Source: Panaeolus papilionaceus
Lineage: Eukaryota; Basidiomycota; Agaricomycetes; Agaricales
Direction of reading: 5' to 3'
NCBI GenBank assembly: GCA_015501605.1
Contig: JADNRZ010000018.1
Span: forward strand, 186,001 to 250,000
Length of the DNA stretch: 64,000 nt
The notes under the pieces are model-generated. The model saw only the letters and a program-made list of their open reading frames with translations. It did not search any database and was not told the DNA's origin. A program made the position numbers and the translations under genes. Below are positions 1 through 64,000 of the stretch, piece by piece (the stretch's first letter is position 1; every line of letters begins with the position of its first letter).

Positions 1-1325
1 AAACACTCATACAAACGGACATGTGACGTCTCCAAACATGAATGATCCATCTGTTCAACTCGTCCACAAGCTGCAGACGCGGGATGGCACAGAACCCTCG
101 ACCTATATTACCCAAGATGATGACTCCGAGCTTCCCGAGGGTGTTATGCCCAATCCCTTGATTCACCACCCAGACAGCCAGATCTCTGCCCTGGCGAAGG
201 ACTACTCCGAACTTCAGGCTGAAATGGTCAGCACTGGACCAGAATATGTCAAATGGCCGCAAAACATTTCTTGGAAGAACTTTGCCCTCTATCAGCTCAT
301 CCCATCCCTTGTCTACGAACTGGAATATCCACGAACTGACCGGTATGGCTCTTGATCCATCTAGACTGCAGGGATCACTAAATCCCCGTTGCTTTTTTTA
401 GTATCCGACCTCTCTATCTCTTTGAAAAAACTGCAAGTAGGGCGCTTGTTTAAAAGTGTAATATACTAATGATAATCTAGGTGGCAACTTTTGGCACATT
501 CGCGCTCCTTTACACCGTAACCGAAAGCTTTATTCTACCCTACACATCAATTGCGTCCCAGAAATCCTTCCTTCGTTCATTGCTTGACCTCGCTCTCCCC
601 TTCATGATGGCTTATCTCCTCCTTTTCTTTATTATCTTTGGTAAGGTCTATTCACCGATGCGCGTGCTCACGTCTAATTCCTTTGCTTTACAGAATGCAT
701 TTGCAACGGTTTCGCTGAGCTCTCTTGGTGGGTCTCTCAGACATCATATCGCTTGTATTTACTAACGCATTGTTTAGCTTCGCTGACAGACAATTCTACG
801 AGGACTGGGTGCGTTCATTTTATCCATCTTGTATGGCAGGGTACTAACTGGATTATAGTACGACCTTAGTCTTGACTGCAGTTTGATACAAAAGCATTAT
901 AACGAATATAGGTGGAACTCGACTTCATGGGACGAGTTCTCCAGAAAGTGGAACAAACCTGTTCACACCTTCCTCCTTCGACATGTCTACGCAGCGACCA
1001 TAATGAGTTACAAGTTCTCAAAGACCACAGCCATGTTTGTCACATTCCTGCTGAGCGCATGCGTGCATGAACTCGTCATGGCTGTCGTCACCCGCAAATT
1101 CAGGTAAGTGCCACAGACTCATAACAAGGCTCGTATCCAGTGACTGACCACTTGTATGGACCTTGAAGGATGTACTTGTTCATTCTGCAGCTCATCCAGA
1201 TCCCGCTGATCATGATTGGCCGTATACCTGCCATCAAGAGGAATAAGCTTATGGGTAACGTTGTGTTCTGGCTTGGACTATACGCAGGCTTCCCGCTTCT
1301 TTGCGTGGCATATATTGCCTATTAG
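1..1325 (+). CDS. ARE2: Sterol O-acyltransferase (ACAT/ARE type), 5' end outside window
   Basis: This is an MBOAT-family enzyme of the ER membrane that makes steryl esters from sterol and acyl-CoA for lipid droplets. The reading frame is open from the first bases of the window, so the N-terminus lies upstream. Exons read ...YPRTDR-IRPLYLFEKT-VATFGTFALLYT, then a hydrophobic stretch, then ECICNGFAELSC-FADRQFYEDW, then NSTSWDEFSRKWNKPVHTFL, then SACVHELVMAVVTRKF with the expected MBOAT histidine, and a last membrane exon ending AYIAY-stop. These blocks match the known family order. The intron at 433-480 begins GCAAGT and ends TAG, a GC-AG intron. The FYxDWW motif appears broken by about 18 in-frame residues (859-911), unless the splicing differs from my reading. 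Confidence 0.9.
433..480 (+). other. GC-AG intron in the sterol acyltransferase gene
   Basis: A GT donor cannot join the flanking frames here, but cutting at ACT|GCAAGT and TAG|GTG joins FEKT to VATFGTF, as in the family. The 48-base intron holds a TACTAAT branch-like site. GCAAGT is the usual donor of GC-AG introns. Confidence 0.7.
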
Positions 1326-1586
1326 GACACTGTTGACAGATACCACCTTGTGTATTATGATACCAGCTTGCTTTCGTCCGCTTTACCAACTTAATACGAT
1401 TCACCTAATTTTTCGCTCATCATACACGTACATAGCATTTATACAACTTTGATGATTTTACGACTTCCTCTATTTGATTGAAATGTCCCCGCTAATGTGT
1501 TACGATCACCCAGTTAGTTTCCATTTAACTCTACAAAACCAACAAACGCCACCTATATACGCCTCAAGCTATATACACATCGACAT

Positions 1587-3378
1587 TCAAAAACCGTAAG
1601 ACTTGACTTTAGAGAACCAAAAGGGCCGTTCGTGCTTTAACGATATCGGATACGCATCACCCGTATCAATCTTCACCGACTCGTACTCCAAAATCTCCAT
1701 CTTGTTCCATCGACCAAGAGGGCGGGATTTCAAGCCCAACATCATCCCAAAGGCGTACTTGGCGAATTCAGCTCCTGGTGCGTTGGTAACATGCTGGGTA
1801 GGGACACCGAGTGAAGGTGTCTTCAATTCGATATCCGATGTGGCTTTGTCGCCAAAGAGATTTATGTGTGGGATGAAGTAACGTCCGCTGGCGTCTATGA
1901 GGTCAGTGATATGAACCGTCGTTCCTTCGAGCTTCCAGGTGCCGATGTAAAATCCCTGAAGCACCCTGTGAGACGAGAAGCAGGCGGTAGAGTTATTTTT
2001 ATTTACCTTCATACGGAGAGTGGGCTTCAGCATTGGAATCACTTGCTGTGGGCCGTGTTCTTCGTTCACGAGCAGGCTGAGGACATGTCCAGTTGGGTAA
2101 AATCGTCTAGAAGGGATTGAGCTTGAGAGATTACTGGGTAAAACGACAGGAAGACCTACAGGTATCGGTGATATGTTATCAAGTGACTGACGTTGACCCA
2201 TCGATTGTCACTCAAACCCGGACGACTATTGCAAGAATTAGTATGAGCCTGACGTAACATGAAGAAAGAGAGAGCTGACATGTAGTGGCAGATGGCGATG
2301 TACACGCCATCCATACGAACTCGCGGTTGTTCGATAAATACGCGTCTATAATCATAAAGGCGACGTTCAATAATTTCTATCAGGTCTTCATCTTCTGGGA
2401 GTTGGGGTGGTCTATATGTTAATCTGACCAAGGGTCTAAAAGGCATTTAATATGATAGAAGGATAGAGGAGCGTGAAGAACCCACATCCAGACACCAGAG
2501 TCCAATGTCAGAAGTCGGGCCTTCTTGCTCACACTTCCAAACCGCTCAATTGAGGTGTGGTCAAGCCGTTTCAAAATAGAAACGAGCAACTCGTCGGGAA
2601 GAATTTTCAGGTGCACAGGCTCGTTCTCCACCAGAGGTTCGAAGTGAACCTTGGCTGGAAATTCTTTGATGAGCTGAGCCAAGGAACCTGTCGCAACGGC
2701 CACAGTAGGAGCCCCAGAATCCTTCACCGAGACCACTTTCTCAAACCTGGTGGATATCTCGTCTACCTCAGCAGTGCGGCCTTTGGATGCGGGGACGGCA
2801 GTCTGGTTGTTTATAATTGCTTTGAGCTTTTCCTCTCTCCGGAAGGCTCGATCGACATTGTCATCCTATATTATGTTCAATTTCCAGTGCACGTCAAGAA
2901 TTGATATGATCGAACACAAGTAATGCATAAGACGCACTATGCGGAACGCCCGACGGTAGAGCAACAGCGCTTCATCAAGATCGCCATTTTGTTCATGCTC
3001 CACGGCCTCTCTGTAGATCTTCAATGCATTCTGTATGCTTGGCGAAAGGTGAGCTGTGACAATACCAGCGCTCGTTAGCGCAGGGTGGGCAGCTGGGAGT
3101 GCGCTTTCAGGTATGGCTGCGCCTTCATGACGCTTCTTAGCGGATCCCTCTGCAGGTGGTTTCCTTGTAAATGTTGCTCTAGTCGGAGAAAGCGGAGGAC
3201 CTTTTGACGAATCCCCAGCATTTGAAATTGAGGCTCCCACAGCCTTGGCTTGGGACTCCGCTGCTGCCGCTTCCCTGCGACGTTTAAGCTCCTCAAGCCA
3301 TTCCTGCCTGAATCTTGCTAGCTCTTCAGACTCTTGACTTTGAGCAGATGTGGCTCCAGTCGCTGCTGATGGTGTCAT
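1587..3378 (-). CDS. HRT3: F-box protein of the HRT3/FBXO9 family
   Basis: This is a substrate receptor of SCF ubiquitin ligases. The start is the ATG at 3378. The N-terminal exon (3378 to about 2930) carries a charged stretch (RFRQEWLEELKRRREAAAA) and a TPR/MIT-like helix pair (AVEHEQNGDLDEALLLYRRA). It is spliced to DDNVDRAFRREEKLKAI, a junction typical of FBXO9. The F-box follows at about 2610-2500 (LPDELLVSILKRLDHTSIER...GVWMW). The C-terminal half (FYPTGHVLSLLVNEEHGP, then GFYIGTWKLEGTTVHI) is the conserved FBXO9 region, and the protein ends VKSYGF. I see four or five introns. Human FBXO9 targets Tel2/Tti1; the fungal substrate is not known from sequence. It is tail-to-tail with the acyltransferase gene. 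Confidence 0.9.
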
Positions 3379-3643
3379 GCAGAAAAAAGAATTTAGTTGA
3401 TGACCTTAGTCAGTCAGTGAGTCAGGGACATATTAACCTGATGCCTTACTTATCTGCTAACCTGGAATCCTGGGAATTACTTATCATTTATGGAATGTTC
3501 GATCCACGGCATCCCAATTGAGCGGATTAAGTAAATAACTTGCACTCTGTCCACGTCCACCCTCTCCATCACTACTCCAGTCCCTGCTTTCCAGGAGACC
3601 TTTGTACAGATAACTTATACTCAAGGGGTCGAGTACTTACGAC

Positions 3644-5293
3644 ATGGAAGGAAACAAGGATGAAGCAATTCGGTGTCTTTCCATCTCCCAGAAGCACTTC
3701 AACGCGAACAACCTGCCTTCTGCGCACAAATTCTGCTTAAAATCTATTGCGCTCTTTGAAACACCAGAGGCCACGAAATTACTCGCGAAGATTGAGGCAG
3801 CACGAGAAGCAGCCGATAGTGGCACGGGTGCCTCTGAACCTTCGTCTTCAAATACGACAACGGAGGAGCATCCTTCAGCTGCGGGTTTGAAGCATAGGCA
3901 TACTAGTAATGCCAACGCAACTCCGAATGGTAGTTCAAGGGGGACATCGGGTGGCATGAATGGGGAGAAGCGGGAGTATACTTCAGAGCAACTTGCTGTC
4001 GTCAAGCGGGTGCGAGCGTGTAAGGTGACAGAGTACTACGAGATTCTGTCGATCAAGAAGGAATGTGACGAGAATGAGATCAAGAAGGCCTATAGGAAGG
4101 TGCGTCGTTGCTGTTGAATTATGTGCCTTCCAGATATCTGATTATACCGTTATTAGCTTGCTTTAGCACTCCATCCTGATAAAAATGGCGCTCCTGGTGC
4201 AGACGAAGCTTTTAAGCGTACGTCTTTGCCACTGCTTCAGTGTCCATAATTTTACTAATCTGCCCGCGTTTCTCAGTGGTATCCAAAGCATTCCAAGTTC
4301 TTTCTGGTGAGCAAGCTACTTGAATATCATATTCCGTTATCTCAATCCACTATTCAGATCCCCAGAAGCGTGCTGTTTATGACAGCGGCACAGATCCTGA
4401 AGACCGTTTTGGTGGAATGTCATCGGGGGGTGGTGGTTTCCCTTCTCAATTCGGCGGAGGAACGCGATTCGACGGGGAAATGAGTCCAGAAGATCTATTC
4501 AATATGTTCTTTGGAGGTGGTGGGCCAAATGCATTTGGACCTGGCTTTGCGAGCTTTGGTGGTGGACCAAGTACGTGTCACGTATTTGTGAATCGTGTGT
4601 CAGTTGCTAACATTGAGCACAGCCGTTTTCACGTTTGGTGGAAATGGTTTCCGGACGCAGACATTCACCCGTGGTGGTCAACCTACAGGTGGTCAGCAAG
4701 CCGAACCCCGGTCCATGCTTGTCCAGCTCCTGCCCTTGATTCTCCTCTTTGCCTTTTCGTTGCTGTCATCGTTACCCAACCTTTTTTCAACACCGCCAGT
4801 GCCAGATCCTACCTTTGCATACTCTTCAACGCATAGATACAACACGGAGATGGAGACTGGAAATTTGGGCATCCCTTACTTTGTCAACCAGGCCGAAATG
4901 GCCAAACATCCCGTAATTGGTGCCGAATTCGCGAAAGCAGGTGTAAAGATAGGCAAGGTGGTTGAAGAGGTTATACCCAACACAGACAAGGCAGAAGCCC
5001 AGGACACTTCAGAAAACAAAAAGGAGAAAAAGCCTCGGACACGCAAAGTTGTTCTCGGCAAAGGAAAGAAAAGCGGACCTGCTCTTAGAAAATTCGAAGA
5101 CACAATCGAACGCATATACACACAGGATCTATATGCTCAATGTCAGCGAGGAGTTGACAGAAAACAGCGCGCAAAGGAGGCCGAGGTTGGAATCTTTGGG
5201 ATTGGAACTGACTGGGAGAAAGTGAAGAAGATCGACGCGGAAGTAATTCAGAGTTGCGAAGAGCTCAAGCGGTTAGGGCTTCTTAAATCATGA
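3644..5293 (+). CDS. ER-membrane J-protein with DUF1977 (DNAJB12/HLJ1-like)
   Basis: This is a type II Hsp40 co-chaperone, expected in the ER membrane with its J domain in the cytosol, supporting Hsp70 in quality control and ERAD. It starts MEGNKDEAIRCL, a helical N-terminal region seen in DNAJB12/14. The J domain (exons at about 4026-4360) has YYEILSIKKECDENEIKKAY, the HPD motif in LALALHPDKN, and KAFQVLSDPQKRAVYD. A Gly/Phe-rich segment follows (4410-4570). A hydrophobic segment at about 4715-4790 (LVQLLPLILLFAFSLLSSLP) is the membrane anchor. The C-terminal DUF1977 part (FEDTIERIYTQDLYAQCQRG) ends ELKRLGLLKS. Four introns lie at about 4100-4157, 4219-4276, 4302-4357 and 4571-4622. Confidence 0.92.
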
Positions 5294-5528
5294 CCATAGA
5301 CCTTAAATACCTCTTTTTAATTTATTCATCTTAATTGGTTGGAATTTCATCTCAAAAGTATGATGTTGTCAGGAGCAAATGTATGTGGTTGGTTTGATAT
5401 GAATATGCATTGTCTCTTTCACAAGGCCTGGGTGATTCTAAAACTCTACAGGTGGTGCGGAAATGGTTCTGTGGTAATAACTGAATGCACTCCTCCCCCC
5501 TCCGACGTGGCTAGTTGGTGCCCTTGGT

Positions 5529-5830
5529 TCATGACTGGGCGGCGCGAGCACGTTCCTTCTCGAGCTTGATGTAGTAGTTCTCCTGGGTCTCAACTAAAAC
5601 GCGTGTAAAGTGAGTAATTTGTACATATATTGGTTCGTTTTTCTTCTACTCACCAGCCTTGAGGTGGATGCCATACCTGTAAATTCTGTGAGCACCAAAC
5701 TCAAAAGAAAATATGTATATATTTAAACTTACCAGTAGGCGTAACCTGCGCTGACACCGAGGCCGAAAGCACACCCAATGTCGAGCCAGAAACGTTTCCT
5801 GAGTTTTCCAGTGATTGGTGCGATGGGCAT
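5529..5830 (-). CDS. COX9: Cytochrome c oxidase subunit VIIa (COX9 type)
   Basis: This is a small nuclear-encoded subunit of respiratory complex IV in the mitochondrial inner membrane. Splicing three exons gives a 61-residue protein: it begins MPIAPITGKLRKRFWLD, has one membrane span (GCAFGLGVSAGYAYWYGIHL), and ends YYIKLEKERARAAQS. The PITG start, single span and YY-x-KLEKER tail match fungal COX9/VIIa, which is about 56-65 residues long. Both introns have clean GT-AG ends. The gene is too small and split to show as one open frame. It is divergent from the PP2A B-subunit gene across 377 bases. Confidence 0.87.
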
Positions 5831-6207
5831 GGTGGATGTTGATGGGCGAGTTTGAAAAGAATGCCTAGAGGCGATTTGGCGTTTGACCTCAAGGGAAATG
5901 TCGGGTTTAGGAACAAATAAAGATGGGAAGGTTTTGACAAATAAGTTATATAATCCTGTGTGACCGAGAGAGGGGTGAATTGTGTCACGCTTCTTGTTGT
6001 CCTCGCATTGGACACGCCGCTTTCTCCAATCTTGGCTCAATATTCAGAGTTCTCCTTCACTCGTCCTTCATCATCAATCTCAAACCTTTCAATATCATTT
6101 TTTAAATCGCCCAGAATTACTTCTCATAATTAGTCTTGATCTTTTCAATTCAATCCGAACTTCGTGTATCTTTCAGTAACTTTCATTACTAGTTATCCGA
6201 CTTCATC

Positions 6208-8096
6208 ATGGAAGACCCCTCTGGCTCTGGTGGTTGGCGCTTTGCTCAATGCTTCGGTGATAAGGGCGAGGTGGAAGATATTACAGAGGGTGTGTGTCTT
6301 GATTAAATATCACGTCGATCTCTGCGGATATACTTGCTTCATACAACCACGACTCAATGCTAACATGAGTCTTAATCATCACAGCCGACATTATCTCTGC
6401 TGTGGAGTTCGATTCAACAGGAAATTATCTCGCCACGGGAGATAAGGGTGGTCGTGTCGTGCTCTTTGAACGCAATGAAATGGTTCGTCCTGCTCTTACT
6501 GCCCATTGGTCACGCTGGACCAGAGACAAAAGCCGCATGCCGTCCTTTTGTTCTAATCAATTGTCCATGCTCACCATGATCTTATTCCTTTCCGTAGAAA
6601 AAAGGTTGCGAATACAAATTTTACACCGAGTTTCAATCGCACGAGCCCGAATTCGATTATCTCAAATCTCTCGAAATCGAAGAGAAGATTAACAAGATCA
6701 AGTGGTGCAGGCGCCAGAATGCCGCCCATTTCCTTCTCTCTACAAATGGTACCGAATCACAATTGACCCCATCCCCTTTTGCTTATCAATTTACTTTTTA
6801 TTAGACAAAACAATAAAACTTTGGAAAGTCTTCGAGAAATCATTACGAGTTGTGTCAGAATCGAATCACTTTGATGGCCAACGCACGTTACCGGCGCCAG
6901 CAGCCGCTGGCCACTTGAGGCTTCCCCGGATGACGCAACAAGACAACATCATTGCTGCAGTGCCCAGAAAAGTCTACTCCAACGCTCACGCCTACCACAT
7001 CCACTCTATTTCAGTCAACTCTGACCAAGAAACCTACATTTCTGCTGATGACTTGCGAATCAATCTCTGGAACCTCAATATCAGTGATCAAAGCTTCAGT
7101 GAGTGTCGTCACCAAATCAGAATATTGTTTGTCATTAACAGTCCCGCGTTTTTCTTGTCGGGACATAGACATCGTGGACATTAAACCTGTGAATATGGAG
7201 GAGCTGACGGAAGTCATCACTGCAACCGAGTTCCACCCAACTCAATGCAACCTGTTCATGTATTCCAGCTCAAAAAGCAACATTAAACTTGCAGATATGA
7301 GAGACTCCGCCCTTTGCGACCGTCACGCTAAATGTGAGTTTCCCTGACTGGATACATCTTCCAGAATGGGACTAACTCAGCGCTAGGCTTTGAGGAAGAA
7401 GAAGACCCTTCCACGCGCACGTTTTTCTCTGAGATCATATCCTCCATCTCGGACGTTAAATTCAGTCACGACGGTCGTTATATCTTGTCTCGCGACTACC
7501 TATCTCTAAAGATTTGGGACATCAACATGGAGTCACGTCCAGTGAAAACTATCCCGATCCATGACCACTTGAGAGGAAAACTGTGCGACCTGTACGAAAA
7601 TGACTGCATCTTCGACAAATTTGAGTGTATCTGGGGTGGTGACGATAAGTGAGTGATTCGAGATTCTGTTATCAATGGCACCCATGTCACGGCATCTTTT
7701 ATTGTGCTATTCTATTCGCATTATGGCATACTAATTTTACCCTCAAATTTAGGCACGTACTCACAGGCTCATATCATAACTACTTCCGGATATTCGATGC
7801 CGATAATGGCAGTGACGTCGTTCTTCAGGCAGACAAGTCAGCATTCAAAGCCAAGAAGATTGGAGGTCCCCTTCCCGGTAAACCTGGTATAAAGAACGGA
7901 CGAATTGGCGGTTTGAGAGATGCCATGCAGTTAGACACGCTGGACTTCAACAAGAAGATTCTACACGCTAGCTGGCATCCAAGAGAGAACACGATTGCGG
8001 TGAGCTATTTTCCGGTTCCACGCCCCTTTTTCAAACAACTCACTCGTAAATCAGATTGCCGCAACCAACAACTTGTTCCTCTACAGCGCCGCATGA
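6208..8096 (+). CDS. CDC55: PP2A regulatory B (B55/PR55) subunit
   Basis: This WD40 propeller subunit gives protein phosphatase 2A its substrate choice in mitosis, morphogenesis and stress signalling. The start codon at 6208 opens [18 protein letters not shown], spliced to [20 protein letters not shown], the hallmark B55 N-terminus. Later exons give [107 protein letters not shown] and FEFIxG-like blocks. The last exon reads [17 protein letters not shown], matching the conserved C-terminus. I count about seven introns, all short GT-AG. No defect is visible. Confidence 0.93.
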
Positions 8097-9039
8097 TTTC
8101 GTCCTATCTCCTGCACAACCTTCTCTCCTTTGGTTTCCTCTTTCTCCTGTCTGGATCTCCGTTGCTGCTTGGAACCTTCGTAAGACATATCCGATAGATG
8201 GAATAAGATGCAACCGTTTAAATTTCTCCCATCCAACGGACAAGATTATGATCAATTTGTCGTATCTACTTCTCCTGCCATCCCGTTGGTCGTTAACCCT
8301 CTCTTTGTTTCTGGCACATCTACAATATTCACTCACGCGCATTCTTTTTTTCTCATGAAATCTATACACTCCCATACTCGATTTAATCTCAAGCTTTCGG
8401 CGTACTTACTTCCCGCTTATACCACCACACTTTCGTGATCCTTTGGTCTCTCTTCACTATTCCGGAGTTCACACGTCGTTTATGTGCCATTCATTCTCCA
8501 CAAACCATTCATTACCTCGCACTTCCTTTTTATTTATTGGGGACATACGTTGCAGTCTTCTTGTACCACGTTCATCATTGTTATGTTTTAGAGAGGAGAA
8601 GAGTTAACACGGGTCCGTCATTGCAGGTGAGAGTGTATGGTTCACCCAAAAGAGTTTGCACTGACTAAGATGTTTCTTCAATCAGAGAAAGTTATAAGGT
8701 TTGATGAAGAAAGTGCTCGTAATGAAGTCGCAACAATTGAAATATATGGGTATCCACCTTTGTATCATAATACACTAAACAATTTCTTTCTTTCTATGGT
8801 TTCCCGGGGCGTGTATAATGCTTTCAACTTGAGTTTATTGTTGGGCACCTTCGTTGAAATGGTTATACAAGATATGGAGCTCACACAAATCTGGTATTTA
8901 TTACTGGATTGGGCGCATAACGCCTTCTCAATTCAATAACGTCAAACATATGGCTGTATAGACGAATTGGGATAATGCATGCTCTCATCCCAAAACCTTC
9001 TCTAACACTCCATCTCTACAACTTAAATATCCTGAGGAA
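8097..9039. other. Intergenic stretch, no gene seen
   Basis: This holds 943 bases between the PP2A B-subunit stop and the RED start. It is AT- and pyrimidine-rich, with 3' UTR-like and promoter-like sequence. Open frames up to about 110 codons occur on both strands but show no recognisable motif and no consistent splicing. Confidence 0.5.
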
Positions 9040-10638
9040 ATGGACCAGGCTCGTATACCATTACCAGGAGTTGAATCATTGCTGAACTTGTCTCGTTTCT
9101 CCAATAGGACTCCTTCCGTAGTTTGCTCAGCAGTAGCTCATCCAAACCTTCGAAGGTAACAACCTTGGGATCTGCCTCGCGCTCACGCGGGATAGCTGTC
9201 CCTTCACCGAAGAAGTATGTTACTTGGCTTCCAGATAATGCACATATCTTGACCATAGAGAAGGAAGACTACCATCGACGCCTCTCAACCTGCGTTCAAA
9301 CCCCGGAAAGTCAAGAACCCACTAGATGGGAAATATCGAGACCGTGCAGCTGAACGGCGTGTTGGAGCGGATAATGATTTTGCACATGTGCGTCATACTT
9401 GGTGAAAACAGTCTGCCTCGCGCTTATACGTTGCATAGGTCGAGGCTGTCCTTCACGACTTTGAACAACGGAATGCGGATATCGAAGACAAGGAAAAGGT
9501 TCGTTACTTGTTCCTTCGCTATGTCCGACCGCATTGAACTGCTTTGAAGCTTGAAGCCCAGCGGAAGTACTTGGGAGGTGATGGTGAACACTCTGTTCTC
9601 GTCAAGGGATTGGATTTCGCCCTCCTGGAGCAAAACAAAGCAAAGTATGGGTTCACAGCCGACGATGCGGACGAGATCGAGAAAGCTTTAATGGAATCGT
9701 CGTCTTCACGCGTCGAACCAGCTGTCCCCAAGAAACGTACTCGTGAAGATCTCATCAAAGATTTGAAGGCAAAGCGGGCTAAAGGCGAAAGCCCAGCAAC
9801 TGTTGCTCCTGCAGATTCTCCGGAGCTGGAAGTGGCAAAACAGCAAGGTAAATTCAAGCCAATAGGCTTCAAGCCCATTGGTGCTACGGAAGAAAAGAGG
9901 AAAAAGAAAAAAGGTGACGGTGACAGGGAACGGAAGAAAAAGAGAAAGGTCGAGGGAGAGACGAACAAGGGGGGAGATGTTGATATGTTGGACGAAACGC
10001 AGAAAGCCTCAACTTCCAAAGCTGCCGAACCTCCTCGCGTCGAGGAAGCTCCTGAACCCGTTGATAAAGACTTTGATATCTTCGCAGATGTTGGCGAATA
10101 CGAAGGTCTCGACATCGACGAGGACGACGAAGATGAGGGTAAAACAGGCGCAATGCAGGTACCCCCAGATGCCGCAGCAGCAGCACCTCCCCCACGACGG
10201 TGGATTGACGACGATGAGCCACCTGCGGCGCCACCAGAACCAACACCAGAGCCTTCTACTCGTGTTTCACACCATCCAAACTCACGGCCAGTATCTGAGG
10301 GTGAAATGAGCGAAGATGAGAAACCCATGCGTCTTGTTCCCCTTGCAAGTTCAGCGTTACCTTCCATAAAGGATCTCTTAGAAGCAGACAAAGCAGCAGC
10401 GTCGTATGCAAAAAACAAAAAGAAGAAAGACAAGAAAAAGAAGGCAAAGGGTGAGGATGATGACGACGATGACGATCAGGATGATGAGAAAGCAAAACAA
10501 AAGTCCATGGCAGCGAAAGTTGACAGAGATTACAAAAAGTAGGCTTTCCGCACACTGAACCTTTCTTGACGCACAATCTGATTTTTTTTTCTTAGATTAA
10601 AGTCCTACACTGACAAGAAGGCTTCGGGCGCTTCATAA
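9040..10638 (+). CDS. RED: RED/IK-family spliceosome protein
   Basis: RED (IK in animals) works with SMU1 in activation of the spliceosomal B complex in the nucleus. My model starts at 9040 with MDQ and a GC-AG intron, then [17 protein letters not shown], an exon with FKPRKVKNPLDGKYRDRAAE, then VEAVLHDFEQRNADIEDKEK, and the RED_N signature LGGDGEHSVLVKGLDFALL. The middle is low-complexity and basic/acidic (KKRKVE-like nuclear signals at about 9890-9955, Asp/Glu runs at about 10110 and 10455). The last exon, after an intron near 10540-10595, gives LKSYTDKKASGAS, like the RED C-terminus. It converges with ZW10 only 115 bases apart. Confidence 0.87.
9049..9107 (+). other. Probable GC-AG intron at the start of RED
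   Basis: To join the only suitable upstream ATG (9040, MDQ) to the exon DSFRSLLSS, the cut must be CAG|GCTCGT with acceptor AATAG|GAC. The alternative GT donor (GTATAC, 9054) shifts the frame into a stop. The 59-base intron has a CTGAAC branch-like site. A different start codon is still possible. Confidence 0.55.
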
Positions 10639-10753
10639 TAACGGCAATGCAAAATTTCAGCGTTTATTCCGAAATATACATACAGAGGGGACACATAGGG
10701 TATTAAGACGAGTACGATGCTGTGACTAATACAAAAGAGCAGGTCTTGGTGAC

Positions 10754-13700
10754 CTATGATGAGATGGGGTGGCCTGCCAGGACTTTGTTGATGGTGTTGG
10801 TCCGTAGGACCGTATCGGCAAACAGCGCGCGAACCAGAGCAACCAGCTCGTCGACCTGGAAGTCAACCAATGCCCCTTGCTCAAACAAATATGTAATGTC
10901 AGCCAGTGAAGCCTCCTAGATCCAGATCTGTGAGTCAGTACGAGTAACCCTCTAGGCAAATAGCAACAAACCAGTAATTCCGACAAATAACTAAACTTGA
11001 GCCAATTTGGCACGTATGCCACAACAAACGAAGGCTAAAGATAACATAGAGTCAGGAAAGACGGAAATGGAACGAAAGCGATGCTCTGTACCTGTGTGGG
11101 GTCCTCACTGAATAAACCCTCCAGGGAGTTCAACATCCGGCACAGCTCACTCAGACGATGCGACTCGAGCTCTGGGATGTCAGGCAGGGCCAGGACATCA
11201 TGCAGCACCCTAGACAGCGCCGCGTCGACGATTGAACCAATGGCGGAGTAGTATTTGCTCTTCGTCAGTAAGCCCTTTACCAACCGAGTCAGAAACGTGT
11301 CGCTATTTATTTTCGGAGATATTACATACCTTGAGTCGCGGCGCGAGGCGTTTGATGTCCTTCAACACCTGGTTGACGGCGGTTTCACATTCGTCATACT
11401 GATCTTGATTCCCTGTGTACATGAAGCCCTGCGCCCCATCCACCAAAAGTGTATCAATTGCCTTGCGTTCGCGGTCCTTTATATTCGGGAGGTCAGGAAC
11501 GCGAGGACAATTCAAGTTAAATTGGATCCACTTACGATTGTATCAGTAAACCAACTATCGCCAAGTATCTGGAGATGGTTGCGACATTCAGCGAGACGTT
11601 CTTTTAACATGCTTTGACCATAAAGAGTATCTTCAACACGCTGGACTGCACCCGCCATGTATAAACAGCAATTTGAGAACAAAATAGATCTCTCAGGTGA
11701 TTCAAGCTCCTCTGCAAAGGTGACGGGGTAAAGAGCTTCAAATAGATCGAGAATGGAGGATGCGGATTGGACGAGTATCGCTCCAGGAGCTGGGGTTACA
11801 TCCTTTGCATCGGGAAAGAGATTGGAGGCATAAAATAGCTTGCTTTCGTCGATAACAGTTTCGATCATTCGGATAATGCGTTTGGCTCGCTTGGGTACGT
11901 CGTAATATTCCTTTGGGGCGATGGTTGTCACAACCTCGGGTGGTCGCTTGATTCCGTTCTGGCGACGTGAACCTCCGTTGGTTTGTGCTTGAGGTGCCTT
12001 GGGTGAAGGGGGTGAGAGCGTGATCGTGGTGGTCGGATGAGGCTGTGGGGTAGTAGCATGTGGTTCCACTTTAGAATTAGAGTTACTTCCAGTTTTTCTG
12101 TGCTTGGAAGCCAATTTTTCTAGCCGAGTTGCAGCTTTTGGTTGGGTGACAGGCTTTACGGGAGAAGGAGGTGCAGGAGGTTCTGTAGCAGGGTTATCCA
12201 CAGATGGATCGCCCCATGGATCGTCCCATGGGTCATCGACCACAGTTTCTTCTTGGGAAGTTAACTCGTCATTCCAACCCCAAGCGTCTTCAGGATCTGG
12301 CTCCGTAGCTTCCCCGTTCACATTGCTGTCCTTCATTGGATCCTCCGCCGGCCCTGTTGCGTCAGATTCCGGAATCACTTCGTCTGGTACCTCGTCATCG
12401 AAGCCCCAACTATCCCCCGCATCTTCCTTTCCGTTCGGAGTAGTAGGTTCATCGAAACCCCAGCTATCGCCATTCGTCTCGCCTGCTTCGGGAGTTTTGG
12501 TTTCCTGGTCGTGGTCCCATTCGTCAGCCTTTTCCTCGATAGGTGCTGTCATGGGCTCATCAAAGCCCCATGCGTCATCCTGAACATCATCCTCGACCTG
12601 GACAGGGACAACAGTAGGTATTGAAGTTTCCAACCCACCGTCACTAATTGCTTTGAATGTATCTTTGAGGTCATCCGGTTGAAGAATTTCTTTTCGAGCT
12701 AGCTCGAGAATTTCAGTACGTCTCCGTCTTTCGTAGTGACCTGAAACGCCTGCCAACCACGATTTAAGGACATCCTCTGGCCAGTCACTTCCTATTAGGC
12801 GCTGGATTTCGTTTTCTTCGAAAGCTACAGCACGTTTTAGCAGTTTGAGAAACGCTGGTAGAAGACCGAAAGAAGATGGCAGCGAAACCACCAGGAGATT
12901 ATTAAGAACGCTTTGGGTAAGGGGTTTTCCAAGTGAACGGGGGAAATTAGAAGCTTCGTCTCCGGGCAGATGAGGGAACAGTCTCGTGTGAAGGAATTCA
13001 AGTATTCGGGATACATTGTCGATCCTGGAGATAAGATCTTCGTTGTTGGGTGGTGAAGGGATCAATGAGAGAGTGGAAACACGCGGATTGGACGTATCAA
13101 TTGAAATACTGAATGGTTGCCGAAGGACATGGTCGAAGAAATATGATTGTACGTCTCTCCGGAGCGTCGACAGGTGGTTAGATAGTGAAAGGGGCGAGAG
13201 GCTACGGAAGACGGATGCAAGATCAAGAATATGACTGCTTTGTCTCACTGTCGAAACTTGAGCACCTGCTCAACCTACAACACACGTCGAAATTTCGTAC
13301 CTTCAACACTGGTCCTGACTTGTATGGATGTTGGTGAAAGCTGAACGGCCTTTGAATAGGTGTCATTCAGCTGATCCTCTGCCCTCGCCATAAGTGCAGA
13401 GAATTTAGTCTGTCATAGTGTATCAGTGTATGTCGTTAGAGAAATAGGATGGACGCCGACCTTGACATCTGACATTATTGTCGTCCCAGAAAGACCGTCA
13501 GGAAGATGTTGTACGAGTTCATGCCACTGCCTCCCTTCGGATACGGCCTCGGGAAGCTTCCCTGCTTGCACAAGTCCATGAATAGACGTGTAGAGGTTCC
13601 TACATCTGAGAAGGTAGAACAGCGACTCGGAAACAGTCTGTGCGTCACTAGCTCTCTGTTGTAAGAGGGAATGCTCGGTCAATGTTTGAAAAAGCACTGG

Positions 13701-14113
13701 TAAAAGGCCTGTCTAGAAAATAGTCAGCTAAATTAGTATGTAAAAGGGTTGATGTACCTTCGGGTTCGATATGGTGTCCTCAATGTTGTCTACTTGTTGG
13801 CTTAACTGGTTGTACTGCAGCTCTACAGACTTGGAAGTTTGTAGCCGCTGTTCAAACAGCGGCAAATCAGCCTGGATGCGGTCATGAATTCGTTGCTTTC
13901 GGCGATTTTAAAGCATGAGCGTGATATATGTCGCTAAATAATCTCGTTTACCTTGGTGTTCAGAATGGAATCGTCAAGTTCTTGCAACCACAATGACGAC
14001 AGGGACGAATTCAAGGTGTCTCTTGTAGCAGCGCCTATTTTGTACAAGATCTTTGAAGAGACATCAACAGGTGTTTGTCTCTTAGGAAGATGGTCCGGTA
14101 CTGGAAAAGCCAT
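10754..14113 (-). CDS. ZW10: ZW10-family vesicle tethering protein with Trp/acidic repeat
   Basis: ZW10 (yeast Dsl1) is a subunit of the NRZ/Dsl1 tether that captures COPI vesicles at the ER; in animals it also serves the kinetochore. The start at 14113 gives MAFPVPDHLPKRQTPVDVSS. N-terminal exons are helical (VELQYNQLSQQVDNIEDTIS; LLQQRASDAQTVSESLFYLL). The large exon (13248-11512) carries an acidic region at about 12579-12205 with repeated DxWGF/DxWGW motifs. It then has the conserved ZW10 core (VPKRAKRIIRMIETVIDESK; LFSNCCLYMAGAVQRVEDTL). Exons at 11515-10760 complete the helical C-terminus, ending NKVLAGHPISS. It shares a 137-base divergent spacer with EMC5. Confidence 0.88.
12205..12579 (-). 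repeat. Imperfect Trp/acidic peptide repeat inside ZW10
   Basis: Six short acidic motifs centred on Trp follow one another: DDAWGFDEP, DEWDHD, DSWGFDEP, DSWGFDDEVP, DAWGWNDEL and DDPWDDPWGDPS. They are separated by 10-35 residues rich in Glu, Pro and Thr. The DNA repeat is partly visible as TCATCGAAGCCCCA-like blocks on the plus strand. This region lies where yeast Dsl1 has its coatomer-binding acidic loop. Confidence 0.85.
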
Positions 14114-14250
14114 GGAGGGAGTGGAGGAGTAGCACTAAGTCTTCAGTTAGGAGAACACCGTGGCTAAAGCATACGACACCACGTGGACGTGGACAAGCCG
14201 CCAGTGATCTCATCACCGCGACCGTCCTGCTTCAAGTTCTTCCTCTCATC
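14114..14250. promoter_or_regulatory. Shared divergent promoter, ZW10 and EMC5
   Basis: Only 137 bases separate the two start codons, so the upstream signals must be shared or overlap. The spacer contains CACGTGGACGTGG (about 14181), with a CACGTG E-box. Both products act at the ER. Confidence 0.5.
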
Positions 14251-14802
14251 ATGTCGTTCACTGGTCGTGTCTTTCTTCTAATTGCTACTCTGGGCATTCT
14301 ACATGGTACGTTAAATCTGAATAGCTACTTGACACTCAATTTTCATACATTTTTGTAGCGGCCTTCTCGACCTATGAACGTCAGTGACATTGTTCAAGTT
14401 CAATAAAAATAATACTCACACCTTAGTCTGTATTAGACTTGTCTCAATTAAAGGCTCTTGAGAGACCTGAAGGTCCTATACCACCAGATGTCAGTGCTTT
14501 GATAAAAACCACGACTTCTTCTTTCCAACTGACAGTCGCCTCACAGATTGCTGTTGAAACGCTTGTCGCTTTGGTGCTCGGGATTCTGGGAGCCTGTCTG
14601 AATGCACCACCATTGAAAGACATTACGTGGTCCAGTGAAATGCGAAAGCAGTTAGTAATACCTTGTTCACATCATCTACCTTCGCTCATGGTTATTTTCT
14701 AGCACCATCGACCAGATGGATTCAAGGTTAGGTTTTGCAAGTTACGTCAATAGAGGCAACCACCTGCTATCACGAGCTCCCACTTCGTCCTCACGTAAAT
14801 GA
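14251..14802 (+). CDS. EMC5: ER membrane protein complex subunit 5
   Basis: EMC5 (MMGT in animals, KRE27) is a core membrane subunit of the EMC insertase that places membrane proteins in the ER. The first exon encodes MSFTGRVFLLIATLGILH, a membrane span. Short exons give AAFSTYE and then LSQLKALERPEGPIPPDVSA, the most conserved block of the family. A second span follows (AVETLVALVLGILGACL), with LNAPPLKDITWSSEMRKH. The last exon (from 14703) ends SRAPTSSSRK, giving roughly 125-130 residues, normal for the family. There are four introns, all GT-AG. Confidence 0.9.
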
Positions 14803-15632
14803 ACACCGCTCTTTGTCTCTCTGAAATGTCTTTGTGATTCCTTTGGATATTTGGACCTCAGCACCGTCTTTCCTGAAGCACTAGCACCCACGCCGTCATG
14901 CTTGAAATTACATCACTTCTAACGAAACTGAATTTCAACGGGAACAACTTATGAAAGGCTGCTTTGTATTAGAAGTAATGCCAACCTGCCCATTTCAAAT
15001 TGTCACAATAAATGTGGGCTCTCTGACACCGGCTAACTTGAGTAGCTGCTAGTCTTCGTCCAATCCATGGAGAATGGCAATACCCCGCATTAATCCAAGG
15101 TTTTGACTTCTTCCGTTTTTTATGTCCACACCAAATTAAACGAGTCCCAACCTGTATGCTACACCTTCACAGATAGGACTTCGGAGGATGATGATGTCGG
15201 ATACTAAGTAATAGACTCCGACAAAGATGTCATGATCACATGTCGCGGCATCTCGTTAGTCTAATTCAAATTGCCAAATCAATATTAATCACCATGACCC
15301 TGTCCAAGCTTTTATCACTTGTGCCAGGATCCGGATAGACTCCTTAACATTGAACACCCTCCATCTGCTTGTTGGGTGCTATTAGAAGGGCAGGTGCCAC
15401 TCTAAGGCTACAGTGTGCAACGTGTGCGCAGACCTTCACAGATTCCCACCTTCAACCAAGTCACCTACTGACACTTTGAACTCTTACTACGCCTGCTATT
15501 CACCACGCATTAATCATCCATTGACCTTGAGACGACGGCCTGTTCTTTGCATACTACTCAACTTTCAAATCCACTCTCTTTCTTTGATATCACCCTGCAC
15601 TCTTCGAACCTCAATATCATAGTATCTGAATC
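14803..15632. other. Intergenic stretch, no gene seen
   Basis: This 830-base stretch holds the EMC5 3' flank and the upstream region of the zinc transporter. The last 200 bases are rich in pyrimidines, as is common just upstream of fungal start codons. No coding sequence or structured RNA is apparent. Confidence 0.45.
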
Positions 15633-17522
15633 ATGAAGAATACGACGAGGATTGGTATCGTGCTTGTAATTAGCCTTGGGTTCTTTGCAGCGGAAATAGC
15701 TAGTCAGTATTACTGCATAGTTGACTTTCCTTATCTGAGGTTAACTGACTGTACCTACTAGTTGGATTCAAGACCAAGAGTCTTGCCTTGATTGCCGATG
15801 CAGTGAGTTCTCAATGTCATCACCTTGGTACTAAAAAGGCACTTATGAGCGTTAACCAATTACCTTATAGTTTCATTATCTTAATGTATGTCCAAGATTA
15901 TCAAAGTTAATTCCTAACGCTGACATTCTTCATCTGATTACTAGGACATAGTTGCATAGTAATATTTCAGATAGCTTCTTCGTGTGTATGTATCATCTCA
16001 CTCTGACTTTCTACAGCGCCATAGCTTTCGGTGCTGCATACGTGCGTCTTTTAGCTGGATTACTGCTCCAACCCAGATACTGACGGGTCTCTCCACACTA
16101 ATAATAGTTGCAAGAACGTGGTCAACATGTGAGCCTCGAACGCGGAGTTACCATGGGCCATCTGTTCACCTCATGTTTCTGTAGACACATAGCTTCACAT
16201 ATGCGTTTCATCGCGCCGAGCTCGTTGGTATGAAACCCCATCATTTGCTTCAGATTCAGGCGCTCAGCGGTTGTTAACTTCGATCTTAGGTGCCTTCTTC
16301 AACGGTGTATTCCTGCTGGCATTGGCACTGTCCATCTTCCTCCAGTCTATAGAGCGCTTTGTCCACGTCGAAGAAGTGACTACACCAAAGTTAATTCTTA
16401 TTATCGGCTGCGTAGGCCTTGGCTTGAATATCACCAGCGCATTCGTCATACACGGTGAGAATTCGGAACCCTCTTCATGTCCGCTAACTATACTCAAATT
16501 TCATTTCGACATAAGATCACCATGGCGGGCATGGCCATAGCCATGGGTCCCCTCCTTTCGAGGATAGTTCCTTGGAACTGAGGAGGCCAGATGCACGACG
16601 AGATCTGCTTGTAACTAACGTCCTTCTGTTCCAATACCATGGATCTAACTGACGTTTGACTGAAAGCATGCAACGCACAATCACCGGGTGGATCCCCCTG
16701 TAAATACACCGCAACACAATTTAGGTCTTGTTGGGGTCTTGGTTCATTTGTTTGGCGACGCTGTCAACAGTGGGTTTTCGTACAACGTCGCCAGTTCTTA
16801 CTCGTGTCTCAATGTTTTCTTCACGATCCAGATATCGGCGTCATTATAGCGGCGGTGATTCTTATGAAAGTCGCGTCCCCGAAACGATTTTACGCAGACC
16901 CTGCCGTGTCACTTGCTATTAGCTTCATTATTTTTGCCAGCGCAATACCCATGAGTAAGCTGTTCGCTATTTGCGTCTCTGTAAATTCAGACTCAGCATC
17001 CCCTTCATAGCCTTGAAGTCTGGCCGTATTCTGTTGGAAGCTTCCCCTACACACCTCGATCTGGCTAAGGTAAAGGAAGACCTACTCTCGGTAAGCACTT
17101 TTCTTGAATGAACTGTATTGAAAAACCATGTTAAAATTGTCCCTAGATTCCTGATGTGCTTTCTGTACACGATCTTCACGTCTGGCATCTCTCACAGTCG
17201 TAAGTATCACCCCACTTTGTTTATGGAACATGACGTTTATAATTTGTATTCGATTAGGGTCATTCTCGCATCTCTCCATGTTTGTGTCCCGCAGGAAACG
17301 TCCATGGAGCATTGGGAACGCACAGAGAGAACTTTGCAGCATTGCTTCGAGGAATATGGCATCACCCATGTCACAATCTCTCCCGAAATACAGAGGGACT
17401 TCCAGACTATGACGCAGATTTCAGACGACGTCGCAGGCGGTTGCAGGCTTCCCTCTCATGACGATTTCGGATGCTCGGTAAGCGAGTTGAAGAAAAGGCG
17501 CGTGCCCGAAGGCGGGCCGTAA
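15633..17522 (+). CDS. Cation diffusion facilitator zinc transporter (ZRC1/COT1-like)
   Basis: This is a CDF/SLC30 proton antiporter, expected to move zinc from the cytosol into the vacuole or ER. Despite at least ten introns the frame can be followed throughout. It starts MKNTTRIGIVLVISLGFFAA, then IGFKTKSLALIADAFHYLND, with the HxxxD metal site of TM2. DIVAYAIAFGAAYLQERGQH and SFTYAFHRAELVGAFFNGVF follow. A short His-rich loop (HDHHGGHGHSHG, about 16509-16545, and HATHNHR) precedes LGLVGVLVHLFGDAVNN (TM5 HxxxD). The protein ends with the cytosolic CDF domain (IPDVLSVHDLHVWHLSQS, VILASLHVCVP). Codons that look like stops fall inside introns. Confidence 0.87.
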
Positions 17523-20481
17523 ATTAGCACATTAGGGGCAACACGGTCGGGGACCCTTCCCAGATTGTAGGTTTCCGTCCTAGTATCTCCGAAATTCGAC
17601 TAGTTCCTCTTATTTCCCCGCTTTCATATACCGTACATCTACGGAAGTGCTAGACATTTTTGGACTGCCGTATCGTTTTCTTGCCATTGTTCTTTTTACG
17701 GTCATGAGCTCCGGTCAATTCATGCATACGTTCCATTTTACGCAGTTCGTTGATTTAAGGTCACCGAATATAGGCATTTGCCTTCCAATCTGTCGGAAAT
17801 TCCCCACAAAAATTCCACATCAACATACAGACAGTCATGTCGATCCTGTCCAGGTGCCTGCGTTATTGTGTGAGAAGACCCTTGCCAACGAGCTTATCTC
17901 GCGTAATTCGAGAAATGGAGAGTGAGTTGGAATGCTAAGAACCCTTGCGTGGGTTGAAAAATCACTCCATCAAGAGCCTGGAAAGATTTATGTGTAGAAA
18001 AAGAATTTGTTCATTGTCTCGATGCCCATTTGAAGACTAGAATGATCAATGTCATTGCCGGATCACGAGTTTTGATGTAATCTGGGCGCTAGTGATGGTC
18101 AACAGACCCTACCAGAAAAGGGCATCGTGGGGATCAAAGAAGTAAGGTGAACTTAGCTCGAAGGCAACGCGATCATCCGTCGAAGCTGTCGAGAAGCTTT
18201 GTAACAACCAAAAATGTCGCTGAAAACTGCGAACGGTGATTGAAAAGCTTCTTGAGCACTTTGGGCTGCGGGCTTCGCTACTTTCTTTGAGAGCCGCTCC
18301 GATAGCCGCACGTGGAAGGCGATCCGCTATGAGCACCAAATCACCCCGACGAAGGCTCGGAGCGGACACTTGCTCCGAGACCATTGTTCTATGCAGCGTG
18401 GAGCTTCATAAATAGTAATGAACGTCCCGAAAAAGATGAAATTAAAGCGAGTTAACAAGAAACAATAAAAATAGATAAGCCCTGCCTAAAGTGACCGAGT
18501 ATGATGATCAAGGTTAAGAGTTGGTTGACACCGCGCAATGTGGTCAGGAGCACTTATGGAATTCCAACCTGGTAACGAGGTCCCGAAGTGGGTAATTTCT
18601 GAGCACGCTACTTAGATTCATAATTGTGGAAATGAAATCAAATGGAAAACTCCTCGATGGAAAGTCGGTTGGAGGGTGGAATTTTGCGGAGTGGGGTTTC
18701 TGCCCTGATGTCTATCCATGCAGATATCTTGAGAAAGAAAGGAGCAATGCCGAGGAAGGGTAAGCGGTCTGTTTCTCTGCCGATAAGTTACCATAAGAGT
18801 AGCAAATGGAAATTTGGATGAAATGTCATTGTACAGCTCTGCGTATATAGATACCGGGCCAACCAGCTCACGGAGGAGTTTTGAACCATTTTGTACTTTG
18901 GGTATGGGACCTGATGAGGTCATAGGAGGTCCAAAGAGACCTCGAGGCAGTCGACACCCGCAGCATGTTTCTTTACCGTCGTCAAATGCCTCGTTAGGAG
19001 GTGGCAGTGACTCTTTGAACATCCTGAAGGGCGCGCTCAATATATGAACACATTAATCGAATATGGTAAAATCGCGCGGTAAATGTGCGCGACAAGGGTG
19101 AGGCAATCGATTAGATGCTCTTTTTTTTTTTTGGTGTTGTACTTTATCGATCTTTGGGGCATTTCATCTTATCGGCAGATGATTCACAGCCTAGAGCCGA
19201 CGATGATTTTGGAAAAACACGGGCTTTGGGGTTGGAGACAACGATGGGGGTGAGTTCATAGTTGACGACTATTAAGAGGCTGTGGGCCGAAGGCTATAGC
19301 TATTTTCAGGTGGAGGGATATCCGGGAGGCGCCTCGAGGCAACAGTGATGCTCGGCGCAACGTGTTGGTCACGCGTGGGACGCGCCTAGGGCACGAGGCC
19401 GACCATGGACTGTCTTCATAGCGGGGTTCAGACGGGTGCGATTGGGGCTATGGTCTACCGGACCTGGTGCCCCAAGCATGTCAGCTCGATAAACGTGGAC
19501 GATGAAACGAACCTCCGAGGTATGGCACGGAAAACATTACCAAAAACTACCTTCAACTGAGTAATCAATTTGAATGCAGAATGCAAAGCAGTCTACGGAC
19601 CAGAGCTTACCGCATTGTTTACTGCTGTAATTGTGCAGTTCGGTCTATTGTTCGAAGGGAAAGTTCTATTGCATGGAGTCATTTCAGACTCATATTATCA
19701 AGAAAATTGGTTCATGTTAGCACTGCGGGTTCGGGAGGCCTTTAAGGTGGCTGGAAAGATGAATGAAAAATTACATCTTATTATATCTGACAAAGTTTGT
19801 GTAGAATGAAGCAGAACGCACGAGACTGGACTGGAAAATATGTCGAAGGATGAGTGGTTTCTACATTAGGTGGAACATATGGTGGTGGTTAGCTGAGCTG
19901 GTGTTGTTTGTAATGTAGCAACTAGATCCTATATCGATCGAATTCCCAGAGAGGAACAAGGTACGATAGAGCCCAGCGATCTGACCCTAATTATGTTTAT
20001 TCATTTACATGAGAGAGATGGTGTGCAGTATGAAGGGACACGATAAACATGTCATAGTCTTAAGGCTTGTAACCCACGTTCATTCAACTATGTGACGGGA
20101 CAATAAAAAATAATAGTCGGGAGAGGGGAAGGAAGTAAGCAAGGTACGAGGAGGCAGACCTTGCTGGATGAATAGCGAGGTCGGAAATTGAATTTTGTAT
20201 ATAATAAAGAAATTAAAAATACACAGGTTATTTGAGCCGGTTATGATAAAACCAGCCAATCCGGAGCACGTGAATCAACGTAATGCGATCAAAGACCAAT
20301 TCAGATCTTAGTGGTTAATGCATTGCTATTGCTCGGGGACACAGCCTGCAAACATTTCTACCGACTCAGTTCCTCCGATACTTAGGGTTGAGGAGCAGGA
20401 GTAAACAACCATATAAATATATATAATGTATCTGTTTACTTCTGATCCGTCGCTTTCCTTTTCTCCCCCATATTCTTTCAG
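17523..20481. other. Gene-poor 3-kb stretch
   Basis: No gene can be supported here. Weak candidates are a minus-strand frame at 18618-19040 (140 codons, with a Cys/Pro-rich start, MFKESLPPPNEAFDDG), a minus-strand frame at 18109-18384, and a plus frame at 19570-19809. None matches a family I know or splices into a longer product. A more GC-rich patch spans about 19300-19560 and AT-rich sequence follows. The final 400 bases are the promoter of the Zn2Cys6 gene, with TATAAATATATATAA near 20411. Confidence 0.4.
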
Positions 20482-22780
20482 ATGATTGCTGACGGCACAA
20501 GACAAGCCAAGGCATCCTCTTCTTCAAGACCCACAAAGCCTCTCAAACGAGGGAAAGCATGTATGAATTGCAGGTATTTCTTATTTAACGTCCTATTACG
20601 CGTTCAGCTTTTAACTTTCTCAAAAGGTTTCTAAAGATAGTGCGCGAAAATCTTCCCTCCTACTTTCCTTCATTCACTTACCTATATCATCCCTCTCCCC
20701 GCAGAAATGTGATGGTGTAAAGCCTGTTTGCGGTCCATGTGAGCAGCATCCACGCGATGACGAGTGTGAATATGCCGATGGTCCAGCGAGGTCACGGACA
20801 AAGGTGTTAGAGGAAACCGTATCGAGGCTAGAGGCTCGTCTACTCGAACTCGAGAAACCTGATGGCTCAACACCTTCTGTCACCCTTCATGATCCATATG
20901 GCGGTTACGCATCTCACTCAAAATCTCCTCCACAATTATCCATACCAGAATCTGTTCCTATGTTCTCCGGCATCTCCCCATTCTCTCCGACATCGACCAC
21001 GTCGAGTCTCCCTTCTGGTAGGCACTGGCAATCATTCACAATGCTGGAAGCGAACGCTGAATTTATAGGCTCGAGTGGGTCATCGACAACACCTATAAAC
21101 CCTCCTCCGAGTAGTAACACGTATCTAGGTCTCGAGGTCAGTACTTGGATCATCTAAGCAATGCCTACGGAATGACTCATTCGATACCTAACAGGAACCC
21201 CCCATCCCCACATTACATGCTTCGTATGTACAAGTTATATTTTGCTTTCCGTCCGGCTAACTAACCTTTTCTTAGTCTTGATAAATTTCTCCCTCATGCC
21301 CAACAATTCGGTTTCTTCCTTCACATTCCTTCATTCTACAATTCTGCTATGCTCGCCTTCCCTCTTGGACATGCTTCCAGACCCACTGCAGGTCTTCTGC
21401 ACGCTGTACACCTATTCGGCGTCCATTTTTCCCAACCAGAAGGAGCACACAGCCAAGAATCACATCTTCTTGCCCGTGCCGTTCAAAACGTCGCAACTGA
21501 CCTTGTTGGTTCACATCCCAACAAGATTATCCATACCTTGCAGGCCGAAATACTGCTGGCGTACTACTTTTTGCGTACGGGATCACTTCTGGCCGCTAAA
21601 CATCGTACTGGAGCAGCTATTTCCTTAGCCCTCGGCTGTGGCTTGCACAAAATTCGCTCGGTCAATTTGTCCGCACGCTCAACAATCGCTATTGTTCACG
21701 ATCAGCCAGACCCATTGCCCTTGCCGACTTCCCAAATTGAGGAGGCTGAGCGTATCAATGGATTTTGGGCCGTTTTTATGCTCCACAAATTCATCACTGT
21801 CGCATTGGAGGCTCCCTCACATGTTTGTGGGGCCTTGGAAGCACCAGGGATGCAAATAGACACGCCGTGGCCATTTGACATGGACACCTTCGCCGAGGTA
21901 AAATTTACTCTCTTCTTTTATTTTTAGGTAAACTGATTCACGATGCGTAGGGTATGCTACATCCTGACCTCCAAGGGAATTCAACGGTCAGAATATTTCT
22001 CAACGCTCATACTGCGGATATTCAACCGGGAGACCCACCCATGGTGTTAGCCAACAAGGCAGCCATTCTTTTCCACCGTGCAGCCCATTTAACTGGACAA
22101 TGGTCACCTAGTATGTTGTGTAGTTATTTCATTTCGTCTACCCGAGTTCTTACACCCCTCTGTAGCAATGTCCCCGAGGGACAGAATGGCCTATGACGCT
22201 GCCGCGCGATCGGTCAACCTTCTTATCGAGTCATTCCGCGCGAACCTGATGCCGATTCACACTTATGAAGCACATCACCCATCTATTCGGACCATTCTGT
22301 TGACCCACGCTCTCATCGACGCAGCTTCAATAAAGCTACATTGGATTTTCAGTTATGCTTATCCTGCATCGAAAGAGATCTGCCTTAATGCCGCGCGAAA
22401 CATGGTCAACTATGGAGACCTGAATTTACACGACATTGGGCACATCAACCCAATGATGGGGGTACGTTAATAATTTCGCTGTTACACTCCGCCAATGCTC
22501 ACTCTATTCTCATCTCAGAATCTATGGATGACAGCGTGCCATGTCCTTATCGACGAAATTTCTCGTGTCCGTCAAACCAAAGCCTCGTGGCCTGAGCCTG
22601 GCGGGGCTGAAGACGAGTTGATGGAATCCTACCGCAACGGGCTCAAGGCTATGAGCCTCTTCTCTCAGGACAATGTTTTAATGCGTGAGTAGCGACCCCG
22701 AGAACTCTCTCATCACATCTGACATGGCACGAATAGGACACCAACTTACTAAAGTTCAAGACGCCTTCGAGGCAATCTAA
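20482..22780 (+). CDS. Zn2Cys6 transcription factor with fungal-specific regulatory domain
   Basis: This is a nuclear DNA-binding regulator; its targets are unknown. The start at 20482 gives MIADGTRQAKASSSSRPTKP. The zinc cluster is split by two introns: CMNC-R, FLKI, then KCDGVKPVCGPCEQHPRDDEC, which restores the C-x2-C-x6-C-x5-C-x2-C spacing. A coiled-coil linker follows (KVLEETVSRLEARLLELEK). The large middle region (about 21270-22700; SHPNKIIHTLQAEILLAYYF, ISLALGCGLHKI, EEAERINGFWAVFMLHKF) is the fungal_trans-type domain. The last exon, after 22737, ends KVQDAFEAI. There are about eight introns. No metabolic cluster lies next to it. Confidence 0.87.
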
Positions 22781-23834
22781 TTTTCCCCCAGTTTCATTTC
22801 TTTTTCCTCCACAGACATTCGTCACCTTGTAGCCTTATAGCATCTTTCCCACTATCTCATCTCATGGAAAGTCGTCATATCCAGATCTTGCATACCCACG
22901 CAAATGCATTATGATACCTACTCATCAGTTTCTTTTTCTGCTCCCCTCTCTCACGACAGTAATGATTTCGCATTTTTTTTTTTTTCTTGAACACACCCCA
23001 TCCCCCCCACCCTCTTCGCGCTTCATAAGTTTTCATTAATTCATTACGGCTGTAATTGTACGGCATAATGTTTCCGTTTCGTGTTTAGTACTCACATGTA
23101 ATTCCACCGCAGTCTGACATTTATCATTCTTCATTTTTTTTTTCATTGAACAGCACACTTTTTTCAGATTTTACACGCACACATAAAGCCTCATTTCTGT
23201 ATTTATAGACTTAATCAATTGTAGCAAAGTCTCTTCATATGATGTATTTGTTAGTTAGCCGTTACTTGATACCAATCAACCATGCTGGACACGGATTGTT
23301 ATTGCTGTGGCTCGACAGAGCATGCATTCTCATGCAGGACATGAGACTGAAAAGATGACGGAAACCTTGCTACTGATCCGCACTCGGTCTCGAATGGGCG
23401 CAGTCGAGGGGTCACTGTATTTGTGTTCCGTTTCCGTGAGGCGCGGAGGCAGTCCCGCATACGCATTTAAGCCTCGTGCAGCAACCTATGCTATCCCGCG
23501 TACAATTGGATCATCAGCAAACGGCTGGGGTGTGGTGTCTAAAGGAATCGATCATGATCGGACAGTGCATCGTGGTATCTGTGATTGACTTCGATGATGA
23601 AAAACAGAAGGTAAAGAGTCGATACAGGGGTAGATCTATTCAGGAAGGATAACTCCCATATATAGAGATGGGTGAAACGAAAACAAGCGCCGATGTGGCC
23701 GCACTTTGTGAAACAAGTAAGCTAGGCTGTGATGCGCGGAGCGAGCGGTGTTAGGTTTTCTGTAAGAGCTGAGTAATGTAGGAACTACGGAAAAGATATG
23801 GTGGGTGGTGGGAGCGCAGAACTCAACAGAATTC
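22781..23834. other. Intergenic stretch, no gene seen
   Basis: This stretch holds the 3' flanks of two convergent genes (the Zn2Cys6 regulator and RFC3). It is T-rich, with homopolymer runs near 22975 and 23135. A plus-strand frame at 23307-23588 has no recognisable motif. Confidence 0.45.
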
Positions 23835-25212
23835 TCAGGAAGATTTCGCAGAGATTTCGATTGCGGTCTTGAAAGCACCTAACAGAGCGGATAGCTGCAT
23901 TTTCTCGTTCCCCCCAGCGGCCAGACGATACCTGGATATTACATGGTGAGTACGGCATAAGTATGAAAGCCGACTGTTGCTTACTCAGTAGTTGCTAGAT
24001 GGTCTAGTAGGTATATCCGGGCGTTTGGTTTAAGCTCCAGTGTTTCCAAGTACTCGTATGCACCTGTAAGCAGATCTTGAAGAGCAAGACCTCTTTCGGT
24101 TTTCAGTCTCATTATCACTTGATATCCGTAACACGTCAGAATAGAATATGGAAGGCAAGGAGCAACTAACTTTGATAGGATGTCGTGAATTCGTCCGAGA
24201 GCATGGAATTTACAATGGCTTCAATATCCGATGGATGCGGGTTCCCAGTGCAATTGTAGATTTCAGTTTCCCCAACGATATCATATGCAGCATGACAAGC
24301 CTGCAATACGTTCAATGCCCTTCGCATATCACCTTTGGATAATTTGAGAATTGCAGCACGACCATCCTTCGTTAAATTGACGCTGCAGTCCAATTAGCAC
24401 GGACAAGGGAGAGATAAGAACAACTGGACACACTTCTCGGCCTCAATGACGGTATTCAAGCGTTTTTCCACCTGGGGAATCGGCAGAGGTGAGAATCTAA
24501 ATCGTGTACAACGACTTTGAATTGCAGGTGCGATTTTGTTGACGTAGTTGCAGATAATGCAGAAACGAACGTTCTTCGTATACTGTTCAATTACCCGGCG
24601 AAGTGCAGCTTGTGCTTGCTGCGTCATCATATCGGCCTCGTCAAGGATGATAAGTTTGAACCCTTTAGCAAATAGAGTTCGCGTCTCGGCGAATTGTTTG
24701 ACTTGTTCACGGACGACATCGATACCACGCTCGTCCGATGCGTTAAGCTTTCAAAGCTGAATGAATACGCATTATTCAGCAGCAGTGGAAATATTATTCA
24801 CCTCGAGTATTTGTTTCCTGTAGTCGGCACCATATATCCTCCGTGCTACGGCCAATATAGTTGACGTTTTACCAGTACCTGGAGGACCGTAGAAGAGTAG
24901 ATGGGGTAGTCTGTTCTTTTCAATGAATCGTTCAACTGAGTAGCAAGTCAGTCGTGCTAAAAAATTTCACGATGCAGTCTACACACTTGTGCTGATAATG
25001 TCTTTGTGTGATACAACATCATCTAAAGTAACTGGTCGGTATTTTTCTACCCTGCCAGAGTGTTAGTCTCTGATTGAAAGCAGTTGAATGGCATGCACGC
25101 ACCAAGGCAAATTATCTGTCTCCACAGGTACCTCTACTGCCTTCCCTTTGCCCTTGAAGCCTGTCGAAGGGAAGTCAACGTCTATCATTGGGGTATCTTC
25201 GTCGCTAGACAT
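23835..25212 (-). CDS. RFC3: Replication factor C subunit 3 (small clamp-loader ATPase)
   Basis: This is one of the five RFC subunits that load PCNA at primer ends. The start at 25212 gives [20 protein letters not shown]. Later exons give [18 protein letters not shown] and [20 protein letters not shown] (RFC boxes II-III, Walker A). [40 protein letters not shown] (Walker B DEAD) and [19 protein letters not shown] with the SRC motif (box VII) follow. The C-terminus reads [20 protein letters not shown] and ends [12 protein letters not shown]. This matches yeast Rfc3/human RFC5 best. It is divergent from the ubiquitin fusion gene by 271 bases, with MCB-like sites close to its start. Confidence 0.94.
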
Positions 25213-25216
25213 ATTA

Positions 25217-25264
25217 GACGCGCGTTGAATATTGCAGAAATACTAAAGACGCGACTCGACGCGT
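25217..25264. promoter_or_regulatory. Cluster of MCB-like CGCG sites upstream of RFC3
   Basis: Within 5-52 bases upstream of the RFC3 ATG lie GACGCGCG (25217-25224), GACGCGA (25248-25254) and a perfect MluI box ACGCGT (25259-25264). MBF drives G1/S genes through ACGCGT in ascomycete yeasts. That the same factor acts here is an inference from the gene's replication role. Confidence 0.5.
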
Positions 25265-25483
25265 CAATGATAGCCTACATTTGATTGTACATATTATGAC
25301 CCCGAGTCAATGGCTTTACAAACCTTAATTTCACTAACGCACGGGCCATAAACAGATTATAAATCATACACATTATAAAACTTTGGCAATCGCACACTCT
25401 TGCTCTTTGTCACAAATTCGGCTCTTGCTTTTGTCGAAGACTCCATCGTTAACGTCGTTGGACAGATCGAAGCGTCCGCAAAC

Positions 25484-26182
<699 letters not shown>

Positions 26183-26609
26183 ATGTTGTTGTAGATGTAG
26201 TCTTGTTGCAATAAAATACACATTGAGCATGTAGACAACTTGCGCTGATGTCGTGTGTGTGAGAACAAATGCAACAGCACACAGGCTGGAACTCGCAAGT
26301 CTGCAGATTCTTTGTAGATTCGTAGACCGGGAGGGACGGTCACCGGTCTAGTAGATTCGTACTTGCATACTACTGTGTACATAGCAACTCAACCCCATCT
26401 CTTAACCTCCAAGATACAATAAATGGAAGAGATTTAAATAAGTCTATATTGTATCCTAGTCTATCTATCTATGAGCTACGTCCCTCTAACGCATGCTATT
26501 TCGTCTAAATCGGTCCGATGGAAATATCCGGTATACATACAAGTTGAAGAAATCTAATGGTCCACACGGTGAAAAAAATCTATGGGTATGGGAAGACGTC
26601 TACTAAGAT
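26183..26609. other. Intergenic stretch between convergent genes
   Basis: These 427 bases hold the 3' flanks of UBI3 and the F-box gene. AATAAA-like sequences occur (for example near 26210 and 26417). Nothing else is seen. Confidence 0.5.
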
Positions 26610-28137
26610 CTAGCATAAAAGGGATGTTTTACTGACATCTATAGAGGCAGGAATTAAATGACTGATAATATCGTCTAAGGTGTCAGTTTTGTCATCTGTA
26701 CACTCTAAAGTTTGCAGACAGGGGAATAATTGATGGAGATACTCTGCCATACGGAGAGAATTAGTGGATTTGATAGTGGAAACGAGCAAGTGTCGGAGGC
26801 GATTAGCAAGGGGGTTGGAAGGATAATTCTGATCGAATGAACTATCGTCCAGCAAGCAGGGTAAAGAGAGGTATTCCAGCTGCTGGCACTTCCCTGCTGA
26901 TATGGATAATGCATGGGCAGAAAGAGTTACTGGATAAGAAGGAATTGATTCTGTGTTGGGTAGAGAACCAAGATCCAGATATCTTAAGTGTGGCCACCAT
27001 GAAAGAATTTGGTCGAATTCGGAATCAGAAAGGCGAGCGGGTAGCGCAAGGTTGCAAGAAAAATGATTCAGGTCTTTTAGGGACCGCAGGCAGCTTATGT
27101 CCCCGTAGGCTATGGTGGGTAAATTGAGAGAAAATACTTGAGATATGGAATGTGAAGGGTTCGTGGTCGAGTTTGCTTGTTGGATATCTTCGATGTTGTA
27201 ATGATGTTCGAGGGATAGATATTTTAGTGAGCCAGATGTCTTGGTGGCGATTATCTGCAAGACGGGTTCCCAAGAGTCTGCATAAGCCATTTCGTCGTCC
27301 AGCTCTACGTGAAGATGGTGTAGGGTCATTGATGATAGACATGAAAGAAAGTTTTCTAGAAATGCGGCTTTCCCTCGAATTTGAAGTTTTTTGAGAACGG
27401 GGAATAGGTTCGGCTGCTTGTCTAACAGGTTGCGTGCTGCCCCACTCGTAAGATGACCTACGTGAAGTTCGAGTTCGAATAAGGAGGGAAGAGCGCTTAG
27501 AGCTGCGAGTACATCGACGGACATGGAATGGCTAAGACGCAGGGAGACCATCTGTAGAGTGGTCATTTGACATAATGAAGTGTTAACACCCTCTGGTATT
27601 GAACCACGCAAGCGGATGTGTCGAAGTTGGCCGGCATTTTGGGCGATGCTTTGGAACCATTTTACCAATAGGACATCAGTTTGTGGGGGCCTAGACTTGA
27701 ATCCCAGAGAAACATCAATTGTTTCAAGGTCGTAAGAGCGATGGAGAAAAGAGAGAGCGGAGGCGGACTTCGCCAACTGTAATCGAAGAGTCCTCAACTT
27801 CGGGAACACAATAGTCGCGCCTTCCAAGCGCTCATCACAAACGTTCTTTTCATGTTGAAGCGAAATATGCTTAACGCGACATGCATAAGCAGGAAATGAC
27901 GGAAACTTGGCCTGTTTAAAAAATAAGATGGATTTCGGAGAACAATAGCATGCTGTCACTAACTGGGTTCTCCAGAAAATCCAACCAGGGTTTAGAGGAG
28001 TCAAGTTTCTGCCAAACAACATCCAATGCGGGATCCTTCCATGCTTTGCAGGTAAGGGCTGCTGAAACCAAGTATTTCCGATCACAGTCCTCAAAAATCA
28101 ACCTTAAAATTTCATCGAGAAGCAAGGCGAAATGCAT
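26610..28137 (-). CDS. F-box protein, Agaricomycete LRR-like type
   Basis: This is probably an SCF substrate receptor, from the large F-box families of mushroom-forming fungi. The ATG at 28137 (MHFALLLDEILRLIF) is preferred: eight codons upstream the frame has no ATG, and a stop lies just beyond. The F-box runs to LTCKAWKDPALDVVWQKLDS. One intron (about 27912-27965) leads to a long exon with LRR-like, leucine-spaced segments (FPKLRTLRLQLAKSASALSF; LRHIRLRGSIPEGVNTSLC; FPVLKKLQIRG; LRYLDLGSLPNTESIPSYP). It ends SKTSLLC. The substrate is unknown. Confidence 0.8.
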
Positions 28138-28839
28138 TGGCGTGCCTGCCGTCGACTTCAACGAAGGTCAATCGACGATTTTAACAATAGTGTACGTCGA
28201 CGACTTACCTGCGCCGCTATGCCTCTGGGGAATCGTACAAAAAGGGGAGAGTAGGTCAAGTGGTAGGTATCCGCAGACATTGAGCTAAAAAAAATGATGC
28301 TAACGGAAGTTACTGTTTGGCAATAGCCTCCGAACGATACAGGGACTGATGCGGTTTCGTCACTTCCCCGAATTCAAGTTTGAAAACCTTGTGGTGCAAT
28401 TGAAAGGGGCTGAAGTGAATAGGTGCAAGTTGGAAAGAAAAGAATTAATATAATTACTGTTATATATATGGCCAAATGTCCAGTAGGGTACCCTTGTTAA
28501 GTACCGCTCCAGTTCTAACACGGACGGAAGAATGTGATGGTTCGCGCACTAAATGAGCTGCCAGAGAGCCTTCTATTCGCTGAGGAAACGCCGTAAATGA
28601 CTTCGATATATTTGCACGAAACCATAGGGAAATGGTCGAGCTATCCATCATGATGGATACGCCCAGTGGCAGAGCATTTGGAGGGAAATAATCCTACCCC
28701 ACGCCATGGCAATACTTGAGGAAATGTCAACAAATCACAGCCTTGTGGGGGATAGATTATTGACACCAGCCTTAGCTTAGGCTGCATGCACATCGTACGC
28801 ATACCTGAGTTTATGGAAGAATTGTACCACTCCCGACTT
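28138..28839. other. Intergenic stretch, no gene seen
   Basis: This 702-base stretch holds the F-box gene promoter and the 3' flank of PET117. Short frames on the minus strand (28460-28651, 28641-28880) show no motif; the latter overlaps the PET117 end in another frame. Confidence 0.45.
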
Positions 28840-29136
28840 CTAGGCAGCGGAAGCTTTGTCCACGGCTTGGGCTCTTTCATAGATTTCGCGCTTCCTTTGA
28901 GAAGCTCGTAGATCCTCTTCTCGTTGTTTCATTTTTTCTTTCCGTCTTTCATCGTCTCTCAGAACTCCCTGGTACATCGTCTAGATATTTGTGTAAGTTC
29001 CCAATCGTATCATGCCAAGTAACCCCATAAACTCACGTCGCGTTCTTGTTGTTGCTGAAAATGAACAGCCCAAATGGTCAGAGATGTAAATAAGAGGGAT
29101 CCTACCAACACAGTGGTAGCACGTCTGTTCGACATC
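28840..29136 (-). CDS. PET117: PET117-like cytochrome c oxidase assembly factor
   Basis: Pet117 is a small inner-membrane protein that couples heme a synthesis to complex IV assembly. The start at 29136 gives MSNRRATTVLVGSLLFTSLT, one membrane span, then IWAVHFQQQQERD. After an intron comes TMYQGVLRDDERRKEKMKQ, continuing as a charged helix to AQAVDKASAA. The order span, H-x-x-Q-x-ER, GV-x-RD-x-ER and charged tail matches the family, at about 80 residues. It is divergent from the CID gene across 234 bases. The match is by pattern only because the family is short. Confidence 0.78.
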
Positions 29137-29370
29137 TCGCCAGGCCTTTTGTATCGGAAAGAGACCAAGAAAGAGTGCTGAAGTCGTTGATCTTGTTTTG
29201 GTCCCTGGTGGAATGTGCTCAAGTCCAGAACCAGGCAAATCGCGGACTGCCGGCTGGGTACGCCAACATGTGCAAATATTCTTCCTTCTTTCTCTCGTTG
29301 ACCACCTCGTTGTCTCTATCCTCCTTATATCCCTGGCTTTCCCTTCAACCATATTCCAGATATCTATGCC

Positions 29371-31853
29371 ATGTCGCCGATGGAGGTAAATTGGTCTTCT
29401 TGAATTTGTCTTTTTTTATATTAATCAAGGCAATGTAGGAATTTGAAACGGTCTTGAAGGACATTGTACACGCAAAGCGATTGTCTGCGTCTAAGATGAC
29501 TGCTCTCACAGATTTGGCGATGAAAAACCTGGAGGTATGTCATTCGGTGTTTTTGGATGTCTCATGTTCTCAATCTCTTCATTTGTTCAGCACGATACCC
29601 AACTTGTGTCCACCCTGTACAGGACTCACAAATCTTTGCCTGTTTCCTCCAAAGTTTCTAGCCTTTATGTTTTTGATGCCTTGGCCAGAGCCGCAAAACA
29701 CCATTCGACGAAGAATAACATCACGGGAGATGCTTATACTCAACCTGGAAACAGTGCTACATTCCTTCTGAAAATCGGTGGTGTTGTTGAGGGCTTGTTT
29801 CAAGACATGGTATCAACTCAAAGTACAGAAATCAAGGTTCGTATCGATACCTCAAACAACATGTCGGATATGCATGCAGGCTTGTGCATGTGTTTTGTGA
29901 TTTTTTGCGTCTTGTCTATGGTCGCCGCTGTTGTCGCCCCAGCAATGAGTTCTCCAAGAGCACCACTGGTCCATGCACTGCTTACCCGGATTCTTCTATG
30001 CTGCCCGCATACTTTTCGTCGAAAACCTTATGTTCTGACTATCTACATCTACCAGGAAAAAACCAAAAAAATACTTGACATTTGGACCAAAGGGAATACA
30101 TTTCCGCCTGCGATTTTATCCTTGTTATCTGAAGCCTTAAAGGGAAAGGAGAAAGGTACATACTTTGATTTTAATTTTATGTGGACAAGAAATACTATGC
30201 AATCAATATTTTTTACTTCCTCATTTGCCATCCTGAGTTGATGCTGAAATATGTTTGGTCTGTCTCCTCTTAGTGCCTGAGTCCAATGTGACTGTGGACC
30301 CACGTCTGCCGCCCAACTTGAACTCTACGCACCAATCACAAATCGTGCCACCCCAAATGTCGCCCGTCACCCCGCCCACGGCAATCCCGACGTTAGATCC
30401 TCAATCCGCATTATTGGCCCTACTCACGCAAGCCGCACAGGCCCTACCTGTGGCCCCACCTAGGTATGTCTTGTATCTTCCTCCTCCGCACTTGACTCGA
30501 CTAACAAACGATTATAGTCAAACAAACGTTACGAATAACCAATTCATACCTCAGTTGGACCCGACGCAGCTAGCTATGATACAACAGTTAGCGCATACGG
30601 CTGCTTCTGTACCTTCTGTGACCCAAGCAGCATCTCATCCCCTTGTAAATGTGCAGACTTATCCATCTGGTGTTAATGGTACTAGTTCACGAGCAACCCC
30701 GCCATCCCGTCATGATGGTCAAATCCATTCTTTAGTCAAGGACGAGCAAAGATATGACCGATATCGTAGTCCAGATAGAGAGAAATATTCCGACTCTCAC
30801 TCTGACGAACGTGACAGTGTAAGAGGAAGGTATAGAGGTGGTTTTCGATATCGTGGACGCGCTGATAGACCTCTACGCAATTACGATGACCGTGATCGAG
30901 ACCGCTATCCGAAAAGAAACCACAGTCCTCACTCGCCCAGAAGTACACAAAACAGATCACAAAGTCCATCTCATAGATACAATGGCAGAAATGGTGCAAG
31001 GGGCTACAGTCCTCCCCGTAGGCCAAATCATTCGCCACCACCTCCTCGGAGGCAGGATTCAGCAGCGTCGCGTGACCCAGAGAAAGATGAATTTGGACGG
31101 GACATCCGTCCGCCAACTCCCGATTCCAGCGAAACCCAAAACGACACAAACAAGTCACCCACGTCCAACCACGCTCCATTTATCGCATACGACAATGCTC
31201 CATCCACCACATCACACCTAATACCTGCGTCTAATGCTACATCTACGTTTGCCGATGTAGAAATGAACGTAGAGAAACCCGCGCCTGATAGTGGTAGCCC
31301 TCAGGAGGGATTGGAAACCTTCAATGCAGCCACCTTCGACTTTACTTCTCCTGCCGCGTGGGAAGCATTAGGAAAGAGATGGCAGGTCACCAATGGAAAC
31401 CTGCCATCGACAGAACAGTTGATGCAGTTCATAATGTCATTCGGTGCCTCGCAAAATGCAGATGTCAGCCCTGAAGTACCCTCAAACCATGGTGGTGGGC
31501 ATGCAATGGGGGACCACCAGTCACCTTATTGGGAAACCGGTAGAGGTGGGGTGCGGGGTCGGGGAAGAGGAAGGGGAAGAGGAAGAGGAAGAGGGGATTA
31601 CGGTCGTGGAGGATCAGTATACGGCAATGGCCGAGGGACTCATAATGAATATTCAGGCGGCTACTTGGAATATGAAGATAGTTCTCAAAGCACTGATGCC
31701 ATAGTCCTTGGGGGTCATGACATGTCGGACCAATACCCTTCAAGTATGAATACTCAGCCTGTATCAGTGGAGACACCTACAACAGGTTCATCTCGGGGTA
31801 AGATGCAGAGGGTTGGTGACAAGTGGGTGTTCGTGCGAGATGGGGTAGCATGA
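29371..31853 (+). CDS. RNA polymerase II CTD-interacting domain protein with RS and RGG regions
   Basis: The N-terminal CID binds the phosphorylated tail of RNA polymerase II, as in Nrd1/Pcf11/SCAF8. Exons give MSPMEEFETVLKDIVHAKR, LSASKMTALTDLAMKNLE, HDTQLVSTLYRTHKSLPVSS, LYVFDALARAAKHH and KILDIWTKGNTFPPAILSLL. The last resembles the final CID helices. Next is a Pro-rich segment (30284-30475), an Arg/Ser/Asp-rich region (about 30745-31075, many RSP/SPR-type dipeptides) and an RGG/GRGR box at about 31540-31640. The protein ends KMQRVGDKWVFVRDGVA. I see no RRM, unlike Nrd1 or SCAF4/8. It probably acts in co-transcriptional RNA processing. Confidence 0.78.
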
Positions 31854-31889
31854 CAGACGCAATGTATTATTTTGTGTCTAATGTTTGTA

Positions 31890-33091
31890 TCATACTGCAT
31901 TTAATTCTTCTTCTGTTCTAGTTAGTTCAAATTCCATGTTTCCAGTTGTGGAGTTGTGATGGGTGTACAGAATGCGGGGCTGACCGAACGACGAGGACTC
32001 GAAGGAAGACACAGAAAAAGGACTCGGCCAGAATATATAGTAGGAAATTAAGGCGGAGATGATGCCAATTAGGCTTCCGACAACGACATCCTCTTTGTGG
32101 TGTTTCTAAAATAAAGTTTGTTTAGCTTCCGTAGCAAAAGCGGGAAAAAAATGCGAACAAAGTCTTGGACACGGGATATAGCAACACGGGTTGCCCAGAA
32201 CAGAGGGATGAGCGTCAGGGAAAATAATAGCAGGCGACTGGAGCGCCAGTTACCAGGAGCTTTAGGGACACTAAACGCCCAAGCGGCTGTTTGTCCGGCT
32301 ATCCAGAGGGATAAAAACAGCATACCCGAGAAAGCAGTGGACGAATGCCCTGATGGAAACGATTTACGCCCATCAATAATGAGCTGAGCTTTGCTAAAAA
32401 ATATTTGCGTATGATGAGCTCAATTTTTCCCAACCAGCAGAAGCGCCTCACCCAGTACACTTCTGGAGGGCCTCGTCCCAGCTACATCTCGACAAGAAAT
32501 CTGGCCGCAGGCGCCCTGGCAACGGACATTTATCAACACGATCGTTCAAATGTAAACGAATTGGACTCACCAACACTGTGTTTCAAAAACACAGTAACGA
32601 GCCTTGCAAGGCCTCTGCAACATAGATCGAGTGAAGGGCTTGAATAACAAGCGAAAAATCTACCTTGCCAAACAGACACCAAGAGCACCGTGGTTGACAA
32701 TTAAAAGAGAGCGTTGAGTAGCGCCCGCGACCGCAATAATGGCCAATGGTATAAAAAGGGCGGTGAGATGGTTGAACACTGATCCAACTCTAGTAAGGGG
32801 TATAATTGGGATCCAAGGCATTGATGCAGACGGCAAGATGCCTCACTGGTTTTCTCTCTGAGGATGACTTATTGTTGGATCAGAGAAGGATATACTCCGC
32901 TCGTATACTGGAGATACGGATACAACACCGGATGCCATCCATATAAAGAGAACAAATATCCTACAATTGCGTTTTAGCGTAGATTAGACTCCAGACATGG
33001 ATGCTCACCAATCTGTGAAGTATGACCTGTCAAACCAGTCAAGCGAGTCCTCTCCGAAGTAGCGGTTGGTTATGCGACGAACGGAAGACAT
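31890..33091 (-). CDS. PAP2-family lipid phosphatase (DPP1/LPP1-like)
   Basis: This membrane enzyme is expected to remove phosphate from diacylglycerol pyrophosphate or phosphatidate. The start at 33091 gives MSSVRRITNRYFGEDSLDWF. The three PAP2 signatures are present: GRLRPDFLSRC (about 32480-32515), SFPSGHSSTAFSGM (about 32320-32365) and RVQDFRHHKEDVVVGSLIG, formed across the intron at about 32107-32124. Hydrophobic segments include FLSLWIAGQTAAWAF and LLLFSLTLIPLFWATRVAI. The C-terminal tail ends TTGNMEFELTRTEEELNAV. There are about six introns. It is divergent from DNMT5 across 257 bases. Confidence 0.83.
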
Positions 33092-33237
33092 AGCTGCCTA
33101 GGAAGCTCTGGTTATAATTTTATATTTGGGGATTTAGTTTCCACTTACAATCGTTTCTAAGTTATTCGTCTGGAGGTGTGAAAGTCAAAAGTCTTAACTT
33201 GACTATAATTAGATGTGACCCTTAATTACGTGATGTG

Positions 33238-33243
33238 ACGCGT
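33238..33243. promoter_or_regulatory. MluI box (ACGCGT) upstream of DNMT5
   Basis: A perfect ACGCGT sits 106 bases before the DNMT5 ATG in the spacer shared with the PAP2 phosphatase gene. As a palindrome it could serve either gene. A role in G1/S expression is an inference by analogy with MBF sites. Confidence 0.4.
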
Positions 33244-33348
33244 CGTGTTTCTTGTGACACCCCGTGTACGAGAAACCATCTCTGTTTTTCCAATTGTCAA
33301 TAATACCACCACCTTCTCAACTTCGAGGTTGAGACTTTTGGCTCAAAG

Positions 33349-36300
33349 ATGGCCATAAAAAAGTCATCCAGCTCGACATCTCAAGGACAAAAGTCTATCA
33401 CATCTTTCTTTGGTGGCTCTAAGAAGAAACCAGAGCCTCAACCAGAATCAGAACCAGAATCAATAGTTGACGACGATACTACCTCTGACGCGCCCAACGA
33501 TACCCAAAATGAAGCTGAAGACGAAGACGTTTCAATGGCTGAGGATAATTCTGATGTGGACATGGAGGCACCCACGAAAGCCACTAAAAAGCCCCTTGTC
33601 AAAGCTGCCGCGCCTGACGCTTCTGATCTCCCTCCTATAAACGACATTCCAGCCATCTTTGACGACCTCGTTAGCCATATTCCAGGAATAGCAGACGTGG
33701 CACGCGACGTTTCTGGACGAAAGCTTCGTGTTGCTACCATGTGTTCAGGGACAGAATCCCCCCTACTTGCTCTTGAACTCATTCAAAAGTCCATTTTGGA
33801 GCAACATGGCATAAACTTCGACATCGAGCATGTGTTCTCCTGCGAAATCGAGCCGTTCAAGCAAGCTTACATTGAACGGAATTTTCACCCTCCCATCCTT
33901 TTCCGTGATGTTTGCGAACTTGGTCAGGCAGAAGCGTATGTTAGTTCTCCTTTTATCGTGGCACATGTCCTAACTGTATGTTTTAAAATAGTCATACTGC
34001 ATATGGTGCATTGGCCACCGTACCAGGAGACGTCGACATTTTGATTGCAGGCACCTCTTGCGTCGACTATTCTAATCTGAATACAAATAAGCAAGATATC
34101 GATGCCAAGGGAGAATCTGGACAAACGTTTCGAGGCATGATGTCGTGGGTCAAAAACCATCGACCACCTTTAGTAATCCTCGAGAATGTCTGTTCCGCTC
34201 CATGGGACCGAGTAAAAGAATATTTCGAGAAGAACGGGTACAGTGCTGAATATTCGCGTGTCGATACCAAAGCCTACTATATTCCGCACACACGAACCCG
34301 TGTTTATCTCATTGCAGTAAACAAGAAGAATTCATCGATACCCAAGGCCTGGAAGGAAATGGTGATGTCGAAGCTCAAACGACCGGCATCATCTACTCTG
34401 GACGCATTCTTGTTAGCATCTGATGATCCTCGTATCCATCAAGCCCGTCAAAAGCTTGTGCAAGAAAGTTATAATGCGCTCGATAGAAGGACAGGAAGAA
34501 CAGATTGGGGTCGGTGTGAATCCCGTCACCAAAGGGCTCGCTTGGAAGAGATGTTAGGATCCAAGCGACCTTTAACTAGTTGGGACGAAGGTAATTTCAG
34601 TTGACCTAGTTTTTATATTCGAGGTATGAAGCCCTTGTTTTTCAGGTGGATATTGTAAACTACCCGATTTTGCTTGGAACGATTGGGGTGTTGGCCAAGT
34701 AGAACGCGTCTGGGATTTGATGGACATTAGTGTCCTACGATCGGCCACCAAAGGCGTTGACCCGAGCTATAAGACGTAAGTCCCCCATTTGTGACTGTAA
34801 TGATCCCCACCAAATATACCACAGGCAAGTCTGGAACCTCTCTCAAAATGTCGACCGCACCATCGGTTCCAATAAAGTTGGGATATGTCCATGTCTTACG
34901 CCTTCTATGATACCTTACATCACAAATCGTGGTGGACCCATGGTCGGGTTGGAAGCGTTGTCAATGCAAGGCCTGCCTGTTGATAAGCTTTTGCTCACGA
35001 GAGAAAGCGAAGATCAATTGGCTGATTTGGCGGGCAATGCTATGTCAACGACAGTTGTGGGTGCATGTATTCTCGCTGCCCTTGTAACGGGAAAGAAGCT
35101 CTTGAAATCGGGTGGAGATTCCGAAACCTACGAGGATAAACACGGAGGCGATGCATACAACGCACTCGACGATTCAATGGAGGTGGAAGCGAATGACATC
35201 GAAGAGGCAATTCCCAGCCAGGTCGTTGGAGAAGACCGCTTAACCAAACAACCTCTCGATCTCTCTAATTCCAACGACATTCCGCTTGCCGAAATCCTTT
35301 TTAAAGCGGACAGAAGCAAGCGTCTTTGCTCATGCGAAGGACGCGACGAGGTCACTACTCGTCAATTATTTCGTTGCAGCGACTGTAGCGGCACCTTCTG
35401 CAAGAAGTGTGGCGGGAGACCAGAACACAACCCCATAGAAATCGACGTCGCTGAGCATGTTCGTCTTCATCCGGCAGACTTCGCTAAGAAGCTCAAATCC
35501 ACACTGCCCATGTGTATCTCACTGACCGAAATCACACAAGGTCTCATGGATTCCCTCCGGGAAAAGGAAAACCTTGACATACCCGAGAAGAGTTGGGTTG
35601 TGTGGAGGGATGCCGTTGTTCGTGTTGCAGCATCAGAATTGCGGTTTGTTGAGCTCAGGAGGCAAGACATCTGGGCAGCTATCTACCAATCCCCTTTCGG
35701 GAAGCTTGAGCTTTCACTTCATCCCCAGCAACCAGAATGGCGCTTGTACGCTGAACCGGAACCACAAGAGCCAGCCAACGCCGAGATTCGCCAGCTTCTT
35801 CAATCACCCGTCGGTCGTTTTGCATGTAGTGATGGACTACTGGAAGGACGGTGGTTCTTTGCCTTCCCAACCAAATCTAGCATTAGTATCGCGATCAGAG
35901 GCGTTGGCGAGCTGGTTCCTTCCTGGGAAGCCCGACTTGGTCTGACCAGTGAGGAATTCAAGAACAAACTTGTGTATTCGGAGATCCAGGTTACAGTTTC
36001 ACCGGATGATGTTCCCGATCTTGAACGAGACATCTCTGGCAAATACGTTCTGCTCGACAAGTGTGGAACGGCAAATGGTGCTTTACACAAGCGCCTTGAA
36101 GGTGACGAAAATAGCAAGCTACCGCCATTGTTCATGCTTTTCGACCCTCATCGCACTAACGACTCCGAAGACTGTTTCGTATTCTCCATTAGCACTCGTC
36201 GCATTGAGTATCAGGAATGTCGCCCCATCGTGTGTAAATTGGACCCCTCGTGGAGACAATCTAGTCGGGAAGGGGAGGAAGCCGTGATCTGCCACCTCCC

Positions 36301-39300
36301 TTTCAAGTGGGTGCATGCCCCTGCTGTCCAGCTTCAGGTCAGTTTCGTTTCCCTTGTTCTGAATGTTTGATACTAATTGCTTGTGGCAAGATGTCAAAGG
36401 AGACGACCGCAAACTTCGGTACCCCAGGAAAGGTACTTGACATCCCAGTCGACAACGACGCGTGCAAGAACGCCTATGCGCTCCTCACCTGCCAGGTCTC
36501 GTTGAAGGGAGAAGCTGGCAAGGAATGGCCGAGAGATGCATGGAAAGAGGTCGACAAGGTCCACGAGCGAGGGACCTTTAGGGCTTTGGCCTGGCTACTA
36601 GAGAGGATCCGTCATGTTGATGACCATTTCAAGTCCTGGCAAACTATTGAGCTTTCTGGTCACGACAACTGCGAACGATGCGCCCCAACTCCACCTCAGC
36701 TACGTTGGGTGCAGGCCAACAAAAAGATTGTCGCAGTCGAGGACTCGTTGCAAGCTGGAGCTTACGAGCGTCGTCTCAAACGTAGACCCAGTCCCTTTGT
36801 TACTCAACTGCGTTTGGTGGATCAGAAAACAGGAGAAATCCGTGTCGGTATCAACATCCCTTCTCTCCTCCATCGGGCTACATCTCGCCTCCCAGCGAAG
36901 AATGACACGGGCAACGTCACACTTTCATGGCGTCTCGACACCAACTTCACCCCTGCTGCAGTGGTGCAGATCCCCAAGTTCACCATTAAAAGCAACAAGC
37001 GCGACAAGGAGCACAAACAACCACCTAACTTCAAGGTTCCCCTTCGAACTGAACAACTCCGGTCGCTGGAGTGGATGATACGCCAAGAGGCAAAGGATGC
37101 ACCACCCTTCATTGAGGAAGAAATCTCAGAGGCCATCTTAGATCCCCTTGGCTGGAGGGCTGAAGGCCGGGCACAGAGACCTATGATGGTGCGGGGAGGC
37201 GTGCTGGCTGACCAGGTTGGATACGGGAAGACGGCGATTACGCTTGGCTTAATCGATTGCACCTCCAAATCTGCCAAGGAGGAGTTTGAGAAGAAGGAAC
37301 GTATTCCAGGGAAAATCCCTGTTCGTGGCACCTTGATCATCGTTCCTCCCCACTTAACGCGTCAATGGGACTCTGAAGTAAAAAAGTTTACTAAGAGCCG
37401 TTTCAAAGTGTTGGTCATCAGCACTGTCTCCAACTTGAACGGCACCACCATCGAGGACGTACAGGAGGCGGATATCATAGTCGTCGCTTCCAACATCTTC
37501 AAGAGTGGCGTTTATCTCGAAAACCTCCAGCTGTTGGGTGGTGCCGGCGAATTGCCCAGCCGAGAAGGCCGTCACTTCAATGCGCAGTTGGAAAAAACCT
37601 TGGATAGTTTGAAGACACAAGTCGACCTTCTTCAAAATGAGGGTTCCCTTGCGGTGCTCAAGGAAATGAAGGAGGCTGAGAAGAGATGTAAGTGTTCTGA
37701 CTCAGTGTTGTTCAACGAATACTCATCCCCGTGAGCAGTGGAGGAGGAGTTGGCAAGTGCTGCTGCTGCTGCGTCGAAGCGACTCAAAGGCAGGGCTTAT
37801 CGTGAGGCCGCGATGGCAAAAGCAAAGCAGGGGGATGACATCGACCAACCGACCAACGCAACGAAGAAAACCAAGAAGGACGAATTGAAGGTTAAGAAGG
37901 AGGAAGTGAGGGTTAAGAAGGCAGAGGTCAAGGCCAAAACAGAGACAAAATCCGAAGCTGTCGCTGATTCCCCTAAATCCGCTAAACCTACCCCTTCTGG
38001 TCTCATCATGGAGGTCGTCATTCCTATCTTAAGCAAGACCACCTTGGGCAGCTCCAGGGGATCCTCCCCTGCGGGTGAGGATGAAGATGCCCCCAACCGC
38101 AAGCGCAAACGTCGGGCTGCAGCTAAACCCATTGTGATTTCGGATGACGATGATGAAGATGCAAACGGCTGCACGACAGGCGACGATGGGAAGTCAGCGA
38201 AGAGTTCGAAGGCGTCAACCTCTGGATCAAAGCGCAGACGGCTCAGCAAACGAAGTTCTCCTTCATCTGACTATGAAGATGATGAAGCGGACTTCGTGGA
38301 ACCTGATTCAGACTCAAATGACGACTCAGATGTGATGGAAGTGGACTCGGAAGAGGAGGAGGAAGAGGAGGAAGAGGAGTCTCCGAAACCCAAGAAGGAA
38401 AAAGCCAAAAGCAAGGCTATCCCTAAACCGAAGACATCGTTACAGGCTAAGAAATCACAAACAGAATCCGAAACAGAGGTCACTGCCAGCGAAAACGATA
38501 TGGATGTCGACGAACCTGCTCCAAAGAAGGCAACCAAACGGAAGGCAGCCAACGCTGAAGACCGCCCTGCGAAGAAAGCTAAACGAACCAATTCCGACCC
38601 TTGGAAGCTTGCATCACCGGCGGTCAAACGAGAGTGGAACCAAATGAAAGCACCTCCGTTTGAAATGTTCCACTTCAGTCGGGTTGTCATCGACGAGTAC
38701 ACCTACTTGGACGGAAAAGTCCACGCTTTGGTAACTCGCCTGACCTCTGACCGTCATTGGGTTCTTTCAGGCACACCACCTATCCATGATTTTGCAGCTC
38801 TGAAAACAATTGCAGCATTCCTTCACATTCACTTGGGTGTTGATGACGACGGCGAAGGGCAATCAGTGGAAGTGAAAAAACGTCGGCGGGAACAGACGAG
38901 TACGCTTTTTTGCACCTAGATTGTGGATGTCTGCTAACGTAAAACCCTCAAAGATGTGGAACGATTCCACTCTTTCAGAGAAGTTCACAGTCCTCAATGG
39001 CATGCCCACCGTAGTTCTCTAGGACAAGGGTTCCTAGATCAATTCGTTCGCCAAGTTAGTCATCTTTTTTTTTTATGTTACACGCCTAACGTTACCTCAT
39101 AAGAACATTGCGGAGATCGATGAGATCCCGTGGAACAACAACTTTGAGACCGTTGTTCTTCCTGCCGCCGAACGGGCTATCTATTTGGAGTTGGAGCACC
39201 ATCTCCGTTCGCTTGACATGACGATCAAACGTGGAAAGAAGACAGAAAGCGACAGGGAACGTCGCTTGGCCCAGTCGCTTGGTGAAAGCAAGTGAGTTTT

Positions 39301-40589
39301 TAGTGTCCTTATTGTTTTATATTCCCCCATCACTGACTTTTGTTTAGATCTGCTGAGGAAGCATTGCTTAAGCGATGCTCCCATTTTGATTTGGAGACAT
39401 CCAACGACAACGCTTTGAAGGCTTGCGATATCATTGTTCGTGAACGCAAGAAGCAGCTCGATGACTGCAAAGCTGAGCTGCTGAAGGCACTCCAGGCAGG
39501 AGTTCAGCGCGAGAAAAATCTCGGAAACACAGGCCAGGAATCCATGTTCGTGGAGTACCTTCGCATCTCCCAAACGGAAGGATTCGACGACAAGGAGGCA
39601 ACGGAAATGGTCTGCGATCTGGTGCTGGAGGCTGGGGCAAATGTACCTCGATCCAAGCTCAAACCCCAAGATGTCCATCTCTCAGAGAAGACCAAGGCAC
39701 TGGTGTGGGAACACCGCGAGAAGACCCATGAAATTAGGCGTCTTACCAAGGAGCTTGTTGGAAGAGTACGATCGCTCCGATATTTTGAGGTGGTCCGTAA
39801 ACTTCAAAAACAACAGGTGGCATCTGTCAAAGAAGATTGCCCAGCGTGTGGTCGTAAAAACCTTCCCATTGAAGACGTAGCCGTATTGTCGTCATGCGGC
39901 CATGTGGGGTGTTTGACGTGTGTTACAAGCTGTGCGGAGAAGGAAGAATGTGTCTATGCACAAAGCGGAGCGTGCAAGTCCGCTGCCCGAGTGTTGAACG
40001 TCGTCAAGGGGGACACGTTGGGTGTTGATGATGAGACACGCGACGGTAAAGGACGTCATTTTGGCATGAAGCTTGAGAAGGTGGTCAACTTAATCAAGTA
40101 CGTTGTTATTATCTTTCCCGTAAACATGACAAATCTGACGGTATGTGTTATTGCAACAGAAAAGAGATCCCGAAAGCAGAGCGAGTGCTCGTTTTTGTCC
40201 AATTCCCCGATTTGATGAAGAAGGTTACCGAGGCATTCACTGAACACAAGATCAAATTCCTCGAGATCAAAGGAAGCGCAAGCGTCAAGAGCAAGAACCT
40301 GGAGCTGTTCCAAAACGGGAGCGAGGAGCGAGTTCTGTTACTGAACGTCATGGACGAGAGTGCTAGTGGGGCCAATTTGACATCTGCAAACCATGCCATC
40401 TTCCTCTCGCCGCTTTTGACGCTGACACCAGAGATTTTCAAAGCATGCGAAACGCAAGCTGTTGGCCGTTTGGTGCGATACGGACAGACGAACGACGTGA
40501 AAGTTTGGAGATTTTTGACAGCAGATACCATTGATGGGGATATTTACGAGAAGAGGAAGGCCGTCTTAACACAACCTGGGCCCCTTTAA
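33349..40589 (+). CDS. DNMT5: DNMT5-class cytosine methyltransferase fused to RING and SNF2 ATPase
   Basis: DNMT5 enzymes keep CG methylation in an ATP-dependent way (Cryptococcus Dnmt5 is a maintenance enzyme). Order: a PIP box (QKSITSFF, residues 14-21); an acidic linker; methyltransferase motifs I (LRVATMCSGTESPL), IV (GTSCVDYS), VI (LENVCSAPW), VIII (HTRTRVYLIAV) and X (GNAMSTTVVGACI). Next come a Cys-rich module (FRCSDCSGTFCKKC), a degenerate SNF2 lobe 1 (GGVLADQVGYGKTAITL; VVIDEYTYL; WVLSGTPP), a long charged insertion (about 37740-38600), a RING (CPACGRKN...SSCGHVGCLTC) and lobe 2 ending AVGRLVRYGQTNDVKVWRF. About eight introns split it, giving more than 2200 residues. I see no chromodomain at the N-terminus, unlike the Cryptococcus enzyme. 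Confidence 0.92.
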
Positions 40590-40915
40590 TGGATGGACTG
40601 ATTTCTTAGTGTAATTATTTAGCGTATCGAATAGTATCTTGGATTAACGTACAACATAGACTGCATTATAATGGTACACACATTGTCCTTGTCTTTGCAC
40701 GAATCCTGCTTAAGCAAAAACGCTTCATGGCTCAAACCACCCATCTCATATGATGGTTGGACAGAACCTGTGCCCTGAGTGTACGAAGGTTGAGCTTGAC
40801 GTAGCATACGGTTGTCAGTGTGGTTCCTCTTGTGAGGTTGAGAACACACGTGGTGCTGGTTGGACGTGAGAGGGAGGAGTGGTGATGATGATGATGATGT
40901 GGACGACATTGACAA
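40590..40915. other. Spacer between convergent DNMT5 and CRIPT
   Basis: These 326 bases are 3' flanking sequence. A short GAT microsatellite lies at about 40880-40900. Nothing else is seen. Confidence 0.5.
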
Positions 40916-41369
40916 TTACTTGCTCGACATAACGTAGCCAGTAGTGTCGAGAATCTGTTTTCCACAAATGGAGCATAGACCCTTCTTGTACGCACAACCT
41001 GTACGGGGTGAGAAGGATGAATGAACAAGAGAAAACAGGGCGTACCATGGCAATACTTCGCTTTGTTCTGTGTCACCGGCTGCTTGCAATCTTTACATTT
41101 GCCTTGGTATGGCTTTTGTGAGTCAGAATGAGTTGTATGATTGTGTCAAAGAAGACATGAGCTGTACCTGGAAACGATTCTTGGAACTACCGGGGCGGGA
41201 TAGAAGCTTGTTTTCCCCAACTTTTCTTGAACCATCCTTGATACTGGATGAACTTGCAGTGAAAGGGTCTGGAGCGGCTACTTTAGAGAGTTTCTATGGA
41301 TATGATGTGATTAATAAAAATGATAATTGAGAACAAAAGACTTACTGATTCACATTTTTTACAAACCAT
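40916..41369 (-). CDS. CRIPT: CRIPT-like Cys-rich zinc protein
   Basis: CRIPT is a small, very conserved protein, named for PDZ binding in animals and also found in minor spliceosome complexes. The start at 41369 gives MVCKKCES. Exon 2 gives KVAAPDPFTASSS and VGENKLLSRPGSSKNRFQ, exon 3 GKCKDCKQPVTQNKAKYCHG, exon 4 CAYKKGLCSICGKQILDT, ending TGYVMSSK. The CxxC pairs (MVCxKC, CKDC, YCHGCAYKKGxCxxCG) and the NKLL/SK-x-RF block are the family signature. The total is about 100 residues, as expected. Three introns split it, so no long open frame reveals it. Confidence 0.92.
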
Positions 41370-41971
41370 GATGGTAGGGCGCCTAAGAGAAAAGTAAAGC
41401 AACGGTATGTAGTGGTGTGATAGTCAAGAGTATTGATTTGTAATCAAGATCTACAATCTAATTATTAAACTTTACTTTCTTTATTATTCTTTTATGATGA
41501 CAATCCCTTGCTTTGGAATATAATTTCCTTTTCCGTAAAATCTAATCAGGAAACTATTACCCCAAACTTGGGCTCCTATTGTTCAACCACGCGCTTCTCT
41601 CGCGCTCCCGACCTAACTTATGCCTGATCTCTAAAACTCTTCGACTCCGAACAAACTCACATCTTCAAACTCAATTCTCGTTGACATGGCACCCTATCAT
41701 ACCTTCTGTGAGACCCGACGCCTTGACTTACATTGACAAAAGAATAGCGCTACACAATATCGTCTGCCTGCCGACGACTTGCTTTCCGACGGTTTGAAAT
41801 CGCGATGAAGATAATACGAACCTATGTCAATAATGTCTTTGACAAAGATGTGGTCAGGTCGTTCGATAGCTCAGCAACCAAGTTTTTTTTCTTCTCTTTT
41901 TTCGTTAACGAGATGGCCGGGTATAAAATCCAAGGTCTTGTCGTGAATGGAACTTCAGCTTCAGCACCAAA
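41370..41971. other. Divergent intergenic region
   Basis: These 602 bases lie between the CRIPT start and the F-box protein start. They are AT-rich near 41440-41530. A plus frame at 41805-42038 overlaps the F-box start in another frame and has no motif. Confidence 0.4.
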
Positions 41972-43740
41972 ATGCCTGCCCGACTTCCAAACACCAAACG
42001 CCCTAGAATCTCCAACGATGTTCTTATTACTATCCTAGAGAATATGGATCCAGTATCTCTCTATCGCACGTGCCAGGTAGGTTGTGTCCGCCCGATCTCG
42101 ATACTGTACGTATATCTAAATATTGACATCATCATCTACCCAGGCATTTTCGAGGGTCTATTACCTCGTTATGCAAGTCCAGTCCTTGCTCTATAAATTC
42201 GAGCTGGCTTCCCTCGGCTTGAAGGATGGACCTCTCTCGCATCGAGCACGCCCCCCTTTCCAGCGCCTACAGGTCCTCTTGAAATTCAAGGAAAATTGGC
42301 CAAAACTCGCTTGGTCCGAGGAGCAAAAAGTATCGATTCCCCCGAACCACAACTTCGGAGTCTCTGGGGGATTTTTATATCACTCCGGCACACAAAGTAT
42401 TGATTTGGCAGAACTCCCGTCATGGAGAATTGAAACGCCCGATGGTCATGACAAGACTCGACACCTTAAATTCAATGGTACTTCACAGGCCGACTGCATT
42501 GCCGTCGATGCTCTTCAGCACTTGATTGTCGTTGTGCAGACTGTTGGGTAAGATACAATTGTTCGCTATATGTGAAAAATATTGACGTCGAAATGTATTT
42601 TTTCCCAGTGGACCCAATGGTCATATTGAACTCCGATTGAAATTTCGAAACCTGTGGAAATACGACAAACATTCAAGAGCCGCTGCTGCTTCCTACAGCT
42701 GCCTCAATCATGTCAACCAACCAGTCGAAAGCACGACCGCACAAATCTCTGGCAATCATCTTGCCGTCACTATTAAGTTTGCAGGTGGCTTGACAAAGCA
42801 CCTCCTCTTGGATTGGTGCACCCACGCCAGCATGGTAAAGTTCCCTCATTCGCTGTTTCCGGCCTCGCTTTAAACTACGTTGTTCTCAGTGGATCGATGA
42901 GCAGGATATCATTATTCTTGATTCCACTCGCATGCTCGGTGTCGGTAAATTACACGGAAAGCTAGCAATCCACCTTTATAACATCTCAGATATGCGACGC
43001 ATCTCCATCATGCGTGAATACGACCTGCCACCAGTTTGGACCAATGCAGTCATGCGCTTCGCTCAGAATACGGCCCCCAACTCTCGACTTTCCTCAGCAT
43101 CCAGGGCGATGTTTTACACCGATCCAGACTCTAGAGTCCTCACGCTTACCGCTCAAGTTCCCGGCCCGAACGGTGGTGCCATACACTGGATGTTCATCGA
43201 CGAATCGTTCTTCCGCTTCACTCTCAATGCCGATCGTCAAACCGTCCCTTTCAGCTACTGGAACCAATTCTGCCTCATCAAAGAGCTTCGCGGGACTCAG
43301 ATCATCGGTAGCCCTCAGGTTGTCGGAAATCGGGTCGTTTACCTCGAAAGAGATGACAGTCGTGCCGATCGAGGGGGTGAACGCTTGAGACTCGGCGTCC
43401 TTAACTTTTCCAGGTTGGCTGAACCCCAGCCACCTTCCTCGAAACAATGGACCTTGATCGGAAAATACTCTGCATTGCGCGTATCTGAAGGCTCGCGAGA
43501 GTTTTCTCATTCGGTTACCAATGGCCTCGCCGTGAAGGATATTCGAGCAACCGAGGATAACATCATTCTAATTCTGGTACGCACAAGTTCCTTTGTCAAC
43601 GCTTTTGATCTGTTCTTTAACTTTCGCCCACTATGTAGGACAAACTTTCTTCTTGCCAACCCATCAATATTCTTACTTTTGGGGAACCGGTCTCTCGGCA
43701 CCCAGTTCGCCATGAAGTTCAATACCATCCCTCTCTTTAG
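41972..43740 (+). CDS. F-box protein with long beta-rich C-terminal region
   Basis: The start at 41972 gives MPARLPNTKRPRISNDVLI, then the F-box (ITILENMDPVSLYRTCQ) spliced to AFSRVYYLVMQVQSLLYKFE. The F-box-intron-AFSR arrangement is common in mushroom F-box families. The remainder (FQRLQVLLKFKENWPKLAW; IAVDALQHLIVVVQTVG; WIDEQDIIILDSTRMLGVGK; LAIHLYNISDMRRISIMREY) looks like a beta-propeller-like substrate region without clear WD motifs. Four introns are seen; the last exon after about 43638 gives DKLSSCQPINILTFGEPVSR and stops at 43738-43740. The function beyond SCF binding is unknown. Confidence 0.72.
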
Positions 43741-44017
43741 ACGGCTCGATGCGCCACATTGTCCCATCGTTTTTGTTGAATTATTCTTAACATGTATTTT
43801 TATCTAAGGACTTCGGGACCCTCGCTGTAGTAAACTGATTTCCCATCGCGACCGCTAACCTTCTTCCTTCTGCATCCCCATTTTTTTACTTGTACATACC
43901 GCTTAGATCTACTTAAAACCCAAACACACCTTGTCTTCTACACTCTCCGCTATTATTTTCCCTCTTACATAGTGCCTCCCTCTGTAGCATGTATATTGAT
44001 ATTCGTTTTATGTCTTT

Positions 44018-44893
44018 TTACGTACAAAAACAACTTGTTTTTATCATTGATGATGACCATGCTAACTGAATCCAAATAACCCAACGCCTTCTCTCCTTTT
44101 CATCTTCTCCTTCGGCGAATCCTACATTCCATGACCTTGTACCATTACCTGACGCCTCTCTCTCTAGAATTTCTATCGCGTCGAATCCAGAATTTTGCAC
44201 TCGCAACAGAAACGATTGGATGGTGTAGCGGCCAGTGTGCAACCCCACAACGATGTGAACCCTTGCATCTGCGCGCTTCTTGAGTGTTTGCTTTAGTGCA
44301 TCGATAAAAATATCATGCAATTCGGAGTTCCAAAGGGTATCTGCGGCAACTACTACGTCGAATCCGTCACATTTTCGAGGGAGGATCGGCGCAGGGTCGG
44401 TACCCCATGCATACGGAAGTGCTCTGCAGTTCGAAGAGACGTCATTCTTCGTTACATTCGCCGACAAAGTTTTGATGAGTTGCTCGTCAGGGTAATCAGT
44501 GACGGTTACCCTGACGTTTGGGTGCGATTTGGCAATCATGATGCTTGGGAGCCCTGCAGAGGCTCCTAATTCGAGTAATTCCAAAGGCTCATCATTACGT
44601 GCTGCCAGAGATTTTAGATCAAGCTCGTTGATATGATCGGCGAGGTATATGGAGGAAACCCAGATAGAGGATGCGTGTAGGGCCCAATTGGTTGCTGCAG
44701 TGTCTGGTGTATCCAAAGTGATGGAAATAAGTTTTTCCTGAGTACAATTTGAAAGGTTTTGCTTTGGAACATAAGTGAACCGTGCTCCGGATGTCGTCAA
44801 TGTGATCGGGTGATAGTCATACATAGTTTGCAAAGAGTCGAAGAGAAAGTCTTCTGGGTCTTGATATGTTTCGAGTGGTGCTGTTGTTGACAT
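44018..44893 (-). CDS. EFM7: EFM7/NNT1-like protein methyltransferase
   Basis: This is a class I SAM-dependent methyltransferase of the METTL21-like group. Yeast Efm7 modifies the N-terminus and Lys3 of translation factor eEF1A. I prefer the ATG at 44893 (MSTTAPLETYQDPEDFLFDS), because the family starts near this point; the same frame is open to 45130. Blocks: FTYVPKQNLSNCTQEKL, NWALHASSIWVSSIYLADHI, the SAM-binding LELLELGASAGLPSIMIAKS, VTVTDYPDEQLIKTLSANV, FDVVVAADTLWNSELHDIF and RSWNVGFAEGEDEKERRRWV. The short tail after WVIWIQLAW (SSSMIKTSCFCT) goes slightly beyond what I expect. Confidence 0.82.
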   Translation of the reverse strand: MSTTAPLETYQDPEDFLFDSLQTMYDYHPITLTTSGARFTYVPKQNLSNCTQEKLISITLDTPDTAATNWALHASSIWVSSIYLADHINELDLKSLAARNDEPLELLELGASAGLPSIMIAKSHPNVRVTVTDYPDEQLIKTLSANVTKNDVSSNCRALPYAWGTDPAPILPRKCDGFDVVVAADTLWNSELHDIFIDALKQTLKKRADARVHIVVGLHTGRYTIQSFLLRVQNSGFDAIEILEREASGNGTRSWNVGFAEGEDEKERRRWVIWIQLAWSSSMIKTSCFCT

Positions 44894-45361
44894 GGTAGAA
44901 ACTGCGGGCAATGGCTTTTTCAAGGGTAAGCAAGGTCGAAAAATATGCGAGACCGATGTTGCACTAGGATAAAGAGCAATACCTGGGAAACGGCTATAAA
45001 TAACACCTATGACGAAGATAAGAGATAAGGCTAGCAGCTCCGTCCTGAGATAAGATGAATAGGACAGTTGCACCCTGATGCTGTGTTGATCGAGTTTAGG
45101 TTGCTTATCACTTAGCAGTTGAGGATGCAATCTGGTTTCTTATAAATCGTAACCTTCACTTTACCCATGCATGCCTCGCAAGAATCCTCCTTCCAGATTT
45201 CTCTGACCTATTTAGGAAATTGTAGGTCCAGGGAGCAAGGCAGGAAGCCGCGAGGCTCGGATTGGGAGGCGGTGGCACTTACACGACGAAGGGATAGATA
45301 CATTTATCGTTGACTTGAGAGGACGTTCTACTGATACAATCATAGTTTTTAGTTTTTACTT
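44894..45361. other. Spacer upstream of EFM7-like gene
   Basis: The EFM7 reading frame stays open to 45130, encoding a hydrophobic stretch (LALSLIFVIGVIYS). An N-terminal extension with a membrane anchor is therefore possible, but I think it less likely than UTR. The rest is the PEX7 3' flank. Confidence 0.35.
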
Positions 45362-46645
45362 TCAGGGCCGAAAAACATTGAGTCTTCCGTCCCATCCACA
45401 GCTTGCGAGAACGCCGTCGTCGTACAAAGACCAGCTACATCCAACAACAAACTCTGTATGAGGGTCGTGAATATGCAGTAGCTGTGGTCGTCCGGGAGCA
45501 GGATTAGTTGTCCATCTGTGAGAAACAAATGGCGTCTGTCAGCATCCACCATGGTAAGCAGTTCACAAAAATACTGACATTCTACAAGTCATGTCGTAAC
45601 TGGCTGTGGCCAAGACGTCTGGCCGATGCGGACTCCATTGAACCTTCCTCACTGCGTACTCGTGACCCGGAAGAGTGGTTTCACAGACCCCACCAACTTG
45701 CCCGACGTCTCCTGTTTGAACCATGCGACAATCCCAAACCTTGGCTAATTTGTCAACCCCTGCACTAGCCAAAACCATAGGTCTGTATTTATTCCAATCG
45801 AGAGAAAGGATCTCGGCGCCCGAGGCAGGTATAGTGAGCACTGAAGCTGAAACTGGATTTGTGAAGGTATTGGTATTGGGTCCCGTATTAAGGTACGCAG
45901 GGGCCCTCAAGTCAAATATTTTCAGCGTTCCATCTGTTGAACATGTGGCAAGAAGGTCTGGTTGGTGAGGAGAAAAGAGAGCCTGGTATACACAGGAGTG
46001 ATGGGCTTGAAGAGTGACGACCGATCGAGGGCGCTCAGGTGTCCACTTGGGGTCCAAATGAGATTGTAAACGTGAATCATGAATGTCTCCTGACTTACCA
46101 CTTTAACCGTGCCGTCCCAAGACGAAGATGCGAATGTATCTTTCTTCAGATTCGACCAGTCCACTGAGAAGACCTCTCGGCTGTGTTCGTGCCATGCGCG
46201 GATCGGCAGGTCCTGGATTGTCAAAAAAAAAAAAGAAAGTCAATAAACGCGAGAGTTACGGATCTATGCAAAACCCTACATTAAGCATCACATCCCACAA
46301 CCGAATGGACCCATCTCCTGAAGCTGTTACAAGTTGATTTTCATGGATCTCAGACCATGCAACATCATAAAGTCCATCTTGAGTTTCATATCTGACACCT
46401 TGGACATTCAGTTAGACAAGGAAGCGGAAACGTCGGTTTACCCACTGTTTGTCGATGGTTAAGTTAGGCCGACCCGCTGGCCCTGGATTCACCGATACTA
46501 GATGTAAACGTCCATTTCCAACTAAACCAAAGTTTGCAGCAGAAGCCAGCGCAATTCTCGTCGTGTGAAATGGGGACCATGCTGCGGAATAATGAGCAAA
46601 TCCTGGTGTCAGAAGTTGTCCAGGTGGTTGAGGAGGTAAAGCCAT
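45362..46645 (-). CDS. PEX7: Peroxisomal targeting signal 2 receptor, WD40
   Basis: Pex7 carries PTS2 proteins such as thiolase from cytosol to peroxisome. The start at 46645 gives MALPPQPPGQLLTPGFAHYS, then AAWSPFHTTRIALASAANFG, a typical Pex7 opening. WD repeats follow: YETQDGLYDVAWSEIHENQL; AWHEHSREVFSVDWSNLKKD; WDGTVKV; HHSCVYQALFSPHQPDLLAT; ILSLDWNKYRPMVLASAGVD; HEYAVRKVQWSPHRPDVLAT. The last exon ends HTEFVVGCSWSLYDDGVLAS and WDGRLNVFRP. Five introns are seen. It is divergent from a sirtuin gene over only 81 bases. Confidence 0.92.
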
Positions 46646-46726
46646 GGTAATGATAGGTGAAGAGGAAAGAAATAACGGAATGTCACTTGAGCGGTATCAA
46701 TAACTGGGTTGTTCTACAACAGTCAC
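46646..46726. promoter_or_regulatory. Very short divergent promoter, PEX7 and sirtuin
   Basis: Start codons are 81 bases apart, so the two genes must share regulatory DNA. The spacer holds no TATA box that I can see. Confidence 0.5.
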
Positions 46727-48402
46727 ATGCGAGTTTCTGTGCCGGGTATTCCTCAGGCCATTCTCAACAGTTCTACCTCGACATGGCCCATAAAGTCCTT
46801 ATCAGAGGCAGCTTCATTATTAACTGAATTTCTAGGGTTGGGAAATGTCGCTCTATTAACCGGGGCAGGTGTTAGTGTTGATTCTGGGATCCGTGCATAT
46901 CGAGGAGACGATGGGAGGTACATGAACCCTAACTATAAGTAATACACATGGTTCCATTTGCGCGTCTTTAATGCTGATTCCAGCATCTAGACCTTTATTC
47001 TATCATGAGTTAATGGATCCTACAGCCAAAGGAAACATTTTCCGGTGAGGGTTTAGAGGGTGGATTAGCAATGGGTTAAGTCGAGTGCTGACCATTCTCT
47101 TTCCTAGAAAGCGATACTGGTAATTTGCAGGCACAATGCCCCACGAATAACGCTGACCCTCTACTTAGGCTAAGGTCATATTTGGGATACCCTCCAGTAC
47201 GAGATGCCCTTCCAAACACGACCCATTACTCGATAGCTGCTCTCCAGGAAGCAGGATTCATCAAACGACTTATAACTCAAGTCAGAGAGCATAATTGCGG
47301 TTTATCGCAATATACGTGCTTACAGCCATGTCTCGCAGAATGTCGATGGTCTGCACCACAAGGCACTTGTGACCGCTTCCCCGACTCGTTGGACGGCCCC
47401 AAGGATCGCCAGCAATATTCTCGAACTACATGGGACTTTACATGTTGGTCAAGCTTCCCCCATAACCTTCATGCAGCGCCTGACGCACTGTTAGGTTGTA
47501 CATTGTAACAAGGGACATAAGACCGATCGAGAAACATTTCAGCAGTGGTTATCAACAGCCAACCCTAGTTGGAGAGATTATTACGAGGATTTGTACCGAA
47601 CAGGGATGCAGCTTAGAACGAATCCTGATGGTGATGTAAGTGATGAATTTCCAACGCAAATTCCAAACAAATTCCAACACGCTCGTCCAATTGGCAAATC
47701 TCTAGGTCGCCGTTGAACAACACGGCATTTCGTACAATGACTTCGTGGTGCCTGACTGTCCCTCCTGTTTGAGCGAAGGGCACCAGAACTCGGTTGTAAG
47801 TTTCCAAATTGAATTTAAATTTGACTGTGAACTTGATGATTCACATTGACGATAGCAAAAACCTGAAGTAATATTTTTTGGCGAATCTATTCCCAAATAT
47901 ATCAAGGATCGCTCGTATGCTGGCATATTTCCCCTGACGTTATAGACTTAATATGTAACTGAATGACAGGTATCAGGATGTGGAGGAGTGTGATCGATTG
48001 TTGCTCATGGGGACAACGCTGGCGACCTTTCGGCGTTCAGGTGCAGAATACTTACTGGAAGCATCTCTTATTTGCTAACACGTTCCATAGGCTCGTAAAG
48101 CATGCTCTTGAGTTGAATAAACCAGTTATGCTTCTAAATCTCGGCCCAACGCGAGCAGATTCCATCCCAGACATAGTCAAGCTTGACGTCCCTTCAGGGG
48201 CCATCATGCAAGAGGTAGCAAGTTCTGTTATGTGCGTCTTTTTAATTCCTGTTTTTGTCATGTGGCGCATGATGGTTATATTGACATTTATTCCAGTGGC
48301 TCTGATGCGAGAACAGATCCAGTGATCATGCAAATGCTGAGGAGCGGTGTCGTAAGCCCACCTCGAAACGATGATGACCGTACACCCAGGGCTGCGGGTT
48401 GA
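46727..48402 (+). CDS. Class II (SIRT4-like) NAD-dependent deacylase
   Basis: This sirtuin uses NAD to remove acyl groups or transfer ADP-ribose; SIRT4-type enzymes are usually mitochondrial. The ATG at 46727 opens MRVSVPGIPQAILNSSTSTW. Motifs: VALLTGAGVSVDSGIRAYRG, DGRYMNPNYK, PLFYHELMDPTAKGNIFR, SYLGYPPVRDALPNTTHYSI. After an intron ending TCTCGCAG comes NVDGLHHKAL, then LELHGTLHVVHCNKGHKTDR (catalytic His and first zinc Cys). CPSCLSEGHQ (zinc pair), KPEVIFFGESIP, LLLMGTTLATFSAFRL and VMLLNLGPTRADSIPDIVKL follow. It ends DRTPRAAG. Introns are numerous (about nine), two of them inside the NAD/zinc region. Confidence 0.88.
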
Positions 48403-48690
48403 TATTGAGTGCAGTACAGTTAAACTGCGTTGTGAGAATCACAATGGAGAAACAGTAGATGGAATTGTTCCGAGCTCGGGATGCATAGGTTAATATGATA
48501 CATGCGGGAATGGTATGCGTTATTGGCTATGTTGTTGTAGTACAGAAAGTGCAGAAATGAAGGATGGCTAGGACTAGTAGGTGCTACTTTTACAAAGTGA
48601 TTGCATAGTGATACGAATACTAAGTACATGTGTTGATTGATGATAGTAGATGTGCTGGCAGGTTTCATGACAAAGAGATGTTCTAGAGAG

Positions 48691-49520
48691 TCAGCGCAAG
48701 TGACGGAAGAATGGCCTCGACTCAACCCGCGCGCCGCTTTGTCGAGAAGGACCGGCTGAATAATCCATAGAGTCAGAGTAGGTGGACCATACGTCTTCGT
48801 CTTCATGACCGTCGCGAACGGCGGATGACCGGAAACGAGGGGGCTTCAAACGAGACCAACTCCACTCGTACGGGTTGTCGATTGGTATGAATGGAGCTTG
48901 GTGTGCACAATCAGGATGAGCAGCTCGAATGTAATTGTAGGTATCCTGCGACGCACATATCGCAGGGACGAAGCTATAAGGGTTAGGAGGGGTTTGTTCA
49001 GGAACACCGGGGGGATCGATCGCCTCCGCTGATGATACTGAAGGTACCTCCTCATCGCTTTCGGTCAGTTGTGGAAGGCTCGATGGGCTTGACGCGGGAT
49101 CAGAGATTTGAGGTGATGAAGCCTTGGGTGGTTGTGCGATCCGAGTGGCCTGTAAGGTTGTCTATTGAGGACAATGACGAGGGGATCAAAAGAGAAAACA
49201 ACAATACCTCCACCTTTCTTTTTTTCTTGGGTGGCTTTGTGGAACTTTTAGCCCCCTCGGACTTTAAGCAGCGTTTTCGGTGGTTGTCCCAATGAAAGTT
49301 GTCGTAGTCGCTTTTTTCAGACAGTTTGATATCGTGTTGGCAATTGAGGCATTTGACAAGATATGGACTGATTATTTTGACCATTTCGTCACTCTGGAGT
49401 TTCTTTTTGCGTTTCTCGGCATTGTTCTTAATGCGTACAAGCCTAATAATCGATGAGCAGTCAATAATAATGGAGGGGAATGGGAGGAAAGAAGGGAGAC
49501 GCTTACTGAGTGGTGGACAT
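48691..49520 (-). CDS. Unknown nuclear-type protein with C2HC-like zinc finger
   Basis: I do not recognise a named family. The model starts at 49520 (MSTTQ), splices to LVRIKNNAEKRKKKLQSDEM and continues VKIISPYLVKCLNCQHDIKL. The finger CLNC...FHWDNHRKRC (about 49355-49285) has C-x2-C, then H-x3-H-x3-C, like a C2HC/BED-type zinc site. A basic KPPKKKRKVE segment resembles the SV40-type nuclear signal. After an intron at about 49203-49153, a Ser/Pro-rich linker leads to YNYIRAAHPDCAHQAPFIPI, then EWSWSRLKPPRFRSSAV, ending RPFFRHLR. Such proteins look lineage-specific; DNA or RNA binding is an inference. Confidence 0.65.
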
Positions 49521-51504
49521 ATGAGGGCCAGTCTGCTCCGAGCGCCTCGACGTGGGTGGTCGAATCCTGAGATTCCATTCAGATGGAGTCATCAAAAATC
49601 ATAATAGGGATATTACATACATGTGTTCCGAGCCAGTTGCGCTTACTTTCTAGTTTAGCTCGAGTCAGTATACTTCATCGAAGCGGGAATCAAACTTGGG
49701 GGTGGGGGGAACACTACCATCTTGAAGGGGAAACACTTTGGAGATTCAATTGTGATTCTCTATCAAACAAATGAAGGTGTAGCCAAGTTGACGGGATATG
49801 TGGATGGGGGGGAATCGTACGGGTAATGGAAACCCGGGGAATGTGTTCTGGGTAAACAGTATGAAGAACGCGATGTCGGTGAGTTTGGCATTGCAGTCCT
49901 GTTATATGTTGAGCCACAATAATGATGATGACACAATTCCCTCAAAGTCTAATTAATGGACCAATGCGGTCTCAGAAACCTCCACTGTTGTTCCGTTCGC
50001 CCGCCCAAACGAATGAACTGGTTGGCTGTAAGTCCTCGTGGAGTACCAAACCGTGCCAAAAAATGAGGCTGCTGCCAGTGACCCTGAAACGCTCCAAGGA
50101 CTACGCTGAGTTCGCTTGGGGAAACCAATATATTGCCTTACATAGTTTACATTAGGACAGGGCGAGGGCGAAATGCCTCAGAAATCCCTGGCAAACAGCG
50201 CTCGCTTTTCAGGGATTTAAAGGTCATGCTCCACCTTTCGTCATTCCCCGACCCCTTCACGGCCATAGATGTCAGGTTGACCCTAACGAGCTGCAATGCC
50301 AGAGGGCCGATCAATATTGCACAGGCATAGAAGGACCGCCTTCTGTGGACGCTCGCACCGGACAACCGGCGCTTGGGAGGGCTTTGTTTGCGCCCTTTGA
50401 GTAGCCCGTTGATAGCACTGTACAAATTTGAACAACGCAATAATCGGCGGAGCTGTAACGAATCAGCACAAACCGGATCCTGGCAGGCCAAGACGTCACG
50501 GTCGTGCTACAATCACCGATTTGGATCCACAGTCCACAAGCGACAGTCAACATTTTAGATGGCTAGCTGTTACAACAGACAGTCTGTTATTTAACAGCCT
50601 GGCGCAAAACACGCCATGAACTGGGTGTAGTTGCTTGGTAAATGAGCGGTATTTTGGAGGGGACGGGCTGTAGGGCTAGAAGAGGGGGTCTATCTCGATA
50701 GGCGGTGCTCTGACGAGCCATGAAATGAATTGCGACAGTAATTCATATTCCAAGAACACGACCAATGTATCTGTGATGGGCAGAGGACCCGACGAGTGAT
50801 CTGGTCCAAATTTAACAACTGGCAGGGATTAGACAGCGGCTGTCTTCAGATAAATCATGGGTTTGTTACCACTTCCATGTATCCAGGTTTGTACTAATGC
50901 CTATGAAGTCAGAAAAATATGACGATTGCAGACAAAGGAAGACTTGTTTGCAGTGACGACATTTGTCAAGTGCTATCTCATCATCTGTGAACGTTAGGCA
51001 ATGTGTTAGAGACCAGTGACCTTTCCCCTTGAAAGTCATTCAGAAGTAACGAAATGTAAGGATCTGGAGCTAGGCAGGCTCGCCTCAGTGTGCCCATCGA
51101 ACCAGGTGGGGGCTGGCCATCACGACATCATTGCCACAATGCCTCGGTTCGGTGATAAGCTGGCCTTGCTACGGGAAAATGAAAGGAGCACTCAATGTGG
51201 GTAGTAAACACAAACAACTTGTTGTTAGAGGGCGCGAAACAGTCCGGGATAGATTTTTGACTCCGTGCTTCATCATTCGAAACACATCAACGTGAAAGTC
51301 TCACCAACACGATGTGCCGATATAAACGCCGAAGCACTCACAAACAAATAACGCGTCAACAACGCGTGAGATTAATCACCTCTCCTTGATCAAAGCAAAC
51401 TGGAAACAAGTACAACTTTCAAAGTATTTTACAACATGAGTTTGAGAATTCATTAACCGGAAGCCTTTTTATACTGTAACTTTTTACCCAGATCTTTTTA
51501 TCCA
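49521..51504. other. Gene-poor 2-kb stretch
   Basis: No gene can be supported. The sequence is patchy: a GC-richer part at about 50000-50700 with short frames on both strands (for example 50147-50491 minus), then AT-rich sequence. Two ACGCGT sites lie 5 bases apart at 51351-51356 and 51362-51367. I see no terminal inverted repeats or transposase motifs. Confidence 0.4.
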
Positions 51505-53203
51505 TCAATTACCGTGATACGGCAGAATTGTGCGGCTGTTAGAGTCCATGATGAGAGAGTACCGATCATGGTATCTCCCGAAGTGATCTTGGTACGCAGG
51601 ATAGAAGCGAGACCTTGAATCGTTAATGTATGCCGACGAATTTTGGTCGTGCATTATTTGCATACTGTTGGGTACCGCGACATGCGGAATTGAAGGGTTA
51701 TGATTGTAAAAGTAGGGTTGCACCGGTGACGTAGGCGTGGGCGCTTCAGCAGGGGAGTACAATTGATAATGCGGGCTTGCGGCAGGCATTGCGGTATACC
51801 TGTCATCATAATGTACTCGCCTTATCTCCACTACAGGAGGTACAGGGTGGGGAGATGCAGGGGATGGTTGCGCGTGACCTATGACCTCGTTATCTCTGAA
51901 TGTTGCTAAGAAAAAGTTGATAGATGTATCAGCAGAACGATCGAAAGCAGCCTGATCTGTATTATATCACCTCTGTCATCGGATAATCCCATGTCATTGC
52001 TTTTGTTATGAGCACATTCAGATTTACCTTCCTGTGTACACGCGGAACATGCACGTTCCACGCATTCACATTTTTTCCTCACGCATGAGGCACAAGGTCT
52101 GCGGAATGACCATGAGTACCTTCAGAAGGAAGACAGCTGCACACGCACCGTGAGCCATCGCAACGGAGTTTATCCCTCCTGTAAACATAGGCAGACCCTG
52201 AGCAAAATCTCGAAAATAATCGACGGGCAAAATATAGACTGACCTGCAATTCATGCACGCCTGCAATGAGAAAAATGACAGGATGATACTGTTAGAATGA
52301 CCGCGAGTATGGTTAAAGACTCAGTGGCGTACCCTCTTAACCCTGGTTCCACGTCCTCTCCCTTTCCTTGGGACGGCAATGCACTCTTTGGAATTGTCAA
52401 TGCAATAGGCACAGGGCCTTGTATCTTCGCAGCGCTTATGGTCGACCCTGCAAGCTTCGCAACGAAGTCTGACAAGCTTGGGGCCTCTTTCGACATGAAT
52501 ACATTCCTCGGACCTGACGACACACCGTCCGCAAGGCCTTTGGTCATCGCACTGCAGGGACAAGTCAAACGATAGCGTATATATCACGATCTAATGTTCC
52601 ATACCTTTTTGTTGTCCCGTCTGCAGCTAGAGCACGCGAGCTTAGCTCTTTCACCTCCAATACGAGGGGCACGATGCGTTGGTGGCGGAGTCGGGGAGCG
52701 CTGGCCGGGCGCTGCTGTGCCGTCGAGGCAATCGATTTGCATATCTCTGCATCTACGACATGGTTTACCCTCTTCACACCTCAGGCGAGCTTTCCTACAG
52801 GCTTCGCATCCATCGACACAATATTCATCAGCGTACCCCCGTTTTATGCAACCACTGCAGGGTCTACAGATTGAAACGCGTGCCAGGACGCGCCAGAAAT
52901 CGATCAACGACCCATCAACGAACCTACGAAGATGTACGAGAGCCACTCACCTGCCTCCGTCGCATCGAACCTTATCGCGCCTGACAAGGCATCAGTCGCG
53001 AAAACACGCGCATCGCGCCATCAGAGAGAATCAACCCACCTGCAACTTGCGCATGCCTTTATTAATGGCGAGCGTGATTGAGATCAAAATATGAGTGTCC
53101 GGTGTCTAGGCCATCGATGTTCATGACATACCCTGATTGTTCGTCGAGGCCATCCGAGCGCAGTGCTGTCGGAAATCGGCAGCGAAGCTGGCGCGCTCAT
53201 CAT
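51505..53203 (-). CDS. Protein with five tandem Zn2Cys6 clusters
   Basis: The start at 53203 gives MMSAPASLPISDSTALGWPR. Splicing then yields five zinc clusters, each with C-x2-C-x6-C-x5-C-x2-C-x6/9-C spacing: CASCRRDKVRCDGGRPCSGC (...C), CEACRKARLRCEEGKPCRRC (...C), CSSCRRDNKKCDDQRPCGRC (...C), CEACRVDHKRCEDTRPCAYC (...C) and CMNCRRDKLRCDGSRPCASC (...C). An extra CSAC follows. Linkers of 2-50 residues are Pro/Arg/Gly-rich. The C-terminal 150 residues (VHYDDRYTAMPAASPHYQLY; RFYPAYQDHFGRYHDRYSLI) are Tyr/His/Pro-rich with no fungal_trans domain. Eight introns are inferred. A single Zn2Cys6 cluster is the rule in fungal regulators. DNA binding is likely, but targets are unknown. Confidence 0.82.
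52062..53053 (-). repeat. Array of five Zn2Cys6 coding units
   Basis: Units lie at 53053-52818, 52808-52728, 52634-52501, 52461-52381 and 52257-52062. Units 2 and 4 have no intron inside. Units 1 and 5 are each cut by introns at the same two codon positions and phases, and unit 3 is cut once. The array fills most of the N-terminal half of the protein. Confidence 0.8.
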
Positions 53204-53547
53204 TACGGACTCTGTGAGTGTTACACAGAGTAGAGAGATTCGGCGTTGTCCGTGCTCTTCAGGCGTTCATTTAAGTTTGACTTTTGGCGGAGAGGTCATT
53301 CAACTAGAATCTTATTACATAAACGCCACGATGCAGAAAAGAATGTATATTTGGCAGATGCATCGTGTAAACGACAGAATAGGTCATGATAAGGAATGTA
53401 AGTATGTCTAAGTGCCCAGAGAAATCGTTAAGTCATGAGTGCAAAAAACCATGACTCCATCATGGATAGAAAAAAAAACCCAGTGAAGAATGCTAAAGAT
53501 ATAAGTGTCTATAATAAGGATACAAATACACATATTGGGCCAACGCT
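53204..53547. other. Spacer upstream of the five-cluster gene
   Basis: These 344 bases hold the promoter of the zinc-cluster gene and the 3' flank of the GH16 gene. No further feature is seen. Confidence 0.45.
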
Positions 53548-54784
53548 TTATTCGTAGACGGCAATATAATTGATCTGCCATTTGGCCCCTAGGGTATGTG
53601 TCAGTTTCTGAGACAACAGAAATTATGAAGATAGAGCGACTCACAATCGAAGTTCTTAGAGTTGGCCACAGCCTCGGCACATGTCCCTGGGCACCCTGAA
53701 CCGGCGTATGTGGGACCACCAAGGTCACCGCAGATGCTCGTGTTTATCACCAGCTGGTGTTCGTAGAAGTGAGAAGCCATGTCGCAAGTCGTGGATGGGA
53801 AAAAAGCAACGGGTTTACCCCATTTCGCAGGGTCGGGCCTCTTGGATTGGATATCGGAGGGGATATTACCCCTAAAGAATCGCCAGACTCTGATACCATC
53901 CTTATCCCACTGGTGAACGAAAACGCCACCTGCAAGCAGATTCAACTCCTTGCCATAGCTGCGAAGATCTTGATCAGCGAATCCACAACCACGGTTATCC
54001 AAGCCACTGCTTTCACAGACTGGGTGGACAAGGTTGGACGATACGACCTCTTTGTCGTTGAATCCTTCCATGGTGCATCCAGCGGAGGTGTGAAGGGTAT
54101 ACTGGTTGATCGGTCCTTTATGGACACCTTCGAGGATATCAATCTCACCTAAAGTGCATTCTAAGTAGGAGAACAAAATCTGAAATGTTTCGTTACGTAC
54201 CACCAGCAGGCCAGTTAGGTCCAACAGACCAATAAGCGGGCCAAACGCTGCAGCCATGTGGCATCGACCAAAAATCAGCAATGAACAGTCCACCGTTGTA
54301 CTTCTTCTTGGTGTTGATGCGAATGCTGAAGGAGAAAACTATCAGTCATGGTCAAGGTCAGAGCATTAAATCACGTACGAGTCGCGATTTCCACCAACAG
54401 GAACCTGAGTGAAATTATCCACTTTCAGAATAGTGGTACCATCTGGTTGAACGTAGGCAAGCTTTTTCTTGATAGCGTCCTGGCGATTCAAGTAGTTGAC
54501 GTTCCCGTGAGTGGGATCGGGTTGAGCAAAGAACTCCCAATCACTTATAAACAAAATTAGTAACATTAAATCGAAATTATGGAGTAAAGGACATACTTCA
54601 GGAATGATTCACCACGATAGTAATCGACTAACTCCCATGTCTTTCCGGTGTTGTTGCGAACTTGCAGCGACCGATGATGGTTAACACGACGGGAACGGAA
54701 CTGAGATTCATTAGGCTTGCCAGCAAGCCCCTCAAGAGGTAGAGAGGAGAAGAGGACACCAAGTAGAGCGAACGACAGACGCAT
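53548..54784 (-). CDS. Secreted GH16 beta-glucanase
   Basis: GH16 enzymes cut or re-join beta-1,3/1,4- or 1,6-linked glucans in fungal walls. A signal peptide starts at 54784 (MRLSFALLGVLFSSLPLEG). Then come NNTGKTWELVDYYRGESFL, FFAQPDPTHGNVNYLNRQDA, LKVDNFTQVPVGGNRDS and IRINTKKKYNGGLFIADF. The catalytic segment is GGEIDILEGVH, with the E-x-D-x-x-E triad of GH16. MPHGCSVWPAYWSVGPNWP just before it and HQWDKDGIRVWRFFRGNIP after it match Agaricomycete members. The last exon gives AKWQINYIAVYE. Five introns are seen. Several Cys pairs suggest disulfides. Exact substrate cannot be told. Confidence 0.88.
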
Positions 54785-55621
54785 TCTAGCACTGGAGTCC
54801 TAAAAAATAAGAAGAAATAAATGAATGGAAAAGAGGGATGAAAATAAGAGTGGGGAAACGATCGCTGCAAAGCAGTGGCTTTTAAGTAAAATTGCAGTGT
54901 CGCGATGCCCAGACGCTGGTGAGCACCTGTGGCAAGGTCCCTGGTTAGAAAGGGGAAGAAAAAAGCCAAATGAAGAACACGAGAAAGCAAGCTGAGTGCA
55001 AAACGCGAGCTACGCAAAGGCTATATAATCAGGTATATAAACAAAGCGAGGCACGTTTCCAAGGCCGCCCCTACATTCCGCTGCTGTAAATTTCCTAAAA
55101 TTCTGAGTCGTACCCCGGCTTAGATCGAAGAAACTTCACACACCCGGCCTACAGATAACGACCATTGAGCGCAAAGGTGGGCAGAGAGTCGAGCTGAAAA
55201 ATCATTGTTCTTGGCCGCAAAAACAACGGTCGCCACTAAGATACAAGGGGCTTGGTTGACAGGGAGGAAGCGCTTTGCGGCTGAGCTAAATCTGAACAAA
55301 GGGAAGTAAAAAGGGCGCTTTCGACTCGGATCCCGATTGATTATTCGCCCAGCCAAGGCGCCATGACCCACATAGTAAAGTCCACACGTAGAAATGACCT
55401 TGGATAATATTAGTATTCATTCGACCCTTTCCTTAGGAGCATGCAAGGGTGGCATTGGAATCTTGGTGGAGATGAGCAGACAATGGTATTTGTGATGTGG
55501 TCATATTACTAAGCAACATTTCCTTTTGGGTGTAACCAAGTTGGAGTTCATTTCAAGGTTTGTCCTGAACGCTCGTTTGTCGACTTTTATTATTTTTTTG
55601 TATATTGAAACTTTTAACATA
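54785..55621. other. Divergent intergenic region, GH16 and NAXD
   Basis: This 837-base stretch holds the promoters of both genes. TATATAATC and TATATAAAC lie at about 55022-55040, a possible TATA region for the GH16 gene. CT-rich sequence precedes its ATG on the minus strand. No gene is seen. Confidence 0.45.
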
Positions 55622-56928
55622 ATGCCAGTATCTCGTACGATTATTGAACAGGTTAAAAGGCTTATACCCCCTTTGGATGGAACTTTACACAAGGGACAGT
55701 CTGGTCGGTGCTTTCAGCAATATCTTTGAACCCCTGATCATTCCAACATACGATCTTTACATACAGGTCGTGTTGGTGTTCTCGGAGGTGCTTCTGAGTG
55801 AATAAACCCTCAATGTTACACTTTGCCACCCTATCTGAATATTTAACTTCTGATACAGGTACTCTGGCGCACCATTCTTCGCTGCCATGTCGGCCTTGCG
55901 GCTGGTGCGTTGCACCAAACGAAAATGATTACACAACACGTTCATTCACACTGCATGCTCCATTCCAGGGGGCAGACTTATCACACGTTATATGTTCCCC
56001 AGTTGCAGCTGGACCCATCAAGTCCTACTCACCAGATCTCATCGTTCACCCTCTTCTCCGTGAAGACTCGTGAGTCAAACACTTCTCAATCAGCTCGTCG
56101 CCCGAGCCCCTGAATCCAGTCCAGCACTCCTGAACAAGTTAAACCCGAGCTCGACTCTCTGCTATCCCGCCTTCATGTTCTCATAGTCGGCCCAGGTCTG
56201 GGCAGAGAAAGCTACATGCAATCCTACGCCAAAATGGCTTTAAGCCTGGCCAGGGAAAAGGGCATGTTCATCGTTCTTGATGCTGATGGTCTGTACATGG
56301 TCGGACAGGACGCCTCTGTCATAAAAGGCTACCGACGTGCTGTTCTCACACCCAATGTCGTCGAATTTAAGCGTCTGAGCCAACAGTTTGGTGTGAACCC
56401 TGATACACCCCACAACGAGAGGGCGTTGCTCGTCTCCCGCAAACTCGGAGGGGTCACAGTGTTGGAGAAAGGCGCCACTGACATGATTGCCACTGACTCC
56501 ACAGGCGACGAGGCCAATCTTGCAGCCAGCCATATGGATGGCGCAGACCCACAATTTGAGAAAGCAAAGGAGCTCATTCAGGTGGACATTGAGGGAGGTC
56601 TTAAGCGTTGCGGTGGGCAGGGCGACATTCTTAGCGGTTCAGTTGGGACCTTTATGGCTTGGGGAAAGTGTTATGAAGATGGTATTTACGGGTTTGTATT
56701 TTCTTTCTAGTTCAAATCTTATTCTATTAACGACTCATCTTTAGACCGACCACAATCCCCACATCCCGCATTCCTTTACTTGCCGCTGTTGGAGCGAGCA
56801 TGGTGACACGTACGACGAGCAAGATAACTTTCCAAAAATACCGTCGAGGAATGGTTACCCAAGATATGCTTTCTGAAATCGGAGGAGCTTTTGAATCTGT
56901 GTTTGATGATCCTCAAGGAAAATTGTGA
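55622..56928 (+). CDS. NAXD: ATP-dependent (S)-NAD(P)H-hydrate dehydratase
   Basis: This metabolite-repair enzyme converts damaged, hydrated NAD(P)H back to NAD(P)H using ATP. The start at 55622 gives [20 protein letters not shown], then [31 protein letters not shown] and [20 protein letters not shown]. Further blocks: [32 protein letters not shown], the signature [11 protein letters not shown], and the catalytic loop [19 protein letters not shown] with the conserved Asp. The last exon gives [20 protein letters not shown] and ends [10 protein letters not shown]. About five introns are seen. The family's ribokinase-like fold and length of about 330 residues agree. Confidence 0.92.
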
Positions 56929-57454
56929 TACATTTATGACTGCCTGTCACTTTGTATACTTGTGGGTCCATATCTCAAATTCTTCAGCTACCAAGTCTTC
57001 ATCCTTTGTCGTCAGAGACCACTTGAATTTCATGGACTTGCTTTTAAATTCTAGGGATCGCTTTCATGCCCATCGAGACATTAGTTCATAGAAGCACTCA
57101 AAGGAAGACGAAGTTCCAGCCAGATTACGGAGGGCGAGAATTCTAGCTATCATTCAATAAATCTATGACACACCAACTGTGGGTCTGCGCACAAAATCCC
57201 ATACTTGCCGACATACGCCGTCTTGGAAAAACGCTCCGCTAATATGGAGCAGGTGGATTTCATTTCCAGCACTGCTTGCAACGTTTTCTCCAAGAACTTA
57301 TATCTTGAACCCCAATTTTATTCGCATGAGGAATCTCTAAGAATATCATATGTAATTACATTTCCTACACTTCCTTTTTCTCTGGCATTACAACCCATTC
57401 ACAGCATATTCATTAATTACTAGATTTTTAGGGTCAGTAATTCATCCTTTATGC
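56929..57454. other. Spacer between convergent NAXD and PGM
   Basis: These 526 bases are AT-rich 3' flanking sequence. Short plus frames at 56891-57091 and 57205-57423 have no motif. Confidence 0.5.
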
Positions 57455-59463
<2,009 letters not shown>

Positions 59464-60797
59464 GGCGATAAAGTATGAAGATGGGGGAAGAAGGAAGAGT
59501 TGGAGAAGGTCTTTGGGGCCCCTGTATGATATCAGATCCTCCTAATTTATGAGGTCAGATTATGGTCACGTGGCCGTACCTCTTTAAGAACGCGCCCTCG
59601 ATTTTCAGAGGTCGGGAGCCTCGTTTACCGTTTGACCCGTTCTTTTACGATGGTTTAGCTTGAACGCTGGTGCGACGCTCCTTTACACCGCTTTCACTAT
59701 TCTTGACACTGTTCAAACGTGAAATCTCCGTCTCGGGGATCATAACTTTTGCCAACAAATCTCCGCGCGTGTGGTGGCACGTTTGCTTCCAGGTTGGCAC
59801 GGTCGTTCTTGTTATTTAAGGAGGGGACGATCATCCAGTTATCTCTTTGCTTGCTATTCTGCTCTGATTCTGCTTTATACCGTCTCAATTGCTGATGTCT
59901 GCGTATGCTGTTATGTCGGTTGAAATCTGGACATCATTCGGTAAATTCGTTTCTGCGCTGAAAGAAAGCCATGAATAAACTCTTTGCGTCGTGTCTTTTG
60001 CGGACACTAGGCGTCTGCATTAGCCTGGATCTTGTTACATAAAGGGATTGCACAGCAACAAACTCTGCCTATGAGGAGGTCTGCGATAAAGCCTTTTGAC
60101 AACTTTGGGAACCTACTTACCAATCGCTTGACAGCCCATGCGCGCGCAGACAATGGTAATGTACGCCTAACGATTCAAGAAGATCCACCTCTTTCTCTCG
60201 GAGTCTTAATTGAAGGCTGAAGGACACGCGTTGGTGGCTGCGAAACTGGGGCGAGATGCCTTATCGTCGTAAGCTGCTGCGCCGCCGATGATGTTATCAT
60301 TTACAGGTATTGGCGTGTATCATGATGTGTCCCGATCTGACGCCGGACGTTGTGGATGGGTGTTTGCAGATCGGTGCTTCGACGTGAAGTCCTAGGACAA
60401 ACCTTAAGTATGAGCACCATTACAAGCACAAGAATGGTTTTTTGTGTTAGTTGAACAATTTCAAGACCATAGTGCAACCGTAGTGTCCATCCTGATTTTC
60501 GAGCTTAGTAGTGCAAAATTCCAGTTGACGTATTCAGCACAATGACAAATTATAATCTTGTCATCTTTAGCGACTCCGAGGGATGCTGACATGAGTGGCA
60601 GTGAGAGTGTACGTGGGTGGTGGCTTTTTGTTTGCCGCTTGATGACTGTAGCCAGCCGGCATCTCCTTGAGAGCTGTAATTGGTGACATTGGTAGCGCGC
60701 CAGTAGGGGACATTTATAATATAAGTACATCTTGTTCAACAACCATTTCTAAAAACGCTTTACCATCCATCCTTCTCCATAATTCGCCTTTAAGCAT
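59464..60797. other. Intergenic stretch, no gene seen
   Basis: This 1.3-kb stretch holds the divergent promoters of PGM and the first DUF676 lipase. A minus frame at 59697-59888 and others have no motif. The 90 bases before 60798 resemble the sequence before the second lipase (see 63420-63551). Confidence 0.45.
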
Positions 60798-62412
60798 ATG
60801 GCTAAATATCATCTTCTCGTCCTCATTCACGGCATGTGGGGCAACCCAATTCATCTTGCCGAATTGGAGAGGGTGGCTCGTGAGACCTACTCTGAACCCA
60901 CAGAGGAAGGCATCAACCTTCATATTCTGACAGCACAGACCATTCGCGATGAATCAACTTACGACGGAGTCGATTGGGGAGGTGAACGTGTTGCGCAGGA
61001 GGTAAGTATACTTGGCAGGCGGGAGCGGGCAGAAGCTTATTTCACTACAGGTCATAGATCAAGTTGCAGCATTTGAGAAGGATGGTGATAGCGTCGTTCG
61101 CTTCTCTGTAACTGGATACAGTCTAGGAGGGCTGATCGCCCGGTATTGCATTGGGTGAATAAGGTTGCTTTAGTTAATGTATGCCAGACTGACCCGCTGT
61201 TCTTGCCTAGTGTTCTGCAGCAGCGTGGTTTCTTTGACAAGATTGAACCTATCAATTTCGACACTATCGCTACTCCCCACTGTGGTCTACCAAGCTACCC
61301 CACTCTCTTTTCATCACTTTCCAGAGGGCTCGGTCCAAAACTTTTGTCAAGAACAGGCGAACAATTCTTCTGCGTTGATAAATGGTCTCCAAAAGGACGA
61401 CCGTTGCTTGTGGTTATGGCTGATCCTGGTGAGTACTCTCGCTTGTACTGGACGAATAACTCCTTAAATTAATGTTACACAGAGAGGGTTTTCTATCAAA
61501 CCTTGGCCAAGTTCAAGCACCTAAGGATATATGCTAATGCGTGCGTTCGTTCGTCTTCCTATTCAAGTACGGCCGAACTCACCAAAAGTATAGCGTAAAC
61601 GATATGACTGTGCCTTACGTGACGTCTGCCATTGAGACGTCAGACCCCTTTGCAGACGAAGATACCAATGGCATTGAAATGTAGGATGATTTATTGCTCA
61701 TCCCCTCAATCCACAACTAAATGTTAATTCAGTGCCACACGAGAAAAATATGCATGCCTCATCGAGCGATATACCCTACCAGATGTACCACCGCCAAAAG
61801 CCCCCAAACCTACCGTGCTATCACCACAGTGGTTCAAAGGCACGAAGCCCTCGAAGCCATTCTTCCCTCCTTTCCTACAGTTCCGCTTCCCTTTGAACCT
61901 TGTAAGCATTGTCACCCTGTTTCTCTTTAATCCGAGTCAGGACTCATCAATAATAACCCTTTGTTCAGGTGTTTTATGCATCTCTACCGATCCTTATCCC
62001 AACTTTTATCACATTGGCCCTCATCCGTCTTTCATTGGCTAGCAGGTCATCACGCGCAAGGATTAAACTGCTCGAAAAGGAATCGCAGGAAAGCCAGACT
62101 GAGCGCTTGGTTCACGTTCTCGCAGATCTGGAACGCGAAATGGAGGAAGCCGTCGTCGACCTCATCGACAACCCAGATCCTTCACCATCTTACCAGCCTG
62201 CCAAGAAGAGTCGCGCCCACCCTATCATTTCGGCAACCCACGTCAAAATTGCCAACTGGCTCAATACGCTCCCCATTCAGAAGGAGCTTGCTTACTTCCC
62301 TTTGGTGCGCAACTCGCATGCTATGATTGTGTGCAGAGACATGAAGAGGTTCGAGGCTCACAAACAGGGACTACCCGTTGTACATCATTGGGCGGGTTCC
62401 TTGGTTATTTAA
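60798..62412 (+). CDS. DUF676 serine lipase (LPL1-like), copy 1
   Basis: This is an alpha/beta-hydrolase related to yeast Lpl1, a lipid-droplet phospholipase. The start at 60798 gives MAKYHLLVLIHGMWGNPIHL, with the HGMWGNP oxyanion motif. ESTYDGVDWGGERVAQE is spliced to VIDQVAAFEKDGDSVVRFSV, and the nucleophile elbow GYSLGGLIARYCIG follows. Later: INFDTIATPHCGLPSY, LVVMADP, VNDMTVPYVTSAIETSDPF (likely catalytic Asp/His area). A membrane-like stretch is ASLPILIPTFITLALIRLSL (about 61972-62035), and the C-terminal block is THVKIANWLNTLPIQKELAY, ending HHWAGSLVI. About five or six introns are seen. Confidence 0.86.
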
Positions 62413-63551
62413 GCCAATGGTTCCAATCTTCATATTTCTCTAAACTTCATTTTACTCGTGGGCAGGTGGCGCACCTTAAACATATTCTGCCTTCTCGCCA
62501 TTTAATCGACATGGAATGTTGGATCATTCCATGGTTGCACTATGATCCTTTGTTTAATTATATTATACCCTCTGTCCCATCATCGTTGTTGTATTGTGCT
62601 TTCGTATTTATTTTTAGGTCCCGTAGAGGTTAATACCTGGTACTTACATAGTAGGTACGGCTAGAGTTCTCCAGTTGGATAGCTGAAGAAGTTATCGGTT
62701 CAGTGTTTCCACTTATATGCATGATGCTGGTGGCCTTTATTTTGCGCATTTTAACTTGAAGAACTCGGATTCAGTTGATATCACTGGTTTCTAACAGCTA
62801 ATGACTATGAATCTCTTGACATATACGTGTTCGCCGTGTCCGCACTTCCGATGCTTCTTTCGTTCGGGCTTCAAGCCACATTTCATGCTCGACCGATGTG
62901 CCACTAAGAGCGCTCTGCATCCAACTCATCTGCGTTCAGAACGCCCACGTTTGAGCTGCAAGCAACGCCCATGATCAAGTTTCGAGGCAATAAAGATGTA
63001 TATGCGACTGTATATATACTCAAATATATAAATAAGTTACCCCATAACATTCTCGTACTTCTTACTTCAACCGGAGTGGTGGTTGTGATTCTGGAATTGC
63101 TTTAGACCATTACCGGTCTCTCGAAGATTGCGAAGCCGGTTTCCCCTAGTCCTAGTACACGCTCGTCCTAGTCTTAATTACGATTGTAGGCTGAATTGAG
63201 ATGATGAAGAAGATTGTGAGAATGATACCTATTAGCGCATCATGTTTCTGTAAATATTGATGACCATGCCCGAGTCCGTGAGTGTGTCATCGAAGGTTAG
63301 AACTGCTTTCTGTTTCCACGTGGTGCCTGGGCTCATGAGTGCGCCGGTATCATGATCTGGAGTTGAGCTCGCTGCCATGTTTTCTATTACAAATGTTAGA
63401 AGCCTGAGACGGCGGTTATGAGATAGGGGACATATTAATACCTACGTCTTGTTCGACAAAGGGTTTCTACCGCCCGAACCTATCATCCAGCCATTTACTG
63501 TAAATTCACTATCCTCCCGTTCATCCCTTTACCCAGAGTTCGTTTCAAGTC
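62413..63551. other. Intergenic stretch between tandem lipase genes
   Basis: This 1.1-kb stretch holds the 3' flank of copy 1 and the promoter of copy 2. AT-rich sequence with TATATATACTCAAATATATAAA lies at about 63012-63034. No gene is seen. Confidence 0.45.
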
Positions 63552-64000
63552 ATGGCAAAGATTCACCTTCTTGTGTTGATTCACGGCATGTGGGGTAACC
63601 CCAATCATCTTGCCGAATTGGAGAGGGTGGCCCGTGAGACTTACCCTAAACCAACAGAGGGCATTCAACTCTTGGTTTTGACTGCACAAAGCGTTCGCGA
63701 CGAGTCAACCTACGACGGTGCTGATTGGGGAGGTGAACGCGTCGCCCAAGAGGTAAGCAATCCCAGTCCCACATATCTTGAAAAGCTAATGTAGGTTTCG
63801 TGGTCGTTGTAACAGGTCATTGATAGAGCCGCATCATTAGAGAAAAATGGCGATAGTGTTGTGCGTTTCTCTGTCACTGGGTACAGTTTGGGTGGGCTGA
63901 TAGCTCGGTATTGCATTGGGTGAGTGGTATTTACATATATTCTGTAAGTGCGTCGAAAATGTACTTATTTTGCTCCAATCCCATCTTCTCTCCAAAGTGT
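63552..64000 (+). CDS. DUF676 serine lipase (LPL1-like), copy 2, 3' end outside window
   Basis: This is a tandem paralogue of the gene at 60798. It starts MAKIHLLVLIHGMWGNPNHL, continues AELERVARETYPKPTE and DESTYDGADWGGERVAQE, and is spliced at the same place to VIDRAASLEKNGDSVVRFSV and GYSLGGLIARYCIG. The intron positions in the visible part agree with copy 1 but intron sequences have diverged. The window ends inside or just after the second intron, so the rest is unknown. Function is as for copy 1; differing regulation or substrate cannot be judged. Confidence 0.85.

What the first reader, a model, noticed from the sequence alone, without database searches (positions are those of the whole stretch)
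51505..53203. One protein with five tandem Zn2Cys6 clusters
Seen: after splicing, the minus-strand gene encodes five consecutive cysteine clusters, all with the full C-x2-C-x6-C-x5-C-x2-C-x6/9-C spacing and basic residues between Cys2 and Cys3, plus an extra CxxC. Known: fungal Zn2Cys6 regulators normally carry one cluster and bind CGG half-sites, often as dimers through a coiled coil. Here there is no coiled coil and no fungal_trans domain. Inference: the array could read a long repeated DNA site as a monomer, as C2H2 arrays do, or bind RNA or protein. I know of no described regulator built this way.
Basis: partly seen in the sequence, partly recalled or inferred. Interest (0 to 1): 0.85.

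Follow-up and report, generated by a model that had tools for sequence, protein, structure and literature searches.

The report
Five-zinc-cluster array protein of mushrooms
A mushroom gene encodes one small protein carrying five DNA-binding-type zinc clusters in a fixed order instead of the usual one, and relatives in several mushroom orders keep the same array, so it may be an unstudied regulator that reads an unusually long DNA address.

Summary
The minus-strand gene 53203-51505 splices (nine exons) into 390 aa with five Pfam Zn_clus stretches (E 1.3e-28). It is not a quirk of this genome: three searches returned 110 related proteins, and eight named sources that I looked up lie in eight orders of Agaricomycetes. 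Of 61 aligned sequences (60 chosen of 105, plus the window) 49 keep all 30 cysteines. In these, 244 of 245 modules have their nearest relative at the same array position. The residue in the place of Gal4 Lys18 is fixed by position, K-R-N-N-K, in 49, 47, 44, 46 and 49 of 49 (the window has His in module 4). The 3-4-5 spacing is rigid and linker 4-5 is as conserved as the clusters. The closest solved structure by sequence is fission-yeast Pho7, a monomeric binder with a 14-bp footprint and Asn for Lys18 (passages). The 'extra CxxC' belongs to a sixth, probably single-zinc knuckle. I read it as a monomeric multi-module DNA reader; binding is inferred, not shown. New variant of a known kind.

The parts
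51505..53203 (-). Whole coding region: nine exons 53203-53132, 53056-53040, 52980-52951, 52863-52605, 52551-52333, 52260-52244, 52178-52149, 52098-51971, 51905-51505; 390 aa
   Evidence: in-frame join; ortholog alignment; P0105 identical over residues 202-390
52818..53053 (-). Cluster 1, residues 26-55, C-x2-C-x6-C-x5-C-x2-C-x9-C, over exons 2, 3 and 4; Lys33 at the Gal4 Lys18 place
   Evidence: Lys in 49 of 49
52728..52808 (-). Cluster 2, residues 59-85, in exon 4; Arg66 at the Lys18 place
   Evidence: Arg in 47 of 49
52501..52634 (-). Cluster 3, residues 117-143, exons 4 and 5; Asn124 at the Lys18 place (as Pho7 Asn299)
   Evidence: Asn in 44 of 49; matched to Pho7 in ortholog P0002
52462..52500 (-). 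Linker 3-4, residues 144-156, basic, nearly fixed length
   Evidence: cluster 3 to 4 step of 40 in 33 of 35; mean majority fraction 0.68
52381..52461 (-). Cluster 4, residues 157-183; His164 at the Lys18 place here, Asn in 46 of 49
   Evidence: with its tail the profile's best match to Pho7
52258..52380 (-). Linker 4-5, residues 184-200, net charge +7, interrupted by intron 5 (52261-52332); aligns with the basic tail of Pho7
   Evidence: cluster 4 to 5 step of 44 in 34 of 35; majority fraction 0.75; alignment
52062..52257 (-). Cluster 5, residues 201-227, over exons 6, 7 and 8, with the same three intron positions and phases and the same 17- and 30-nt exons as cluster 1; Lys208 at the Lys18 place
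   Evidence: exon lengths and phases; Lys in 49 of 49
52008..52049 (-). Sixth, probably single-zinc knuckle, C232-x2-C235-x7-C243-x-H245
51508..52007 (-). C-terminal region, residues 246-390, poorly conserved, probably disordered; possible effector region
   Evidence: majority fraction 0.20; low pLDDT in P0002

Best explanation
The gene makes a small DNA-binding regulator of five Zn2Cys6 modules in a fixed order, plus one probable single-zinc knuckle and a disordered tail. Shown: the array exists in one gene model, finds no second close copy in this genome, and is kept module by module in relatives of several Agaricomycete orders. Inferred: modules dock short DNA segments, modules 1, 2 and 5 (Lys/Arg at the base-contacting place) on CGG-like triplets and modules 3 and 4 (Asn there in most relatives, as in Pho7) on Pho7-like asymmetric cores; the basic linkers 3-4 and 4-5 run along the backbone as the Pho7 tail is thought to, so that one molecule reads a long composite site as a monomer. 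The tail would then recruit or block the transcription machinery.
For: Five Zn_clus stretches in the window protein. Best solved relative by sequence is Pho7: profile E 4.6e-11 over module 4 plus linker, single ortholog P0002 E 2.1e-8 over module 3; Foldseek rows 1 and 2, E 4.2e-3 and 8.3e-3. Pho7 binds as a monomer with a 14-bp footprint (passages of PMC10910108), has Asn299 for Gal4 Lys18, and its Arg326 and Arg331 match the Gal4 arginines that contact phosphates (passages of PMC5559640). By my count along the alignment Arg331 falls on R196 (Arg or Lys in 49 of 49) and Arg326 on R191 (Arg or Lys in 42 of 49). K-R-N-N-K fixed by position. Nearest relative at the same position for 244 of 245 modules; label changes 7, least possible 5, shuffled mean 155.6. 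Steps of 40 and 44 nearly invariant. Linkers 3-4 and 4-5 conserved at 0.68 and 0.75 against 0.20 for the C-terminal region. No long helix in the P0002 model.
Confidence: 0.6

Rival explanations
1. Two functional halves: modules 3-4-5 with their rigid linkers read DNA, while modules 1-2, set apart by a variable hinge, and the knuckle bind a partner protein or a second site.
For: Steps 3-4 and 4-5 nearly fixed while 2-3 varies from 51 to 91; the hinge is poorly conserved, 0.31; the knuckle regex fails in 10 of 49, among them five species that I know as Russulales, and the fourth ligand changes.
Against: The Lys18-place residues of modules 1 and 2 are as fixed (49 and 47 of 49) as those of modules 3-5, which suggests that they read DNA too.
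Confidence: 0.25
2. The array binds RNA, nucleosomes or another protein rather than a DNA sequence.
For: Modules 3 and 4 lack the canonical Lys; no binding data exist.
Against: Pho7, with Asn at the same place and a similar tail, is a sequence-specific DNA binder (passages); the positions kept are those that face DNA in Gal4 and Pho7.
Confidence: 0.12
3. The gene model is a fusion artefact or a decaying gene, the clusters belonging to separate transcripts.
For: Exons of 17 and 30 nt; 12 of 61 aligned sequences lack at least one of the 30 cysteines, 11 of them in cluster 1.
Against: 49 of the 61 carry all 30; P0105, P0020 and P0073; the gaps fall where the tiny exons lie in the window gene, as if gene callers had skipped them (inference).
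Confidence: 0.03

Closest known systems
Pho7 of Schizosaccharomyces pombe (PDB 6e33, 6o19)
   Same: Zn2Cys6 module with C-x5-C middle spacing, Asn in place of Gal4 Lys18, basic tail aligned with linker 4-5; monomeric binder
   Different: One cluster in a 738-aa protein, not five; no knuckle is reported in the passages seen
Rds2/ERT1-type gluconeogenesis activators (several orthologs bear the automatic UniRef name 'Transcription activator of gluco...')
   Same: Similar cluster and basic stretch after it; an ERT1-like gene of this genome (L016; its ERT1 identity is recalled) scores best against modules 1 and 3
   Different: One cluster and a PAS domain (recalled); no PAS match here
Two-cluster zinc proteins: PoZCP55 of Pleurotus ostreatus (PMC7295025, passages) and CCG_02279/CCM_00582 (PMC6471507, passages)
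   Same: More than one Zn2Cys6 cluster in one protein
   Different: Two clusters, with septin domains or DUF3468; the passages say nothing of a conserved ordered array
C2H2 polydactyl zinc-finger arrays (recalled)
   Same: Works-like only: several zinc modules in series as a proposed monomeric reader
   Different: Unrelated fold with one zinc per finger and short linkers; here two zinc ions per module

Membership tests
Zn2Cys6 (Zn_clus, PF00172) proteins | Cluster matching PF00172 above its cut-off | tested here: met
   99.2 bits against cut-off 21, five stretches
Zn2Cys6 (Zn_clus, PF00172) proteins | One cluster per protein (usual, not required; recalled) | tested here: not met
   five clusters
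Gal4-type dimeric regulators | Coiled-coil dimerisation helix after the cluster | tested here: not met
   no helix longer than 7 residues in the model of ortholog P0002; the window protein itself could not be folded
Gal4-type dimeric regulators | Fungal_trans domain (common, not universal) | tested here: not met
   only Zn_clus found up to E 1
Gal4-type dimeric regulators | Lys at the Gal4 Lys18 place | tested here: inconclusive
   Lys in modules 1 and 5, Arg in 2, Asn in 3, His in 4
Pho7-like monomeric binders | Asn at the Lys18 place with the basic tail | tested here: inconclusive
   module 4 plus linker matches 6o19 over 50 residues; Asn in 46 of 49 relatives but His in the window's module 4; module 3 has Asn
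Pho7-like monomeric binders | Monomeric sequence-specific DNA binding | not testable with these tools
   needs EMSA, footprinting or a structure
Rds2/ERT1 gluconeogenesis activators | Cluster plus PAS domain (recalled) | tested here: not met
   no PAS match up to E 1

The most novel reading that the evidence does not exclude
A polydactyl Zn2Cys6 regulator: five non-equivalent Zn2Cys6 modules in the order K-R-N-N-K read one long composite DNA site as a monomer, a way of reading DNA that I did not find described for this fold in the papers searched.
Probability: 0.45. Interest if true: 0.82.

Novelty: new variant of a known kind. Interest (0 to 1): 0.7.

Why it matters
Zn2Cys6 proteins are a very large family of fungal regulators, understood as one cluster per chain and mostly paired by dimerisation (recalled; also stated in passages of PMC5559640). 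An old, strictly ordered five-module array would show that the fold can also be strung into a long reader, whose site could be nearly unique in a 50-Mb genome. The named species in the search lists appear once each apart from Ramaria rubella, which has three, and bear only placeholder or automatic names, so this is an open and testable regulator of mushroom-forming fungi.

Tried and rejected
Separate genes or chance: rejected. A lone local oddity: rejected. Recent repeat expansion: rejected, because modules sort by position and not by species. Zinc store like a metallothionein: considered and not favoured, because non-cysteine positions and linkers are fixed; not tested otherwise.

Other multi-cluster genes in this genome: the Zn_clus search scored 40 candidates and listed 18 matches, which are lower bounds. 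Among these only this gene and a place on C71 have matches close together. With the whole protein, 6 candidates were scored and 8 matches listed, 5 in this gene and 3 elsewhere at E 3.7e-4 or worse.

Distribution: I recognise no Polyporales, Auriculariales, Cantharellales or Tremellomycetes among the named proteins. The search needs shared 5-residue words and a similar length, so this is suggestive only.

Full report
Gene model. Read and joined, the minus-strand gene has nine exons (53203 to 51505), introns GT...AG of 50-87 nt (last intron corrected), and encodes 390 aa. Pfam finds Zn_clus only, five stretches, E 1.3e-28. Of 20,000 shuffles of the protein none had more than one strict core. 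In the same genome the whole protein matches itself and three other places at E 3.7e-4 or worse, so no second close copy was found.

Splicing support. P0105 (longest contig 908 bases) is identical to residues 202-390 of the spliced model and crosses junctions 6, 7 and 8, including the 30-nt exon 7. The unspliced stretch would fit in the same contig, so this supports the splice sites and does not prove cDNA. P0020 and P0073 carry five clusters on contigs of 1193 and 1115 bases for 358 and 317 codons, which leaves 116 and 161 bases for everything else; I infer cDNA. The contigs were not read.

Family. Three searches returned 110 proteins: 71 at E up to 1e-3, 105 at 1e-10 including those 71, and 43 at 1e-6 of which five were new. 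Those with a name are 'hypothetical' or 'uncharacterized protein' or bear automatic names. Look-ups put eight named sources in Sistotremastrales, Gomphales, Hymenochaetales, Gloeophyllales, Jaapiales, Russulales, Amylocorticiales and Boletales, all Agaricomycetes; Agaricales (Galerina, Gymnopilus, Pleurotus, Mycena) is my own knowledge. All five clusters are complete in the looked-up members of six of these orders (P0076, P0067, P0029, P0040, P0036, P0014). The Jaapia model P0081 shows clusters 3-5 only, and the Plicaturopsis model P0035 shows four and ends inside cluster 5.

Counts. By strict pattern 35 of 106 proteins (105 plus the window) have exactly five cores, 29 four, 20 three, 1 six and 21 fewer. 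Some of the rest are partial predictions or have an extra residue inside a cluster (P0031). In the alignment of 61 (60 chosen of 105, plus the window) 49 have all 30 cysteines; of the 12 others 11 miss cysteines of cluster 1, which in the window gene is split over exons of 17 and 30 nt. Pfam at E up to 0.01 counts 4 stretches in P0002, P0076 and P0067, 5 in P0040 and 6 in P0085, so it misses some clusters that the cysteine pattern shows. Ramaria rubella has three paralogs (P0067, P0085, P0089).

Ordered array. In the 35 five-core proteins the step from cluster 3 to 4 is 40 residues in 33, from 4 to 5 it is 44 in 34, from 1 to 2 it is 33 in 28, while 2 to 3 runs from 51 to 91. Of 245 modules (49 x 5) compared with those of other proteins, 244 have their best match at the same position. 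A tree of 252 modules is poorly resolved (32 columns, 14 of 248 inner branches well supported), but the six labels together need 7 changes where 5 is the least and shuffles need 155.6. I infer that the array was built once, before these orders split. Clusters 1 and 5 of the window share three intron positions and phases and the 17- and 30-nt exons and are the most alike within the window, followed by 3 and 4; this points to internal exon duplication. Intron positions in other species were not seen.

What each module keeps. The residue aligned with Gal4 Lys18 is K 49/49, R 47/49, N 44/49, N 46/49 and K 49/49 for modules 1 to 5; the window has His in module 4. Mean majority fractions are 0.67-0.80 in the clusters, 0.68 and 0.75 in linkers 3-4 and 4-5, 0.31 in the 2-3 hinge, 0.46 in the knuckle and 0.20 in the C-terminal region; linker 4-5 carries net charge +7 in 17 residues.

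Sixth knuckle. A regex on the 60 residues after the last RPCxxC of the 49 complete sequences saw C-x1/2-C...C-x-H in 32 (6 of which also fit the second form by overlap), C-x1/2-C...C-x2-C alone in 7, and neither in 10. The ten are five species that I know as Russulales (P0022, P0023, P0036, P0037, P0053), two unnamed sequences (P0038, P0052), P0028 (part lost), P0085 (paralog) and P0006 (where the regex started too late; the residues C..C...CTH are there). The CxxC form occurs in Rickenella, Sistotremastrum, Ramaria, Gautieria and two unnamed sequences. An exchange of His and Cys as fourth ligand is what a zinc site would allow (inference).

Mechanism. I favour a monomeric composite-site reader (0.6), with a two-halves rival (0.25) and a non-DNA rival (0.12). 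DNA binding, zinc content and nuclear location are inferred from relatives; no call tests them.

Literature. Searches for several, tandem, two or five Zn2Cys6 or C6 zinc domains and for six ortholog tags, in open-licence papers, showed two-cluster proteins (PMC7295025 and PMC6471507, passages) and no protein with three or more in what I saw. I saw listings and passages, no whole paper, and no figures; papers outside that library were not seen.

Noticed in passing
L009:7033-7900 and 9582-9899 (G000:C71:1432000-1441900): Two Zn2Cys6 clusters about 700 bases apart, each split by an intron at the same place by my reading, with septin-like sequence downstream (Septin E 8.3e-7); may be the counterpart of the septin plus two-cluster protein PoZCP55 of Pleurotus ostreatus. 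Whether it is one gene was not shown.
   Followed up: partly
window:53548-54700 (-): The upstream neighbour on the same strand has GEIDILEG, like the active site of glycoside hydrolase family 16 (recalled); Pfam gave no match for a 168-aa piece. About 345 bases separate its apparent stop from the array gene's start.
   Followed up: partly
window:56114-56707 (+) and 44021-45139 (-): Reading frames matching NAD(P)H-hydrate dehydratase (Carb_kinase, E 1e-27) and lysine methyltransferase (Methyltransf_16, E 2.2e-16).
   Followed up: no
C-terminal regions of orthologs such as P0005, P0013, P0069; near the N-terminus in P0066 and P0084: A short motif like YYPxIDPxID near the C-terminus, and VFDPxLEP near the N-terminus of P0066 and P0084; not evident in the window protein. 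Possibly an activation or docking motif.
   Followed up: no
P0068-P0071 (Lyophyllum shimeji, Termitomyces, Blastosporella): Public models lack most of the array but keep family tails; mispredicted exons or real decay.
   Followed up: no
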